Of a stretch of DNA of 64,000 nt, positions 1 to 64,000 are shown one piece after another. Made by a program: the position numbers and the translations under genes. Each line of letters starts with the position of its first letter. The first letter of the stretch is position 1. The stretch covers positions 14,794,384 to 14,858,383 of the forward strand of contig NC_044925.1 of assembly GCF_003576645.1 (NCBI RefSeq), read 5' to 3'. The stretch comes from Ipomoea triloba (Eukaryota > Streptophyta > Magnoliopsida > Solanales > Convolvulaceae). The notes below the pieces were generated by a model. That model did no database searches, was not told the origin of the DNA, and saw only the letters and a list, made by a program, of their open reading frames with translations.

Positions 1-1267
1 CAACAACATCACAAAAGCAGCCTCTGGGAGCAGATTCCAGAGAACTTGCGGAACACACTGACGGAACACCGTCTTCCGCCGCACTCCTCCCGCAGGAAGG
101 AGGCGGACTGCCTCAACGGAACACCACTCTCCGTTCAACCCAACCGCCTTGGCCTTGCGGAACTCCCCGGCGGGTTACATTGTGCCGCGAGGACCTCCGC
201 AAGGTCAACTCCAACCCCAGTTCCAGAACATCAACAGCAGACACGAAAGAGGTATTTCCAGAGAGCAAAATCAGACCCAATACACCAACATTTCATCCAA
301 TTTAGAGGCCAAAGACATGGAAATCCAAACCATCAATGATCATACAACACTAATCAAAAGATCAAGATGAAATCCAACAAATAGATCCAACAAAATAGGC
401 TAATCACAAAGAATTTTCAGGATTTCCAACACCAAGAACATCATATAGAATAGGAGTGAATAAAAATAGTTTTGATGGACATAGTGGTTACCTTAAGAAG
501 CTCTTTCCACCCAAGCAAAGCCTCAACAAAGCTCACAAAGCCCCACCTTCTTGATGATCATCTTTTACCCAAAGAACCCCAAAAAGAAAACATAAGAACT
601 TGCATAAAGATCACTAAAACCATAAGATGCAAAGAATATTCCTAGATAGATGCACTTACCCAAACTCAAACAAGCCTAAAGGAGCAATCTTGACTTGAAT
701 TCTTGAAGGAGAAATGAAGATCAAATTTGGAGGAAAATGAAGATGAAAGTGGCGTGAAAGTGTAGGAGTAGGGAAGAGAGAGGGAGTGAAAACCTTTAGG
801 GATTTTTAGTCTTGAATATATATACTACAATACATATATTATATTAGGGTGAAAGACTTAATAAGAATTGGGCTCAAAACATATATTATATACATACAAG
901 AATATAATGTACAAGATTAATTAGTTGGGCTAAGAAACTCATCTCTAGTCAATTAATCATATATATATTAGAATAAAGAAAGCCCATAAGATGTCTTAAA
1001 GACTTTATACTTATATATTATTAAGAAATTGGGCCATTGTAAGAATACTTTTAATTATAAGAATTGTAAGGATCCAAATTGAATAAATCCCTTACAAGAA
1101 TAAATTCAAGAATTGGGCTCTTGGTTAAAATAATTAATTTAGGCTCAAGAAATATATATATATGTATATATATTAAATTGAAAGAATTAGCCCAATTGGA
1201 ATTAATTAAATTACCCAAGGAATTAATTATCGGTAGTAAGGCTTGAACGAATTTTCGGGGTGTTACA
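1..1267 (-). mobile_element. LTR of a long-LTR Ty3/gypsy element, 5' end at 1267, runs off the window
   Basis: On the minus strand the segment starts with TGTAACACCCCGAAAATTCG, the same TGTAAYACCCC-type LTR start seen at 5787. It abuts the interior of an Athila pol gene, so an LTR retrotransposon appears inserted there. A splice-donor-like G|GTAAGTGC lies about 0.6 kb inside (donor at 659-658 on the minus strand), comparable in place to donors in the other two LTRs. The other half of the element lies outside the window. No ORF of note is seen; positions 46-210 hold a CpG-rich imperfect repeat around CGGAACACC/CCGCAGG. Confidence 0.65.
46..210. repeat. CpG-rich imperfect repeat inside LTR
   Basis: Several near-copies of CGGAACAC, TTCCGCCGCA and CCGCAGGAAGG alternate in a GC-rich block within otherwise AT-rich LTR sequence. 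It resembles in style the GGACGCG minisatellites near 8.7, 16.7 and 56.1 kb, but the core motif is different. Confidence 0.4.
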
Positions 1268-2806
1268 ACTATTCCTTCTTCCACCATGTAATAGCATTTC
1301 TCCCAACTAAGTGCTAAGTTAACCTCCAAACATCTCTTGAGGACTTTTTCTAGATTGCTTAGGCATTCATCAAAGGTTTCCCCCCAGATAGTAAAGTCGT
1401 CCATACATACCTCCATAAACTCCCCTATATAATCCTCGAAGATTGCTAACATGCATCTCATAAAGGTAGCCGGCGCATTGCACAACCCGAAAGGCATGCG
1501 CCGGTAAACAAAGGTACCCATAGGACAAGTAAATGTAGTTTTCTTTTGATCCTCTAACGCTACCGGTATTTGAAAATAACCGCTCATACCGTCTAAGAAG
1601 CAATAGAAAGCATGTCCACTTACCTTTTCTACCATTTGGTCAATAAAGGTCAACGGAAAGTGGTCCTTCCTAGTGGCATCGTTCAATCTTCTATAATCAA
1701 TGCAAACCCGCCACCCCGTCACACTACGGGTAGGAATTAATTCTTCTTTATCATTTTTCACTACCGTTATTCCCCCTTTCTTAGGTACTACGTGTGTGGG
1801 ACTCACCCACGCACTATCCGAGATCGGGTAGATCATTCCTACGTCCATTAGTCTAACCACCTCATTCTTGACCACCTCGGTCATATTGGGGTTTAACCTT
1901 ATTTGGGGTTGGGCCACGGGCTTTACATTTTCTTCAAGTAAGATTTTGTGAGTGCACATACTAGGACTTATTCCCTTTAAATCTTGTAATTTCCAACCTA
2001 TTGCTCCTTTATATTCTCCTAACAACTTCACAAGTTTCTCTTTTTGATTTTCATTTAGATTTGATGAAATTACTACCGGTAAGCTTGAATCTTTTCCTAG
2101 AAAAGCATACTCTAGATTATCCGGCAAAACCTTAAGCTCACTCTTTACTTCTTTCTCTATAAACACTCTCTCTTTTTCCTCCTCTTTTTCACTACTCAAC
2201 AATACATCACGTACACATCCATCCTTTTCCTCCTCAACTTCACCAAGAAATTCATGAATATACAAAGCATCATCAACACAATTATCAAGAAAATTCACAA
2301 TCTCAACATCATTTAAATCACACAAACTAGCATTAACATTCATATCATCACCAAAAAGCATATCATGCAAATCATCAACATTCTCATTTGTCAAGGCATT
2401 ATCATTAAAAGTAAAAGTTTCAAGACCATCATCATCATCACATAAGACTTTCAAATAAGCATCATTTTTCAATTTGCCCACAAGATTGGGATAAATGGAC
2501 TCAACATGCTTCTGGAAAATGTCCACAAACTAGCATGCGTCATCCGTAGTCATCGGGTACTTGGTCAACTTTGAAACATCAAACGTGGCGCATTCATCAC
2601 CTACCCTAAGAACAAGCTTCCCGCTCCCCACATCGTTGAGGGCCCGAGCGGTGGCCGAAAACGGCCTACCTAGGATCAACGGGACCTCATGGTCGGGATC
2701 CATGTCTATAATCACGAAGTCTACGGGGAAGATGAACTTATCAACTCTCACCAAAACATCCTCAACAACCCCCTTGGGTTGCTTAATTGACCGATCGGCC
2801 AATTGA
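1268..2806 (-). pseudogene. Athila-type pol fragment (protease end to RT), copy A
   Basis: A 1,539-bp fragment of an Athila-type polyprotein gene covers the end of the protease region and most of the reverse transcriptase, including the catalytic CMDDF and the MPFGLCNAPATF motif. It aligns to 11202-12740 with a constant offset of 9,934 bp, so no indel separates the copies, only scattered substitutions. A TAG at 2527-2529 interrupts the frame where copy B has TAC. Both edges are inside the gene: the start of an LTR at 1267 on one side and truncated LTR sequence at 2807 on the other. It is a dead fragment. Confidence 0.85.
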
Positions 2807-2846
2807 TCGCCTATGTAGACTATCCCGACTTGACCTCCACCACATA

Positions 2847-3251
2847 TCAGATCATACGATACACTGGGATCTCAAACTCTCCCCAAACTAGATGCCATTC
2901 GCCCTCCAACCACACAAGGTGATCCAAGGAGCGATCAGTGACCATGACCATAGACCATTCTCCCTCGGGAGGAGTGGGATCCCAGAGATATGGGTAATGT
3001 ACAATGAACTCTAGGGGGTCGCTACCCGGTAAAACTTCTATTGGGTAGTAGCCCCACCGAGCCGGATGAGCATCTACCAGAGACACAAGAGAGCTAGATA
3101 GTGAGAAGGAATCGTCAGGAGCTAGCAGAGTGTGGCCGGGTACGTAGGGGTCCTCCCCTATCATATGCTGTACATAGACTCCATATCCAAAAACTGAGCC
3201 ATTATAGTTCGGTGAAGTTACCGAACTATACGACTCATTGCTGGATGACAT
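2847..3251 (-). CDS. LTR-internal ORF, 134 aa, conserved with 59017-59454
   Basis: The product is a small acidic, Trp/Tyr/Pro-rich protein of unknown function. I do not recognise a domain, signal peptide or membrane segment. The C-terminal two thirds match the ORF in the LTR at 59017-59454, with shared cores GSDPLEFIVHYPY and GEWHLVWGEF. In those cores (28 codons) I count 13 synonymous differences and one replacement, which points to protein-level selection. The ATG follows directly after a TTTAACAG acceptor-like site, and 3279-3297 carries the same 19-bp ACTTAGCCGTCGTGCTAAC block as the other copy. It ends TGA 37 bp before the truncated end of the LTR. Function and expression are not known from sequence. 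Confidence 0.6.
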   Translation of the reverse strand: MSSSNESYSSVTSPNYNGSVFGYGVYVQHMIGEDPYVPGHTLLAPDDSFSLSSSLVSLVDAHPARWGYYPIEVLPGSDPLEFIVHYPYLWDPTPPEGEWSMVMVTDRSLDHLVWLEGEWHLVWGEFEIPVYRMI

Positions 3252-5048
3252 CTGTTAAAGGGCAACAACGAAGCACCCGTTAGCACGACGGCTAAGTAAG
3301 AACCCATAAGCTTCTCATTCATAGGTAAAGATGTTTTAACTTACCAAATGACCATAGCATAGAATTTCCTAATGACTGATATGCTTTCATGTTTGTAAAT
3401 TACGATAATATAAACAAATAAGCATAAATTTAATCATATTCACATTACACACGCGAATTTCCTCAACCATACCTGACAACTTCACTATATCCCGATTCTC
3501 AGACATCAAACGTCTAGCTTCTTGGAGCTAGCATCACCCATCTCATCATAGACATTGATTCAACCATTACTTATGAAAACTCGACTTAGTTTCATTTCAA
3601 AGTATGAGGCCTTATAGGAAATGTTGAATATTCCTTGTCGGTTGACCGAATGAACCTGGAACTTGGGCTTGCGGTCATTACCCAAATTCTCTTCTCGGTC
3701 CCTTGGACGAAGGTTCATTAGAATGGCCCCTAGTGTGGCCCCGCCTAGGTCCATTAAAATGACACCAACCCGGAGACGACGGAGTCAATACGCTTAAGTG
3801 TGCACACCCCCACAGTCTAGCCATACATGAGTGACGTAGAGACTCGGCGAATAGACTTCGCCAAAGTACGAATACAACCGTACATATATCAATGACGACC
3901 TTCGGTAATTATAGCCCGAGGTAAAAAGACAACAAGGTCGTCGTAACTTCTTGAAACTAAGGTTTTATTCATTTTACACATTAACTACTCTTGTTCCGAC
4001 AATACGCTCACCTTTCCTACTCATACACTCTTCAACATGTAGTACATAAGTTCACATATCACGACAACAACCAACATGGTATGATTACACTATCAAATTC
4101 TTTCCTATGCTTACCACGCACTTTATTAACTCATTCACGTTCACAATACATAGTTCACATACACTACCTATACATATACATATATAACATTAACATACCT
4201 ATACTCATATATATCATATATATACGGTATATAATATAATATATATCGATAGCATGTAATTGGTAATATAACATATAATATAGGTATACAAAAGGTATAT
4301 GGTACATGATATAATGTATATGGATAATACATATATTTTACAACATAATATATATATGTGTTACGGTATATATATATATATCATCATATATATATATTAT
4401 ACCACACACACGTAATGTATTTATATATATTACACACCCCCGTAACATATATATATGTATATCACACACACATGTAATATATATACATAACACACACACG
4501 TGATATATATATAATACACACATGTAATATATATATATAACCCACACACACATAATATATATATAATACACACACACACGTACATAATATATATTATATA
4601 GATATATATATCACACACACATACACATAATATATATAATACACACACACACGTAATATATATATAATACACACACACACATAATATATATATACTACCC
4701 ACACTCACATAATATATATACTACACACACACACGTACATAATATATATACTACACACACACACGTATATAATATATATACTACACACACACACGTACTT
4801 AATATATAAATATCACACACATACACCATATATATATATCTATCACGTCACACACACATACACGTTACATATATATATATCACGTCACACACACATACAC
4901 AATATATTTATATATACTACTAATTTATGTGTACAACATGTTCAATACACAAAATATTCACAAATTACATACAACTTCATGGATTGGAAATTAATTCACC
5001 AATTACCTACTTTGAGTAGCTATAATTCCAACTTGAGGGGTAACTTAC
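3252..5048 (-). other. Predicted leader intron in the LTR
   Basis: A strong donor (GAG|GTAAGTTA, GT at 5048-5047) and an acceptor with a CTAAC branch-like motif and pyrimidine tract (CCCTTTAACAG, ending at 3252) bracket 1,797 bp. The acceptor is immediately before the LTR ORF start codon. The copy at 57008-59016 has the same arrangement. Confidence 0.5.
4140..4920. repeat. TA/CA compound microsatellite field
   Basis: About 780 bp of alternating blocks of (TA)n and (CA)n, with repeats such as AATATATATACTACACACAC and CACACGTACATAATATATA. Translated ORFs here are low-complexity artefacts. The matching position of the other LTR (57220-57760) carries the same class of repeat. Confidence 0.9.
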
Positions 5049-5350
5049 CTCAATCTCACTACGAACACAAGAAATTCGAAGATTGAAGCTCGGGATTCAA
5101 CCTTTGCTCTTAAAATCCTAACATAGAACACAATAATACAAATATGATTCAACAAAATTCTACCCAAAACTATGAACTAGGAGTAAAAATATAACTTTTA
5201 ACCGATTAAATATAAATTTTACCGAACAAATCGTGATCAAAGCTTGGAACTTGCTCTCTCTCTCTCTCTCTCACGAAATGAGGATGAAGATGAAGAAATG
5301 AAACTTTAGTTTCATTCTTATCACATTATATATATATACGAATTAGGATA

Positions 5351-5381
<31 letters not shown>

Positions 5382-5874
5382 TAATATAAGGATACTTATC
5401 CATCCAAATCTATATAATAATAATATTATAATATATGGATACTTATCCATAATTATATATAATAATAATATTACTAATAATAATAATAAAATATGGATGA
5501 ATCTTATCTCATAAGCTTGGTACCAAAAATATTAATATTAATATTTTTTGCACAAAATAATCCTTTGAGATAAAAATTTTACAATAGGTTAATTTCAAAC
5601 AACATCTGGACCCCTTTTAAAACAATAACTTGATTTGAAATACGTTGGTCCAGAGTTCGCGAAACAACCTTTGTTTTGAAAGGTACATAATTATAACGAA
5701 ATATTCTTGAAAATGTTGGATTTAATAATAAATCCGAGATAATCTTAATAAAAGAAATTTTGGGTTTAAAATTTCGGGGTATTACACCTCCTTTGATTCG
5801 TGTTTCTTCCCTGAGCCTTTTTTTCTGCCTGTAAGCTTTTGCGCCCCCTGTTCAATTAAGCTCAATACACAAAA

Positions 5875-6384
5875 GAGTTAATTCCAACAATGGTCCTCCG
5901 ACTATGTTGATTTTCCAAAATTAGTCATCGACTTTTAATTTGGACAATTTAGGTCCCTTGACTATCGAATTATTTCCAATGTTGGTCCTTTCGTCAAATT
6001 TTGGTTAAATTGAGGCCAAATAAAGGGGTAAAATCGTTCGTTCACTTGTATACTCGTATTTCTTATGTCATATACGCTATATATATGAATATAATATCAG
6101 TCGAAGAGACATCGAATGAGATTATATGGCTTTGATTAAGAGTTTGACTGAGATTATATTCATATATACAACATATAGGATAGGAGAAATACGAGTAATA
6201 ATACACTAAACATGTGAATGGACAATTACACCTCTTCATTTGACATCAATTTAACCAAAATTTGACGAAAAGACCAACATTGGAAAGAATTTGAAAGTCA
6301 AAGGACCTAAATTGTCCAAATTAAAAGTCGGGGACTAATTTTGGAAAATCAACATAGTCGGAGGACCATTGCTGGAATTAACTC
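5875..6384. mobile_element. MULE-type MITE with long TIRs
   Basis: Both ends carry GAGTTAATTCCA, and the inverted arms extend about 150 bp or more. A 9-bp duplication ATACACAAA lies at 5865-5873 and 6385-6393. The long arms and 9-10-bp duplication fit a Mutator-like non-autonomous element. No coding sequence. A relative sits at 27505-27984. Confidence 0.8.
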
Positions 6385-6630
6385 ATACACAAACTCGATG
6401 GCCTGAAACTGCTGCTCCTACCTTTCTTCTTGTCTAACATAAGCTTCATTCTGCCTCATAATCACCTCATTTTGCCTCATAATCTCCTCATGTTGCAAAT
6501 CCATCCTCCGATTGAAGGTGTCCATCGAGTGGGTGTGCAACTGAATCTGTAGTGCTCTCATCAAGGCCCAGTCGTGTACTACAGGGTACTGCATTTACTC
6601 GGGGGGTATCTCTTATTCTCCCCCCTTCTC

Positions 6631-7586
6631 CTACGGCGGCTGCTCCTGGTGGTGCATCGGCACATCATCAATCCTAGGAACGTAGCTCCGACTGAGCTGC
6701 TCCACCCCTAATGGTCGCATGGTGGCTATCCTTTTTTCCCGGGCCAACTCCCTATGCAGACCCAGCCCCTGGCGTAGTCGTGTGACCACCAGGCCGATCC
6801 ATACGTTGGGGCACTTGTCGTGTGCCTGAGACTGGAACCACTGTTGCACCATGCACGCCATTTGGATGGGCTCATTCATTTCCAAGCTCCACAGTCGGAA
6901 CAGTTCTGTCCGATACACCTTGTGGAGGTTCTTGTTCCGTCCTCCGAATGTTAGGCCGAGAAGAAGCTTTATAACCTTCAATGCTGGGTTGAAGATCTTC
7001 ACGGTGTTTGGCTTGGCCCCGATAAACCTTGCCGCATTGCCTCCAGTGATTCTATGCCAATAAGCTTCCAACACATCATCGGATTCAAAGTCCCACGGGA
7101 GGTTGCACCACTCGTCTGTAAACATCTCATCTCAGGTGTAAAACCCAAGATATTCCCCCAGTTGTATTATCGAGACCTGGTACTCCTGCCCAAATACCGT
7201 GAACTTCATGGAAGGAGTGCAGTGGTGGCTTGATGGCATTGGCTCGAAGGTGGCTATAAACTCGTGCACCACCGGCTCATAAGTATCATCCCTCCAGCTG
7301 AAGAGATGCTCCCAATATCTTTGCGATGCCATCCTTTAGACTTCTTCTCGACACCCGTAAGAGTCGAGTAGTGAAAAATCGAAATAGAACGTAACCCCCC
7401 CCCCCCCGAAACACCTTTGGATTGAAGTTCCTCCACTCTTGCCAGTTGTAATCCATTTAGATGTGGTAAACCTCGGCCTCCGGGAACCACGACATCGCTC
7501 ACGCCTTGCACTCCCCCTCTACTTGATCCTCCAACATCATGCTTGCTCTTCTTAGCCCGTTCCTTACTTCGCGTTCTTGGAGGCAT
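6631..7586 (-). pseudogene. ATHILA ORF-1-type gene downstream of pol, degenerate
   Basis: Three pieces of one gene are visible: an N-terminal basic/Ser-Gly-rich start (MPPRTRSKERAKKSK), a middle with RYWEHLFSW and IIQLGEYLGFYT, and a C-terminal part with NLPWDFESDDVLEAYWHRITG and a GGRNKNLHKVYR block. This layout matches the ATHILA ORF-1 family found after integrase in Athila elements, in the position where retroviruses have env; its role is not established. The first and second pieces are in different frames around a 12-C run at 7396-7407. A TGA separates the second and third pieces, which share a frame. It is not functional as read. I infer the family from the motifs and the position. Confidence 0.65.
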
Positions 7587-7599
7587 CTATTAAAACAAA

Positions 7600-8690
7600 T
7601 AAACATGTAAGCCACAACCTAGTCAATTCTTCGGCAATTATGCAATCAATCAAGCAATTATAACGGATCAAGTCTTTGTTAGCTCAAACAAACAAGTTTA
7701 AGAATTTTCAAGAAAGATAATGCCATTTTAGATTAAAGACTACTACGCTCCATGCTTGATTGATTATCTATATAAAGGCAAAACTTATCATAGCAACACA
7801 AACAACTTTTAACAAACTAACTCTTTTCCTCACAATTAAAGTTTGCTAGACAAAAGAAAGTCACTATTTAAGCATTGCAATACAACACGTGCCTTTCATT
7901 TGGGAATTTAAAATATGTAACATGCATCAAACATATAGCCTCTATTCCATCATGCATTCACTATTCATAACACAATTCAAAAATCCCCAAATTTCATGAT
8001 TTTAGCCATTATCAAACTCAATTAAACACAATGTAGTGAACACTTTCATCATATATCAACAATATAATTTCATTCCCATCATACATCAATTAATACAATT
8101 CTATTTGCATCATATATCAACAATTTCATATCAACATTCAAAAATCCCCAAATTCATGAACTGGTAATCCACAATTTTCAATTAAGCATAGTGCATTAAC
8201 ATAATTCACAAATTGGTTCCATACAATCCCTTAACTATCATCCAATTTCATGTTTCAATCACCAATTTCAACAACAAACCTCAATTTAACAAACCCAAAT
8301 TTTTCCACCATTAAAGTAGGGTTTCAAGCTTTTTCAAAAAAATCAAATTCATGTTCTAACCATTCAAAATGCAATTAATCCATACAAGTATGTTCTTTTG
8401 AACATAGAGAATCAATTTCTAACAACAAATTAGCAATACAATGGTAAAAGCAAGAAATCCAAAATTAAGTTCTTCAACAATGGTGAAAGCTTAAAATAGG
8501 TTGAAGAAGATGAACATACCTTGGATTTGTTTGTGGAAGTAGTTTGTATTGATGAAAGCTTGAAACTTTTGGCCTTAAACTAGCTTTGAACTTGAAAGGA
8601 ACTTACTTGGGTGATTTTGGAGGGTTTGGGCGTCCGCAAGAATGAAGAACAAGAAGAAAAAATTGGGTTTTAAACCCAATATCGCGTCCA
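7600..8690. other. Non-coding interior of Athila element
   Basis: AT-rich sequence between the ATHILA-type ORF and the minisatellite. It has repeated CAATTTCAT/ATCATATATCAACAAT-like words and no supportable gene on either strand. Confidence 0.6.
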
Positions 8691-8990
8691 AGTTGGTCTG
8701 GCCGAACCGCTGGACGCGGGCCGGACGCGCGTCCGGCCGTGCGTCCAGCAGAAGGCAGTTTGGATTTTTGCTTCGGTATGTTGTGGACGCGGGTCGGACG
8801 TAGGCGTCCGTGGCCGCGTCCGATTTTACGCCTGCAGAAGTTGTTTCAGCTTCTGATGGACGCGGGGTGGACGCGTGCGTCCATCCGGGCGTCCATTAGA
8901 GAGCTCTCTGAATCTGTGGACTCTGTTAGACTTGGGGCACTGGACGCGGGCTGGACGCGCGTCCAGCCTGGCGTCCAGGCTCTGTTTCCT
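8690..8990. repeat. CpG-dense hairpin minisatellite (GGACGCG/CGCGTCC)
   Basis: Degenerate units are built on TGGACGCGGGC and its inverse GCGTCCA, for example GGACGCGCGTCC. They form nested palindromes separated by CAGAAG/CTTCTG-type spacers. ORFs predicted across it are repeat artefacts. A closely related block lies in the 5' LTR of the same element at 16605-16960. Confidence 0.85.
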
Positions 8991-9178
8991 TGCCAATTTT
9001 GGATCTTTTCTCGTTCTTCTCCGGTCCTTTTGATTTCTCCTCTTGTGGTCCTGCAAAAACACACTAAACCTAAAGGTAAGACATGAAAAATAAAGCATGT
9101 AAAAAAAATGAAAATAACCTCGGGTTGCCTCTCGAGAAGCGCCACGTTTAACGTCTTTAGCCCGACGTCTTTGTAAGC

Positions 9179-10651
9179 TCAATCTTCCATTTGAATCAAA
9201 CGCAAGGTGTTCACCTCACGTGTTTCCATTCCTCCAAAATACTTTTTCACTTGGTGCCCATTTACTTTGAATTCGCCCTTGTCCGGATGTGCAATTTGAA
9301 TAGTTCCATACGGAAAAACTTTGGTGACCGTAAACGGTCCGGACCATCTCGATTTGAGTTTTCCCGGAAAGAGTTTAAGTCTTGAATTGAAAAATAGTAC
9401 TTGGTCTCCTTCCCGGAATTCTTTTCCCTTTTTGATGTGCTTGTCGTGATAGAGCTTCGTTCGTTCTTTGTAGGCACGTGAGTTCTCATAAGACATCAAC
9501 CGCCATTCCTCTAATTCATCCAATTGCCAAAGCCTTTCGCGCCCGGCTAGGTCTATGTTACTATTTAGTTTCTTTATGGCCCAATACGCTTTGTGCTCTA
9601 TCTCCACCGGCAAGTGGCACGCTTTCCCTTACACAAGTCTAAAAGGGGTGGTTTCGATCGGAGTTTTGTATGCCATTCTAAACGCCCATAGAGCATCATC
9701 TAGCCGGTCGGGCCAATCTCTCCGGTGAATACCAACCGTGTTCTCCAAGATTGCTTTAATATCCCGGTTGGCATTCTCTACTTGTCCACTCGTTTGGGGG
9801 TGGTAAGGTACTCCCCCCCTATGTTGGACTCCGTACTTGGCCAACATCCTTTCCATAGATGAGTTTCTAAAGTGCGTTCCTCGGTCACTAAAGAGAACTC
9901 TTGGTACTCCAAATCTAGTGAACAATTTCTTAAGAAAACCAATTACACTCCTAGCATCATTGTTCCTCAAGGCTTGCGCCTCCACCCATTTTGACAAATA
10001 GTCGATTGCAACTAGGATATACTTAAACCCCTTTGCACTCGGGAATGGTCCTACAAAATCAATGCCCCAAATGTCGAAAATTTCACATGCTAAGATGTAT
10101 GTTTGAGGCATCTCGTTCTTTGCGGTGATGTTCCCAACTCTTTGGCACCGATCACAATTCGAAACACAACTTTGAGCATCCCTAAACAAAGTGGGCCAAT
10201 AGAAACCCGCCTCAAGAACCTCCCTAGCGGTTCTATTGCTCGAGTAGTGCCCTCCGGTTGGTCCGGCATGACAGTGGCCCATAATTTCTAGTCCCTCTTG
10301 CCCCGCTACACATCTCCTAATAACTTGGTCCGCGCACACTCGGAACAAGTAGGGATCGTCCCAGATATAGTGCCTACTCTCCGCTATAAATTTTCTCCTT
10401 TGGTGCACATCAAAGTAGCTCGGGATAACATCTCCGACAATATAGTTTGCAATGTCCGCGTACCACGGCACATCATCCACTTTAAGCAACCTTTCCTCCG
10501 GAAACAACTCCGCTATTGTAGCACTCTTCTCTCCTAAGTTAGGATTCTCAATCCGGGAGAGATGATCCGCCGCCTCATTTTCTTTTCCTTTCTTATCTTT
10601 GATCTCGATATCAAACTCTTGAAGTAAAAGGACCCATCTAATCAATCTTGG
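9179..10651 (-). pseudogene. Athila integrase region
   Basis: This is the integrase part of the polyprotein, which would insert element cDNA into the chromosome. Visible are the zinc-binding H-x-H...CDRC motif, the DDE core (GIDFVGPFP, FSDRGTHF, SGQVENANRDIK) and the C-terminal part with KACHLPVEIEHKAYWAIKKLN-like sequence (in part). The stretch is open from after the stop at 10652-10654 except for a TAA at 9629-9631, where the family normally has Tyr before GKACHLPVE. It continues in the same frame to 9179. Reading frame and motifs are otherwise well kept, so decay is recent. Confidence 0.9.
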
Positions 10652-12712
10652 TTAAGCCTCGGTCTTAGACATTAGATACCTAAGTGCCGCATGATCCGTG
10701 AAAACAATTACCTTAGACAAAAGAAGATAGGGCCTAAACTTATCAAGGCCAAAGATTACCGCTAGCAATTCTTTTTCTGTGGTGGTGTAGTTTTGTTGGG
10801 TTTTGTCTAGGGTCTTGCTTGCAAAAGCTATGGGTTGAAAATGTTTCTCCTTCCTTTGTCCCAACACTACTCCTACCGAATATCCGCTAGCATCGCACAT
10901 CATCTCAAAGGGTAGATTCCAATCCGGTCCCACTAAAATTGGTGCACTCACTAATCTCTCCTTGAGGGTATTAAAAGCAAGTAAACACTCTTCTCCAAAC
11001 TCAAAATCTATATCCTTCTCTAGAAGCTTAGTCAAGGGTCTAGCAATCATGGAAAAGTCTTTGATGAAACGTCGGTAGAAACCGACATGTCCTAGAAAGC
11101 TTCTCAAACTAGTTACCGAATTAGGAGGCGGTAGGGTGTCTATAACCGATGTTTTTGCTTTGTCTACTTCTATTCCTTTTCCCGACACTTTATGACCTAG
11201 CACTATTCCTTCTTCCACCATGTAATAGCATTTCTCCCAACTAAGTGCTAAGTTAACCTCCAAACATCTCTTGAGGACTTTTTCTAGATTGCTTAGGCAT
11301 TCATCAAAGGTTTCCCCCCAGATAGTAAAGTCGTCCATACATACCTCCATAAACTCCCCTATATAATCCTCGAAGATTGCTAACATGCATCTCATAAAGG
11401 TAGTCGGCGCATTGCACAACCCGAAAGGCATGCGCCGGTAAACAAAGGTACCCATAGGACAAGTAAATGTAGTTTTCTTTTGATCCTCTAACGCTACCGG
11501 TATTTGAAAATAACCGCTCATACCATCTAAGAAGCAATAGAAAGCATGTCCACTTACCTTTTCTACCATTTGGTCAATAAAGGTCAACGGAAAGTGGTCC
11601 TTCCTAGTGGCATCGTTCAATCTTCTATAATCAATGCAAACCCGCCACCCCGTCACACTACGGGTAGGAATTAATTCTTCTTTATCATTTTTCACTACCG
11701 TTATTCCCCCTTTCTTAGGTACTACGTGTGTGGGACTCACCCACGCACTATCCGAGATCGAGTAGATCATTCCTACGTCCATTAGTCTAACCACCTCATT
11801 CTTGACCACCTCGGTCATATTGGGGTTTAACCTTATTTGGGGTTGGGCCACGGGCTTTACATTCTCTTCAAGTAAGATTTTGTGAGTGCACATACTAGGA
11901 CTTATTCCCTTTAAATCTTGTAATTTCCAACCTATTGCTCCTTTATATTCTCCTAACAACTTCACAAGTTTCTCTTTTTGATTTTCATTTAGATTTGATG
12001 AAATTACTACCGGTAAGCTTGATTCTTTTCCTAGAAAAGCATACTCTAGATTATCCGGCAAAACCTTAAGCTCACTCTTTACTTCTTTCTCTATAAACAC
12101 TCTCTCTTTTTCCTCCTCTTTTTCACTACTCAACAATACATCACGTACACATCCATCCTTTTCCTCCTCAACTTCACCAAGAAATTCATGAATATACAAA
12201 GCATCATCAACACAATTATCAAGAAAATTCACAATCTCAACATCATTTAAATCACACAAACTAGCATTAACATTCATATCATCACCAAAAAGCATATCAT
12301 GCAAATCATCAACATTCTCATTTGTCAAGGCATTATCATTAAAAGTAAAAGTTTCAAGACCATCATCATCATCACATAAGACTTTTAAATAAGCATTATT
12401 TTTCAATTTGCCCACAAGATTGGGATAAACGGACTCAACATGCTTCTGGAAAATGTCCACAAAGTAGCATGTGTCATCCGTAGTCATCGGGTACTTGGTC
12501 AACTTTGAAACATCAAACGTGGCGCATTCATCACCTACCCTAAGAACAAGCTTCCCGCTCCCCACATCGTTGAGGGCCCGAGCGGTGGCCGAAAACGGCC
12601 TACCTAGGATCAACGGGACCTCATGGTCGGGATCCATGTCTATAATCACGAAGTCTACGGGGAAGATGAACTTATCAACTCTCACCAAAACATCCTCAAC
12701 AACCCCCTTGGG
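10652..12712 (-). pseudogene. Athila reverse transcriptase-RNase H region
   Basis: It copies element RNA into cDNA. In order: the end of the protease domain (VDFVIIDMDPDHEVPLILGR), a long acidic linker, RT with CIDYRRLNDATRKDHFPL, GMSGYFQI, MPFGLCNAP and the catalytic CMDDF, then RNase H with CDASGYSVGVVLGQ, KELLAVIFGLDKFRPYL and TDHAALRYL. The frame is continuous for 678 codons from 12688 and ends at a TAA (10652-10654). It is in frame with gag upstream and integrase downstream, so the whole element encodes one polyprotein broken only by stops. Copy A at 1268-2806 is nearly identical. Confidence 0.92.
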
Positions 12713-13138
12713 TTACTTAATTGACCGATCGGCCAATTGAATGCATATGCGAGTGGCCTTAAGAGCCCCCAACTCTAATTTCTTAAAGAGATAAAACGGC
12801 ATTATATTTATACTTGCCCCGGAGTCCGCTAAGGCTTGGCTAAACTCGGCGTCGCCAATTTGACATGGGATGGTGAAGCTTCCGGGATCCGTGAGCTTTT
12901 GCAGTTTGTGGCGCACGTACGCGGAGCATCCCTCCCCTAGCAAGACCGTAGTCGATTCCTCTAGCTTCCTCTTGTTGGTGAGCAAGTCCTTCAAGAACTT
13001 GGTATACCTTGGCATTTGTCCTAATGCATCAAGAAAAGGTACGTAAATGTGCAATTGTTTCAATAAGTCTAGAAATTTACCATATTATGTCTTGTCCATG
13101 TTCTTCTTCACCCTCCCGGGGTATGGGAGTGGTGGTGG
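12713..13138 (-). pseudogene. Athila protease region
   Basis: This is the aspartic protease part that would cut the polyprotein. The active-site motif ADSGASINIMP and the conserved KLTDPGSFTIPC lead are visible between 13063 and 12713. In-frame TAA codons lie at 13085-13087 and 12713-12715; the second is CAA (Gln) in copy A, which shows a C-to-T change. Frame is shared with gag and RT. Confidence 0.88.
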
Positions 13139-15307
13139 TTACATCTGTAGGTCCACTTTTTCCTTCCCCTTCTCTTGAGCTTGCGGGGCCTTAGGACTCA
13201 TAGGCAATGGAGATTTTTCCGTTTCTTGCTCCTTGCCATCTTCAAGAACTTCTTCAACTATCTCTTCTTCGATTGGACTTTTGGAATTAGTGCTTTTCTT
13301 TAAGATTGGCTCCGGGAGTTCCTTCCCACTCCTAAGTGTCACGGCTTGCACCCTCTCCCGGGGGTTGTTCACCGTGGTGCTTGGAAGTGAGCCTTGTGGT
13401 CTCTCGGTCAATGCTTTGGAATTTTGTGCCACTTGAGTCTCCAAATTTCTTAGCGAAGTGTGATGCTCTTGTCTCAAGTTAGAGACATCTTGTCTTATGG
13501 TTGATATTTCTTGTCTCAAATTTTGCTTCCATTCTTGTCGTATCTCGTTCTTCATATTCACCATATCATGTTTAAGTTCTCCAAACATTCTAACCATCTT
13601 ATCTTCAAAGCTTTCTTTAGGAGCTTCCTCTCTTGGTTGATTGTTGCCTTGGTACATTGGTAGCCTATATGCTCCTCCTTGAATAGGTCTTTGATTGTAT
13701 TGATTGTATTGGTACCCCCGGTTTTCTTGGAATCCTCGATTGTACGGTGCATTGTAGCTTGGCCCTCCTTGGCTAGGCCTTTGCCCTTGGCCTTGCCAAC
13801 CTTGATTTTGGGATGGTTGATTTTGCCATCCTTGGCCTTGCCTCCAATTTTGAGTGTTGTTGTTTCCATAGGAATGGTAGTCATTAGGCTTTTGATAACC
13901 CACGGCATCTACTTGTTCATATACACCATCATCATAGTTGGATGTACACTCATGAGCTCCGTGTGCACCTCCACACTTATCGCAATACAATGCCAAAGTC
14001 ATGCACGGGTTTCCTCTTTGAGCATTGTTCATCTTTTCCATTTGAGCTTGTAACCTCTTCACCTCTAGTCCCAATGCTTCCATTTTGGCTTGCGATGCAG
14101 TGTCGGTACTCACTTCATACAAACATCCCTTCGCATCCCTTTGATTATACCAAAGTCCGGTGTTGGATGAGATTGTTCTTATCAACTATTCCGCTTCCTC
14201 GGGCCTAGTAGATACAAAGGCTCCTCTAGATGATGAGTCCAAGAGTAACTTGCACTCGTCGGTGAGGCCCGCATAGAAGGAACTAATCACGTCCCACGGG
14301 TGTAGGACATCCGGTGGACATTGACGCTTGAATGCTTTAAACCTCCTCCATGCCTCCGCAAGAGTTTCCATCGAACCTTGCTTGAAGTCTTGAATTTTCT
14401 TTCTAATCTTCAACGTCTTGGTAAGAGGGAAGAACTCTTGCATGAACTCCCGATGGAGTTGCTCCCATGACCGAAAGTGATTATCCACATGTGAATCAAG
14501 CCATCTTGCGGTTTCCTCGATCAAAGAAAATGGGAACATCTTAAGCCTCACAGCCTCCTCGGGAACTCCGTTTTGACGATACATCCCACACGATCTAATG
14601 AAACGTGTGATATGCACGTGAGGGTCCTCCGCCGGCGATCTGCTAAAAGGTTGGCTTTGGACAAGTGTGATCACCGCCGGCTTAATGTCAAAGTTGTTGG
14701 CTTCCACCGGTGGTACATAAATGGAATTGTGTACATTGAATTCGAGCATCATGTAGTCGGCAATTGTTCTTCTCTCTTCACCTCTATGATCTCTCGGCTC
14801 ATTCCTAGGGACATTCCTCCTTGGCCTTGGTGGCTCATAGTAGTCATCATCGTATTGTGGCTCAAAGTATGCCTCCCTCCTTTGTCTAGGAGGTGGTTGC
14901 TCCCTCCTTGGTGGCATATCGTAAAGAGGATTGTTAAATTGCTCATCAAATCCCGGTGCATATCTCCTCCTTGGCATAGGTTCATCATACCCCTCATTTT
15001 CTTGTAAATATTGTGGATGGAAGGGTGGTGGTCTTTGTCGAACCTCCTCCGTCGGTGGAGGAGGTGCCTCATGCTCATTGAATTGGTTTCCTCTATTGTC
15101 CTCCCGGGGTGTATCCGTATCCGATCTCCTTGGTGATTCATCCATGTTTATGTTCGGGATGTTTCCACTTGTAGTGGCCATTTCTTCTTCTTGATCCACT
15201 TGTTCTTGTTGTTGGTCTCGATTAGTCTTCTTTCTCCTTCGATTTAGTGCATAGATCTCCGGATCAAGTGGTAGTAGCCCTTCACTCCCTCTTGAGCGAG
15301 TGTGCAT
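13139..15307 (-). pseudogene. Athila gag
   Basis: Gag would form the particle that packages element RNA. From the start at 15307 (MHTRSRGSEG): a low-complexity Pro/Arg/Glu-rich N-terminus, then a Retrotrans_gag-type domain (DPHVHITRFIRSCGMY, RLKMFPFSLIEETARWLD, FMQEFFPLTKT). After an in-frame TAG at 14186-14188 comes a CCHC-like zinc knuckle (CDKCGGAHGAHEC), a Gln/Asn/Gly-rich stretch (NQGWQGQG repeats) and a coiled-coil-like segment with repeated RQE/LRQ. A second stop, TAA, lies at 13139-13141. Both stops are one transition from a Gln codon. Start choice: first Met after an upstream gap, with a typical Athila gag N-terminus. Confidence 0.88.
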
Positions 15308-15524
15308 ACAAAGGCTCTTGAACTACAAGCAATCATAAACAAGAAAATAGTTGTGCAACTAAAAGTAGTTGCTCAATTGTTTAGCTCAATGTGAAATGTC
15401 AAGTAACTAAAAGCAAGTAATGTAAAAAGAATCAAAAACAAGTAAAAAGATGGATTAGACTCTCTAACTTGGGAGCCTACTCATGTGAATCCTAGTAAAC
15501 ATGCTTAACACAACACCGATGCTA

Positions 15525-15542
15525 TCCCCGGCAACGGCGCCA
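15525..15542 (-). other. Primer-binding site (tRNA-Asp type)
   Basis: The minus strand reads TGGCGCCGTTGCCGGGGA, complementary to the 3' end of plant tRNA-Asp and typical of Athila/Tat elements. It lies 2 bp after the LTR end. Confidence 0.92.
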
Positions 15543-15544
15543 TT

Positions 15545-17189
15545 TGATGAAGTAGTTTCGTGGTGGATGGAAAGAAGTGGGTGTTAAAACGGGAAGAAGT
15601 TCCCGAGTATCGCTCTCAAAGGATGGCAAGGATGGGGTCGGTAAGCAAGGGATTAATCACAAGAGCGCCTAGTGTTCGAAAGCTAATCCTAAGGTAGAAG
15701 GTGTGTATCATGCTAAGGTAAAGAAACTAAGACAAAAGAATGACAAACAAATGAGTGGAAAGAGGACTTGAACCAACTTAACAAGCACGTATTCTCTTGA
15801 TTTCCTATAGGACTAGGGTGTGAAAACACTCGTTGGACACAAAAGAGACAAGGTCACGTGTATCAAAGCCACTCTCGTGGTCAAAGGACTCTCTTACTCA
15901 CCATAGTGTTACTCTCATAACTACTAGGCTAAAAGAAGCATTTTATCAAACACGTTGTGTGCCCTCTTGTCTTCCACTCTCCCTTTTCTCAAAGGTGAGA
16001 GGGAAATGCGATTGGTGAGGTCTAACACACTCCCTACTCTCGTAGGTGAGTGATCCTAACCCTAATTCTCTAAGGCAACCGGCCAAGTTGGTCTAGAGTC
16101 CAAACAAACACCCCAAATCACAATCAAGCATCCCTTAAGCATCATTCAACCCTAATTTAAGACATTTAGCATTGAAGAGGTAACATGCAAGGTCAATTGA
16201 TCCAAATCCACAAGTGGTTTAGCTAATCATGCTTAGAATTGAAATCAACATTGCAAAAGAACAATTGAAAGCAACTAGAATTCAAAATCAAATCAACAAT
16301 CAAGATCAAATCAACAATCAAATCAAAAACTAAGAATGGAATTATAAAACTAGAAATTGAAATGTTACTTGAGTGGTAGTAGGAATCTTGAAACAATCTT
16401 GAGGAATACAATGTTGAAGTGGAAGATCTCCTCCAAATCTAGCTAATTGACTTGAAATTTAATTGGAATTGAAGTGTGGAAGTGTAGGGAATTTTGACCT
16501 AAATCTAGAGAGAGAATTTTCTAAACTGAACTAAGATGGAAGTGAGTTGGGATCCTCTGCAAAATGGCTCCATTCCCCTTTTAAATCTCGCCCAACCGTC
16601 ATAATTTACGCGATGGACGCACGGCTGGACGCGCGTCCACTGCGCGTCCAGCGTGACTTCTGCTGCACAGACTTGAAAACTTCAGAGGCTTGAATTTTGG
16701 ACGCGGGCGTCCACCCCGCGTCCACAGCAGACCTCTCAAACTTCTGCGGGCTTAAATTTGGACGCGGGCGTCCACCCCGCGTCCACCGTGCGTCCACAAC
16801 AGTCTGCTCACAACTTCAGAGGGCTAGAATTTGGACGCGGGCGTCCACCCCGCGTCCACCTCGCGTCCACAACAGACTTCGGTTCTGCTGTGCAAAACTT
16901 AAGAGGGTTGTATTTCGGACGCCTGGGCGGACGCGCGTCCAAGGCGCGTCCATGGCCTATTCAATGCTCCAACTTCGGCCCGTGAATCTATCTCCGCAAT
17001 CCATGCCATTTTCCACCTTTTTGCACATCGTTTTACCTACAACATGATTAAGCAAGTGTGGAACGAGGTCCAACGGCAATAACAAGCATTTTAATGCAAT
17101 TAAGGGCCAAATTAAACATAAAAGCTTTCAATTGTGCGCAAGATGATCCTAGAATGACCTTGTAAAGGTGGCGTCTTTTGCACTTATCA
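15545..17189 (-). mobile_element. Athila 5' LTR
   Basis: It begins TGATAAGTGCAAAAGACGCC at 17189 and ends TCATCA at 15545, next to the primer site. The length is 1,645 bp. It contains the GGACGCG minisatellite at 16605-16960. No partner LTR is in the window, so insertion age cannot be estimated. Confidence 0.8.
16605..16960. repeat. CpG-dense hairpin minisatellite in Athila LTR
   Basis: About four imperfect tandem units of 75-95 bp share TTGGACGCGGGCGTCCACCC, GCGTCCAC and ACTTCAGAGG-like spacers. Each core is a GGACGCGGGCGTCC palindrome. CpG density is far above the flanking LTR. Confidence 0.88.
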
Positions 17190-17194
17190 CATGA

Positions 17195-18777
17195 TTACCA
17201 ACAAATGCCAATTCCATATCTTGACTGCTCGGCCAGTTTGATGAATAGGTTGGTGTATGACGAGATGTGTTATGGCAAAGCGTAACTTAAAGAAGAGCAC
17301 AAAAAGTTGGTATCAAATCTAACACATGAGCAACATAATGTCTACAACACAATAATGAATGATGTAAATTCAAATCAAGGAGGAGTTTTCTTTGTCTACG
17401 GTTATGGAGGAACTGGAATGACATTTGTTTGGAGAACTCTTTCGGCAGCATTGAGATCAAATGGAGAAATAGTTCTTAATGTTGCTTCAAGTGGTATAGC
17501 TTCTCTATTATTACCCAGCGGAAGGACTGCGCATTCAAGGTTTGCAATTCCCCTAAACCCAAATGAGGATTCAACATGTAATATCAAACAAGGTAGCCAT
17601 CTTGTAGAACTCATTATTAAGTGCAAAATTATAATTTGGGATGAAGCACCAATGATCCATAAGCATTGCTTTGGAGCACTTGATAGAAGTATGCGTGATG
17701 TATTGCGTTTTTCCAATCCAAGAAGTTTAGAGATGCCTTTCAGAGGGAAAACTATTGTATTTGACAGAGACTTTCAATAAATTTTGCCAGTTATCCCAAA
17801 AGGAAGTAGATATGATATTGTTAATGAAACAATAAATGCATCTTACTTGTGGTCGTACTATAAAGTGTTACGTCTAAAAAAAAATATGCGACTTCAAAGC
17901 TCATCCTCAAATAGTGATTATAAAAAGCTAAAGCAATTCTCATAATGGATTGCGAACATAGGAAATGGAGAAATTCGGGGACAAACTATTAGATGTGAAA
18001 ACATTACTATTCTAGAAGAGAATTTGTTGAAATGTTCTGGAGATACCCTTGCAACTATTGTCGAAAGTACATATCCATCATACTCTAATATTTTTTATGA
18101 TCCAACATACTTGGAAAAGAGGGCAATATTGGCTCCAACACTTGATGTGGTTGACTCTATCAATGAATATATGACTTCTTTAAACACATATGAAGGAAAT
18201 ACATATTTCAGCTTTGACAGTGCTTGCAAATCATATATATTCAAATGTTGATCTATTAGCTGATGTGCACACGCCTGAATTTTTGAATGGGATCAAGCGT
18301 TCTGGTGTGCCTAATCATGAACTCAGGCTGAAAGTAGGTACTCCGGTTATGCTCTTGAGAAATATTGACCACTCAGTTGGTTTAATTTGTGTAATGGGAC
18401 AAGGATGGTTATTACTAAACTTGTAAATCATGTTTTAGAAGCAAAGGTATTATCTGGAAGTAGTGAAGTTCATAAAATCTTGATTCCAAGAATGTCATTA
18501 ACTCTTTTAGATTTGAGACTGCCTTTTAAATTTCAAAGAAGACAGTTCTCTCTAATCGTCTCTTATGCGATTACGATTAACAAGAGTCAAGGTCAATCAC
18601 TTTCTCACGTAGGCCTCTTTTTGAAAAGACCAGTATTTAGTCATGGATAATTATATGTTGCTGTTTCAAGAGTCATCAACCCAAATGGATTGAAGATTTT
18701 GATTTGTGATAAGGAGAACACCCAAAGTAATTCCACAACAAACATTGTATACAAAGAGGTTTTCCAAAATTTGTAAA
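17195..18777 (+). pseudogene. Helitron helicase (PIF1-like) C-terminal part, degenerate
   Basis: This is the remains of the helicase half of a Helitron Rep-helicase. Visible blocks: LVYDEMCYGKA lead, THEQHNVYNTIM, the Walker A region GYGGTGMT (the family has GKT, so the catalytic Lys is Met), IIWDEAPM (Walker B), ILPVIPKGSR, GTPVMLLRNID, ITINKSQGQSLSHVG, and the C-terminal YVAVSRV...LKILICD...VYKEVFQNL. It is broken by a stop after the lead, a TAA at 17779-17781 and several frame changes. The N-terminal Rep part is missing because an Athila element inserted antisense at 17189. Confidence 0.88.
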
Positions 18778-18876
18778 ATGTTATTATAATATTTCATCAT
18801 AGTTTCATTCATACAATTCTACAATGGTTTCCATTTTGTAAATTTCTCCTTTAATTCATCATACCATAATTGTTGT

Positions 18877-18903
18877 CGTGCATCGCACGGGGTAAAACAC
18901 TAG
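18877..18903 (+). other. Helitron 3' terminus
   Basis: The hairpin CGTGC-ATC-GCACG is followed 10 bp later by CTAG at 18900-18903, then T. This is the typical plant Helitron 3' end, about 100 bp downstream of the helicase remnant. Confidence 0.8.
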
Positions 18904-19464
18904 TCGAAATATAAATTACAAAAATGCATATGTATTATTTTTTTGTTGTAACTACTAATTTATTTAATTTAATAAAAGTAATAGAGTGGGTTACTTTTGA
19001 ACAATATACTTTAACATATCCGAAGTATATATGTTCAACAATTATGCCAACTTTGATTGGGATGAGGTTCGAACCTAAGGCCTTACTAATAGAAATTAAT
19101 GGGTAAGTTAAAAGTTAACAGAATATTAAAGAATAAGATAATATTCAACGGAAAACTTAACGGATAATCATATAATTATGTTCAACAATTATGCCAACTT
19201 TGATTGGGATGAGGCTCGAACCTAAGACCTTACTTATAGAAATTAATGGGTAAGTTAAAAGTTAACGGAATATTAACGGAAAAGATAATATTTAAAAAAA
19301 AACTTAATGGATAATCATATAATTAAAGATAAATTTGGAAATCTCAATGAAAAATATAAATCCAAACAATCTGAATCATCTATTTGATTTAATAATTTGA
19401 CCGTCATTTTTTCTACCCATTATAGGCCTAACTTTCTTTGCCTCTTATTAGTATATATAGTAGA
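18904..19464 (-). mobile_element. Helitron 5'-terminal fragment, minus orientation
   Basis: On the minus strand it starts TCTACTATATATACTAATAA at 19464 and continues through AGTTAGGCCTATAATGGGTA. The same family occurs at 51553-51890 and 50010-50300. It contains an internal near-duplicate of about 150 bp (19035-19120 and 19180-19265). No gene. Confidence 0.6.
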
Positions 19465-20014
19465 TATATTGAATTTTTAAAACAATTACCAATTGGGCTC
19501 AATTTCACTTTATCACAAAATGACCCAATCTCCATGCAATTAACTTGAAATTCTCTAAACTATATATACCTATAATTTTTTTTTATTAGACATGATCAGA
19601 ACCAGCCCTGATTACTATTATGTAAATCCATGAACCAAAACCACCATTAGTGATCTTACTCCCAAATATTTCCACATGGCTTCAAATATGAGCATCAGGT
19701 TCATTCCCGTTTTAAATGGGAGCCTCACGCTCCTGTTCTTATAACTGGGCGATTTGGGAAGCCAATTTTTTTTTATCATAAAAATTTTAATAGTTACATT
19801 ACATTAAAAATTATAAATATTATTAATAAATTATTATGTAAAATACAATTAGATAAAATATTGCATAATTAATAATTAACAATTACTTTTATTTATTTAA
19901 TTTAATTTTCTATATTTAAAAATTATTATGTAATAAATCTCCGTAATAAATGAATTATTTTTTAATATATATATGCCATGTCTGGTCCATATATGTTTTT
20001 TTTTTTTTTTGGAC
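19465..20014. other. AT-rich intergenic sequence
   Basis: No coding or structural feature recognised apart from a T run at 19996-20010. Confidence 0.5.
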
Positions 20015-20019
20015 TTGAT

Positions 20020-21786
20020 TGATAAGTGCATATTTGATCATATTTAATCTCCATATTTAACCTTATTTGTCCACTAGAATGTATAAATTGTGTTCAATAT
20101 AACCTTAATTTTCTTTACTTTGATTAATGTTTGCAACAATCACCTTATTTGGAATAAAGTAAAGAAAATTAGGTCATATTGCATTTAATTGGATGATTTA
20201 GAGAAAACCTAAGTTTAATTTGTAATATTCATCTTTAAAGTCATCCTAATGTTTTTAATTGCTTGTGGAAATATCAGGAAAATCATGAAGATGTAAAGAA
20301 TCATGAAGGGACAAGAACAAAAGTGAGAAGATGGATGATGATGAATTAAAGTGGAAGACAAAAGCAAAGAAGATTAGGTCCATTTTCATCATGAAGATCA
20401 GCCAATAATGGATTCAAAAGAATGGTATTTTTAATGGTCTTGATCACAAGGACAAATCAAGGCAAAAGTGGAGCAAAATAATAATGAGCTGAAATTTACG
20501 CATAATTTGCCCACTGTTCGGTAATTCAACAATATCGCAGTCTGGGAATGTCCAAATTAAGTGATTCTTGAACCATTAGAAAGAAAACTTCAAGGGCTAC
20601 AACTTTTCCAGAGATACGAAATTTGTAATTCTGACCGAAAAATGGTCAAAAGCAGCCTTGAAGTCGAAGTTCCAGATTTCGTCCTAATCTGACCACTGCT
20701 CGGTATTTTGGTCATATCTGATTATAGGAATATCCAAATGGGATGATTCAAACGGCATTGGAAAGAAGATTTAAAGATCTACAGCTATGATTAGGGCCAT
20801 AAACTCCAAATCTGGTAGAACATGGACTCCATGTACCTTCACAAATCATGTGCATTATACACCATGTTGTGGGCACCTCACTTTTGCAATTTGCCAACCA
20901 ATACCCATCATGCTTTGCCTCCTCATGAACAAGTATAAATAGAGGTCTTCCTTGCAGGAGAAACAACACCATCACACACCATTCCATACCAAGCTTCCTA
21001 CAATGTAGAACCAAGTAGTAGAGTAGAGTAGAATTTATTTCTTTCATCTTTGTAGTGTAGTTTTATTTACCTTATGCAAGTTTATTTTCTTTATGCTTTA
21101 TGTTATTTACATTTCTTCTTCTTTTAATCTATTATGCTTATTTAGTTTAATTTGGGTTTAAGGTAGGAATTTATTATTTATCTTGATGTTACCTTGCTTT
21201 TAATTTCATAAGGGGTAGAATTATAATTATGGATCATAAGCTTGTTCAAGAGGCTTTGTTTGTAACTTGTTAGTAATTACTAGCTATCTTTATTGGCAAG
21301 TAATTGGAGAGTATTTGCTACAACGAAAATTGTGTAAAAACTCTAGCCACCTCTTGTACAACCCAAATATCTCGCTACGAGAGTAGGGGACGAATTGGGG
21401 GGCTTAATGTATTTTGTGTACTTCAAGAGCTTGAGGTTGATACGTCACAAAAGTGGGGCAACCCTTGCTCTAATTCAAGATACGGTAGGATCTTGAATTC
21501 TTAAGTGTATGCCCTCTTGATCCATGATTATTGTTCTCCCTAATCATAAGATACTAAAGCATCTTGATAGTAATGATTCCTAGCTTTAATCTTATATTTT
21601 CTTATTGTATTTATTTCCTATTTTTAGTTTGTTAATTCATCAATTTATGTTTATGATTGTGCTTGGATTCTCGTTAGTGGGTTAATAAGCTCTAAAGTAA
21701 ATAATTGCACAACTACGTGCCATAAATGCCAATCCTCAGCGGAACGACAAATCTAAACCCGTATACTTTATTTTTGACAGCGATCA
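20020..21786 (+). repeat. 5' LTR, 1,767 bp
   Basis: Starts TGATAAGTGCATATTTGATC and ends GACAGCGATCA. It aligns to 24680-26530 with a constant offset of 4,660 until the 42-bp repeat block. Confidence 0.92.
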
Positions 21787-21792
21787 AAAAAT

Positions 21793-21810
21793 TGGCGCCG
21801 TTGCCGGGGA
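21793..21810 (+). other. Primer-binding site (tRNA-Asp type)
   Basis: TGGCGCCGTTGCCGGGGA, 6 bp after the LTR end; identical to the primer site of the Athila element at 15525-15542. Confidence 0.92.
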
Positions 21811-21978
21811 TTGGCTTATCTGGTTGTATTGTGTGATTATTTATTTCTTATGACTTAAAAAAGCCTTGAGGAGATCAAGTGTTTATTTTTCTTTGTGTGA
21901 GTTTTTATTTAGTTTATTTAATTTATTGTGTTTTAATAATTGTATTCTCTTTTGAGTTGCTTGTAGGAAGTTTCCAAC

Positions 21979-23127
21979 ATGTATCAAGGAGGGTACAATT
22001 ATGGTGTGAATTATCTTGAAGAATATGTAGAATACGTACCCCAACAAGGATTTTACGATTCTCGATCTAATAATCCTTATACCATCCAAACCCCACTTCA
22101 AGATAATTACTTCAATTATCAAAACCCTTACCCACAATCTTACCAAAATCCATCTTATTTTTCCCAACCTTCATACCACAATTACTTCCCTCAATACCCA
22201 CAAGACTTTAATCCACCACAAAATCCTTACCCACCACAAAATTACTCTCTAAACCATTACCTTTCATCCCCTCAATACTCATCATATCCACAAAGCACAC
22301 AACCCCCGTATGAACATCAAGACCATCCACCAAGTATGGGGAACTATGGGATAGATGAAGAGGTGTTGGAATCACAAAGAAGCCAACCTATTGATGAGGA
22401 GACGAGGTCCTTGATGAATAACTTAATCATTCAAATGAACATGTTACAAGCTCAATTGGAAGATCTTAAGGCTCATGGAAAAGGCTTGACAACTCAAGAA
22501 CCCATTCAAGGTTCAAGTCCTTATGAAGATGTTATACATGAGTTGTTCACGCCAAGTGAAGGTGATGAAGAAGAGAGTGAGGATGCAGAGGAAGTGGATG
22601 AGGAGATTGAGATGGAGACTCCAAATTGGGAAGAGGGTGAGGAGTTGCACGGGAATGGTGGTAAGGGGATGTTTGATAACGGGGGCGAAGAACAACTCCA
22701 AAGTGATCCCGTAGAAGAGGAAGTGTTGAGGGAGAAGGAGATAAAAATTGATGAGAACTTCCTTGATGAGAATTGTTCAAAAAATTTGGAACGGGGAGGA
22801 GTTGTGGTGAATTGTTCCAAGGATTCTTTCTTATTATTGGTTCATGAAGAGAACCCAAGAATCTCCTCACTTGGAGATTTGGAGGGTAGTAAAGCTCAAA
22901 TTTACTATCAAGAACCAATGTCTAGGAAGAAATCCTTGGTTGATTTATGGGTTAAAAATGGATTTGAGGAAGGAGTTTTAAAAATCAATTTTAACCCATA
23001 CTTGAGCTTTAAAGTGGTGAATTTGTGGCTCGAAGAATTTATCAATAATCACCATTTAAAGCTCTATTTGGAAGGGAAGGTGGATAGAAATAAGGGAATT
23101 TCTATCCTTCAATCTCTTGAAGGATAA
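21979..23127 (+). CDS. Uncharacterised ORF of non-autonomous LTR element, 382 aa
   Basis: I do not recognise the family. Residues 1-115 are Tyr/Pro/Gln/Asn-rich and low in complexity, with repeated NPYPQ/YPPQN-like words. Residues about 125-165 form a short helical, possibly coiled-coil segment (SLMNNLIIQMNMLQAQLEDL). Residues about 180-260 are strongly acidic (EGDEEESEDAEEVDEE). The last 110 residues look globular and end ILQSLEG. No zinc knuckle, protease or RT motif and no obvious Retrotrans_gag core is seen. The ORF is intact and is the only one in the element, so it may be a gag-like or accessory protein. The start at 21979 is the first Met, about 170 bp after the primer site, and no earlier in-frame Met is needed. 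Confidence 0.7.
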   Translation: MYQGGYNYGVNYLEEYVEYVPQQGFYDSRSNNPYTIQTPLQDNYFNYQNPYPQSYQNPSYFSQPSYHNYFPQYPQDFNPPQNPYPPQNYSLNHYLSSPQYSSYPQSTQPPYEHQDHPPSMGNYGIDEEVLESQRSQPIDEETRSLMNNLIIQMNMLQAQLEDLKAHGKGLTTQEPIQGSSPYEDVIHELFTPSEGDEEESEDAEEVDEEIEMETPNWEEGEELHGNGGKGMFDNGGEEQLQSDPVEEEVLREKEIKIDENFLDENCSKNLERGGVVVNCSKDSFLLLVHEENPRISSLGDLEGSKAQIYYQEPMSRKKSLVDLWVKNGFEEGVLKINFNPYLSFKVVNLWLEEFINNHHLKLYLEGKVDRNKGISILQSLEG

Positions 23128-24667
23128 CTTCAAGTAGATTGAGTCGAGCTAGCGACATTAAATTTAGCGCTTCATGGGAGGCAACCCATGTTTTCTTAAT
23201 TTTCTCGCAATTTACATTTATGCATTTTATTTTATTTTTGTGTGAATAAATGCTACGGTTCTATATCTAATGAGCTTTCAAAGTTTTTATCCCTTTGGTT
23301 TTTGTAGGATGGCACCAAGGAAAACATTTGAACTTGTGGAGACTTCATGATAACTCTTGATGGCCACAAGAGATTTATCAGGGGAGTTTTCTTTATCTTT
23401 TTCCTTCTCCTTGAAATTATTTTCAATTGCTTGACTCATGAGCTTAATTGTTAAATAAATTACCTATCTAAACTGTAATTGTAATTACTTCCCTCTTTGA
23501 TGGTTGGTGATTTGTTTTGGTTAAACTTGTGACAATTTAACTTGTGAAAGATGATTCAAGGTGTAACATGCAATTGATCTATTCCCTTGCCAATATCCTT
23601 GTTAACCACTAATAAATTGGATAAATTCTTAATCTAGTGTGTTATGCATTGCTAGTGAAGGTTTATGTGAAAACCAGTGTTGGTTGATTTGCTAGAACTT
23701 GCCTAATTACTTTCCAAATAAAATTCAAAGATTTGCATGCTTAGAAAGGATTTAGGCCATTTTTTAGCCCAAGCCTTTAAACCTACCCGTTGTATATAAT
23801 TGTTATCCCTAGTTGTCCCCGTTGAGCCTATGTTTGTTTAATAAGTGCTAAGCACTTAGCCTTTCTTTGTAAATATTTTTCTTGTGTTACCCATGTAAAT
23901 CAACCCTAAACCCTTAACCCGAAAATATTTTCCTTCACCCTTGAGAAAATTTACCATTTATTCATAACATTTTTGTTGAAGAGATTTAATATGGAGCTTT
24001 AATTTTTGTAAGCAACATTTATGATGTAAATAGTGTGGGGGTTTGTCAAAAAATGAGAAAAAGAAAAAAAAATGATAAAATAGAAAAAGAAAAAAAAAAG
24101 AGTTACGAATAATAAAAAAAAAAATATTTTGAAAGAATAAAGTTCAAAAGTTTGAGTGTTTTATATTTTAACTCCTACTATAAAAATGTTGCGTTGTTTT
24201 CATTTGTAAAATGCTCCTAAAAATTCCATCTCTTCTAAATCCAAATTGTGAATAAATGTGAAATTTTCTCTCTTTTTGATTTCCATACCCTTCTTTGTTA
24301 ATCCTTAACCCTTAGCCTCATTATAAGCTTAATAAAAGTCCTACTTGATCTTGGTATGCAATCTTAGAATAAAGCTAGTAGAGTATGAATGGCAAGCTTA
24401 TGGAATTTCATTCAATGCCAACCTTTGCATAAACTAAACTTAGTATGTGCACACTAGATTCTCACACACTTAAATGACAATGGTGCTTGGTTATTGGCTT
24501 AAGAATGGAACTTGTGTACCATGCTAAGATGATTCTTGAAACAAGTTGAGTTAAAGCAAGATGGACTTGTGGTTTGATATGTTGTGCAAAGAGGGAGTAT
24601 GAACAATTTTAATGCTATGATTGGTAATTTATTCATTGCCTTTGCTTGAGGGCAAGCAAAAGTTTAA
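23128..24667 (+). other. Non-coding internal region of the LTR element
   Basis: No ORF of note. It contains an A-rich patch (24050-24130) and a mildly repetitive stretch. The word GCGCTTCATGGGAGGCAACC at 23169-23188 resembles the conserved block after gag-like ORFs in Athila-like elements. Confidence 0.5.
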
Positions 24668-24679
24668 GTGTGGGGGAGT
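24668..24679 (+). other. Polypurine tract
   Basis: GTGTGGGGGAGT directly before the 3' LTR; the usual plus-strand priming site. Confidence 0.85.
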
Positions 24680-26530
24680 TGATAAGTGCATATTTGATCA
24701 TATTTAATCTCCATATTTAACCTTATTTGTCCACTAAAATGTATAAATTGTGTTCAATATAACCTTAATTTTCTTTACTTTGATTAATGTTTGCAACAAT
24801 CACCTTATTTGGAATAAAGTAAAGAAAATTAGGTCATATTGCATTTAATTGGATGATTTAGAGAAAACCTAAGTTTAATTTGTAATATTCATCTTTAAAG
24901 TCATCCTAATGTTTTTAATTGCTTGTGGAAATATCAGGAAAATCATGAAGATGTAAAGAATCATGAAGGGACAAGAACAAAAGTGAGAAGATGGATGATG
25001 ATGAATTAAAGTGGAAGACAAAAGCAAAGAAGATTAGGTCCATTTTCATCATGAAGATCAGCCAATAATGGAGTCAAAAGAATGGTATTTTTAATGGTCT
25101 TGATCACAAGGACAAATCAAGGCAAAAGTGGAGCAAAATAATAATGAGCTGAAATTTACGCATAATTTGCCCACTGTTCGGTAATTCAACAATATCGCAG
25201 TCTAGGAATGTCCAAATTAAGTGATTCTTGAACCATTAGAAAGAAGACTTCAAGGGCTACAACTTTTCCAGAGATACGAAATTTGTAATTCTGACCGAAA
25301 AATGGTCAAAAGCAGCCTTGAAGTCGAAGTTCCAGATTTCGTCCTAATCTGACCACTGCTCGGTATTTTGGTCATATCTGATTATAGGGTTATCCAAATG
25401 GGATGATTCAAACGGCATTGGAAAGAAGATTTAAAGATCTACAGCTATGATTAGGGCCATAAACTCCAAATCTGGTAGAACATGGACTCCATATACCTTC
25501 ACAAATCATGTGCATTATACACCATGTTGTGGGCACCTCACTTTTGCAATTTGCCAACCAATACCCATCATGCTTTGCCTCCTCATGAACAAGTATAAAT
25601 AGAGGTCTTCCTTGCAGGAGAAACAACACCATCACACACCATTCCATACCAAGCTTCCTACAATGTAGAACCAAGTAGTAGAGTAGAGTAGAATTTATTT
25701 CTTTCATCTTTGTAGTGTAGTTTTATTTACCTTATGCAAGTTTATTTTCTTTATGCTTTATGTTATTTACATTTCTTCTTCTTTTAATCTATTATGCTTA
25801 TTTAGTTTAATTTGGGTTTAAGGTAGGAATTTATTATTTATCTTGATGTTACCTTGCTTTTAATTTCATAAGGGGTAGAATTATAATTATGGATCATAAG
25901 CTTGTTCAAGAGGCTTTGTTTGTAACTTGTTAGTAATTACTAGCTATCTTTATTGGCAAGTAATTGGAGAGTATTTGCTACAACGAAAATTGTGTAAAAA
26001 CTCTAGCCACCTCTTGTACAACCCAAATATCTCGCTACGAGAGTAGGGGACGAATTGGGGGGCTTAATGTATTTTGTGTACTTCAAGAGCTTGAGGTTGA
26101 TACGTCACAAAAGTGGGGCAACCCTTGCTCTAATTCAAGATACGGTAGGATCTTGAATTCTTAAGTGTATGCCCTCTTGATCCATGATTATTGTTCTCCC
26201 TAATCATAAGATACTAAAGCATCTTGATAGTAATGATTCCTAGCTTTAATCTTATATTTTCTTATTGTATTTATTTCCTATTTTTAGTTTGTTAATTCAT
26301 CAATTTATGTTTATGATTGTGCTTGGATTCTCGTTAGTGGGTTAATAAGATCTAAAGTAAATAATTGCACAACTACGTGCCATAAATGCCAATCTAAAGT
26401 AAATAATTGCACAACTACGTGCCATAAATGCCAATCTAAAGTAAATAATTGCACAACTACGTGCCATAAATGCCAATCCTCAGCGGAACGACAAATCTAA
26501 ACCCGTATACTTTATTTTTGACAGCGATCA
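24680..26530 (+). repeat. 3' LTR, 1,851 bp
   Basis: Nearly identical to the 5' LTR but 84 bp longer, because one 42-bp unit is present three times at 26351-26476. Confidence 0.92.
26351..26476 (+). repeat. Three exact 42-bp tandem units
   Basis: The unit starts TCTAAAGTAAATAATTGCAC. It occurs once in the 5' LTR and three times here (starts at 26351, 26393, 26435). This is either a true expansion or an unmerged assembly overlap. Confidence 0.95.
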
Positions 26531-26699
26531 TTGATAATTACTAATTATAAACAATTAGTTTTACCAAAAATCTATCTATAAATTAATTGTTAAAACAATC
26601 AACTAGTCAAAGATCTAAAGCAATTTGCTAATCGCTATCCGCTAACAAATTAGCTAACAGCTGGTAAAACAATTACTAAGTTGTTAATAACAATTAGTC

Positions 26700-29600
26700 T
26701 TATAGACCTGATTTGAAGGGAACACCTGTACTGGGAAGCCAAGACCCTCCTCCAATCAAAGAGTTCGCAGTAAAGTTGTTAGCCTCGGCGCTACTAATAT
26801 CCAAATGCAAACCCTTCCACTGGACTCTGTTCGCTGTTACGGCGCCGGGTCCTTGGTTTTCAAACTCGGCATAGTAAATGGAATCCGGCGCCATTGTGCC
26901 CCTGAAAGGGACCCATCCCTTAGGATGGATGAAACTTCCCATATACGTGCGGATGAAAACTGTAGTGGAGTAGGTTTTCCAAGGACGGCCCAAAAAAGTG
27001 GTGGCTCCAGCGAGGTTCTCGGCCGGGTAAAGTTTGCAGTCCTGGATCGAAAACCCGGAGGCTCCCCTGGAATCCGTTTTGCCCTGAGCGGTGATGATGT
27101 TTTGCTGGCCGGGCAATGGTCTGCGGGGGAGGATATTGCAGTCCTGGAACACGGCAGCAGCGTCTCCGAAAATGAAATCGACTGTACCGTAGATGTGGCA
27201 CTGGCGGAAGAATTGGCGATAGGCGTGTGCCAACAGAGTGTCTTGGAAACCATCAAACTTGCACCGGTAAAACACTCCCCTATCGCCGTCTGCCATCAAT
27301 GCTATGGCTTGACGCTTTGCAGCACCAGCGGTGTTCTGGAACCCCATATCCCTGGCGATAAATCCCGCACCAAATACACCTGCACACAACAACCAATAAC
27401 CCACTTACTTCATCACCTCCAATATTATATTTCTCCTAACGTCGCCGAATTATTCTAAAACAAATTATCCTTAGTCAACAACTTCCTTTCCATATATTAT
27501 ATTAGAGTTAATTCCACCGGAGGTCATTTGTCTTTGGTGACAATTCCAAATTTAGTCCCAGACTATCGTTTTTGCCATTTAACATCACAGACTATTACTT
27601 TTTAGACACTTTTAGTCATTCTTATGACTTTTTCATATTTTTAGTAAGGGTTTTTTTGTCTCTTTATATTTTTCTTTTGTTATTTTTATGATTTCAACCT
27701 GTTTAATTAGTTTAGGACTTTACTAAAACCAGTTGAAAAATATACTTACTAAAAAGCAAAGGTTACATGAAGTCTTAAACCAATTAAACCAGTTGAAGCC
27801 GAAAAAATAATAAAAGAAAAATATGAAAAGACAAAAATACCCTTACTAAAAATAAGAACATTCATGAGAAGGACTAAAAGTGTCCAAAAAACAATAGTCT
27901 GGGATGGTAAATGTAAAAAATGATAGTTTGGGATTAAATTTGGAATTGTCACCAAACACAAGGGACCTTTGGTGGAATTAACTCTATTATATTATTATAT
28001 TATTATAATATAAGATAAGAAGAGTATGTATGGCGCGCGGCAACGAAATACATATAAACAAATTTTGTGAAAATAAAAAAAGTAATGACGTGTACTTTTC
28101 AGTGAATTGATGGGATATTCTCTTTAATGCTGAATTGTTATTATTCTTCAAATATGTAAATCAGCAACAGGCGTAATAAGATATATTTATAAGAGATTTG
28201 TTTTTTTCAATTTGACTCTAAAATGGGTAATATGTAATTAAATAAATTTTATACTTAAATCTTACCCACATATAGGCCCTTGATTTTAAGGAATCTAGTT
28301 TATTTATGTGAATGATATAATTTTCCTACCTTTTAAATTTCTAAGAAAGTTCAGACTAACTTTTTTAACTACTTAATGTCTTCTTAAGGTAAAAGATTAA
28401 AAAAAATATTAAAAATTGTCACATTAGGAGTGGGCGAAAATAAAAGGAGACTTTCGTAAAAACATTTAGCATTGATTTAAAAAAAATAAAAAATAACTTA
28501 TTATAATAGAGTTGATAGTACTAAAAAATGTATGAAAATAACTAGTTAAAAAATGTAATTTTCTCATTTTTAGTTTTGTCCTAACATTTCTTATCTACCC
28601 AATTCTGTCAATTATTTTCAAAAATTGTTCAATTTAAATAATCATTACTTACATTAATCTAAGAGAAATTATATAAAAGGACCATGCTACGTGGAAAGAT
28701 TATATTTGATTATCTTTTATTCATATTTGATTAAAAAATATAATGCATTTTTTTAACTTGTTAGGTCATCTAATAATTCATGATAACTAATAATTCATAA
28801 AAAGGGTGAAAATTTTGTACTATTTAACTTTATCTTAAATGAACTTTAAGTGGGATTTACTGGTGCACAATATTGTAGGCTTCTTCCCTCAGGCCTCATC
28901 ATTCAACAGGAAAAAAACTTATATTTACAAAAGTAATATGATGTTAAGTTGTTAACTTACAAAATGTAGCAGTGTCGAATGTTGGAGTTCCATCAACGAA
29001 ATTTAGGGCTGCAGAGACGACAGTAGCTTCCATCCCTTCACCAATCATCATAACGTTGGACTTGGTTGCCTCAACCCTAACATTCTCATTGTAAACCCCT
29101 CGTTTAACATAGACCACGAACCTCTTAACGCAATTATCCGGCACGGCCTTAAGCGCATCGCATATTTTACTAAACTCTCCCGACCCATCTTTCGCCACCA
29201 CAGCATCAATCTGCAAATTCCCGGTCGGAGTTCGAAGCCACTTCCTCTCCTTGGAATCCAGCCATCTTGGCATGCCACCAGAACCCAACTTCCGCGACTC
29301 TCTAATCAAGCCAATGCGGGAGTTTGTTAGATATAAATATTTACTAAATAGAAACTGCTAAAAATCTAACCTCTTAGCAGCTGAAGTTGAAACAATATGG
29401 TGATCTTCAGTGTTGACTTTTGAACGATCGACCTGTAAAATAAGCAATACTATAATTATCCAAGATTCTAGTCAACTTATACCACATAGGCCCTGTTTGG
29501 TAAATTGCTGTTGGCTGATTGGGTTGGTTGTTTGGGTTAGAAGGTATGATTTGTTAATAACATTGGCAGATTGTAGAAAGTTGTTTAGTAAAATTAGCTG

Positions 29601-30278
29601 TTAGTATTAGCTGTTTGATCAAATAACTAATAGTGGTCAAATAAGCCAAAATTAGCTGATAGGCTAATTATTTATTAAACAGGACCATAAGGCCTTAATA
29701 TATAATAATCGAACAGAGTTCACCATGGATTCTTCGAATGCACGTAGGATGGCCAAACTATTACTCGTCAACTTGGTTGATTTCTCCAGATTCTTCAAAA
29801 CCTTACGCGTCAAAGTTGCGTCTTTGGCGTCGTCCATGGCGCTAACGCAGCTCTGCTGGTGAGTCCCGGCCGCAGTTAACCATATATTAAGATCGGCAAA
29901 CGCATCGTGGATGTTGGCAGGTCTCCAAGAGTCAATTAGGCAAAGCGCCGCTATAGAGAATAGGTCGTGGCAGACCTGGATAGCCCTTAAAGACATGGCG
30001 TCAGAAATATTCTTGAATTCCTCCTGTAGTTGCAGGAAACCATCCGAGGCTCTGCTCACCTCCTCGCTCGCGACTTGCACAGATAACATGTACACCTCAT
30101 GATGTCCCCGAGACATGGCGGCAATTGTAGCGAGGCTGTTGTAACACGAGTCAGGGTATGAAGTTGTGTTGCAGATAAGTTTGATGTCCACAGCGCCATC
30201 CCCAATGGCAACAAGGACTACAAACAGTACTAGTAGTTGTACCAATAGCAGAGTAGCATACTGAAGAAGAGAGGACAT
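26700..30278 (-). CDS. Pectinesterase with N-terminal inhibitor domain (PMEI-PME)
   Basis: It removes methyl esters from cell-wall pectin after secretion. Predicted exons: 30278-29724, 29432-29371, 29301-28961, 27379-26700. They join in phase to 1,638 bp (545 aa plus stop), the usual family length. Residues 1-30 are a hydrophobic signal sequence (LLLVQLLVLFVVLVAIGDG), and the Met at 30278 is preferred over 30323 because it starts that segment. A PMEI domain with conserved Cys follows (LICNTTSYPDSC, QVCHDLFSIAALC, HQQSC). The PME domain has DGSGEFSKI, GFIARDMGFQNTAG, FQDTL (first Asp), GTVDFIFGDAA (second Asp) and FLGRPWK. All catalytic motifs are present, so it looks functional. Introns 1 and 3 contain MITEs. 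Confidence 0.9.
27505..27984. mobile_element. MULE-type MITE in pectinesterase intron 3
   Basis: Ends are GAGTTAATTCCACC and its inverse, with long inverted arms and a 10-bp duplication TATTATATTA at 27495-27504 and 27985-27994. Same TIR family as 5875-6384. Confidence 0.85.
29489..29685. mobile_element. Small hAT-like MITE in pectinesterase intron 1
   Basis: About 197 bp with ends GGCCCTGTTTGGTAAA and TTTATTAAACAGGACC and repeated TTAGCTG/CAGCTAA-like words. The target duplication is not clear. Confidence 0.55.
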
Positions 30279-30334
30279 TATTGTAACGTGGATATCGACT
30301 GACAATTTTAACTGATGATCCAATATAGACCAGC

Positions 30335-30343
30335 ATATATAAA
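30335..30343 (-). promoter_or_regulatory. Candidate TATA box of the pectinesterase gene
   Basis: TTTATATATGC on the minus strand, about 60 bp upstream of the start codon. A Helitron 3' terminus lies only 370 bp upstream of the ATG, so most of the upstream region is transposon sequence. Confidence 0.4.
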
Positions 30344-30648
30344 TTAATTAATGGAAGAAAATTTAAAAGATGGAAAGTTAACAATTTCATGTCTAGACGA
30401 GCACAAATTTTGGCATTTGAAAGCTAAAATGCTTAATATAGCACAATTCGTAATCAATTTCCTAGTACTTTACTTAAATTTCTATATTTAGCTTTTTTAC
30501 TTTGTAATGACTTTTTTTTTTTTTTTGGATTTTAATGTTGCTGGTTTGTGAATCCACCTAAAATCAAATTTATTATTTCTCAATTTGACTCTTATTAAAA
30601 ATGAGAAAAATTGTTATACTAATAACTATTTAATGTTATTATTAACAA

Positions 30649-33624
30649 CTAGTATTTTCGCCCGTGCGATGCACAGAATGGATTTGTTATAATATATTAA
30701 AAATATTTAGATTGATATATAATTATGTAAATTAGATCATCAAATATTATACGGAGTATAGTGCAATTGAAGATATATTTTATGTTTTGGATCATTTATA
30801 TTTTTTGATGTTATCATTGCTTGAGTTTGAGCAAATAATTGCTCAAATTAATAGCTAATGTCTAGATCTACGCATGCAGTGTTATAACTTTGGATATTTT
30901 ATATATCATTATTTATGATTTTTATAAATTGGGCAAATGTACTTGTTTTCTAACAACCTAGTTATAGGAATCAATTGTTATCTTAAATCATTTGTATGGA
31001 ACATATGTTTTTTGTCTAGATATATAGCAATTTTGTCATTTTGTAAAAACAAAAAAAAAAAAGATGAGTTAATTAGTCCATTTTTTAGTTTTTCCTTCCT
31101 TTACAGTTTCCCTTAAGAAAACATGAGTTAATTAATCCATTTGTTAAGCATTTAATTAGTCCAGTCAAACTAAGAAGAACTGAAACACAAATAAATATTG
31201 TGTGGTAAATCAAAAACAAAACAACCAAGGCTATCATGCATTGGGTTCAATCTTAAGCTTTTTAAACTCTTTGAAGACGATGAACAATCCATGTTTATTC
31301 TCTTCAAAGACGGTTGCTCAGGAGTAGTTTCATCAACGGAGATGACTTCTAGATTTGTCGAATATGTAGCTTCCAATGGTGTTATACCCTGGTAAAAAAT
31401 AACTATTAAAAAATCAAGGCTAAAAAATTTTTATTGCATGAGGTAGAACGAAATTGTAATTAAAAATTACCTTGGTTGCTATCCACATCTCCGGGAGCCT
31501 TTAACACTCAAAATCCTTGAGTTTAAACATGTCTTTGGGAAAATTAGAATCATCTTAATTCGTAACGCTAATCAAAGTGTCATTATTATTCGTTTTCATA
31601 ATGTACTTTTGCTCACACGACTTAAACCTCATGTGAAAGGTTTGCACAACAAAATTGTGAATATTATAGATTTTCCCTTCCTTCAAGAGTTTGTTGAATT
31701 GTTTGACAAATTCTTTAGAAATTTGTAAATGGATACAAATTCCCTGAGGGAATCACCCATAAATATTAATATTAATATTAATTAATAAATTAAATAAATA
31801 TTATAAATTTTATATTTTTTCTATCATGAATATACTAAAAAATAGTAATAATTCATTATGTGATTATATTCTTTGGATAACAAATCCATTATGTGATTAT
31901 ATTCTATGATGTATACTGAAGTTTGATTGTCTAATATACAACATACAACATAAAGTAAAAATTCATTATTCTAAAATAAGCCATTTAACTAATATACTAT
32001 ATATGAGTATGAGTCTAAATTATAGCATAAGTCTAAACTATTCTATTAATCCAATATTAATAAATAATAATATAAATTTATATTCTATGAGTAACAAATT
32101 CATTTTGTGATTATATTTTGTGGATAGCAAATCCATTATGTGATTAAATTTTGTGATGTATATTGAAGTATAATTGTCTAACATACAACATAAATTAAGT
32201 ATTTTGAAATAAAGCATTCAACCAATATAGTATGAGTATGAGTCTAAATTATAGTATGCGTTTAAACTATAGTATTAGTCCAATATTTTTTAAATTCAAT
32301 GCTGTAAAAAAAGTGTATAAATGCAATATGTACGTTGGAGTCATGGAATAAGCATGACAGTGTTTGTTGGTTGATGGCAACACGTTGATATTCCTTGGCC
32401 AAATAACAACGCATCAATCGGAGTCTTATAGAGCTTTTCCTTGTCTTGAGGGACGTAATTTGACTCCATTACTAAGCAAAAGAGAAAGATGAGAAATTAT
32501 AGAGACCAATAAAAAATATATAATGGTAGAATATCAGTCAATTAGTGATCCTTTTATATATTTCGCCAATTAGTAATATCAGATTCATTTTCAACCAATT
32601 ATTCTTTTTTTTTTTCAGTCAATTAAAATATGAGATGGAGTGATATTTTTACCTAATTTCAGTTCCATTTTTAATTGATGATGTAGAATATTATTATTGA
32701 AATATTTCCGTTTCATTTTTAATTTCCGTTTCATTTTTAATTCCCGTTCCATTTTTAATTTACTTTTAATATTGTTTAAAATATGCCTTTACTATTGATG
32801 ATGTAGAATATTGTTATTGAAATATTTCCATTCCTTTTTTAATTAAAATACAATGACCTGACCATTTTCTTTTTCATTTTAGTCAATTATGGATATTTTT
32901 TATTTGTAGTCAATTATTAATATTCATTTACTTTTATATATTCAATCAATTAGTAATATCAGATTCATTTTCAGTCGATTATTCTTTTTTTTTAATTAGT
33001 CAATTAGAATAATAGATGCACTGATATTTTAATTCCATTTTTAATTTACCTTTACTATTGATGATGTAGACTATTATTATTGAAATATTTCCTTTCCATT
33101 TTTAATTTACTTTTACTATGAATGATGTAGAATATTATTATTGAACTATTTCCGTTTCATTTTTAATTTCCGTTCCATTATTTAAAAGTGTGAAACATTT
33201 ACGATTTAATTGTGATTTGATTTATTCTACTGTGTAATATTATTGTGAAAATTTAAAATTGCAATGATTTGACCATTTCCTTTTCCATTTTAATTAATTA
33301 TGAATATTTTTTTTAATTTTCAGTCAATTATTAATATTCATTTCCTTTTCCAATTGACATAATTTTCGTTTTCTTTTCTATTTTTAATTTTCAATCAATT
33401 ATTAATATTCATTTCCTTTTCCAATTTACCTAATTTCCATTCCATTTTAAATTGATAATGTAAAATATTATTGTGAAACAATTTATCATAATAATTACTG
33501 TAATTACTAAGAATGAATTATAATTAATATTATTTTATCATAATAATTACCATATTACTAAAATGCCCCTACATTTGGGCGGAAAAATTTTGGAGGAGGA
33601 TATTGTTTTTATATATAGTATAGA
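30649..33624 (-). mobile_element. Helitron, minus orientation
   Basis: On the minus strand the 5' end at 33624 is TCTATACTATATATAAAAAC with the typical TCCTCCTCC...CGCCC follow-on. The 3' end is a GTGCATCGCAC hairpin and CTAG at 30652-30649. It carries an RPA1-like gene remnant at 31170-31750. 31760-33600 is AT-rich with degenerate repeats of AATTTCCGTTCCATTTTTAA type and no gene. Confidence 0.6.
31170..31750 (-). pseudogene. RPA1-like (replication protein A, DUF223-type) remnant in Helitron
   Basis: Plant Helitrons often carry RPA1-like single-strand-binding protein genes. The first piece (about 31748-31440) reads GICIHLQISKEFVKQFNKLL, EGKIYNIHNFVV and FKSCEQKYIMKTN, the pattern of an RPA1 OB fold. 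It has in-frame TAA codons before DDSNFPKDMFKLKDF and after it. An intron with acceptor TTTTTACCAG is followed by a C-terminal exon to 31170 (VDETTPEQPSLKRINMD...). It reads in the same direction as the Helitron. Broken and short; family call rests on pattern recognition. Confidence 0.5.
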
Positions 33625-34278
33625 TAGATTCTATATTTATAATTACCGTTATAAACGGATTTAATAGGAAAATTTAAGTAGGAAGTTATATTAAGAGTTT
33701 TGAAATATTATTATTATTATATTATTATTAATATTAGAGAAATTATATTCAAAGTTTTAGATTATTATTACGAAGTATTATATCATTATTATTATACTCT
33801 TAATAAGCTTCCCGAATGACCCTGTTTTTTTCTTTAGATCCCAATAAAGCACTTCATAGGAATGAACCCAAACACAGAAAAAGCGAATGGTGTAGGGGAA
33901 ACCGTTTCTGTTTTTTTTTTTTTTCTAAAGGAACAAGTAATTAATTAATTAATTAATTTTTAATAGTTTTCGTTGTTTCCTATTTTTTTAAGAATAGAAC
34001 TCAGTTATGGTTGAGTTGCTACAATAATCTAAAGTGTTTGATTTCCTTGCACAGGTTGGGAAGCTTGAAGAGGCTGTGAATCACGGTAGAAGTGAATTCA
34101 CAAATTTAATAGGTTTACAAAATTCGAAGACTTAGTTAAAGAGATAGGTAATGCTTTAATTTGGGGCCGTGTGCTCTACATAACTTCCACCAGTAGCATT
34201 TATCTTCTGGTTCTTCATGTTTCTTTTCCTTGGCGCCTTCCATCCCAGAGGCTCTCTATGAATATTTTCTTATTACGG

Positions 34279-34330
34279 AATAATAATAATAATAATAATA
34301 ATAATATTAATAATAATAATAATAAAAAAA
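34279..34330. repeat. (AAT)n microsatellite
   Basis: Imperfect AAT repeat ending in an A run. Confidence 0.9.
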
Positions 34331-34446
34331 AACAAAACATCACCATCATCTTTATCAACACCCATTTCCTTTTGTTTTTCTTTTCCTTTTCTTTTCCTTT
34401 TCTTTTCTTTCTTCTTCCATTCTTCTTTCCTCCTTCCTCTCTTCTC

Positions 34447-34447
<1 letters not shown>

Positions 34448-34519
<72 letters not shown>
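34448..34519. repeat. (AAT)n microsatellite
   Basis: About 24 perfect AAT units. Poly-Ile/Asn translations here are artefacts. Confidence 0.95.
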
Positions 34520-34650
34520 GAAAAAGGAAAAGAAGAAAACGTTACCTACCATTTCATCATCTTCTTCTTCGACCGGCGGGGAGAGGGAGATAACCGGCGG
34601 GGAAAAAGAAAAAAAAATACATATGCTACAAAAACAACCAAAACCATCGT

Positions 34651-34652
<2 letters not shown>

Positions 34653-34698
<46 letters not shown>
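34653..34698. repeat. (TA)n microsatellite
   Basis: Perfect TA repeat of about 22 units. Confidence 0.95.
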
Positions 34699-34702
<4 letters not shown>

Positions 34703-35151
34703 GTAATAATAATTGATTGCTAAATTTATGAAAATATATATGGTTAACTACTATAATCAATAATTTACCCAAAATAATTGTCCAATTTACCTTATAATAA
34801 TCAATAAATAAATTAATAAATAATCAATAAATAAATTAATTAATTAAATCAATATTTTGACTAAAATACCCTTAAGTTTGGGCGGGAAAGTTTGGGAGGA
34901 GGATAATACTTTTATATATAGTATAGATGCATTGATTCGAAATATTTCTAAAAATAATAACTTTAGTTTATTTATTTCAAGAAATAATAAGCCAAGCATC
35001 TTGTGCTCAGTTAGACACTTCCTCTGACTTTCTTTGAGGGAAAGCAGATATTACATATTGTATGTAATAGAGTCGATACTATTACAAAATTAAGAAATAA
35101 TAATATTAATGAATCACTACAATAAGACCAACTACCGTAGTAGCCGCAAAT

Positions 35152-35706
35152 TATATCGTGGACCGTGGTCCACAATGCATCGTGGACCGCGCATCAAAAC
35201 GACGTCATTTTGATTAATGAAAACATGCGGATGAATTCGCATCACTCACTTTCAGTTCATATACACTGCAGTTACATTTCAACACAACTGCAGTTATATT
35301 TCAACACAACTACAGTTACATTTTGATATAACTATAGTTTCATTCGATAATATAAAAACACAAATGTGAAACTATTATTCAGTATCAGTTCATATACACT
35401 GCAGTTACATTTCAACACAACTACAGTTACATTTCGATATAACTACAGTTTCATTCGATAATATAAAACACAAATGTGAAATTGTTATCAGTATCAGTTC
35501 ATATACACTGCAGTTACATTTCAACACAATTACAGTTACATTTCGATATAACTACAGTTTCATTTGATAATATCAAAACAAATGTAAGGCAGTATCTTTT
35601 GAGATGAACTATAGTGTCAATTACGGGCTCCGTCTCCCACTTACTAAAACGACGTCGTTTTGGGACCATGGTCCACAATGCATTGTAGACTGCGGTCCAC
35701 GATATA
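35152..35706. mobile_element. TIR-bounded element with internal tandem repeats
   Basis: Ends TATATCGTGGACCGTGGTCC and GGTCCACGATATA are inverted. The arms contain CCACAATGCAT and AAAACGACGTC blocks on both sides. The interior (35252-35590) is three tandem units starting TCAGTTCATATACACTGCAG at 35252, 35395 and 35494, with a ~22-bp subunit around CAGTTACATTTCAACACAAC. No clear target duplication and no gene. Confidence 0.65.
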
Positions 35707-36166
35707 AGGACTGCGTAGTAGCAGCAACAACTTTGGAAACAAAGAGGTCTTTAGGATATAAAAGAGATATGGAGTATATTTTAAGAGTCCTTTCTAAGGA
35801 AATTATTATGTTGACTCCGAAGTTTTACTCCCAAGTTATACTCTCATTCTTAAATTTGTGATATAGACATTTATCTTGGAACCCACAAAAATCATTGTCT
35901 ATAACATCAGGGAGTAAAAATAACGGAGTGAAATTTGAGAGTATATGTAATAGAACTCCATTTTAAATTTAATGTTTTTGTAAAAAAAAATGTTAGGAAT
36001 ATTTTATGAATAGATTTTGATGTTGTATGTAAAACAAGTTAGGAATTTTGAAATTTGAACCATCATAATTTTTTAAACAAAAAATATTTTTTTTGTCATA
36101 AAGAAAAATATATTAAGGATGTTATAAATGATATTAAGTGTGGATATTATGATTAGAGATTGTAAC

Positions 36167-36623
36167 TAGTACTGTCAAAGTGGGCCAAAGCTCGCGGGCT
36201 GGCCCGCACCCGCCCCACCATGGGGCGGGTTAGGGCTATGAAAACGGCGGCCCGCTAAGGAGCGGGCCTAACGGGCCAGGCCCGCTAAGGCCCGCAACCC
36301 GCCCGGGTTGACCCGCGCGGGCTGCGGGCCAGCCCGAGGGCCAGGCCTTTAATTAAAAAAAAAAATTATATGTACTATTTATATTTGTAGCCAATCGTCT
36401 AAGCCCCAAGTTGCAAAAGTCTTACCCTAAATCCTAAAATTCTATTCCCATTCATGCAAGTACGCAACGTAAAAGTCGTTACCGTAAATCCCATTCAGGC
36501 ATTCGCGCAGCCCCGCAAGTCCGCAACGCCGTCCAAACTCAAGCTTCGACTAGGCACTCAGGCAGCATCGCAAGTCGCAACTCCGTCCTCAGGCAGTGTT
36601 AGACATCCTCTCTCCTCAGGTAA
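36167..36623 (+). mobile_element. hAT element, 5' end only (cut by gap)
   Basis: It starts with the 19-bp TIR TAGTACTGTCAAAGTGGGC and is almost identical to 41118-41544, apart from small indels in the GC-rich subterminal repeats (GGCCCGC, GCGGGCC). It runs into a 25-N gap. The 8 bp before it are ATTGTAAC (36159-36166). Confidence 0.88.
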
Positions 36624-36648
36624 NNNNNNNNNNNNNNNNNNNNNNNNN
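36624..36648. other. Assembly gap, 25 N
   Basis: Fixed-looking gap between the hAT 5' end and the 5' UTR of the syntaxin gene. The true distance is unknown. Confidence 0.99.
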
Positions 36649-36777
36649 TAGTGTGAAGCGAGAGAAAACAATGAGAGAAAGGAAGGGGGGAGAAGAAGAA
36701 GAAGAAGCACCTCTCCCCGTTCTCTCTCGATTTTCCATCCGGAATTCTCCGTCGCCGGAAAATTCAACGACAGAAAG

Positions 36778-39280
36778 ATGAGCGTGATCGACATTCTCTT
36801 CCGCATCGATGAAGTTTGCAAGAAGTATGAAAAGTACGATGTCGAGAAGCAGCGTTCCAACAGCGCATCCCCGGAAGATGCCTTCGCTCGTCTCTACTCC
36901 ACCTTCGGAGTCCAAATTGACCTCGCTCTTAAAGTCATCTTCTCTTCTCTTCTTTTCTTATTATCATCAATGTAATCACGGTTTGCGAAAAACTTATAGC
37001 AATTGTTTTATATATCTATATTTGTTTGCTTTTTTAGAAAGCGGAGATGGCGGAGAGGGGGAGACAAACAGGGCTGCGGCTGTGGCCATGAAGGCGGAGT
37101 ACGCGAGTGAAGGCTCGTTTGTTGGAGGAAGTCCCAAAGTTGCAGAAACTAGCCCATAAGAAGGTTTCTATTTGCAAGTGTATTTTTTACCATTTAAATT
37201 TCAAATCTTTCTTTTCATATTCATTTCTTTGATTTACGGAAAACACCCCACCACCTATCCAAAGGTGGGCTTTGCGTGAACCTCTTGTTATCTTAGCTGG
37301 CAAAGGACCCCAATGAGATAAACCAGTCTAGCTGATAGGCTCAAACCGAGAAGGGACGATAGTCTTGTGGTTATCAAGCCTTGTTATCTTAGCCTATGAA
37401 ACCTAGAAGATGATAGTCTTATGGTTATCAAGTCTCTTGTTATCTTAGCTGGCAAAGGACCGCAAGGAGTTAAACCAGCCTAGTTGATAGGCTCAAACTG
37501 AGAAGGCGATAGTGTTATGATTATCATCAAGCCAACAACCTAGAAGGCAATAGTGTTATGATTATCATCAAGCCAATGACCTGACCAACTTATCACTTCC
37601 TATTCATTTTTGTATTTTTATGTGGTTTCTTCATCATTTCTTATATCTTTATTCTTGATCCTTATTGAAGGCAGGATATTATATTCAAAATATGTGTTTA
37701 ATGTAATCAGATGATCTGGAGTCAATTTATGGTGAAATATACTTCCAGATTGATAAGTGAAATGAGCTTGCTCTCAACCTTAATTCCATACAAACTATAA
37801 TTCTTTAACAAGAAGGGTGTTCAACCACAAGGATTGGTTATAGAAATAGTGAAACTATATTGTTCTGTTTCTGTTGAGCTGAAACTTTATGATGGCTTTC
37901 ACAATAGTAATAGGTTGGATGCTTCTATATTTTATTGATTCGTATGTTATCAATGCAATTTGAACCTTTGTGTCATTCTTAGAACTAAAAATGGAAGTTA
38001 TATTGGATTAACAGGTTAAAGGTGTGCTCACAAGAAGAAAGAGAAGTACGTAATGACTTGGTACTTGCACTACCTGAGAGGATCAAAGAAATCCCTGATG
38101 GAACTACAAGTGCAGCCAAGTCTGGAGGTTGGGGGGGCTCATCATCTCTTAAAAACGTCAAATTTGACTCTGGTAGGTGATGGTTGCCACCAAGTGTCTC
38201 CTTAGACTTCTTTTCTTTAATATTTTGTTGCAGGTTTTCTGACTGTTAAAAATTAATTTCAGATGGGCAGATGGATGATGATTTCTTCCAGCAGAGTGAA
38301 GAATCTAGTCAGTTCCGGAATGAGTATGAGATGCGGAAATAAAACAGGCTTGTAACTTGCATGATCTATTCTTATGCATGTTTTGTTTTCAATCCTTTAT
38401 TTGTTTAGCAATATGAGCTGATTTCAATATCATTTAAAACTATATATCTGATATGTTTGCAGGATGAAGGATTGGATTTTATTTCAGAAGGTCTAGACAC
38501 ACTGAAAAATTTGGCTGAGGATATGAATGAGGTTAACTACCCTGCTCTTTCATCTGCCCACAAAAAAGAAAAAAATAAAAAGGAAATATAGGGAGAAAAT
38601 AAAAATTTGTGGCATTCTGGTTCATGGAAAATGAGATCTAATTGTTTCTATTTTTCATTTTCCATTTTTTTTTTCAGGAATTGGATAGACAAGTTCCCCT
38701 GGTTGATGAAATTGAAACAAAGGTTGCATGTTTTTGTTGTGTCCTTTAATTGATTGCATTATCAGACAATAGTGGAGTATCAAGATCCAATGCACTTCCT
38801 TGTGTCTTTGCAGGTTGACAAGGCAACAGCTGAGCTAAAAGAACACCAATCTTAGACTCAAGGAGACTATTAATAATGTATTTATTATTTATTTAAATGC
38901 AAATAAATCTGGTTTCTGACCCTTTTATGACTTTTAGAACCTTCTCATGTTCTTATTCCATTTTTCTAATTTATTCCAGGTTCGGTCCACCCCAAAACTT
39001 CTTTATTGATATCATTCTTATCTGTATCATCTTGGGGATTGCAGCCTATTTATACAAGTGAGTACCTTATCTTTCTCCTTGCTCTTCAGTTCTTGATAGT
39101 TGATAGCAATACCAACATTCCAATTTGCTTCTTCCTCTTCTTCTTCTTTTTTTTTTCGTTTGAATGCATTGAGGAAACAGCATATAACTTTTTATAGGGT
39201 ATTTCAACCCCCAAATGTGAAATTATCAAATAAGTGTTGTAATGAATCCCAAATTTCTTTTATGCAGTATACTTCAGTGA
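36778..39280 (+). pseudogene. Syntaxin of plant SYP7 class (SYP71-like), frame-shifted
   Basis: SYP71-type Qc-SNAREs act in ER/plasma-membrane fusion. Nine exons are recognisable: 36778-36933 (MSVIDILFRIDEVCKKYEKY start), 37038-37163, 38015-38172, 38263-~38349, 38463-38531, 38678-38722, 38814-38878, 38980-39057, 39268-39280. The SNARE motif lies in exons 5-8 (DEGLDFISEGLDTLKNLAED, ELDRQVPLVDEIETK). The last membrane helix (IILICIILGIAAYLY) and a short tail end at TGA 39278. At least six 1-2-base shifts lie in exons 2 (two), 3, 4, 7 and 8, while splice sites and codons stay recognisable. Donors of introns 1 (GTCATC) and 4 (GCTTGT) are weak. This is either a young pseudogene or unpolished sequence next to a gap. 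Confidence 0.85.
37226..37620. repeat. Degenerate tandem repeat in syntaxin intron 2
   Basis: Repeated words CTTGTTATCTTAGCTGGCAA, AAACCAG, GATAGGCTCAAAC and GATAGTGTTATGATTATCAT form two to three degenerate units of about 150 bp. Confidence 0.7.
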
Positions 39281-40098
39281 ATACCTTGGAGCTTCATTTT
39301 ATCATGGCCTGGGCAGTGTCCACTGTAATTCAGCAATTGCTTCTTCCTAAAAGTGAACTCAATGTTTGAGGATGTACAACTGGAAACTTGAGAATATCAA
39401 TTTGCACTAACCTACTTCATTCTACGATTCAACTGTTGTGTTGTATTCAGATTACTGCAAAATTGTTTACTTCTGCCAATATATAGCACTGTTCACACAT
39501 CAATTTCATTTATCCAATTTTGCCAACATGAGCTAGGCGGCGTCTATTTTTATATTGGGATGGTGCCATGGTGGTGTGAAATTCATTTTGATGCAGTATG
39601 GATTTTTGAGAACCTTGTTCACACATTCTTGCTCAAATACTATCCTTCATATCAATTCTGTATTTGTTTTGCACTATTGGCAATTTGTGTCAATAATGTG
39701 AATGCCAGCATTCAATTTGATGAGGCAATGAACCATATAATTTGTGTGGCAGTCCAGCATCCCCCCTCCCCCCTCCCCCCCCCACACACACACACCACAT
39801 ACATATATGCATATCTAAGGTCTTCTCTTAATTCTGATCTAAGTTGCATGGCTGTTTGGGTTTAGGTCAGCATAAGTTCTGTGAACACATAATCATAATG
39901 GACATTGCATATCTAGCATGTAAAATATATAAGATTGTTTGCCTTATTGATGCAGGAAACACAAGAAAAATACAAAGCAATGGGGGCAGTTATTACTGAT
40001 CCATGAGAATGTGGTTCAGTAGAATTAACTGCCACTGCATTGTGTACTCAGAATGATTTGCTTTTGTGCTCTTCTTATTAACTTCTCTTTTAGGCTCA
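39281..40098. other. Downstream of syntaxin gene, no gene seen
   Basis: Likely 3' UTR and intergenic sequence. It holds a C-rich run followed by a CA run at 39765-39797. Confidence 0.5.
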
Positions 40099-40425
40099 TT
40101 ATGGCATTTGATATTGTATCACACTAAAGATGTCAGCCTGCAGTTGATTTCCATTGGTGGCTATCATGTTTTCTGGCAGGAAATCCTCACTCATTGTGGT
40201 TCCATCAGCGCCTGTCCTTGTTAGATTATGGAGATTCTGATCCCCATTCTGGTTCTTTTGTTTTCTCTTGGAAGAGTCAAGGGAAATCTGGGCACAAGAA
40301 TTTGCTATATGAGTATTCTCTTTTCCAGGTTTGTGCTCATAAACTGCTACATAGTTGTTGTCACTATGAAACTGAGAGGCAGCTCTAGCAATGTTCTCCA
40401 TTGGAATGAGGCCTTGAATAATCAT
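40099..40425 (-). CDS. Unrecognised ORF, 108 aa
   Basis: I do not recognise this protein. Its composition is balanced (Asn/Gln/Lys/Asp-rich, with PMENIARAASQFHSDNNYVA and KRKQKNQNGDQNLHNL), unlike the AT-driven ORFs around it. That leaves room for a terminal exon of a gene or a decayed gene piece. No upstream exon, signal peptide or membrane segment is evident. The first Met sits after TATATTCC, with no clear acceptor. It could equally be a chance ORF. Confidence 0.25.
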   Translation of the reverse strand: MIIQGLIPMENIARAASQFHSDNNYVAVYEHKPGKENTHIANSCAQISLDSSKRKQKNQNGDQNLHNLTRTGADGTTMSEDFLPENMIATNGNQLQADIFSVIQYQMP

Positions 40426-41109
40426 GGAATATATCAGAGGGCTTGATAGATTTCATGTTATAAAGAAATTTGTCCATTTCTAACTATTGATCTTGTGGGT
40501 GTTGGAAATCGAAAAGAGAAAAGCTAATATACTACTGTTATGGATGAAGGCATGAAGCTTCATAAAAAAGAACTGTCTTTAGAGAAAAATAGGATCAGAT
40601 TAAAATAGTCCAAAATTAATAAACTAAATAATCAACCACCCCAGCCTGCCAGACCATTGTTGTTTGAATATTTTGTTGTGTTTTTCTACCGGTCAGTAAT
40701 TAGACATCTAACACGTTGCTTCGTAAGTGGAAATACATTGGTTCTAATTTCTTTGTGGCGTTATTTATTGACATTTCTAGACTGTTTTATCTCCGTGTAG
40801 TGATATAGTCATTTGTCTACTAAAGTCACAATACAATATTCATTCAAAGTGTACATTAAAGTAACGATTACAAGATTTTCCGTAAATTAAAAGAAAGGCA
40901 TGATTAAGAGAAATAAAGAAATTCTCATTTCTTAATTCTTCCATAAGAAATTCCACAACCCACGCTACCATACGAAGGATTAAGCTTGAGATGTATTCGT
41001 ATAGGTAACTTAGTTAATTCATGGATGACATATTATGCGTAGAACAAAATATATAAAACTTGAAATATTGACTCTCTTTATTAGCACTATTAATTAACAA
41101 AATCCTAAT
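40426..41109. other. AT-rich intergenic sequence
   Basis: No supportable feature on either strand. Confidence 0.5.
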
Positions 41110-42503
41110 ATTATAACTAGTACTGTCAAAGTGGGCAGAAGTCCGCGGGCTAGCCCGCACCCGCCCCACCATGGGGTGGGTTAGGGCTATGAAAACGGCG
41201 GCCCGCTAAGGCCCGCAGCCCGCCCGGGTTGACCCGCGCGGGCTGCGGGCCAGCCCGCGGGCCAGGCCTTTAATTAAAAAAATAATTATATGTACTATTT
41301 ATATTTGTAGCCAATCGTCCAAGCCCCAAGTTGCAAAAGTCTTACCCTAAATCCTAAAATTCTATTCCCATTCATGCAAGTACGCAACGTAAAAGTCGTT
41401 ACCGTAAATCCCATTCAGGCATTCGCGCAGCCCCGCAAGTCCGCAACGCCGTCCAAACTCAAGCTTCGACTAGGCACTCAGGCAGCATCGCAAGTCGCAA
41501 CTCCGTCCTCAGGCAGTGTTAGACATCCTCTCCTCCTCAGGTAAATCGTAACTCTGTTCGTCCATTATGAATGTTTTTTATTTTTTATGCTCCGTAAGAA
41601 ACTAAGAATTGCAGTAACTCCCTATGAATTGCGTGCATTGTGATTTGTGAATTGTTAATGTGAATGTGTAAGTGTAATTGTGTAAACTATTAATATTTGC
41701 AGTGTGAATTTTTTAATGTGAATTGGCAAATTGAGTATGAATTGTTAATGTGAATTGTGAAGTGTGTTATTTACTTATTTCTTTATTCTGTATATCACAT
41801 TATCACTAATCACTTTAGTAATTTAGTTTACTTTAATTGAACTTTAGTCAAGCAGTATATAATCATACAAAATTGAAAGTTTTCCATTATAATTATCACA
41901 TTCATGATTCATTAATATATATATATTTGATACATACTATTTTAGGTTGGTTACGTCGGTTGGTACATGATGAGTTGTTCTCAAGAACAAAGTTCACACC
42001 CCATTGATATAACAAACGACACCGAAATTACACAACCTGAAAGCCAAGTTAAAAAAAGACATCTCACTTCAGATGTTTGGAATCATTTTATAAAAGTTGA
42101 AAAAACTGCAACTAATGATAAAGAAACGGCTACATGCAATTATTGTAATAAACAGTACGTTATTGGGTCACACAAGTATGGAACATCAACTTTAAGCCGT
42201 CATTTAAGCAGTTGTAAGAAAAAACCTAAATATGAAGATGTGGGTAATATGCTTATTGACCATGAAGGAAAATTGCGTGCCAAAAAGATTGATCACGATA
42301 GGGTTCGTGAGATTACTAGTATGGCCATAATTTATCATGATCTTCCATATTCTTGGGTGGAGTATACTTGGGTTAGAGAGTTGCATAAGTATTTGAATCC
42401 TGATTACAAGTTCCTAAGTAGAAATACAGCTGCAGCAGATGTTTACATGTTTTATGAGAGAGAGAAAGAGAAACTGAAGAATGTGTTGTCAAAAGTTCGT
42501 AAT

Positions 42504-42587
42504 AGAGTTTGTTTGACTTCAGATCTTTGGACAGCATGCACAATTAGAGTTTGTTTGACTTCAGATCTTTGGACAGCATGCACAATT
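42504..42587 (+). repeat. Exact 42-bp tandem duplication in transposase
   Basis: Two identical 42-bp units starting AGAGTTTGTTTGACTTCAGA (42504, 42546). They double 14 residues of the transposase core. Confidence 0.95.
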
Positions 42588-42729
42588 GAGGGGTATATTT
42601 GCTTGACTGCGCATTATATTGATAATGATTGGAAGTTAAACAGTAAGATATTAGCATTTTGTGCTATGCCTCCACCGCATACTGGCCGTGAGTTAGCTAA
42701 GAAGCTTCTTGGTTGTTTAAAAGATTGGG

Positions 42730-42864
42730 GAATTGAGAAAAAAATATTTTCTATTACTTTGGATAATGCTTGAATTGAGAAAAAAATATTTTCTATTACT
42801 TTGGATAATGCTTCAGCTAATGAAAAAATATTTTCTATTACTTTGGATAATGCTTCAGCTAATG
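42730..42864 (+). repeat. Two overlapping 42-bp tandem duplications in transposase
   Basis: TTTTCTATTACTTTGGATAA recurs three times at 42-bp spacing. The first junction (42771/42772) and the second (42822/42823) have different boundaries, so these are two separate events of the same length. Confidence 0.93.
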
Positions 42865-44714
42865 ATAGTATGCAAAACATCTTGAAGGAACAACTTTGTT
42901 TACAAAATGATTTGTTGTGTGATGGTGAATTTTTCCATGTTAGATGTTCTGCACATATCTTAAATCTTATTGTGCAAGATGGGTTGAAAGCAATTGGTGA
43001 TTCTTTTTATAAAGTTCGAGAGAGCGTGAGGTATGTTAAAGCATCGGAGGGAAGAATGAAAATGTTTGAAGAATGTGTTGAAAAAGTAGGGCTTCAGCTT
43101 AAACTTGGTTTATCTATTGATGTGCCTACTAGATGGAATTCTGCTTATAAAATGCTTGATTGTGCTATCAAGTATCGTCGTGCTTTTAGTAGTCTGCAAT
43201 TACTTGATCCAAACTATAAGCATTGTCCTTCACATGAAGAATGGGTTAGAGTAGAAAAGATTTGTGACTTCTTAATGCCTTTCAATGAAATTACCAAATT
43301 GTTTTCTGGTTCAACTTATCCCACATCTAATTTATATTTTCGGGAAGTTTGGAAGATTGAGTATTTGTTGAAAAATAATTTGAAGAGTGGAGATTCGGTG
43401 ATTAAAGAGATGACTTGTAAAATGAAAATCAAGTTTGATAAATATTGGGAGCAATATAGTGTTATTCTAGCAATGGGAGCTGTTTTAGATCCAAGAATGA
43501 AGTTTAAGCTTTTGGAGTTTTACTACAAAAAGTTGGATGAAAGCACATACAAACAAAAGTTGGATGTTGTGAAGAACAAGTTGTATATGCTCTTTGAAGC
43601 ATATAAAGCCACATCTGTGACTGGGACGAGTAGTTCAAATGTAACTATTAGTCAATATGAAAATGTTGCATCAATGGAAGCAAGTGATGACTTTGATGTA
43701 AGTATTTTATCTTAATGTAAATTTTTAAGTTATTTTCTTAATTTTTATTCTAATATTTGTAAATTTCTTATTGATATATAGGATGAGTTCCTTGAATATT
43801 GTGTTCAAGATAATGTGCAAAATGGTAAATCTGCTTTGGATGTGTATTTGGATGAGCCACAAATGGATATGAAATCATATGCTAGTTTGGATATCCTGAA
43901 CTTTTGGAAGGATAATATGCATCGATTTGGTGAGTTATCTTTAATGGCATGTGATGTGTTAAGTATTCCTATTACTATAGTGGCATCAGAATCAGCTTTT
44001 AGTATAGGAGGTCGCGTGTTAAACAAGTATAGGAGTTGTTTGCTTTCTTCAAATGTTCAAGCATTGATTTGTACTCGCAATTGGTTAAGCGGTTATGAGT
44101 CAGATGATAAAGGTAATTCACTAAATTATATAGTATTTTATTTAACATTTTAATAATTTGATTTTCATAAATAATAATATGTTTTGAATTTTCTTAATTT
44201 TTGCATAGGTGATGATGGAGATGTTCCAGTTCGTGTTCCAACTGAATTTTCTGAAGCTTAGTGTGTTTTGGATTGATGTGTCATGACTCATTTGTGTAAT
44301 GATAAACATTTGAATATTTATTTTGAACTGTAGTGTGTTTTGGACTTTTGGACTAATGTGTGTAATGGTTATGAACTTTGAATATTAATTTTTTAGCGTA
44401 ATGTCTTTTTATCTTGTTAATATTGTCATGTGTAAGGGTTACTTAATTTCACATAAATGTAAAAAAAAAAAAAAAAAAANAAAAAAAAAAAAAAAAACCA
44501 CGGGCCGGCCCCCCGGGGCCCACGAACCCGCTCGGGGTGGGCTAGGGTTGGAGAACCCTGGCCTGCAGCCCTAGTGGGCTGGCCCGCCACAACCCACCAA
44601 AAATTAGGCCCGCGGTGGGGCAGGCCTAATGGGGCGGGCTGGCCCACTTTGACAGTACTAATTGTAACGGTTATAATGATTAGCATTATTATTGTGATTA
44701 ATATTAGTATATTA

Positions 44715-44760
44715 CTAGTATTTTTGTTCGTGCGTTGCACGGAATGAATTTTGTTATAAT
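44715..44760 (-). other. Helitron 3' terminus, minus orientation
   Basis: CTAG at 44715-44718 is followed by TATTTTTGTT and the hairpin CGTGCGTTGCACG. Same family as the terminus at 30649. A doubled copy lies near 47071. Confidence 0.65.
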
Positions 44761-45895
44761 GTTTTAAGAATATTTAGATTGATATATAATTATATAAATT
44801 ATAACATCAATATTATATAGTGCAAATGATGAAAATGGTTGCATCGATTTTGTTTTCTAATGTTATCCTTACTTGAATTTAAGCAAATGATTGCTCAATT
44901 ACCCGTGCGATGCATGGATAAATATTTTAAATTATATATTTAGATAATAAAATTAAATTAAGTTTCTCACTCTATTTTACTCTTATTAAATTAAATAAAT
45001 TAGTAGCTACAACAAAAAATGATATATATGTATTTCTTTAATTTAGAATTATGTGTCTATAATACCTTTATTTGAAAAAATTATTCATTATCAAAAAATT
45101 AAATTAAATAAGATAAATAATTCTATTAGTTATATTGTCTTTATTTTCTCTCATGCAAAGATTTTTTACATATTCAAATTTATCAATTGATATTCATTAC
45201 CTTGTCCATTATCTTATTTTTACAATATCTTGTAATTAAATTCAAAGTTATAGTACAAAATAATGTTATATATTTATTTACCAAGTATTTTATTAATAAT
45301 ATGAAAAAAAAATTTAAAATAATTTGAAGCTAATTATATTAACTACTTGGGGATTGGTTGACAAAGAGAGTACTCAAATAATAACCCAACAAATTGAAGC
45401 GGAATCACTCTATTTTACTCTTATTGAATTAAATAAATTAGTAGTTACACCAAAAAATGATACATATGTATTTCTTTAATACCATGAAAAGAATAAAAAA
45501 GAATAGTTTGAAACTAATCATATTAACTACTTTGGGGGATTTGTTGACAATGAAAGTACTCAAATAATCCATTACCCAGCAAATTGAAGCGAGAAACTAC
45601 CTTTTAATATCTTTATAATACATAATATTTTAAATTTTTAAATTTTTATTAATTAATTTAATCTTTTTTCTTAAACTAGGGATTTCTTTATCCACAATAA
45701 CTCATTCAACAGTAATGGTTGAACCAAATGAACGCTATGCATAGTCCACATATATTGTATACATGTCATTTAATATAGATACATGTAAAAGATAATCATT
45801 ACTATTATTTTAGTCATCTAAGTAAATAAATAAATAAATACAATAAATAAATGAATAAATAGAAAGTCCAATGAAATAAACCAAATATATATATA

Positions 45896-45945
45896 CTAGT
45901 TTTTCACGCGCATTGCACGAATGAGATAATGCCCAATGTTTATTA
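45896..45945 (-). other. Helitron 3' terminus, minus orientation
   Basis: CTAG at 45896-45899 then TTTTTCACGCGCATTGCACGAA. It is the inverse of the terminus at 51520-51552. Doubled near 48252. Confidence 0.6.
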
Positions 45946-46969
45946 TTAAATAAGTATTTCAAAGTATATCCAATGTTAAATTATATAGGAGATCGATGTT
46001 CATGCATATGTAATTGAATGTTAAATTTGTTTATTTAAACCGGTAATTCAAAGTTTATGAATGCAAGATAATATATGAGAGATTGATTATAATTGTCGCT
46101 AAAATAAATGTTTGCAATTTTGTAAAAATGCTAATATAAATATTTAGTCTAAAAATAATAGTATAAATAAATACTACTTTTCCGTTTGAATTTCTCTAAG
46201 CCATTTTAATTCTCTTTTGGGTAGCATTGTCATTTTTTTTTATCTTCAGTACCTTTTTTTAATTTATTTATTGATATTTGATAATGTGTCATGTGCAATT
46301 GAGTTATTGTAATTTATTTATAGCGTAAAAAGTTGTGGATTTGTCTCTTTGTGTATGTATATGTGGCTGAGATCTTAGTTGTACTATAAACTTTTGATCT
46401 TGTAATCGCCTATTGATATTTGACAGCGGTAGTTTTTTCACCTACATGTTTCATGTGCTGTGAAATGTGTGTCGTACGTTCTCATGTGAAAGTAGTGAAC
46501 AAAATATTAATATTTATTATATGTGTAGAAGGTTAATGAGTAGTACATTTTGTTCTAGTTTTATAACTTGTGTACTTGATAGTAACAACAATAACTTTGC
46601 AGGTAGTCCGAATACTGGTGCTGCAATATATCCAGTTTCATCAACAGTTTCTACATTAATTTTGCACGTGTTTATTTTGAAGTTCATATTTTTAGAATTA
46701 GTATGAATGAGTGTAGTACTTGATTTTGTGTGTGAGTGTGGTTGTTCTTTTTTTATTTTATTTTATTTTATTTTATTATTGATTTGATATTAATCTTGGG
46801 GTTCTCACTGCTGCCTTTTTATCACAATGCATGCAATTAAATAGTTTGTCACTTTGTGCATAAAAATTTTTAAACAGTGGCTACATCCTATATACCAATT
46901 ATTTTTGTTGTCAAGATCGATGCTGATTTTTTCTTTAATCCAAACAGGTTGATTGTAGAAAATGAAATN

Positions 46970-49324
46970 GGTGGGGCAGGCCTAATGGGGCGGGCTGGCC
47001 CACTTTGACAGTACTAATTGTAACGGTTATAATGATTAGCATTATTATTGTGATTAATATTAGTATATTACTAGTATTTTTGTTCGTGCGTTGCACGGAA
47101 TGAATTTTGTTATAATGTTTTAAGAATATTTAGATTGATATATAATTATATAAATTATAACATCAATATTATATAGTGCAAATGATGAAAATGGTTGCAT
47201 CGATTTTGTTTTCTAATGTTATCCTTACTTGAATTTAAGCAAATGATTGCTCAATTACCCGTGCGATGCATGGATAAATATTTTAAATTATATATTTAGA
47301 TAATAAAATTAAATTAAGTTTCTCACTCTATTTTACTCTTATTAAATTAAATAAATTAGTAGCTACAACAAAAAATGATATATATGTATTTCTTTAATTT
47401 AGAATTATGTGTCTATAATACCTTTATTTGAAAAAATTATTCATTATCAAAAAATTAAATTAAATAAGATAAATAATTCTATTAGTTATATTGTCTTTAT
47501 TTTCTCTCATGCAAAGATTTTTTACATATTCAAATTTATCAATTGATATTCATTACCTTGTCCATTATCTTATTTTTACAATATCTTGTAATTAAATTCA
47601 AAGTTATAGTACAAAATAATGTTATATATTTATTTACCAAGTATTTTATTAATAATATGAAAAAAAAATTTAAAATAATTTGAAGCTAATTATATTAACT
47701 ACTTGGGGATTGGTTGACAAAGAGAGTACTCAAATAATAACCCAACAAATTGAAGCGGAATCACTCTATTTTACTCTTATTGAATTAAATAAATTAGTAG
47801 TTACACCAAAAAATGATACATATGTATTTCTTTAATACCATGAAAAGAATAAAAAAGAATAGTTTGAAACTAATCATATTAACTACTTTGGGGGATTTGT
47901 TGACAATGAAAGTACTCAAATAATCCATTACCCAGCAAATTGAAGCGAGAAACTACCTTTTAATATCTTTATAATACATAATATTTTAAATTTTTAAATT
48001 TTTATTAATTAATTTAATCTTTTTTCTTAAACTAGGGATTTCTTTATCCACAATAACTCATTCAACAGTAATGGTTGAACCAAATGAACGCTATGCATAG
48101 TCCACATATATTGTATACATGTCATTTAATATAGATACATGTAAAAGATAATCATTACTATTATTTTAGTCATCTAAGTAAATAAATAAATAAATACAAT
48201 AAATAAATGAATAAATAGAAAGTCCAATGAAATAAACCAAATATATATATACTAGTTTTTCACGCGCATTGCACGAATGAGATAATGCCCAATGTTTATT
48301 ATTAAATAAGTATTTCAAAGTATATCCAATGTTAAATTATATAGGAGATCGATGTTCATGCATATGTAATTGAATGTTAAATTTGTTTATTTAAACCGGT
48401 AATTCAAAGTTTATGAATGCAAGATAATATATGAGAGATTGATTATAATTGTCGCTAAAATAAATGTTTGCAATTTTGTAAAAATGCTAATATAAATATT
48501 TAGTCTAAAAATAATAGTATAAATAAATACTACTTTTCCGTTTGAATTTCTCTAAGCCATTTTAATTCTCTTTTGGGTAGCATTGTCATTTTTTTTTATC
48601 TTCAGTACCTTTTTTTAATTTATTTATTGATATTTGATAATGTGTCATGTGCAATTGAGTTATTGTAATTTATTTATAGCGTAAAAAGTTGTGGATTTGT
48701 CTCTTTGTGTATGTATATGTGGCTGAGATCTTAGTTGTACTATAAACTTTTGATCTTGTAATCGCCTATTGATATTTGACAGCGGTAGTTTTTTCACCTA
48801 CATGTTTCATGTGCTGTGAAATGTGTGTCGTACGTTCTCATGTGAAAGTAGTGAACAAAATATTAATATTTATTATATGTGTAGAAGGTTAATGAGTAGT
48901 ACATTTTGTTCTAGTTTTATAACTTGTGTACTTGATAGTAACAACAATAACTTTGCAGGTAGTCCGAATACTGGTGCTGCAATATATCCAGTTTCATCAA
49001 CAGTTTCTACATTAATTTTGCACGTGTTTATTTTGAAGTTCATATTTTTAGAATTAGTATGAATGAGTGTAGTACTTGATTTTGTGTGTGAGTGTGGTTG
49101 TTCTTTTTTTATTTTATTTTATTTTATTTTATTATTGATTTGATATTAATCTTGGGGTTCTCACTGCTGCCTTTTTATCACAATGCATGCAATTAAATAG
49201 TTTGTCACTTTGTGCATAAAAATTTTTAAACAGTGGCTACATCCTATATACCAATTATTTTTGTTGTCAAGATCGATGCTGATTTTTTCTTTAATCCAAA
49301 CAGGTTGATTGTAGAAAATGAAAT
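46970..49324 (+). repeat. 2,355-bp segment, second copy
   Basis: Joined to the first copy by a single N at 46969. It begins inside the hAT end, repeating the last 47 bp of the transposon and its flank. Confidence 0.95.
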
Positions 49325-50009
49325 GAATTGTAAATTTATATTAGTTCTAATATATTTAAAGAATGCACAGTAACTATTTTACATACAAGATTAATGAATG
49401 CTACAATGGTAGCTATTTTTCAAAATTTTTTCTTCTGAATTTGAATGATTGATTCCTGTTGAACCTCATTAATGCCTTTGCCTTTAAATGTTTCCCAACA
49501 ATTCCAACAATGTTGTAGTCTAAGCATTTTTTCGATGCATCAAGTGTGTCACAATGTTCTATTGCATGCCATACATTGACATTTTTAATATTGAGTTTTA
49601 AATCAATTTATTGAGTTATTTGAATGTCTTAGCTTCTTTGTTAACAAATTCTCCCTAAATAGTAAATATGATTGACTTCAAACTGTTTTTTTTTTAAATT
49701 CAATGTTATTAACATAATACTTGGTAAATAAATATATAACATTATTTTTTAGTATAACTTTGATATTTAATTACAAGATAATGTAAAAAGAAAACAATGA
49801 ACAATGTAGTTAATATAATAAATTAATAAATTGGAAGGTAAGGAATCTTTGTATTGTAGAAAATATAGACAATATAACTAATGAAATTATATCTCTTTTT
49901 AAATTTTTTGATAATGAATATATTTTTTTGAATAAAGACATTGTAGACATCGAATTATAAATTAAAGAAATGCATATGTAGTTTTTTTTGTTGTAACTAC
50001 TAATTTATT
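49325..50009. other. AT-rich Helitron-derived sequence
   Basis: No gene. The last 50 bp (TGTTGTAACTACTAATTTATT) match 18935-18965 and form the left flank of the nested Helitron. Confidence 0.5.
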
Positions 50010-51552
50010 TCTACTATACTAATAAGAGCCAAAAAGAGTTAGGCCTAAAATGGGTAGAAAAAATGGCGGTCAAATTATTTAATTAAATGGATGGTTCAGA
50101 TGAATTATTTAATCAAACAGATGGTTAAGATAATTCAGATTAATATTATTAATAGAGATTACCTAATTTAACATTACTTTTATGATTATCCATTAAGTTT
50201 TCCGTTAAATATTCTCTTCTCCGTTAGTATTCCGTTAACTTTTAACTTACCCATTAATTTCTATAAGAAAGGTCTTAGGTTTGAACCTCATCTCAATCAA
50301 ATTTGACATAATTAAGTTTCTCACTCTATTTTACTCTTATTAAATTAAATAAATTAGTAGCTACAACAAAAAATGATATATATGTATTTCTTTAATTTAG
50401 AATTATGTGTCTATAATACCTTTATTTGAAAAAATTATTCATTATCAAAAAATTAAATTAAATAAGAGAAATAATTATATTAGTTATATTGTCTTTATTT
50501 TCTCTCATGCAAATATTTTTTACATATTCAAATTTATCAATTGATATTCATTACATTGTCCATTATCTTATTTTTTACAATATCTTGTAATTAAATTCAA
50601 AGTTATAGTACAAAATAATGTTATATATTTATTTACCAAGTATTTTATTAATAATATGAAAAAAAAATTTAAAATAATTTGAAGCTAATTATATTAACTA
50701 TTTGGGGATTGGTTGACAAAGAGAGTACTCAAATAATAACCCAACAAATTGAAGCGGAATCACTCTATTTTACTCTTATTGAATTAAATAAATTAGTAGT
50801 TACACCAAAAAATGATACATATGTATTTCTTTAATACCATGAAAAAAATAAAAAAGAATAGTTTGAAACCAATCATATTAACTACTTTGATGGATTTGTT
50901 GACAATGAAAGTACTCAAATAATCCATTACCCAGCAAATTGAAGCGAGAAACTACCTTTTAATATCTTTATAATACATAATATTTTAAATTTTTAAATTT
51001 TTATTAATTAATTTAATCTTTTTTCTTAAACTAGGGATTTTTTTATCCACAATAACTCATTCAACAGTAATGGTTGAACCAAATGAACGCCAAGCAAAAC
51101 ACCTAAAGGAAAGCCCATAGCTCTTATATCATAATCTCATTGCTATGCTACCAACAATATCCGAATTGCAAATAACACACTACCAACAAAAAGGAAAAGA
51201 ACAAATAGTAAAGATGAAGATAATGACAATGTTACTCAAAAGATAATTAAGAACACTTAGAAAAATTCAAATTAAAAGTAGTATTTATTTAGACTATCAT
51301 TTTTAGACCAAATATTTAGACTATCGATTTTACAAGGTTGCAAACATTTATTTTAGTAATAATTATAATGAATTTTATATATTATCTTGGATTCATATAC
51401 TTTGAGTTAGATATTTAAATAAAAAAATTCGACATTCCATTACCCATGTATAAACTTCTCCTATATAATCTTGCATTGATATACTTTCAAATATTTATTT
51501 AAATATAAACATTGGGCATTAACTCATTCACGCAATGCGCGTATAAAACTAG
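50010..51552 (+). mobile_element. Non-autonomous Helitron nested in an older Helitron
   Basis: Starts TCTACTATACTAATAAGAGC and ends with the hairpin region TTCACGCAATGCGCG, TATAAAA, CTAG (51549-51552). Flanks join to ...CTAATTTATT|TAATTTAATAAG, which matches the uninterrupted sequence at 18950-18972. 1,543 bp with no coding capacity; about 780 bp of the interior (50309-51090) match 44968-45716. Confidence 0.75.
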
Positions 51553-51893
51553 TAATTTAATAAGAGTAATAGAGTGCAGTACTCACTTTTGAATAATATA
51601 CTCTAATATATTCGTAGTATATGTTCAACAATTATGCAAACTTTGATTGGGATGAGGTTCGAACCTAAGACATTACTTATAGAAATTAATGGGTAAGTTA
51701 AAACTTAACGGAATATTAATGGAAAAGAGAATATTTAATGGAAATTTAACGGACAATCATATAATTAAGGATAAATTAGGGAAATCTAAAGGAAACATAT
51801 AAATTTAAACAATTTGAACCATCCATTTGATTTAATAATTTGACCACCATTTTTCTACCCATTATAGGCCTAACTTTCTTTGGCTCTTATTAG
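51553..51893 (-). mobile_element. Older Helitron remnant, minus orientation
   Basis: It matches 18960-19460, including AACAATTATGC, GATGAGGTTCGAACCTAAG and the 5'-terminal GGCCTAACTTTCTTTGGCTC on the minus strand. The exact start is overwritten by a GT/AT repeat. Confidence 0.65.
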
Positions 51894-51895
51894 TC

Positions 51896-51960
<65 letters not shown>
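51894..51960. repeat. (GT)n(AT)n microsatellite
   Basis: About 13 GT units followed by about 20 AT units. Confidence 0.95.
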
Positions 51961-51961
<1 letters not shown>

Positions 51962-52206
51962 TACAGCAGCTCATTAAAATTGTTTTCAACAAAAAAAAAA
52001 AAACAAAGCAAAAATTATCTCAATCTTTTAACCCTAACACTCCGTACAATCGAATCAATCATACCCTAATTGTCTAAGCAGTACTTTAGGCATTTTTTTC
52101 ATTCAGTAAAACGAAAGTAAGAACCATTATGGGTAGAGTTTTAATTATGTGGCTGAAAAAAGCAAGAGATACAATGAAAAATAATGAATTATGGTAGGCA
52201 AAAATT

Positions 52207-52643
52207 TGTGTGAGACCGTCTCACCATTAGACGGGTCGGGTCGGGTCGGGTCAAGATGCAAATGTAACACTTATATGCACAAATGCCATACTTATATGCT
52301 CAAATGTAATACTAATCAGGAATAAAATTTTTGTTACTTATTAGGGTAAATGTAATACTTTTAAGGGAAAATACAATACTTTTACATTTCAATTTAAAAG
52401 TATTACATTTTTCCTCAAAAGTATTATATTTACCCTTATAAGTGAGAGTCACTTGTCAACATTACTTATTATGAAAAATGTATTACTTTTTCTCTTATAA
52501 GTAACAAAAATTGTATTTTTTATTAGTGTTATATTTGAGCATATAAGTGTGAGATTTGCACATATAAGTATGACATTTGCATGGTACTTTGACCCGACCC
52601 GACCCGTCTCACGAATTAGGATCCGTGAGACGATCTCACACAA
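52207..52643. mobile_element. Foldback MITE with GGGTC repeats
   Basis: Ends TTGTGTGAGACCGTCTCACC and GTGAGACGATCTCACACAA are inverted. Inside them GGGTCGGGTCGGGTCGGGTC mirrors GACCCGACCCGACCCG. The arms nearly meet, so it can fold on itself. No gene. Confidence 0.8.
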
Positions 52644-52733
52644 GTATGACCCATTATGGTAAGGTAAAAAAAATCTTGAAATGTAATGATTTATATATTA
52701 GTCTCAAAATCAATTAAATACAACTTATAATAG

Positions 52734-52740
<7 letters not shown>

Positions 52741-52782
<42 letters not shown>
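52741..52782. repeat. (TA)n microsatellite
   Basis: About 20 TA units. Confidence 0.95.
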
Positions 52783-52783
<1 letters not shown>

Positions 52784-53240
52784 TGAATAATTATAGTACA
52801 TTAATGTCGAAAAAATTATTCAATTATTCTTTAGTTATAATTATAATAATATTATACTTTTATATATATTACTTAAATAATTACATGCACGGAAAAAGGG
52901 AATGGGAATTACAATAAATAAAAATTAGGCAATTATATTAATATTTAATTATTAAGTTTAAGTATTTGCACCTAAAAAAAGATAACTATAATTTATTTTG
53001 TGCCAATAATATTATACCTTAAGTATAAAAATATGTATATAGATTATCATAAAATAATCATAAAAATCACATGGGAGTAGGTGATGAGAAATACCATAAT
53101 AATTATTAGGCAATTATTAACACATGTATAATTTATTTTGTACTAAATAAGGTTACAATAAGAGATTTTTGGTTGGTAGTAATTAAGATATGATTTTTAA
53201 TTATAAAGTTAGCATTTGATGATCACTTTAATTATGGAAT
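52783..53240. other. AT-rich intergenic sequence
   Basis: No supportable feature on either strand. Confidence 0.5.
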
Positions 53241-54400
53241 GAAGGGTGTGTTTACAAGGAACTTGCATATTCTGGCTTTTCAAGACTGGTGCTAATGAAC
53301 TTACATGGAGTGTTATCAAGGAGCTTGTAGAGTTTGATTCTGCCATGGCAGACATGGAAGTGATTTCAGAGCAAACCTTTAGAAAAACATCTCACGAAAA
53401 CGCAAAGACAACTACCATGCAAGGTATGTATTGATTCCTTGTATAGTTGCGCTCCGTAATGATTGAAAAAAACCAAGATTAGTATTTGAACGTGATATGT
53501 TACTGGTATATAGTGTGAATAGGAGTGAAAACGGAAAAATGCAGATTCTGGAATTGCTAAAAGATTGAGATTTTACAGATATCTACTAAAAGTTTTTTTT
53601 TTTTTAACATTTATTATTTTGGAATTGCTAAAAGATTGTGATTTTACAATTGCATAGGTAGAACAGTATAAGTCTTCAACATGGTACACGTATTCATTGT
53701 AAATGGAAATTACCAGATTCTTTCATCATTTGGAGACTACTGTATTCACATTGCGTTCTTCGTTACTGTGCGCTCATCTCATACTCCGTAAAGATATTAA
53801 AATCTGCAAGATTAGTATTTGAAACGTAATATGTTGTTGTTAAATAGTGTGAATATGAGTGAAAACGGGCAAAATGAAAACATGTTGATGGTTTTTCTTG
53901 TGTGGCAGCTTGGGGGATTATGTGTGATGTTTCCTTAAATTGTGTTTGAGTACTGAAATATATAGAATTAAAAGCAAACAACGGAATGAGTGAGTTTTTT
54001 TTTTTTGACATTACCTTTATTATTCCATAATTGCTAAAAGATGAACTTGATTAAAGCTTGGGATTTTCATATGGCAGCCATAGGGGTGAGTTTGAGAAGC
54101 CATACTGTGGGTACTATGAAAAAGATGAAATTGATGAGAGGTCGGGGTATGTATTGTTTCCTTGTATAGTTGTGCTCCGTAATGATAATAAAAAAATGCA
54201 ATATTAGTATTTGAAACGTAATATGTTGTTAAATAGTGTGCATTCGTGTGAAAAGGGGGAAAATGAATACATGTTAACGTGCTTTGATTGTGTGCCAGCT
54301 TGGGGTATTATGTGTGCCGTTTCCTTAAATTGTGTTTGACTACTGAAATATATACAATTGAAAGCATACAACGGGATGAATGTGTTTTATTGTTTTTGTT
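53241..54400 (+). pseudogene. Exon-like pieces of an unidentified gene with repeated intron modules
   Basis: An exon-like stretch (53246-53423: ANELTWSVIKELVEFDSAMA and EVISEQTFRKTSHENAKTTT) ends ATGCAAG|GTATGTATTG. A second (about 54077-54147; GVSLRSHTVGTMKKMKLMRG) starts after CATATGGCAG and ends GGTCGG|GTATGTATTG. The sequences after both donors are homologous (CCTTGTATAGTTG, GCTCCGTAATGAT, AGTATTTGAA), and a third related block starts near 53783. The gene was partly duplicated in tandem. I do not recognise the protein. Confidence is in the repeat structure, not in any function. Confidence 0.4.
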
Positions 54401-54439
54401 TTTTTGTGTGCAACAATGAGATATTTAATGATTCACGAA

Positions 54440-55740
54440 GCGTAACCTATTAATCCATTGTTTGTTAATTGATACACGTGATTTTATACCATTATTTGCC
54501 CCATGATCCAGTCAGTTTTGTTGCTTATTTCCTTTACCTTGATACATTTAAGGCTCTTTTGTGTGTTACATTTGATCAATCCTAGTTTATTCACAAATGA
54601 GGAGCAAAGGAAGGATTTTCAACCATATTGGACAAGTTTTCGACATAAGGAATCTACCCAGGGACGGAAAGGAGCAACGGAGCACGAAAGGAGTCAGAAG
54701 AGGACCAGGAGGCCGCCTCACGGCAGTGATGGCGACCATGAGCCCCACCGCGGACAGCAGTTGGCCACGGCACCTCACAGCCCCGATCCCGGCCGTGATG
54801 GTGGCCGTGACCTGGCTGCTGTCTAGTATTTATTTCGCGTTTTTCTGTATTTTGGGTCATTCCGAGCCCTAGTTTAGTTCAGTACAATTTTCCCTTTCTT
54901 TAGAGTTTTCCATAGCATAGAATAGAGCAGATTTACATCCTTGAATTCGGTCGCGAGCTTGGAATCATTATTTTGGATTGGAATTACTCTCAAGAATTGT
55001 TAGTAAAGTTTTCTCTTTTATTCTTTAGATTTGCTACTATGATTTCAGTATTTAATTCTTGCTTTATTTTATTTACTTCAATCATGCGTGAGTAGTTCGT
55101 TTATGGGTTTGGATTAGGGATTTATTGTTAATCTTGATGTTCAAGTTGTGATTATTGCATAAAGGGATTGAATCATTTACCTAGGGTTTATATTGAATTG
55201 GGGATTGCTTTCTACTTGTTATTGATTGATGGCCACAATTAATTGCTAGTTTAGGAGAGGGATTCATTACAATGAAAGTTGGATGGAGACCACGAGCCTT
55301 ACCAATTTCAACCTAATTTTCCTACTATGAGAATAGGGGTAATTTGGGGGCTTACAATGCTTAGGTGCTTAAGACTAGGATTGATGCATCACGAAAGTGG
55401 AGCAATCTTAGCCTAATTCTATTTATTGATTACGAAAGTAACTGAATTGAATTCTTGTGTGCATTGCCCATAAATCCCTAGGTTAGTCATTCTTTCCCTA
55501 ATTCTGAGATTGTTAGAACATCAAGATTACAATATCCCCTAATCTGACCCATTCCTTTATTAATCAGTTAATTCTTTAGCAAATTTATTTCTATCAATTT
55601 CATCATTCAGTTATTAGTTGCTTGGATTCTAGTTAATTTCAATACTCCAGTGCCTAGTTCTCTTAATTCACACAATTCCGTGTCATAGCCCCAATCCTCA
55701 GCGGAACGACATTCTACACCCATATTCACACTCACAATTA
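54440..55740 (+). mobile_element. Diverged Athila/Tat-like LTR remnant
   Basis: It aligns in pattern with the LTR at 20020: GAGAATAGGGG..TTGGGGGCTTA..GCATCACGAAAGTGGAGCAA and, at the end, AATCCTCAGCGGAACGACA. A GC-rich patch at 54650-54800 gives overlapping ORFs on both strands that I do not trust. No primer site follows. Confidence 0.6.
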
Positions 55741-55788
55741 TACTCATCATTAATGGTTTTAATTTTTCCCACATAGTTTGTGTGCAAC

Positions 55789-55923
55789 AATGAGAAATTT
55801 AATGATAAAGAAAGACGGTCACAAGTGCAATTGCTGCGGAGAAAAACCAGCCCGACACGACTTTCGTAACTATCCCCTAAATCCGAAGAACCAAAAGGAG
55901 GAAAATAAGAAGGATAAGGCGTA
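55789..55923 (+). pseudogene. Small Lys-rich ORF piece with CxxC motifs
   Basis: From ATG at 55789 it reads MRNLMIKKDGHKCNCCGEKP, then a HDFRNYPLNPKN stretch and a Lys/Glu-rich tail ending TAA at 55923. The CxCC...H pattern resembles a zinc knuckle. The preceding 27 bp (GTGTGCAACAATGAGAAATT) are a near-copy of 54406-54432, so this may be the continuation of the exon pieces upstream, split by the LTR remnant. Function unknown. Confidence 0.35.
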
Positions 55924-56049
55924 ATATCAAACAAAATGCTTAGCAATATATATCGAATTCATTCATCGGAAGGCATGTTTTGACCACAAATCACCAACAA
56001 TTCATCAATGCTAGCAAAAGAGGTAAAAATAACCAAAGTGGAACGTATT

Positions 56050-56183
56050 GGGCATGACCACGCCTTCCTCACGCGTGGAGGAAGCGTGGACAAAAACCAG
56101 TTTCCATCCACGCCTGCATCCACGCGTGGAGCCAGCGTGGACATAAACCAGTATCCGTCCACGCCACCATCCACGCGTGGAGG
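56050..56183. repeat. CpG-rich minisatellite (CACGCGTGGA)
   Basis: Units of about 48 bp combine CCACGCGTGGA, AGCGTGGACA and AACCAGTATCC. The core CCACGCGTGG is palindromic. The repeat is cut at 56184 by the start of an LTR. Confidence 0.85.
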
Positions 56184-57007
56184 TGTAACCCCCCCCAACC
56201 TATTTCAGTAAAATTAAGGTTCGAAAAATATTTCTTGAGGCTATAACATCCATGAGATGATCTCCAGATGCTTCAAAAGAATTATTATAAGTAAGGACAG
56301 TTAGTAATAAGCTGCGATCGTACGTCCCGGTCACGAACCGTAATAATTTTAGGAACTACTATTCGGACCCGTTTTTCCTAGGAAATGGATTTTTAGGCAT
56401 CATACTATTATTCTTGAATTTCCTATTTAATTAGATTAGCCCATAGCAGCCAAAATTTATTTGTGATCGTACATCGCGAAATTTCGCGGTGTACCGAACC
56501 TAGCCCAATTTTGAGTTCTAGACTGGAATAAATTTTTGGGCTCGAGAATTATTTGAACTAAATTAGTTTCTACCGAGAATTCATCTGATTTAATCCCAAG
56601 CAGTCTAAGTTAAGATATTTTAGATTATTCTATTAATTCTTTTGCTAGATCTTATCCTTAAGAGGTAGACTAGTCAACCCATGGACCAAGACCATAAAAC
56701 CCAATTTTTTTTTTCCCTTTTGGCTTGTGGTGGCCGAAATTCCAAGAGAGAGAGAGAGTGAGATTGTTCATCTTCTTCATCAAAGCTCCAACCTTCCATA
56801 GCCAAGATCTCCACACAAACCTCCAAGATATTCGGTAAAACTCCAATTTTATTTGGTAGATAGCTTTATTTTTCATCCTAGAACATGAATCTAAGTTAAA
56901 ATTTCTTGAAATCTTGTGTTATGTGGTTGATGAAATTTTAGGGTTTTGAGGTAAATTGGGGAAAACCATCTACAAAGACCTCCTACAAGTTTTGGAACCC
57001 ATTTAAG

Positions 57008-57345
57008 GTAAGGAATCCCTTTATTTGGTTGAGGTTGTTGAAACTAGGTAATTGATGATTTGGTTGAATTATTATGAGTGCTAGATGGAACTTTTGCGTA
57101 CATGATGCATGTATAAATATATAATGGTATTATTCATAATATATGTGTGGACAAAATATTGTGTTGGTATGAAGTGGTTGCCAATGTGCCCAAAATATTT
57201 AATTTAAGTATACTAGGTATATTATAAATGGATGTAATGTATGTACATGTAATGTGGTATAGTAAATATATATATGTATATATATATCATGTAATGTGGT
57301 ATAGTAAATATATATATGTATATATATATATATATATGTTTTATG

Positions 57346-57379
<34 letters not shown>

Positions 57380-59016
57380 GTTTTATGTTATATGTATATA
57401 TATATATATGATACTGTATAAGTATACATATATGTATATTAACGTGAAGTGTGTGTGTGTGTAACAAATCCTATGTAATATATATATATGTATTACGTGA
57501 AGTGTGTGTGTGTAATTAATTGTGTAAGTATATATATATATATATATTAACGTGGGTGTGTGTGAGTGTAATACATATATATATGTATATAATTAGGAGT
57601 ATTAATTACATATATATAAAGTATGTATATACATGTAGAATAGTATATAATATATACATACAAATTACACTCGTGTATTGTGTAGGTATATATATATATA
57701 TATATATATATATGAAGGTCGTATATATATGAGTACATATATAGGTATGTATGTATGATTAAAATGTCACCTTTTGTGTGAGGTATATAGTTTGTATAAA
57801 CCATAATTATATATGTTGGTAGTAAGAAGAGCGACACTATATAGTTGGGTAGTACGTGCTTGTAAAGAATAAATAGTTGTTATGTGTTACGTATATGTTG
57901 AAATTGGAAAATGTACATATTATATACATTGAGATGTATGGGTTAAATGTGAGGCTTATGTGACATATATGTGGAGTTAAAAGTGTAGGGTAGTACACTT
58001 GAATTACCTTAGTGATATGATGTTAGTGGATCATTCAAATGCCTTGAAAAGAAAAGGAGAAATTTTGGATTGGGTTGAAAGGAGAATTAATTTTCGAGTA
58101 TTGGGATTTACCCAAGTATGTTCAAACTATTTTCAAAGCAAGAAAGGGGAAAGAATAGGAAAATATTTTCAAACCTTAGCTCTAGTAAAGTTGTGAAGGA
58201 TCTTGTTAACCACGGAATAAAGATGAGCTTAAAGTGCCTATTCCGCATGGTAATTATGTGTATGATCAATCATACGGTGGGCGAAGTCTATTCGCCGAGT
58301 ACTATATCACCCGGAAGGAAAAGGACTCCTACGGGGGTGTGCACACTTAAGTATAGTCACTCTATGTTCGGGTAGGTGTCGTTCTTATGAACCTAGTGAG
58401 GCTAGCTAGGAATCATTCCAACGCTCCTATAAGTCCAGGGGATCAGTATTAGACCGGGCGATGACCACTGAACCCGAGTTCAACGATCCAAGTGGTCAAA
58501 AGTGGAGAAAGGACTCCAAAGGCCTCACACTTTCTATCTAGGACTAAGTGGAATTTCGAAATATGAATGTAGTTACTCCGTAGCTACGGGAAAGAAAGAT
58601 GTGACAAGTAATTAAATACCCAAAGTTTGTGAGTAATCTTACTCTTTGAAAGGTGAAAAATGATGAGACTCTCTTTGTGAGGGAAAGTTTTCTACTAAAA
58701 TGATTACAAGCCAGATGTACGAATTATGTTTATATTACTTGCTAGTATGCTTATCTATTTAAACATTATATTATTGAATATGTGAATGATTACTAAATGA
58801 CCTTGTCAAGAAGGAATGTTACCAACATTATTGAATTCTATTCATGATGTATGCAAGCTGTTGATTATAACTGTTGCAGGTAGAATCTTGCAGATGAGTA
58901 AGGTATAGGGTATCCTAAGTAATCTTTTGCTTTCAAACCTTTACTTAGTTTTAAATAACCCTTGGATATCCTTACTTAGCCGTCGTGCTAACTACACTTC
59001 ACTGTGTTTTTATCAG
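57008..59016 (+). other. Predicted leader intron in the LTR
   Basis: Donor TTTAAG|GTAAGG and acceptor TTTTTATCAG bracket 2,009 bp. A CTAAC branch-like motif lies in ACTTAGCCGTCGTGCTAAC (58974-58992), identical to the copy at 3279-3297. The acceptor is directly before the ATG of the LTR ORF. Confidence 0.5.
57220..57760. repeat. TA/GT compound microsatellite field in LTR
   Basis: Blocks such as ATATATATGTATATATATAT, GTGAAGTGTGTGTGTG and TATTAACGTG repeat. It occupies the same place in the LTR as 4140-4920. Confidence 0.9.
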
Positions 59017-59454
59017 ATGCCGTCTAGTGTCAGTTCTTGCAGCCCGGTGAACTCCGAAAGTTCACCGGAGTATGTGTGTCAGGGCATGGATTATGATGAT
59101 TACATACAGATGATGGAGGGAGAAGACCCATACGCACCTGGTTATGCTCCCGAGGCTCCCACGAACCCAGATACTCCTATGGCTCCGTCGGCCCCGTTTT
59201 TCTCTTGCCCGGTTATGGACGAGATCCAGGCTGCTTACGGCTTTTACCCCATAGAGCCGTTAGAGGGTAGCGATCCCCTAGAGTTCATTGTGCACTACCC
59301 CTACCCTTGGGACCCTAGCCCTCGGGATGTTTGGGAGGAGTGGTCGATGGTCATAACCACTTCTCGGTTTTTGGACCATATTACTTGGTATGAGGGGGAG
59401 TGGCACCTGGTCTGGGGAGAGTTCACTGGCCCCGTGTACCGCAGGCTTGACTAG
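59017..59454 (+). CDS. LTR-internal ORF, 145 aa, conserved with 2847-3251
   Basis: The product is an acidic, Pro/Trp/Tyr-rich small protein without a domain that I recognise. N-terminal residues 1-20 are Ser-rich (MPSSVSSCSPVNSESSPEY); then an acidic stretch (YDDYIQMMEGEDPYAPGYAP) and the conserved C-terminal core GFYPIEPLEGSDPLEFIVHY, followed by WDP, EEWSMV, LDH and GEWHLVWGEF. The start at 59017 is chosen over the upstream Met at 58927 because it follows a splice acceptor and lines up with the other copy. Synonymous differences dominate between the two copies. It is encoded in the LTR, so a full element would carry it twice. A regulatory or accessory role is possible; no evidence decides. 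Confidence 0.65.
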   Translation: MPSSVSSCSPVNSESSPEYVCQGMDYDDYIQMMEGEDPYAPGYAPEAPTNPDTPMAPSAPFFSCPVMDEIQAAYGFYPIEPLEGSDPLEFIVHYPYPWDPSPRDVWEEWSMVITTSRFLDHITWYEGEWHLVWGEFTGPVYRRLD

Positions 59455-59807
59455 ACGTTGGATCTTTGGGAGTCTTTGGGAAATTTTTGGTGTACATATA
59501 TTTTTTTGTAGCCTCGGTGATGGCTAGGTATGACCAGTTGCGTCTAGGTGGAACCTTGTTGGTATTTTGGCCCGTGGGTCAATCTTATGTATGTATTTTT
59601 GCAACATTATATACTTTGCTTAATGAAGCTTCACCAGTTGCTATGTATGAAAGTGTTAAGTACCTGTTGAGTGATTATTGTGATGAGAATAGTTCCTTTA
59701 GCCTGTGCACCTAGAGTGAGGTTTATCGCGGAATGATAGAACTCTCTCTCTAGGTGTGGCGGTAATGCCTCGGATGTACGGGAAGGTAGGTCCGGGGTGT
59801 TACAAAG

Positions 59808-59820
59808 TGGTATCAGAGCC
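59808..59820 (+). other. Primer-binding site (initiator tRNA-Met)
   Basis: TGGTATCAGAGCC, complementary to the 3' end of plant initiator tRNA-Met, 3 bp after the LTR. Confidence 0.93.
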
Positions 59821-60295
59821 TAGGTTGAACCTTCGGGAATTAAGTCGAAACCTAGGTTGTATGGCCTCGTTGTAGGTCTAGGATTGAAATTCGGATAATT
59901 CGATTTCAAAGACCAAGTTTGAGTCAGCCTAAATTTTTCTAAGACTGAGCCTAAGTGTGAGTTCTGGAGCGGAGCTGGAGAACAGGCAGCATAAAAAGGG
60001 GGTACCTCATCATCTGTATTCATGAAATCCCTCGATTCTAGAATGCTTTGATTAATGTTTGTGCATCTTTATGTGCGTTAATCATTGCTTATAATTGTTG
60101 TGAGTAAGCATGATAGTATAGTACATTCCTAACTGTTATGCCATAGTTGGGATATCTGGCTGATGAGTATGGCGAAGTGAATGTTAGGAATTGCTGGATA
60201 GAGTTTGGGTAGCTGCTATACTAACTGCGTAGCTAACTAACTCCTTAAGAGCTATTATGCTTCAAGAACTAATTTGAAACTGTCGTTTGGTGAAG

Positions 60296-60695
60296 ATGCC
60301 GCCTAGACGAAATGTACCTGTCGGTCAGGGCGATGAGATACCAGCAATGGATCGTATGGCTCTCGCAATGGAACAGATGGCTGGATTTATGATGGCTCAA
60401 CAAGTCCAGAATCAAAGTAACAGACAGCCGCGAGTTGATTTTGCAAAGGCCATAGCGAGCAGGCAGCCACCATACTATGCGGGTGAAGAAGACCCGGTGA
60501 TCTTAGAAGAATGGATCAGGACATTTGACAAGCTGCTCGATGCAGTCAACTGCCCTGCAAATCAGCGAGTATCCTCTGCCGTGTACTATCTGACAAAAGC
60601 GGCAGACAACTGGTGGTCAACAGCTGGACCTGACTTGCTGCAAGACCCAGACTTCGGCTGGGAGGAATTCAAGGAAGAATTGAGAGGACAATTCT
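60296..60695 (+). CDS. Ty3/gypsy gag, N-terminal part (cut at N)
   Basis: Gag would form the particle. It starts MPPRRNVPVGQGDEIPAMDR; an in-frame Met lies 9 bp upstream at 60287. A helical Met/Gln-rich segment precedes the Retrotrans_gag domain ([54 protein letters not shown]). It breaks at an N (60696), after which pol sequence follows. The true gag continuation is represented by 60966-61223 and 61225 onward. Confidence 0.88.
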
Positions 60696-60696
60696 N

Positions 60697-60964
60697 CAAC
60701 CTGAACCAAGGTTGATGACGATGCAGAGGCTGATGAAGTACGCTCGCAAGGGGTGTGAAGTGTACCTCTGTTTAATGCAGGAAGCTGGGATGGAAGAACC
60801 TGAACTAAATCAAATCCCGGTGGTGCGTGAATTTCCCGATGTGTTCCCGGATGACCTCACGGAAATGCCGCCAGAGAGGGAAGTGGAATTTACCATCGAC
60901 CTCGTACCAGGGACCGCACCAATCTCGAAGGCGCCTTACCGAATGGCACCGAAGGAGATGGAAG
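60697..60964 (+). pseudogene. Misplaced pol fragment (between protease and RT)
   Basis: About 268 bp, nearly identical to 62438-62705, with [20 protein letters not shown] and [20 protein letters not shown]. It sits between two Ns inside gag, in the wrong order, so this looks like an assembly chimera rather than a real gene. Confidence 0.85.
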
Positions 60965-60965
60965 N

Positions 60966-61223
60966 GATGCAGTCAACTGCCCTGCAAATCAGAGAGTATC
61001 CTCTGCCGTGTACTATCTGACGAAAGCGGCAGACAACTGGTGGTCAACAGCTGGACCCGACTTGCTGCAAGAGCCAAACTTTGGCTGGGAAGAATTCAAG
61101 GAAGAACTGAGAGGACAATTCTATACAGAAAGAATTAAGGGAATCAAGTGTGAGGAATTCCTGCGGCTGAAACAGAAGGGAACAACGGTGCAGGCCTATT
61201 ACGAACAGTACGTGGAGCTGATG
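60966..61223 (+). pseudogene. Repeated gag fragment between Ns
   Basis: It repeats the gag core (NQRVSSAVYYLTKAADNWW to [20 protein letters not shown]) with small differences from 60540-60695 and 61225-61408. It ends at N 61224. Confidence 0.85.
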
Positions 61224-61224
61224 N

Positions 61225-63335
61225 GTGGTCAACAGCTGGGCCCGACTTGCTGCAAGAGCCAGACTTTGGCTGGGAAGAATTCAAGGAAGAACTGAGAGGA
61301 CAATTCTATACAGAAAGAATTAAGGGAATCAAGTGTGAGGAATTCCTGCGGCTGAAACAGAAGGGAACAACGGTGCAGGCCTATTACGAACAGTACGTGG
61401 AGCTGATGAGGTTTGCTCAGAGTATTGTGCCTGACGAAGCCAACAAGGCGAGGAGGTTCGTACGCGGACTGGATTGGGCTGTGAGGAGTGCGATTGCACC
61501 GTTTATGTGCACTACACTCAAAGAGGCATACGACAGAGCATCCGATCACTACCAAGTGTACCTGGATCAACAGGAGGTGTACAGCAAGAACAAGAAGAAG
61601 GTGGATGATAGACAAGGGAAATTCAAGGCGGACAACAAGAAAACCAACCAGGGAAGGTTTAATCCCATGCAAGGGGAAGGGAAAGGAAGAATGAATCAAA
61701 GGAGAGGTTCAGCTTGCCGGAGGTGTGGACGAGATCACCTTGGAGAAAATTGCCAAGGGGAGAAAATCAGATGCTTTAAGTGCGGATTTCTGGGGCACAA
61801 GTACTACGAGTGCCAAACCAGAACAGACAATTACCGGGACCCCTCTCAGAGAAACAACCAAAGAGGAGGGTTCGGTGGGAACACCAGCCAGAGGCCCGCG
61901 GAGGCAAGAAATGGAGGAGGCAACTCTCAACAGGGAAACCGAGGGAGGCCGGCCAACGCAGCTCCAAACCCCACCAACAAAGGGAAAGCGCCAGTGGGAG
62001 CGAGCAGCGCAGTGAACCAGGGCAAGATCTACGTCGTTAACAGCAAGCAGGCGCAGGCTAGCGACGTTGTGACTGGTACATTCCTTATTAACTCAGTACC
62101 TGGCTTAGTATTGTTCGATACAGGAGCTACTAATTCGTTTATATCCTCTACATTTGCGGATAGACTAAAGTTAAGGCCTACTATTGAGTTAGATTTGAAT
62201 GTAAGAACTGCCTCGGGAATAGTAGTGGCCTGTAAGGAGGGATATGACAATATCACAATAGAAATAGCGGGATCCAACTGTCCCGGAAACCTCATTCGTT
62301 TCGATCTAGAGGGTATCGATGTGATACTAGGAATGGACTGGTTGGATAAACATAAGGCTCAGATAGTATGCAGTGAGCGAAAGGTTGTCCTGCGAGGACC
62401 GAAGGGGAGGAGAATATCCTATCGGGGAATGGAAAAGCAACTTGAACCAAGGTTGATGACAATGCAGAGGCTAATGAAGTACGCTCGCAAGGGGTGTGAA
62501 GTGTACCTCTGTTTAATGCAGGAAGCTGGGATGGAAGAACCTGAACTAAATCAAATCCCGGTGGTGCGTGAATTTCCCGATGTGTTCCCGGATGACCTCA
62601 CGGAAATGCCGCCAGAGAGGGAAGTGGAATTTACCATCGACCTCGTACCGGGGACCGCACCAGTCTCGAAGGCGCCTTACCGAATGGCACCGAAGGAGAT
62701 GGAAGAGTTGAAGGCTCAACTAGCAGAGTTATTGGAGAAGGGATTTATTAGACCAAGTGTGTCACCTTGGGGCGCACCGGTACTGTTTGTGAGGAAAAAG
62801 GATGGAAGTCTAAGACTGTGCATTGACTATAGAGAGCTCAATCGAGTCACAGTGAAGAACAGATACCCATTGCCCAGGATCGACGATCTGTTTGATCAAC
62901 TGAGGGGAGCAGGCGTGTTTTCAAAAATTGATTTACGGTCAGGGTATCACCAAGTGCGAGTCACGGAACAGGATATTTCCAAAACTGCATTCCGGACTAG
63001 GTATGGGCACTACGAATTCACAGTTATGCCGTTCGGAGTGACCAACGCACCAGGAACTTTCATGGACTTGATGAACAGGATTTTCCTTCCATACCTGGAC
63101 AAGTTTATTGTGGTCTTCATAGATGACATCTTGGTTTACTCTAAGACCCCGGAAGAACATGAGGAGCATCTCAGGATAACGCTACAAACATTGAGGGAAA
63201 AGAAACTTTACGCAAAACTTTCAAAGTGCGAATTTTGGAAAGAGGAAGTGGCATTCTTAGGTCACATAATCACCAGGGAAGGAATAGCAGTGGATCCAAC
63301 TAAGATAAGAGCCGTAATGGAATGGGAGCCACCCA
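61225..63335 (+). CDS. Ty3/gypsy gag-protease-RT polyprotein (partial)
   Basis: One open frame runs from 61226 to the gap at 63336. In order: end of the gag domain ([20 protein letters not shown]), two CCHC zinc knuckles ([13 protein letters not shown] from 61715; [14 protein letters not shown] from 61772), a Gly/Asn/Gln-rich linker, aspartic protease ([13 protein letters not shown], from about 62111; VILGMDWL), then RT with [79 protein letters not shown] and the catalytic FIDDILVYS near 63114-63140. RNase H, integrase and any chromodomain are lost in the gap. Motifs are complete, so this copy was recently active. Confidence 0.92.
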
Positions 63336-63559
63336 NNNNNNNNNNNNNNNNNNNNNNNNNNNNNNNNNNNNNNNNNNNNNNNNNNNNNNNNNNNNNNNNN
63401 NNNNNNNNNNNNNNNNNNNNNNNNNNNNNNNNNNNNNNNNNNNNNNNNNNNNNNNNNNNNNNNNNNNNNNNNNNNNNNNNNNNNNNNNNNNNNNNNNNNN
63501 NNNNNNNNNNNNNNNNNNNNNNNNNNNNNNNNNNNNNNNNNNNNNNNNNNNNNNNNNNN
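63336..63559. other. Assembly gap, 224 N
   Basis: The gap follows the end of the RT domain (EWEPP). Sequence after it jumps back to the gag C-terminus, so its real size or order is uncertain. Confidence 0.99.
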
Positions 63560-64000
63560 CAGAAAAACAATCAAAGAGGAGGATTCGGTGGGAACACCAG
63601 CCAGAGGCCCGCGGAGACGAGAAATGGGGGAGGCAACTCTCAACATGGAAACCGGGGGAGGCCGGTTAATGCAGCTCCAAATCCCACCCACAAAGGGAAA
63701 GCACCCGTGGGAGAAAGCAGCACGGCAAACCAGGGCAAGATCTACGTCGTTAACAGCAAGCAAGCTCAGGCTAGCGACGTCGTGACCGGTACATTCCTTA
63801 TTAACTCAGTACCTGGCTTAGTATTGTTCGATACAGGAGCTACCAATTCGTTTATATCATCTACATTTGCGGATAGATTAAAGCTAAGGCCTACTATTGA
63901 GTTAGATTTGAATGTAAGAACTGCCTCGGGAATAGTAGTGGCCTGTAAGGAGGGATATGACAATATCACAATAGAAATAGCGGGATCCAACTGTCCCGGA
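63560..64000 (+). CDS. Second Ty3/gypsy gag C-terminus-protease segment (partial)
   Basis: It aligns to 61848-62288 with a few percent differences: the [15 protein letters not shown] linker, [37 protein letters not shown] and the start of the protease fold. It belongs to another copy of the same family. The frame is open to the window edge. Confidence 0.88.

Follow-up and report, generated by a model that had tools for sequence, protein, structure and literature searches.

The LTRs of retrotransposons are usually annotated as non-coding, and solo LTRs are taken as inert or regulatory. Extra ORFs were reportedly surveyed by Steinbauerova and colleagues. Such ORFs (aORF/eORF) are well known in plant LTR retrotransposons, and the portions of the literature cited here include the 5′ aORFs of Tekay elements (PMC7264820, PMC6317226, PMC11728184). 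In the cited portions of PMC6317226 and PMC11728184 the extra ORFs are placed only relative to gag-pol; the former, a survey of 2019, used an eORF threshold of at least 250 codons and, in these portions, does not name LTRs as excluded, and the latter gives a 5′ aORF of 402 aa for group 2 of the sunflower Tekay elements and mentions the protection of Vandal transposons from silencing. A term search of the main text of PMC7264820 for "in the LTR" and "within the LTR" found no such wording, and the role of several plant retrotransposon extra proteins is given there as undetermined. According to the passages cited, gag-pol of CRM elements, and of some Bingo elements of the Reina clade, extends at its end into the 3′ LTR (PMC3059260, PMC3605345). 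The sag product of mouse mammary tumour virus is described, in the part of the source cited, as an "LTR-encoded ERV protein" and a type II transmembrane superantigen (PMC11998498).

Here, an ORF is described that is carried by both LTRs of one family (2/2) in the window, which is the whole 64-kb stretch of DNA that was analysed. Like the plant aORFs and eORFs in the cited portions of the literature, it is a non-gag-pol gene of a Ty3/gypsy-like element, in sense orientation, upstream of gag and without a known domain. However, the aORFs of PMC7264820 are placed, in the text cited, in the internal region, whereas the ORF of LTR A (ORF A) lies inside the LTR and not in that region. The plant CRM/Reina chromoviruses resemble it, as far as the passages cited go, in having protein-coding sequence in a plant LTR, but there the coding sequence is a gag-pol run-on, while the ORFs of LTRs A and B are separate, each with its own ATG and stop, and lie deep in the LTR. 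The likeness to sag, within the cited part of that source, is that of a separate accessory gene encoded by an LTR. No sequence relation is claimed, and Sag belongs to a mouse retrovirus. Among the matches listed, whose titles and abstract openings were covered and in which the subscription literature is mostly not included, no distinct ORF fully contained in a plant LTR was found. Thus, extra ORFs of plant retrotransposons are known, but the location inside the LTR is unusual.

Structure of the two LTRs

LTR A (56184..59804, plus strand) is the 5′ LTR of a Ty3/gypsy-like element. Its ends, TGTAAC...GTTACA, were read directly, and it is followed by a PBS-like sequence and, further downstream, by a protease and a reverse transcriptase. 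The putative primer-binding site TGGTATCAGAGC (59808..59819, plus strand) adjoins the 3′ end of the LTR and is, we assume, of the usual tRNA-Met type. ORF A (59017..59454, plus strand), which encodes 145 aa, stops 350 nt short of the end of LTR A, with the PBS-like sequence beyond. Since LTR A ends with GTTACA and the PBS-like TGGTATCAGAGC follows, ORF A is located inside the LTR and upstream of the PBS.

A frame that is presumably gag-like starts at 60296 and extends to 60694 (plus strand), where it runs up to an N in the assembly; a Pfam scan of this piece gave no match. Further downstream, Pfam identified an aspartic protease (RVP_2, E 4.6e-33, match ending at ∼62395) and a reverse transcriptase (RVT_1, E 8.8e-39, match starting at ∼62789). 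The spacing of ∼390 bases leaves no room for an integrase between the two. Therefore, with the PBS adjoining the LTR and the protease directly preceding the reverse transcriptase, element A is Ty3/gypsy-like, a class assignment made in a disturbed assembly and in a window that stops before the integrase position. From the LTR ends, the PBS and the look of gag-pol we assume that the family probably belongs to the Tekay/Del clade. The window covers the 5′ LTR of element A, and the 3′ LTR lies beyond it. The gag-pol region (60539-63859) contains internal direct repeats and N at 60696, 60965, 61224 and 63336-63559, and these repeats and N positions suggest a mis-assembly.

LTR B (2816..5787, minus strand) starts with TGTAATACCCCG at 5787 and is truncated at 2816. 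It contains ORF B (2847..3251, minus strand), a homologue of ORF A that encodes 134 aa. Bases 1268-2815 are a 99.1% copy of 11202-12749, so that this stretch of 1548 bases, which we take to be part of a neighbouring Athila-like element, occurs twice in the window. Because this copy occupies 1268-2815, LTR B ends at 2816. In the preliminary description the LTRs had been placed at 56184-59804 on the plus strand, which stands, and with an end at 2807 on the minus strand, which is corrected here to 2816 from the repeat junction. LTR B is broken off 31 nt past the stop of ORF B, and its last few hundred bases, including the 3′ end, and the PBS are missing. The duplication is either a rearrangement or an assembly artefact.

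Two further features were observed in this part of the window. An inverted repeat at 5875-6384 beside LTR B has arms of 178 nt that are 89% complementary, with a spacing of 154 nt, and is MITE-like. A further LTR-like start, TGTAACACCCCG, is found at 1-1268 (minus strand), inserted in an Athila-like reverse transcriptase; it has a CT-rich leader and a donor-like GGTAAG and runs off the window.

Coding conservation of the ORF

In both LTRs the ORF is located 2.5-2.8 kb from the LTR start. It had been proposed from the letters alone that the two divergent LTRs hold an ORF for one common protein, and indeed ORFs A and B are both intact and share 51% protein identity over 130 columns (E 6e-40, for the single pair). 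The count of 13 synonymous changes and one replacement in the 28 codons of two named blocks was reproduced exactly on recounting, with 14 of the 28 codons differing.

Over the 134 aligned codons of ORFs A and B, identity at first, second and third codon positions was 73, 72 and 40%, respectively. Omega was estimated from these two DNA copies using our own pairwise codon model (GY94-type, F3x4) and amounted to 0.215 for the whole ORF, with a likelihood ratio statistic against omega 1 of 39.9 (p 2.7e-10), and to 0.167 and 0.175 for the C-terminal 70 and the N-terminal 64 codons, respectively; since the synonymous sites are saturated, the exact values are unreliable and can only be read as far below 1. 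By the Nei-Gojobori method, pN was 0.19 and pS 0.75 in the C-terminal part, and when the C-terminal differences were redistributed at random in equal number, an equally low pN/pS did not occur in any of 5000 trials. The open frame alone is weak evidence, because 11 of 5000 composition shuffles stayed open. Both ORFs form a GC island, with 55% GC in ORF A compared to 32% upstream and 43% downstream, and 50% in ORF B compared to 30% upstream.

Alternatively, the sequence could be conserved as DNA or RNA, for a role as promoter or as a signal in packaging or reverse transcription, with the open frame as a by-product. Other stretches of the LTR are conserved as DNA, namely a 21-nt block and a block at 58280-58396 (both described below), but third codon positions are far more variable than first and second positions, omega is below 1 (p 3e-10), the four gaps within the aligned ORFs measure 9, 9, 6 and 6 nt, and there is a family of 21 relatives at the protein level. 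This explanation is disfavoured and is considered extremely improbable. Between the two copies, the ORF protein is under purifying selection. The proposal of a selected protein encoded inside the LTR is thus supported by an omega well below 1, by the third positions being the most variable and by 21 related database proteins.

Related proteins

A search of 5.8 billion proteins with the single sequence of ORF A yielded 13 relatives among 19 candidates, and an alignment-based search of the same number of proteins yielded 21 relatives among 832 candidates. A third search, with 18 rows, returned 15 of these, none of them new, while 6 of the 21 were absent. Only three of the 21 relatives are named, two of them Ipomoea triloba loci and the third a partial protein of Morganella morganii; the other 18 are located on short contigs of 547-2322 bases. 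Judging by the two Ipomoea triloba loci alone, the host plant is perhaps a member of the morning-glory family. The relative filed under Morganella morganii (P0010) lies on a 582-base contig and is probably plant contamination.

The preliminary description gave no named family for the protein, in agreement with the Pfam search, in which ORFs A and B matched no family at E up to 10. The scan covered both ORFs and four of the 21 relatives, of which P0005, P0008 and P0014 had no match at E up to 1. The sole match was found in P0011 (Ipomoea triloba LOC116024109), a gene model that fuses the C-terminal part of the LTR protein to a SAC51-type bHLH domain; it was bHLH_SAC51, lay in the fused tail and scored 28 bits against a cut-off of 28.5. 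Judged from this gene model, P0011 may be an LTR spliced into a host gene or a wrong gene model. Among PDB sequences, a profile of 14 family sequences found none at E up to 1.

These searches bear on the possibility that the ORF is a captured host gene, retained by the element or co-opted by the host. The GC island within an AT-rich LTR would fit such an origin, as would the two annotated Ipomoea triloba loci, one of which is joined to the SAC51-type bHLH. Against it, ORFs A and B have no Pfam family, solved structures contain no sequence relative and none of the three named matches among the 21 carries a host-gene name. A captured host gene is therefore regarded as clearly improbable, and an accessory protein belonging to the element is preferred.

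Close relatives are P0003, with 84% identity to ORF A, and P0012, with 91% identity to ORF B. A tree was built from 18 rows, consisting of both ORFs and 16 of the 21 relatives, and the fusion P0011 and the fragments P0019-P0022 were left out. ORF B paired with P0012 (support 100/100) and ORF A with P0003 (97/98), while 7 of the 15 inner branches were unresolved. From these two pairings it follows that at least two lineages keep the frame.

The selection might also belong to the past, with all present copies silenced and decaying. As expected of such a fossil, LTR B is cut short and surrounded by rearranged sequence, and element A contains internal repeats and N gaps. On the other hand, both ORFs are intact, near relatives (84-91%) are open in other records, and some protein clusters have several members (11 for P0007 and 6 for P0006). 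The frequency of broken copies is not readable from the database, since it holds predicted proteins only. We consider an old fossil quite unlikely.

Predicted protein structure

The ORF A protein is acidic, with 25 D/E compared to 4 K/R, and members of the family contain 3 to 6 tryptophans, fragments counted. AlphaFold2, run with an alignment of 18 sequences, predicted that the N-terminal half is disordered and that the C-terminal part folds into a compact beta domain. Aromatic residues are conserved in this C-terminal part. In ORF A this predicted domain comprises approximately residues 79-143 and is modeled as four strands, two short ones followed by two long ones that form a hairpin. The same four-strand domain was predicted for ORFs A and B, whose models are not independent, because the alignment rows are common to both. 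In blocks of ten residues, pLDDT was 78-89 from residue 81 in ORF A and 81-91 from residue 71 in ORF B, whereas the whole-protein models are of low confidence, with mean pLDDT values of 65.9 and 63.9 and pTM values of 0.46 and 0.49 for A and B, respectively.

Comparison of the models with a structure library gave no convincing match, which does not prove a new fold. A PAM2 motif protein was considered and rejected, as none of the 18 members fitted the consensus pattern (one of them, P0018, is without that part of the protein). Thus, Pfam, PDB sequences, the structure library and the PAM2 pattern revealed neither a functional motif nor a fold relative.

Splice-like signals and other conserved LTR DNA

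Outside the ORF, LTRs A and B have little in common by blastn, apart from a block of ∼117 nt, a 22-nt exact match and simple-repeat stretches. The 22-nt match includes a 21-nt block, TTACTTAGCCGTCGTGCTAAC, which is identical in both LTRs and lies upstream of the ORF at 58972..58992 (plus strand) in LTR A and, by alignment, at 3279..3299 (minus strand) in LTR B. When the window was scanned for TTACTTAGCCGTCGTGCTAAC with up to 3 mismatches, just these two matches were obtained and shuffles gave 0, a comparison that has to be read with the fact that the pattern was chosen because both LTRs have it. The block ends with TGCTAAC, which is close to the branch-point consensus. It is followed in LTR A by a candidate 3′ splice site, TTTTTATCAG (59007..59016, plus strand), that abuts the ATG, and in LTR B by CCCTTTAACAG, likewise directly before the ATG. 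The distance from the block to this junction is 24 nt in LTR A and 27 nt in LTR B, and YAG/ATG (the slash marks the junction) is found in both. Because a branch-point-like block and YAG precede both start codons, splicing at the ATG-adjacent YAG is suggested.

LTR A has the 21-nt block in phase with the ATG (LLSRRANYTS...). In LTR B a stop codon upstream of the ATG interrupts that frame, and P0005 uses a different frame of the block (YLAVALTTLHC). Since the three do not share an open frame through it, the block is conserved as DNA and not as protein. The residue preceding the Met is visible in seven sequences and is Gln, consistent with a CAG codon, in six of them (A, B, P0005, P0017, P0020, and P0021). 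The seventh, the Ipomoea triloba gene model P0008, has Leu at this position, possibly as a trace of an exon join, although this is no proof.

The leader common to both LTRs contains a GA repeat, TTCG/GTAAAA and AG/GTAAG. Two aligned sites are therein considered as candidate 5′ splice sites, among several other GGTA sites per LTR: TTCG/GTAAAA at 56835..56840 (plus strand) in LTR A and 5217..5222 (minus strand) in LTR B, and AG/GTAAGG at 57008..57013 (plus strand) in LTR A, which aligns with AG/GTAAGT at 5043..5048 (minus strand) in LTR B. A TATA-like CATAAAA at 56693..56699 (plus strand) is a candidate promoter of LTR A, and LTR B contains several TATATA. Past ORF A, AATGAA at 59622..59627 (plus strand) is a candidate poly(A) signal; nothing similar was found in the 31 nt that remain after ORF B.

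A second conserved non-coding block is located in LTR A at about 58280..58396 (or to 58470; plus strand) and contains a hairpin of GGCGAAGTCTATTCGCC and GGGGGTGTGCACACTTAAG. Over ∼117 nt it has 72% identity to LTR B, where it is found at about 3745..3862 (minus strand), and it is possibly a regulatory or RNA signal. Both this block and the 21-nt block before the two ATGs are additions to the preliminary description.

The main alternative at this point is a peptide made from unspliced genomic RNA, in which the ORF would be a leader upstream ORF that precedes gag and modulates its translation or the packaging of the RNA. ORF A (59017-59454) lies upstream of the gag-like frame at 60296 in the same orientation and would be part of the genomic RNA if transcription starts upstream. 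However, its length would be large for a regulatory upstream ORF, its product retains a domain that looks folded, and the identical branch-point-like block with YAG at the ATG suggests splicing. We therefore regard a leader peptide as unlikely and prefer a spliced gene, of which the ORF looks like the last exon, contained within the LTR.

Discussion

Taken together, we favor, as moderately probable, that the ORF encodes a selected, spliced accessory protein of a Ty3/gypsy family, with its gene wholly inside the LTR. From the sequence we infer splicing, transcription of the LTR alone and translation of the ORF. RNA polymerase II would start near the 5′ part of the LTR. Removal of an AT-rich intron of ∼1.8-2.2 kb would join a non-coding first exon to a second one whose first bases are the ATG, and the message would have its poly(A) site before the LTR end. 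The product would be a small acidic protein, disordered in its N-terminal half and folded into a compact beta domain at the C-terminus. Within the cycle of its own element it might serve as a trans-acting protein-protein adaptor that regulates the expression or silencing of the LTR. An acidic disordered N-terminus combined with a small folded C-terminus favors an adaptor or activation domain over an enzyme or a nucleic-acid-binding structural protein. Therefore, a trans-acting protein-protein adaptor, rather than a structural protein or an enzyme, is our most likely guess.

VANC proteins are anti-silencing proteins, and the Tas proteins of foamy viruses are transactivators. Both offer a possible functional analogy, in which a protein of a mobile element lifts silencing or activates its own promoter. 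That the LTR protein has such a role, in transactivation or anti-silencing, is a guess to which we give a low but appreciable probability. Going further, each LTR could be a self-contained gene, with promoter, non-coding exon, intron, coding exon and poly(A) site, that encodes the trans-acting transactivator or anti-silencing factor of the family. Solo LTRs would then still make the factor, and plants would have their equivalent of an accessory gene encoded by an LTR. This full reading is rather doubtful.

Since the LTR ORF comprises 134-145 codons and the 2019 survey, in the portion cited, had a floor of 250 codons (PMC6317226), that survey would miss it, and the floor is one way in which the ORF may have escaped notice. 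If the LTR does encode a selected protein, solo LTRs can be genes, constrained coding sites enter into the LTR divergence on which dating relies, and a protein family is concealed by masking. If each LTR were a self-contained gene, solo LTRs would keep making the factor and the genome would have very many sources of it. The LTR ORF also offers an approach to the function of the extra proteins of plant retrotransposons.
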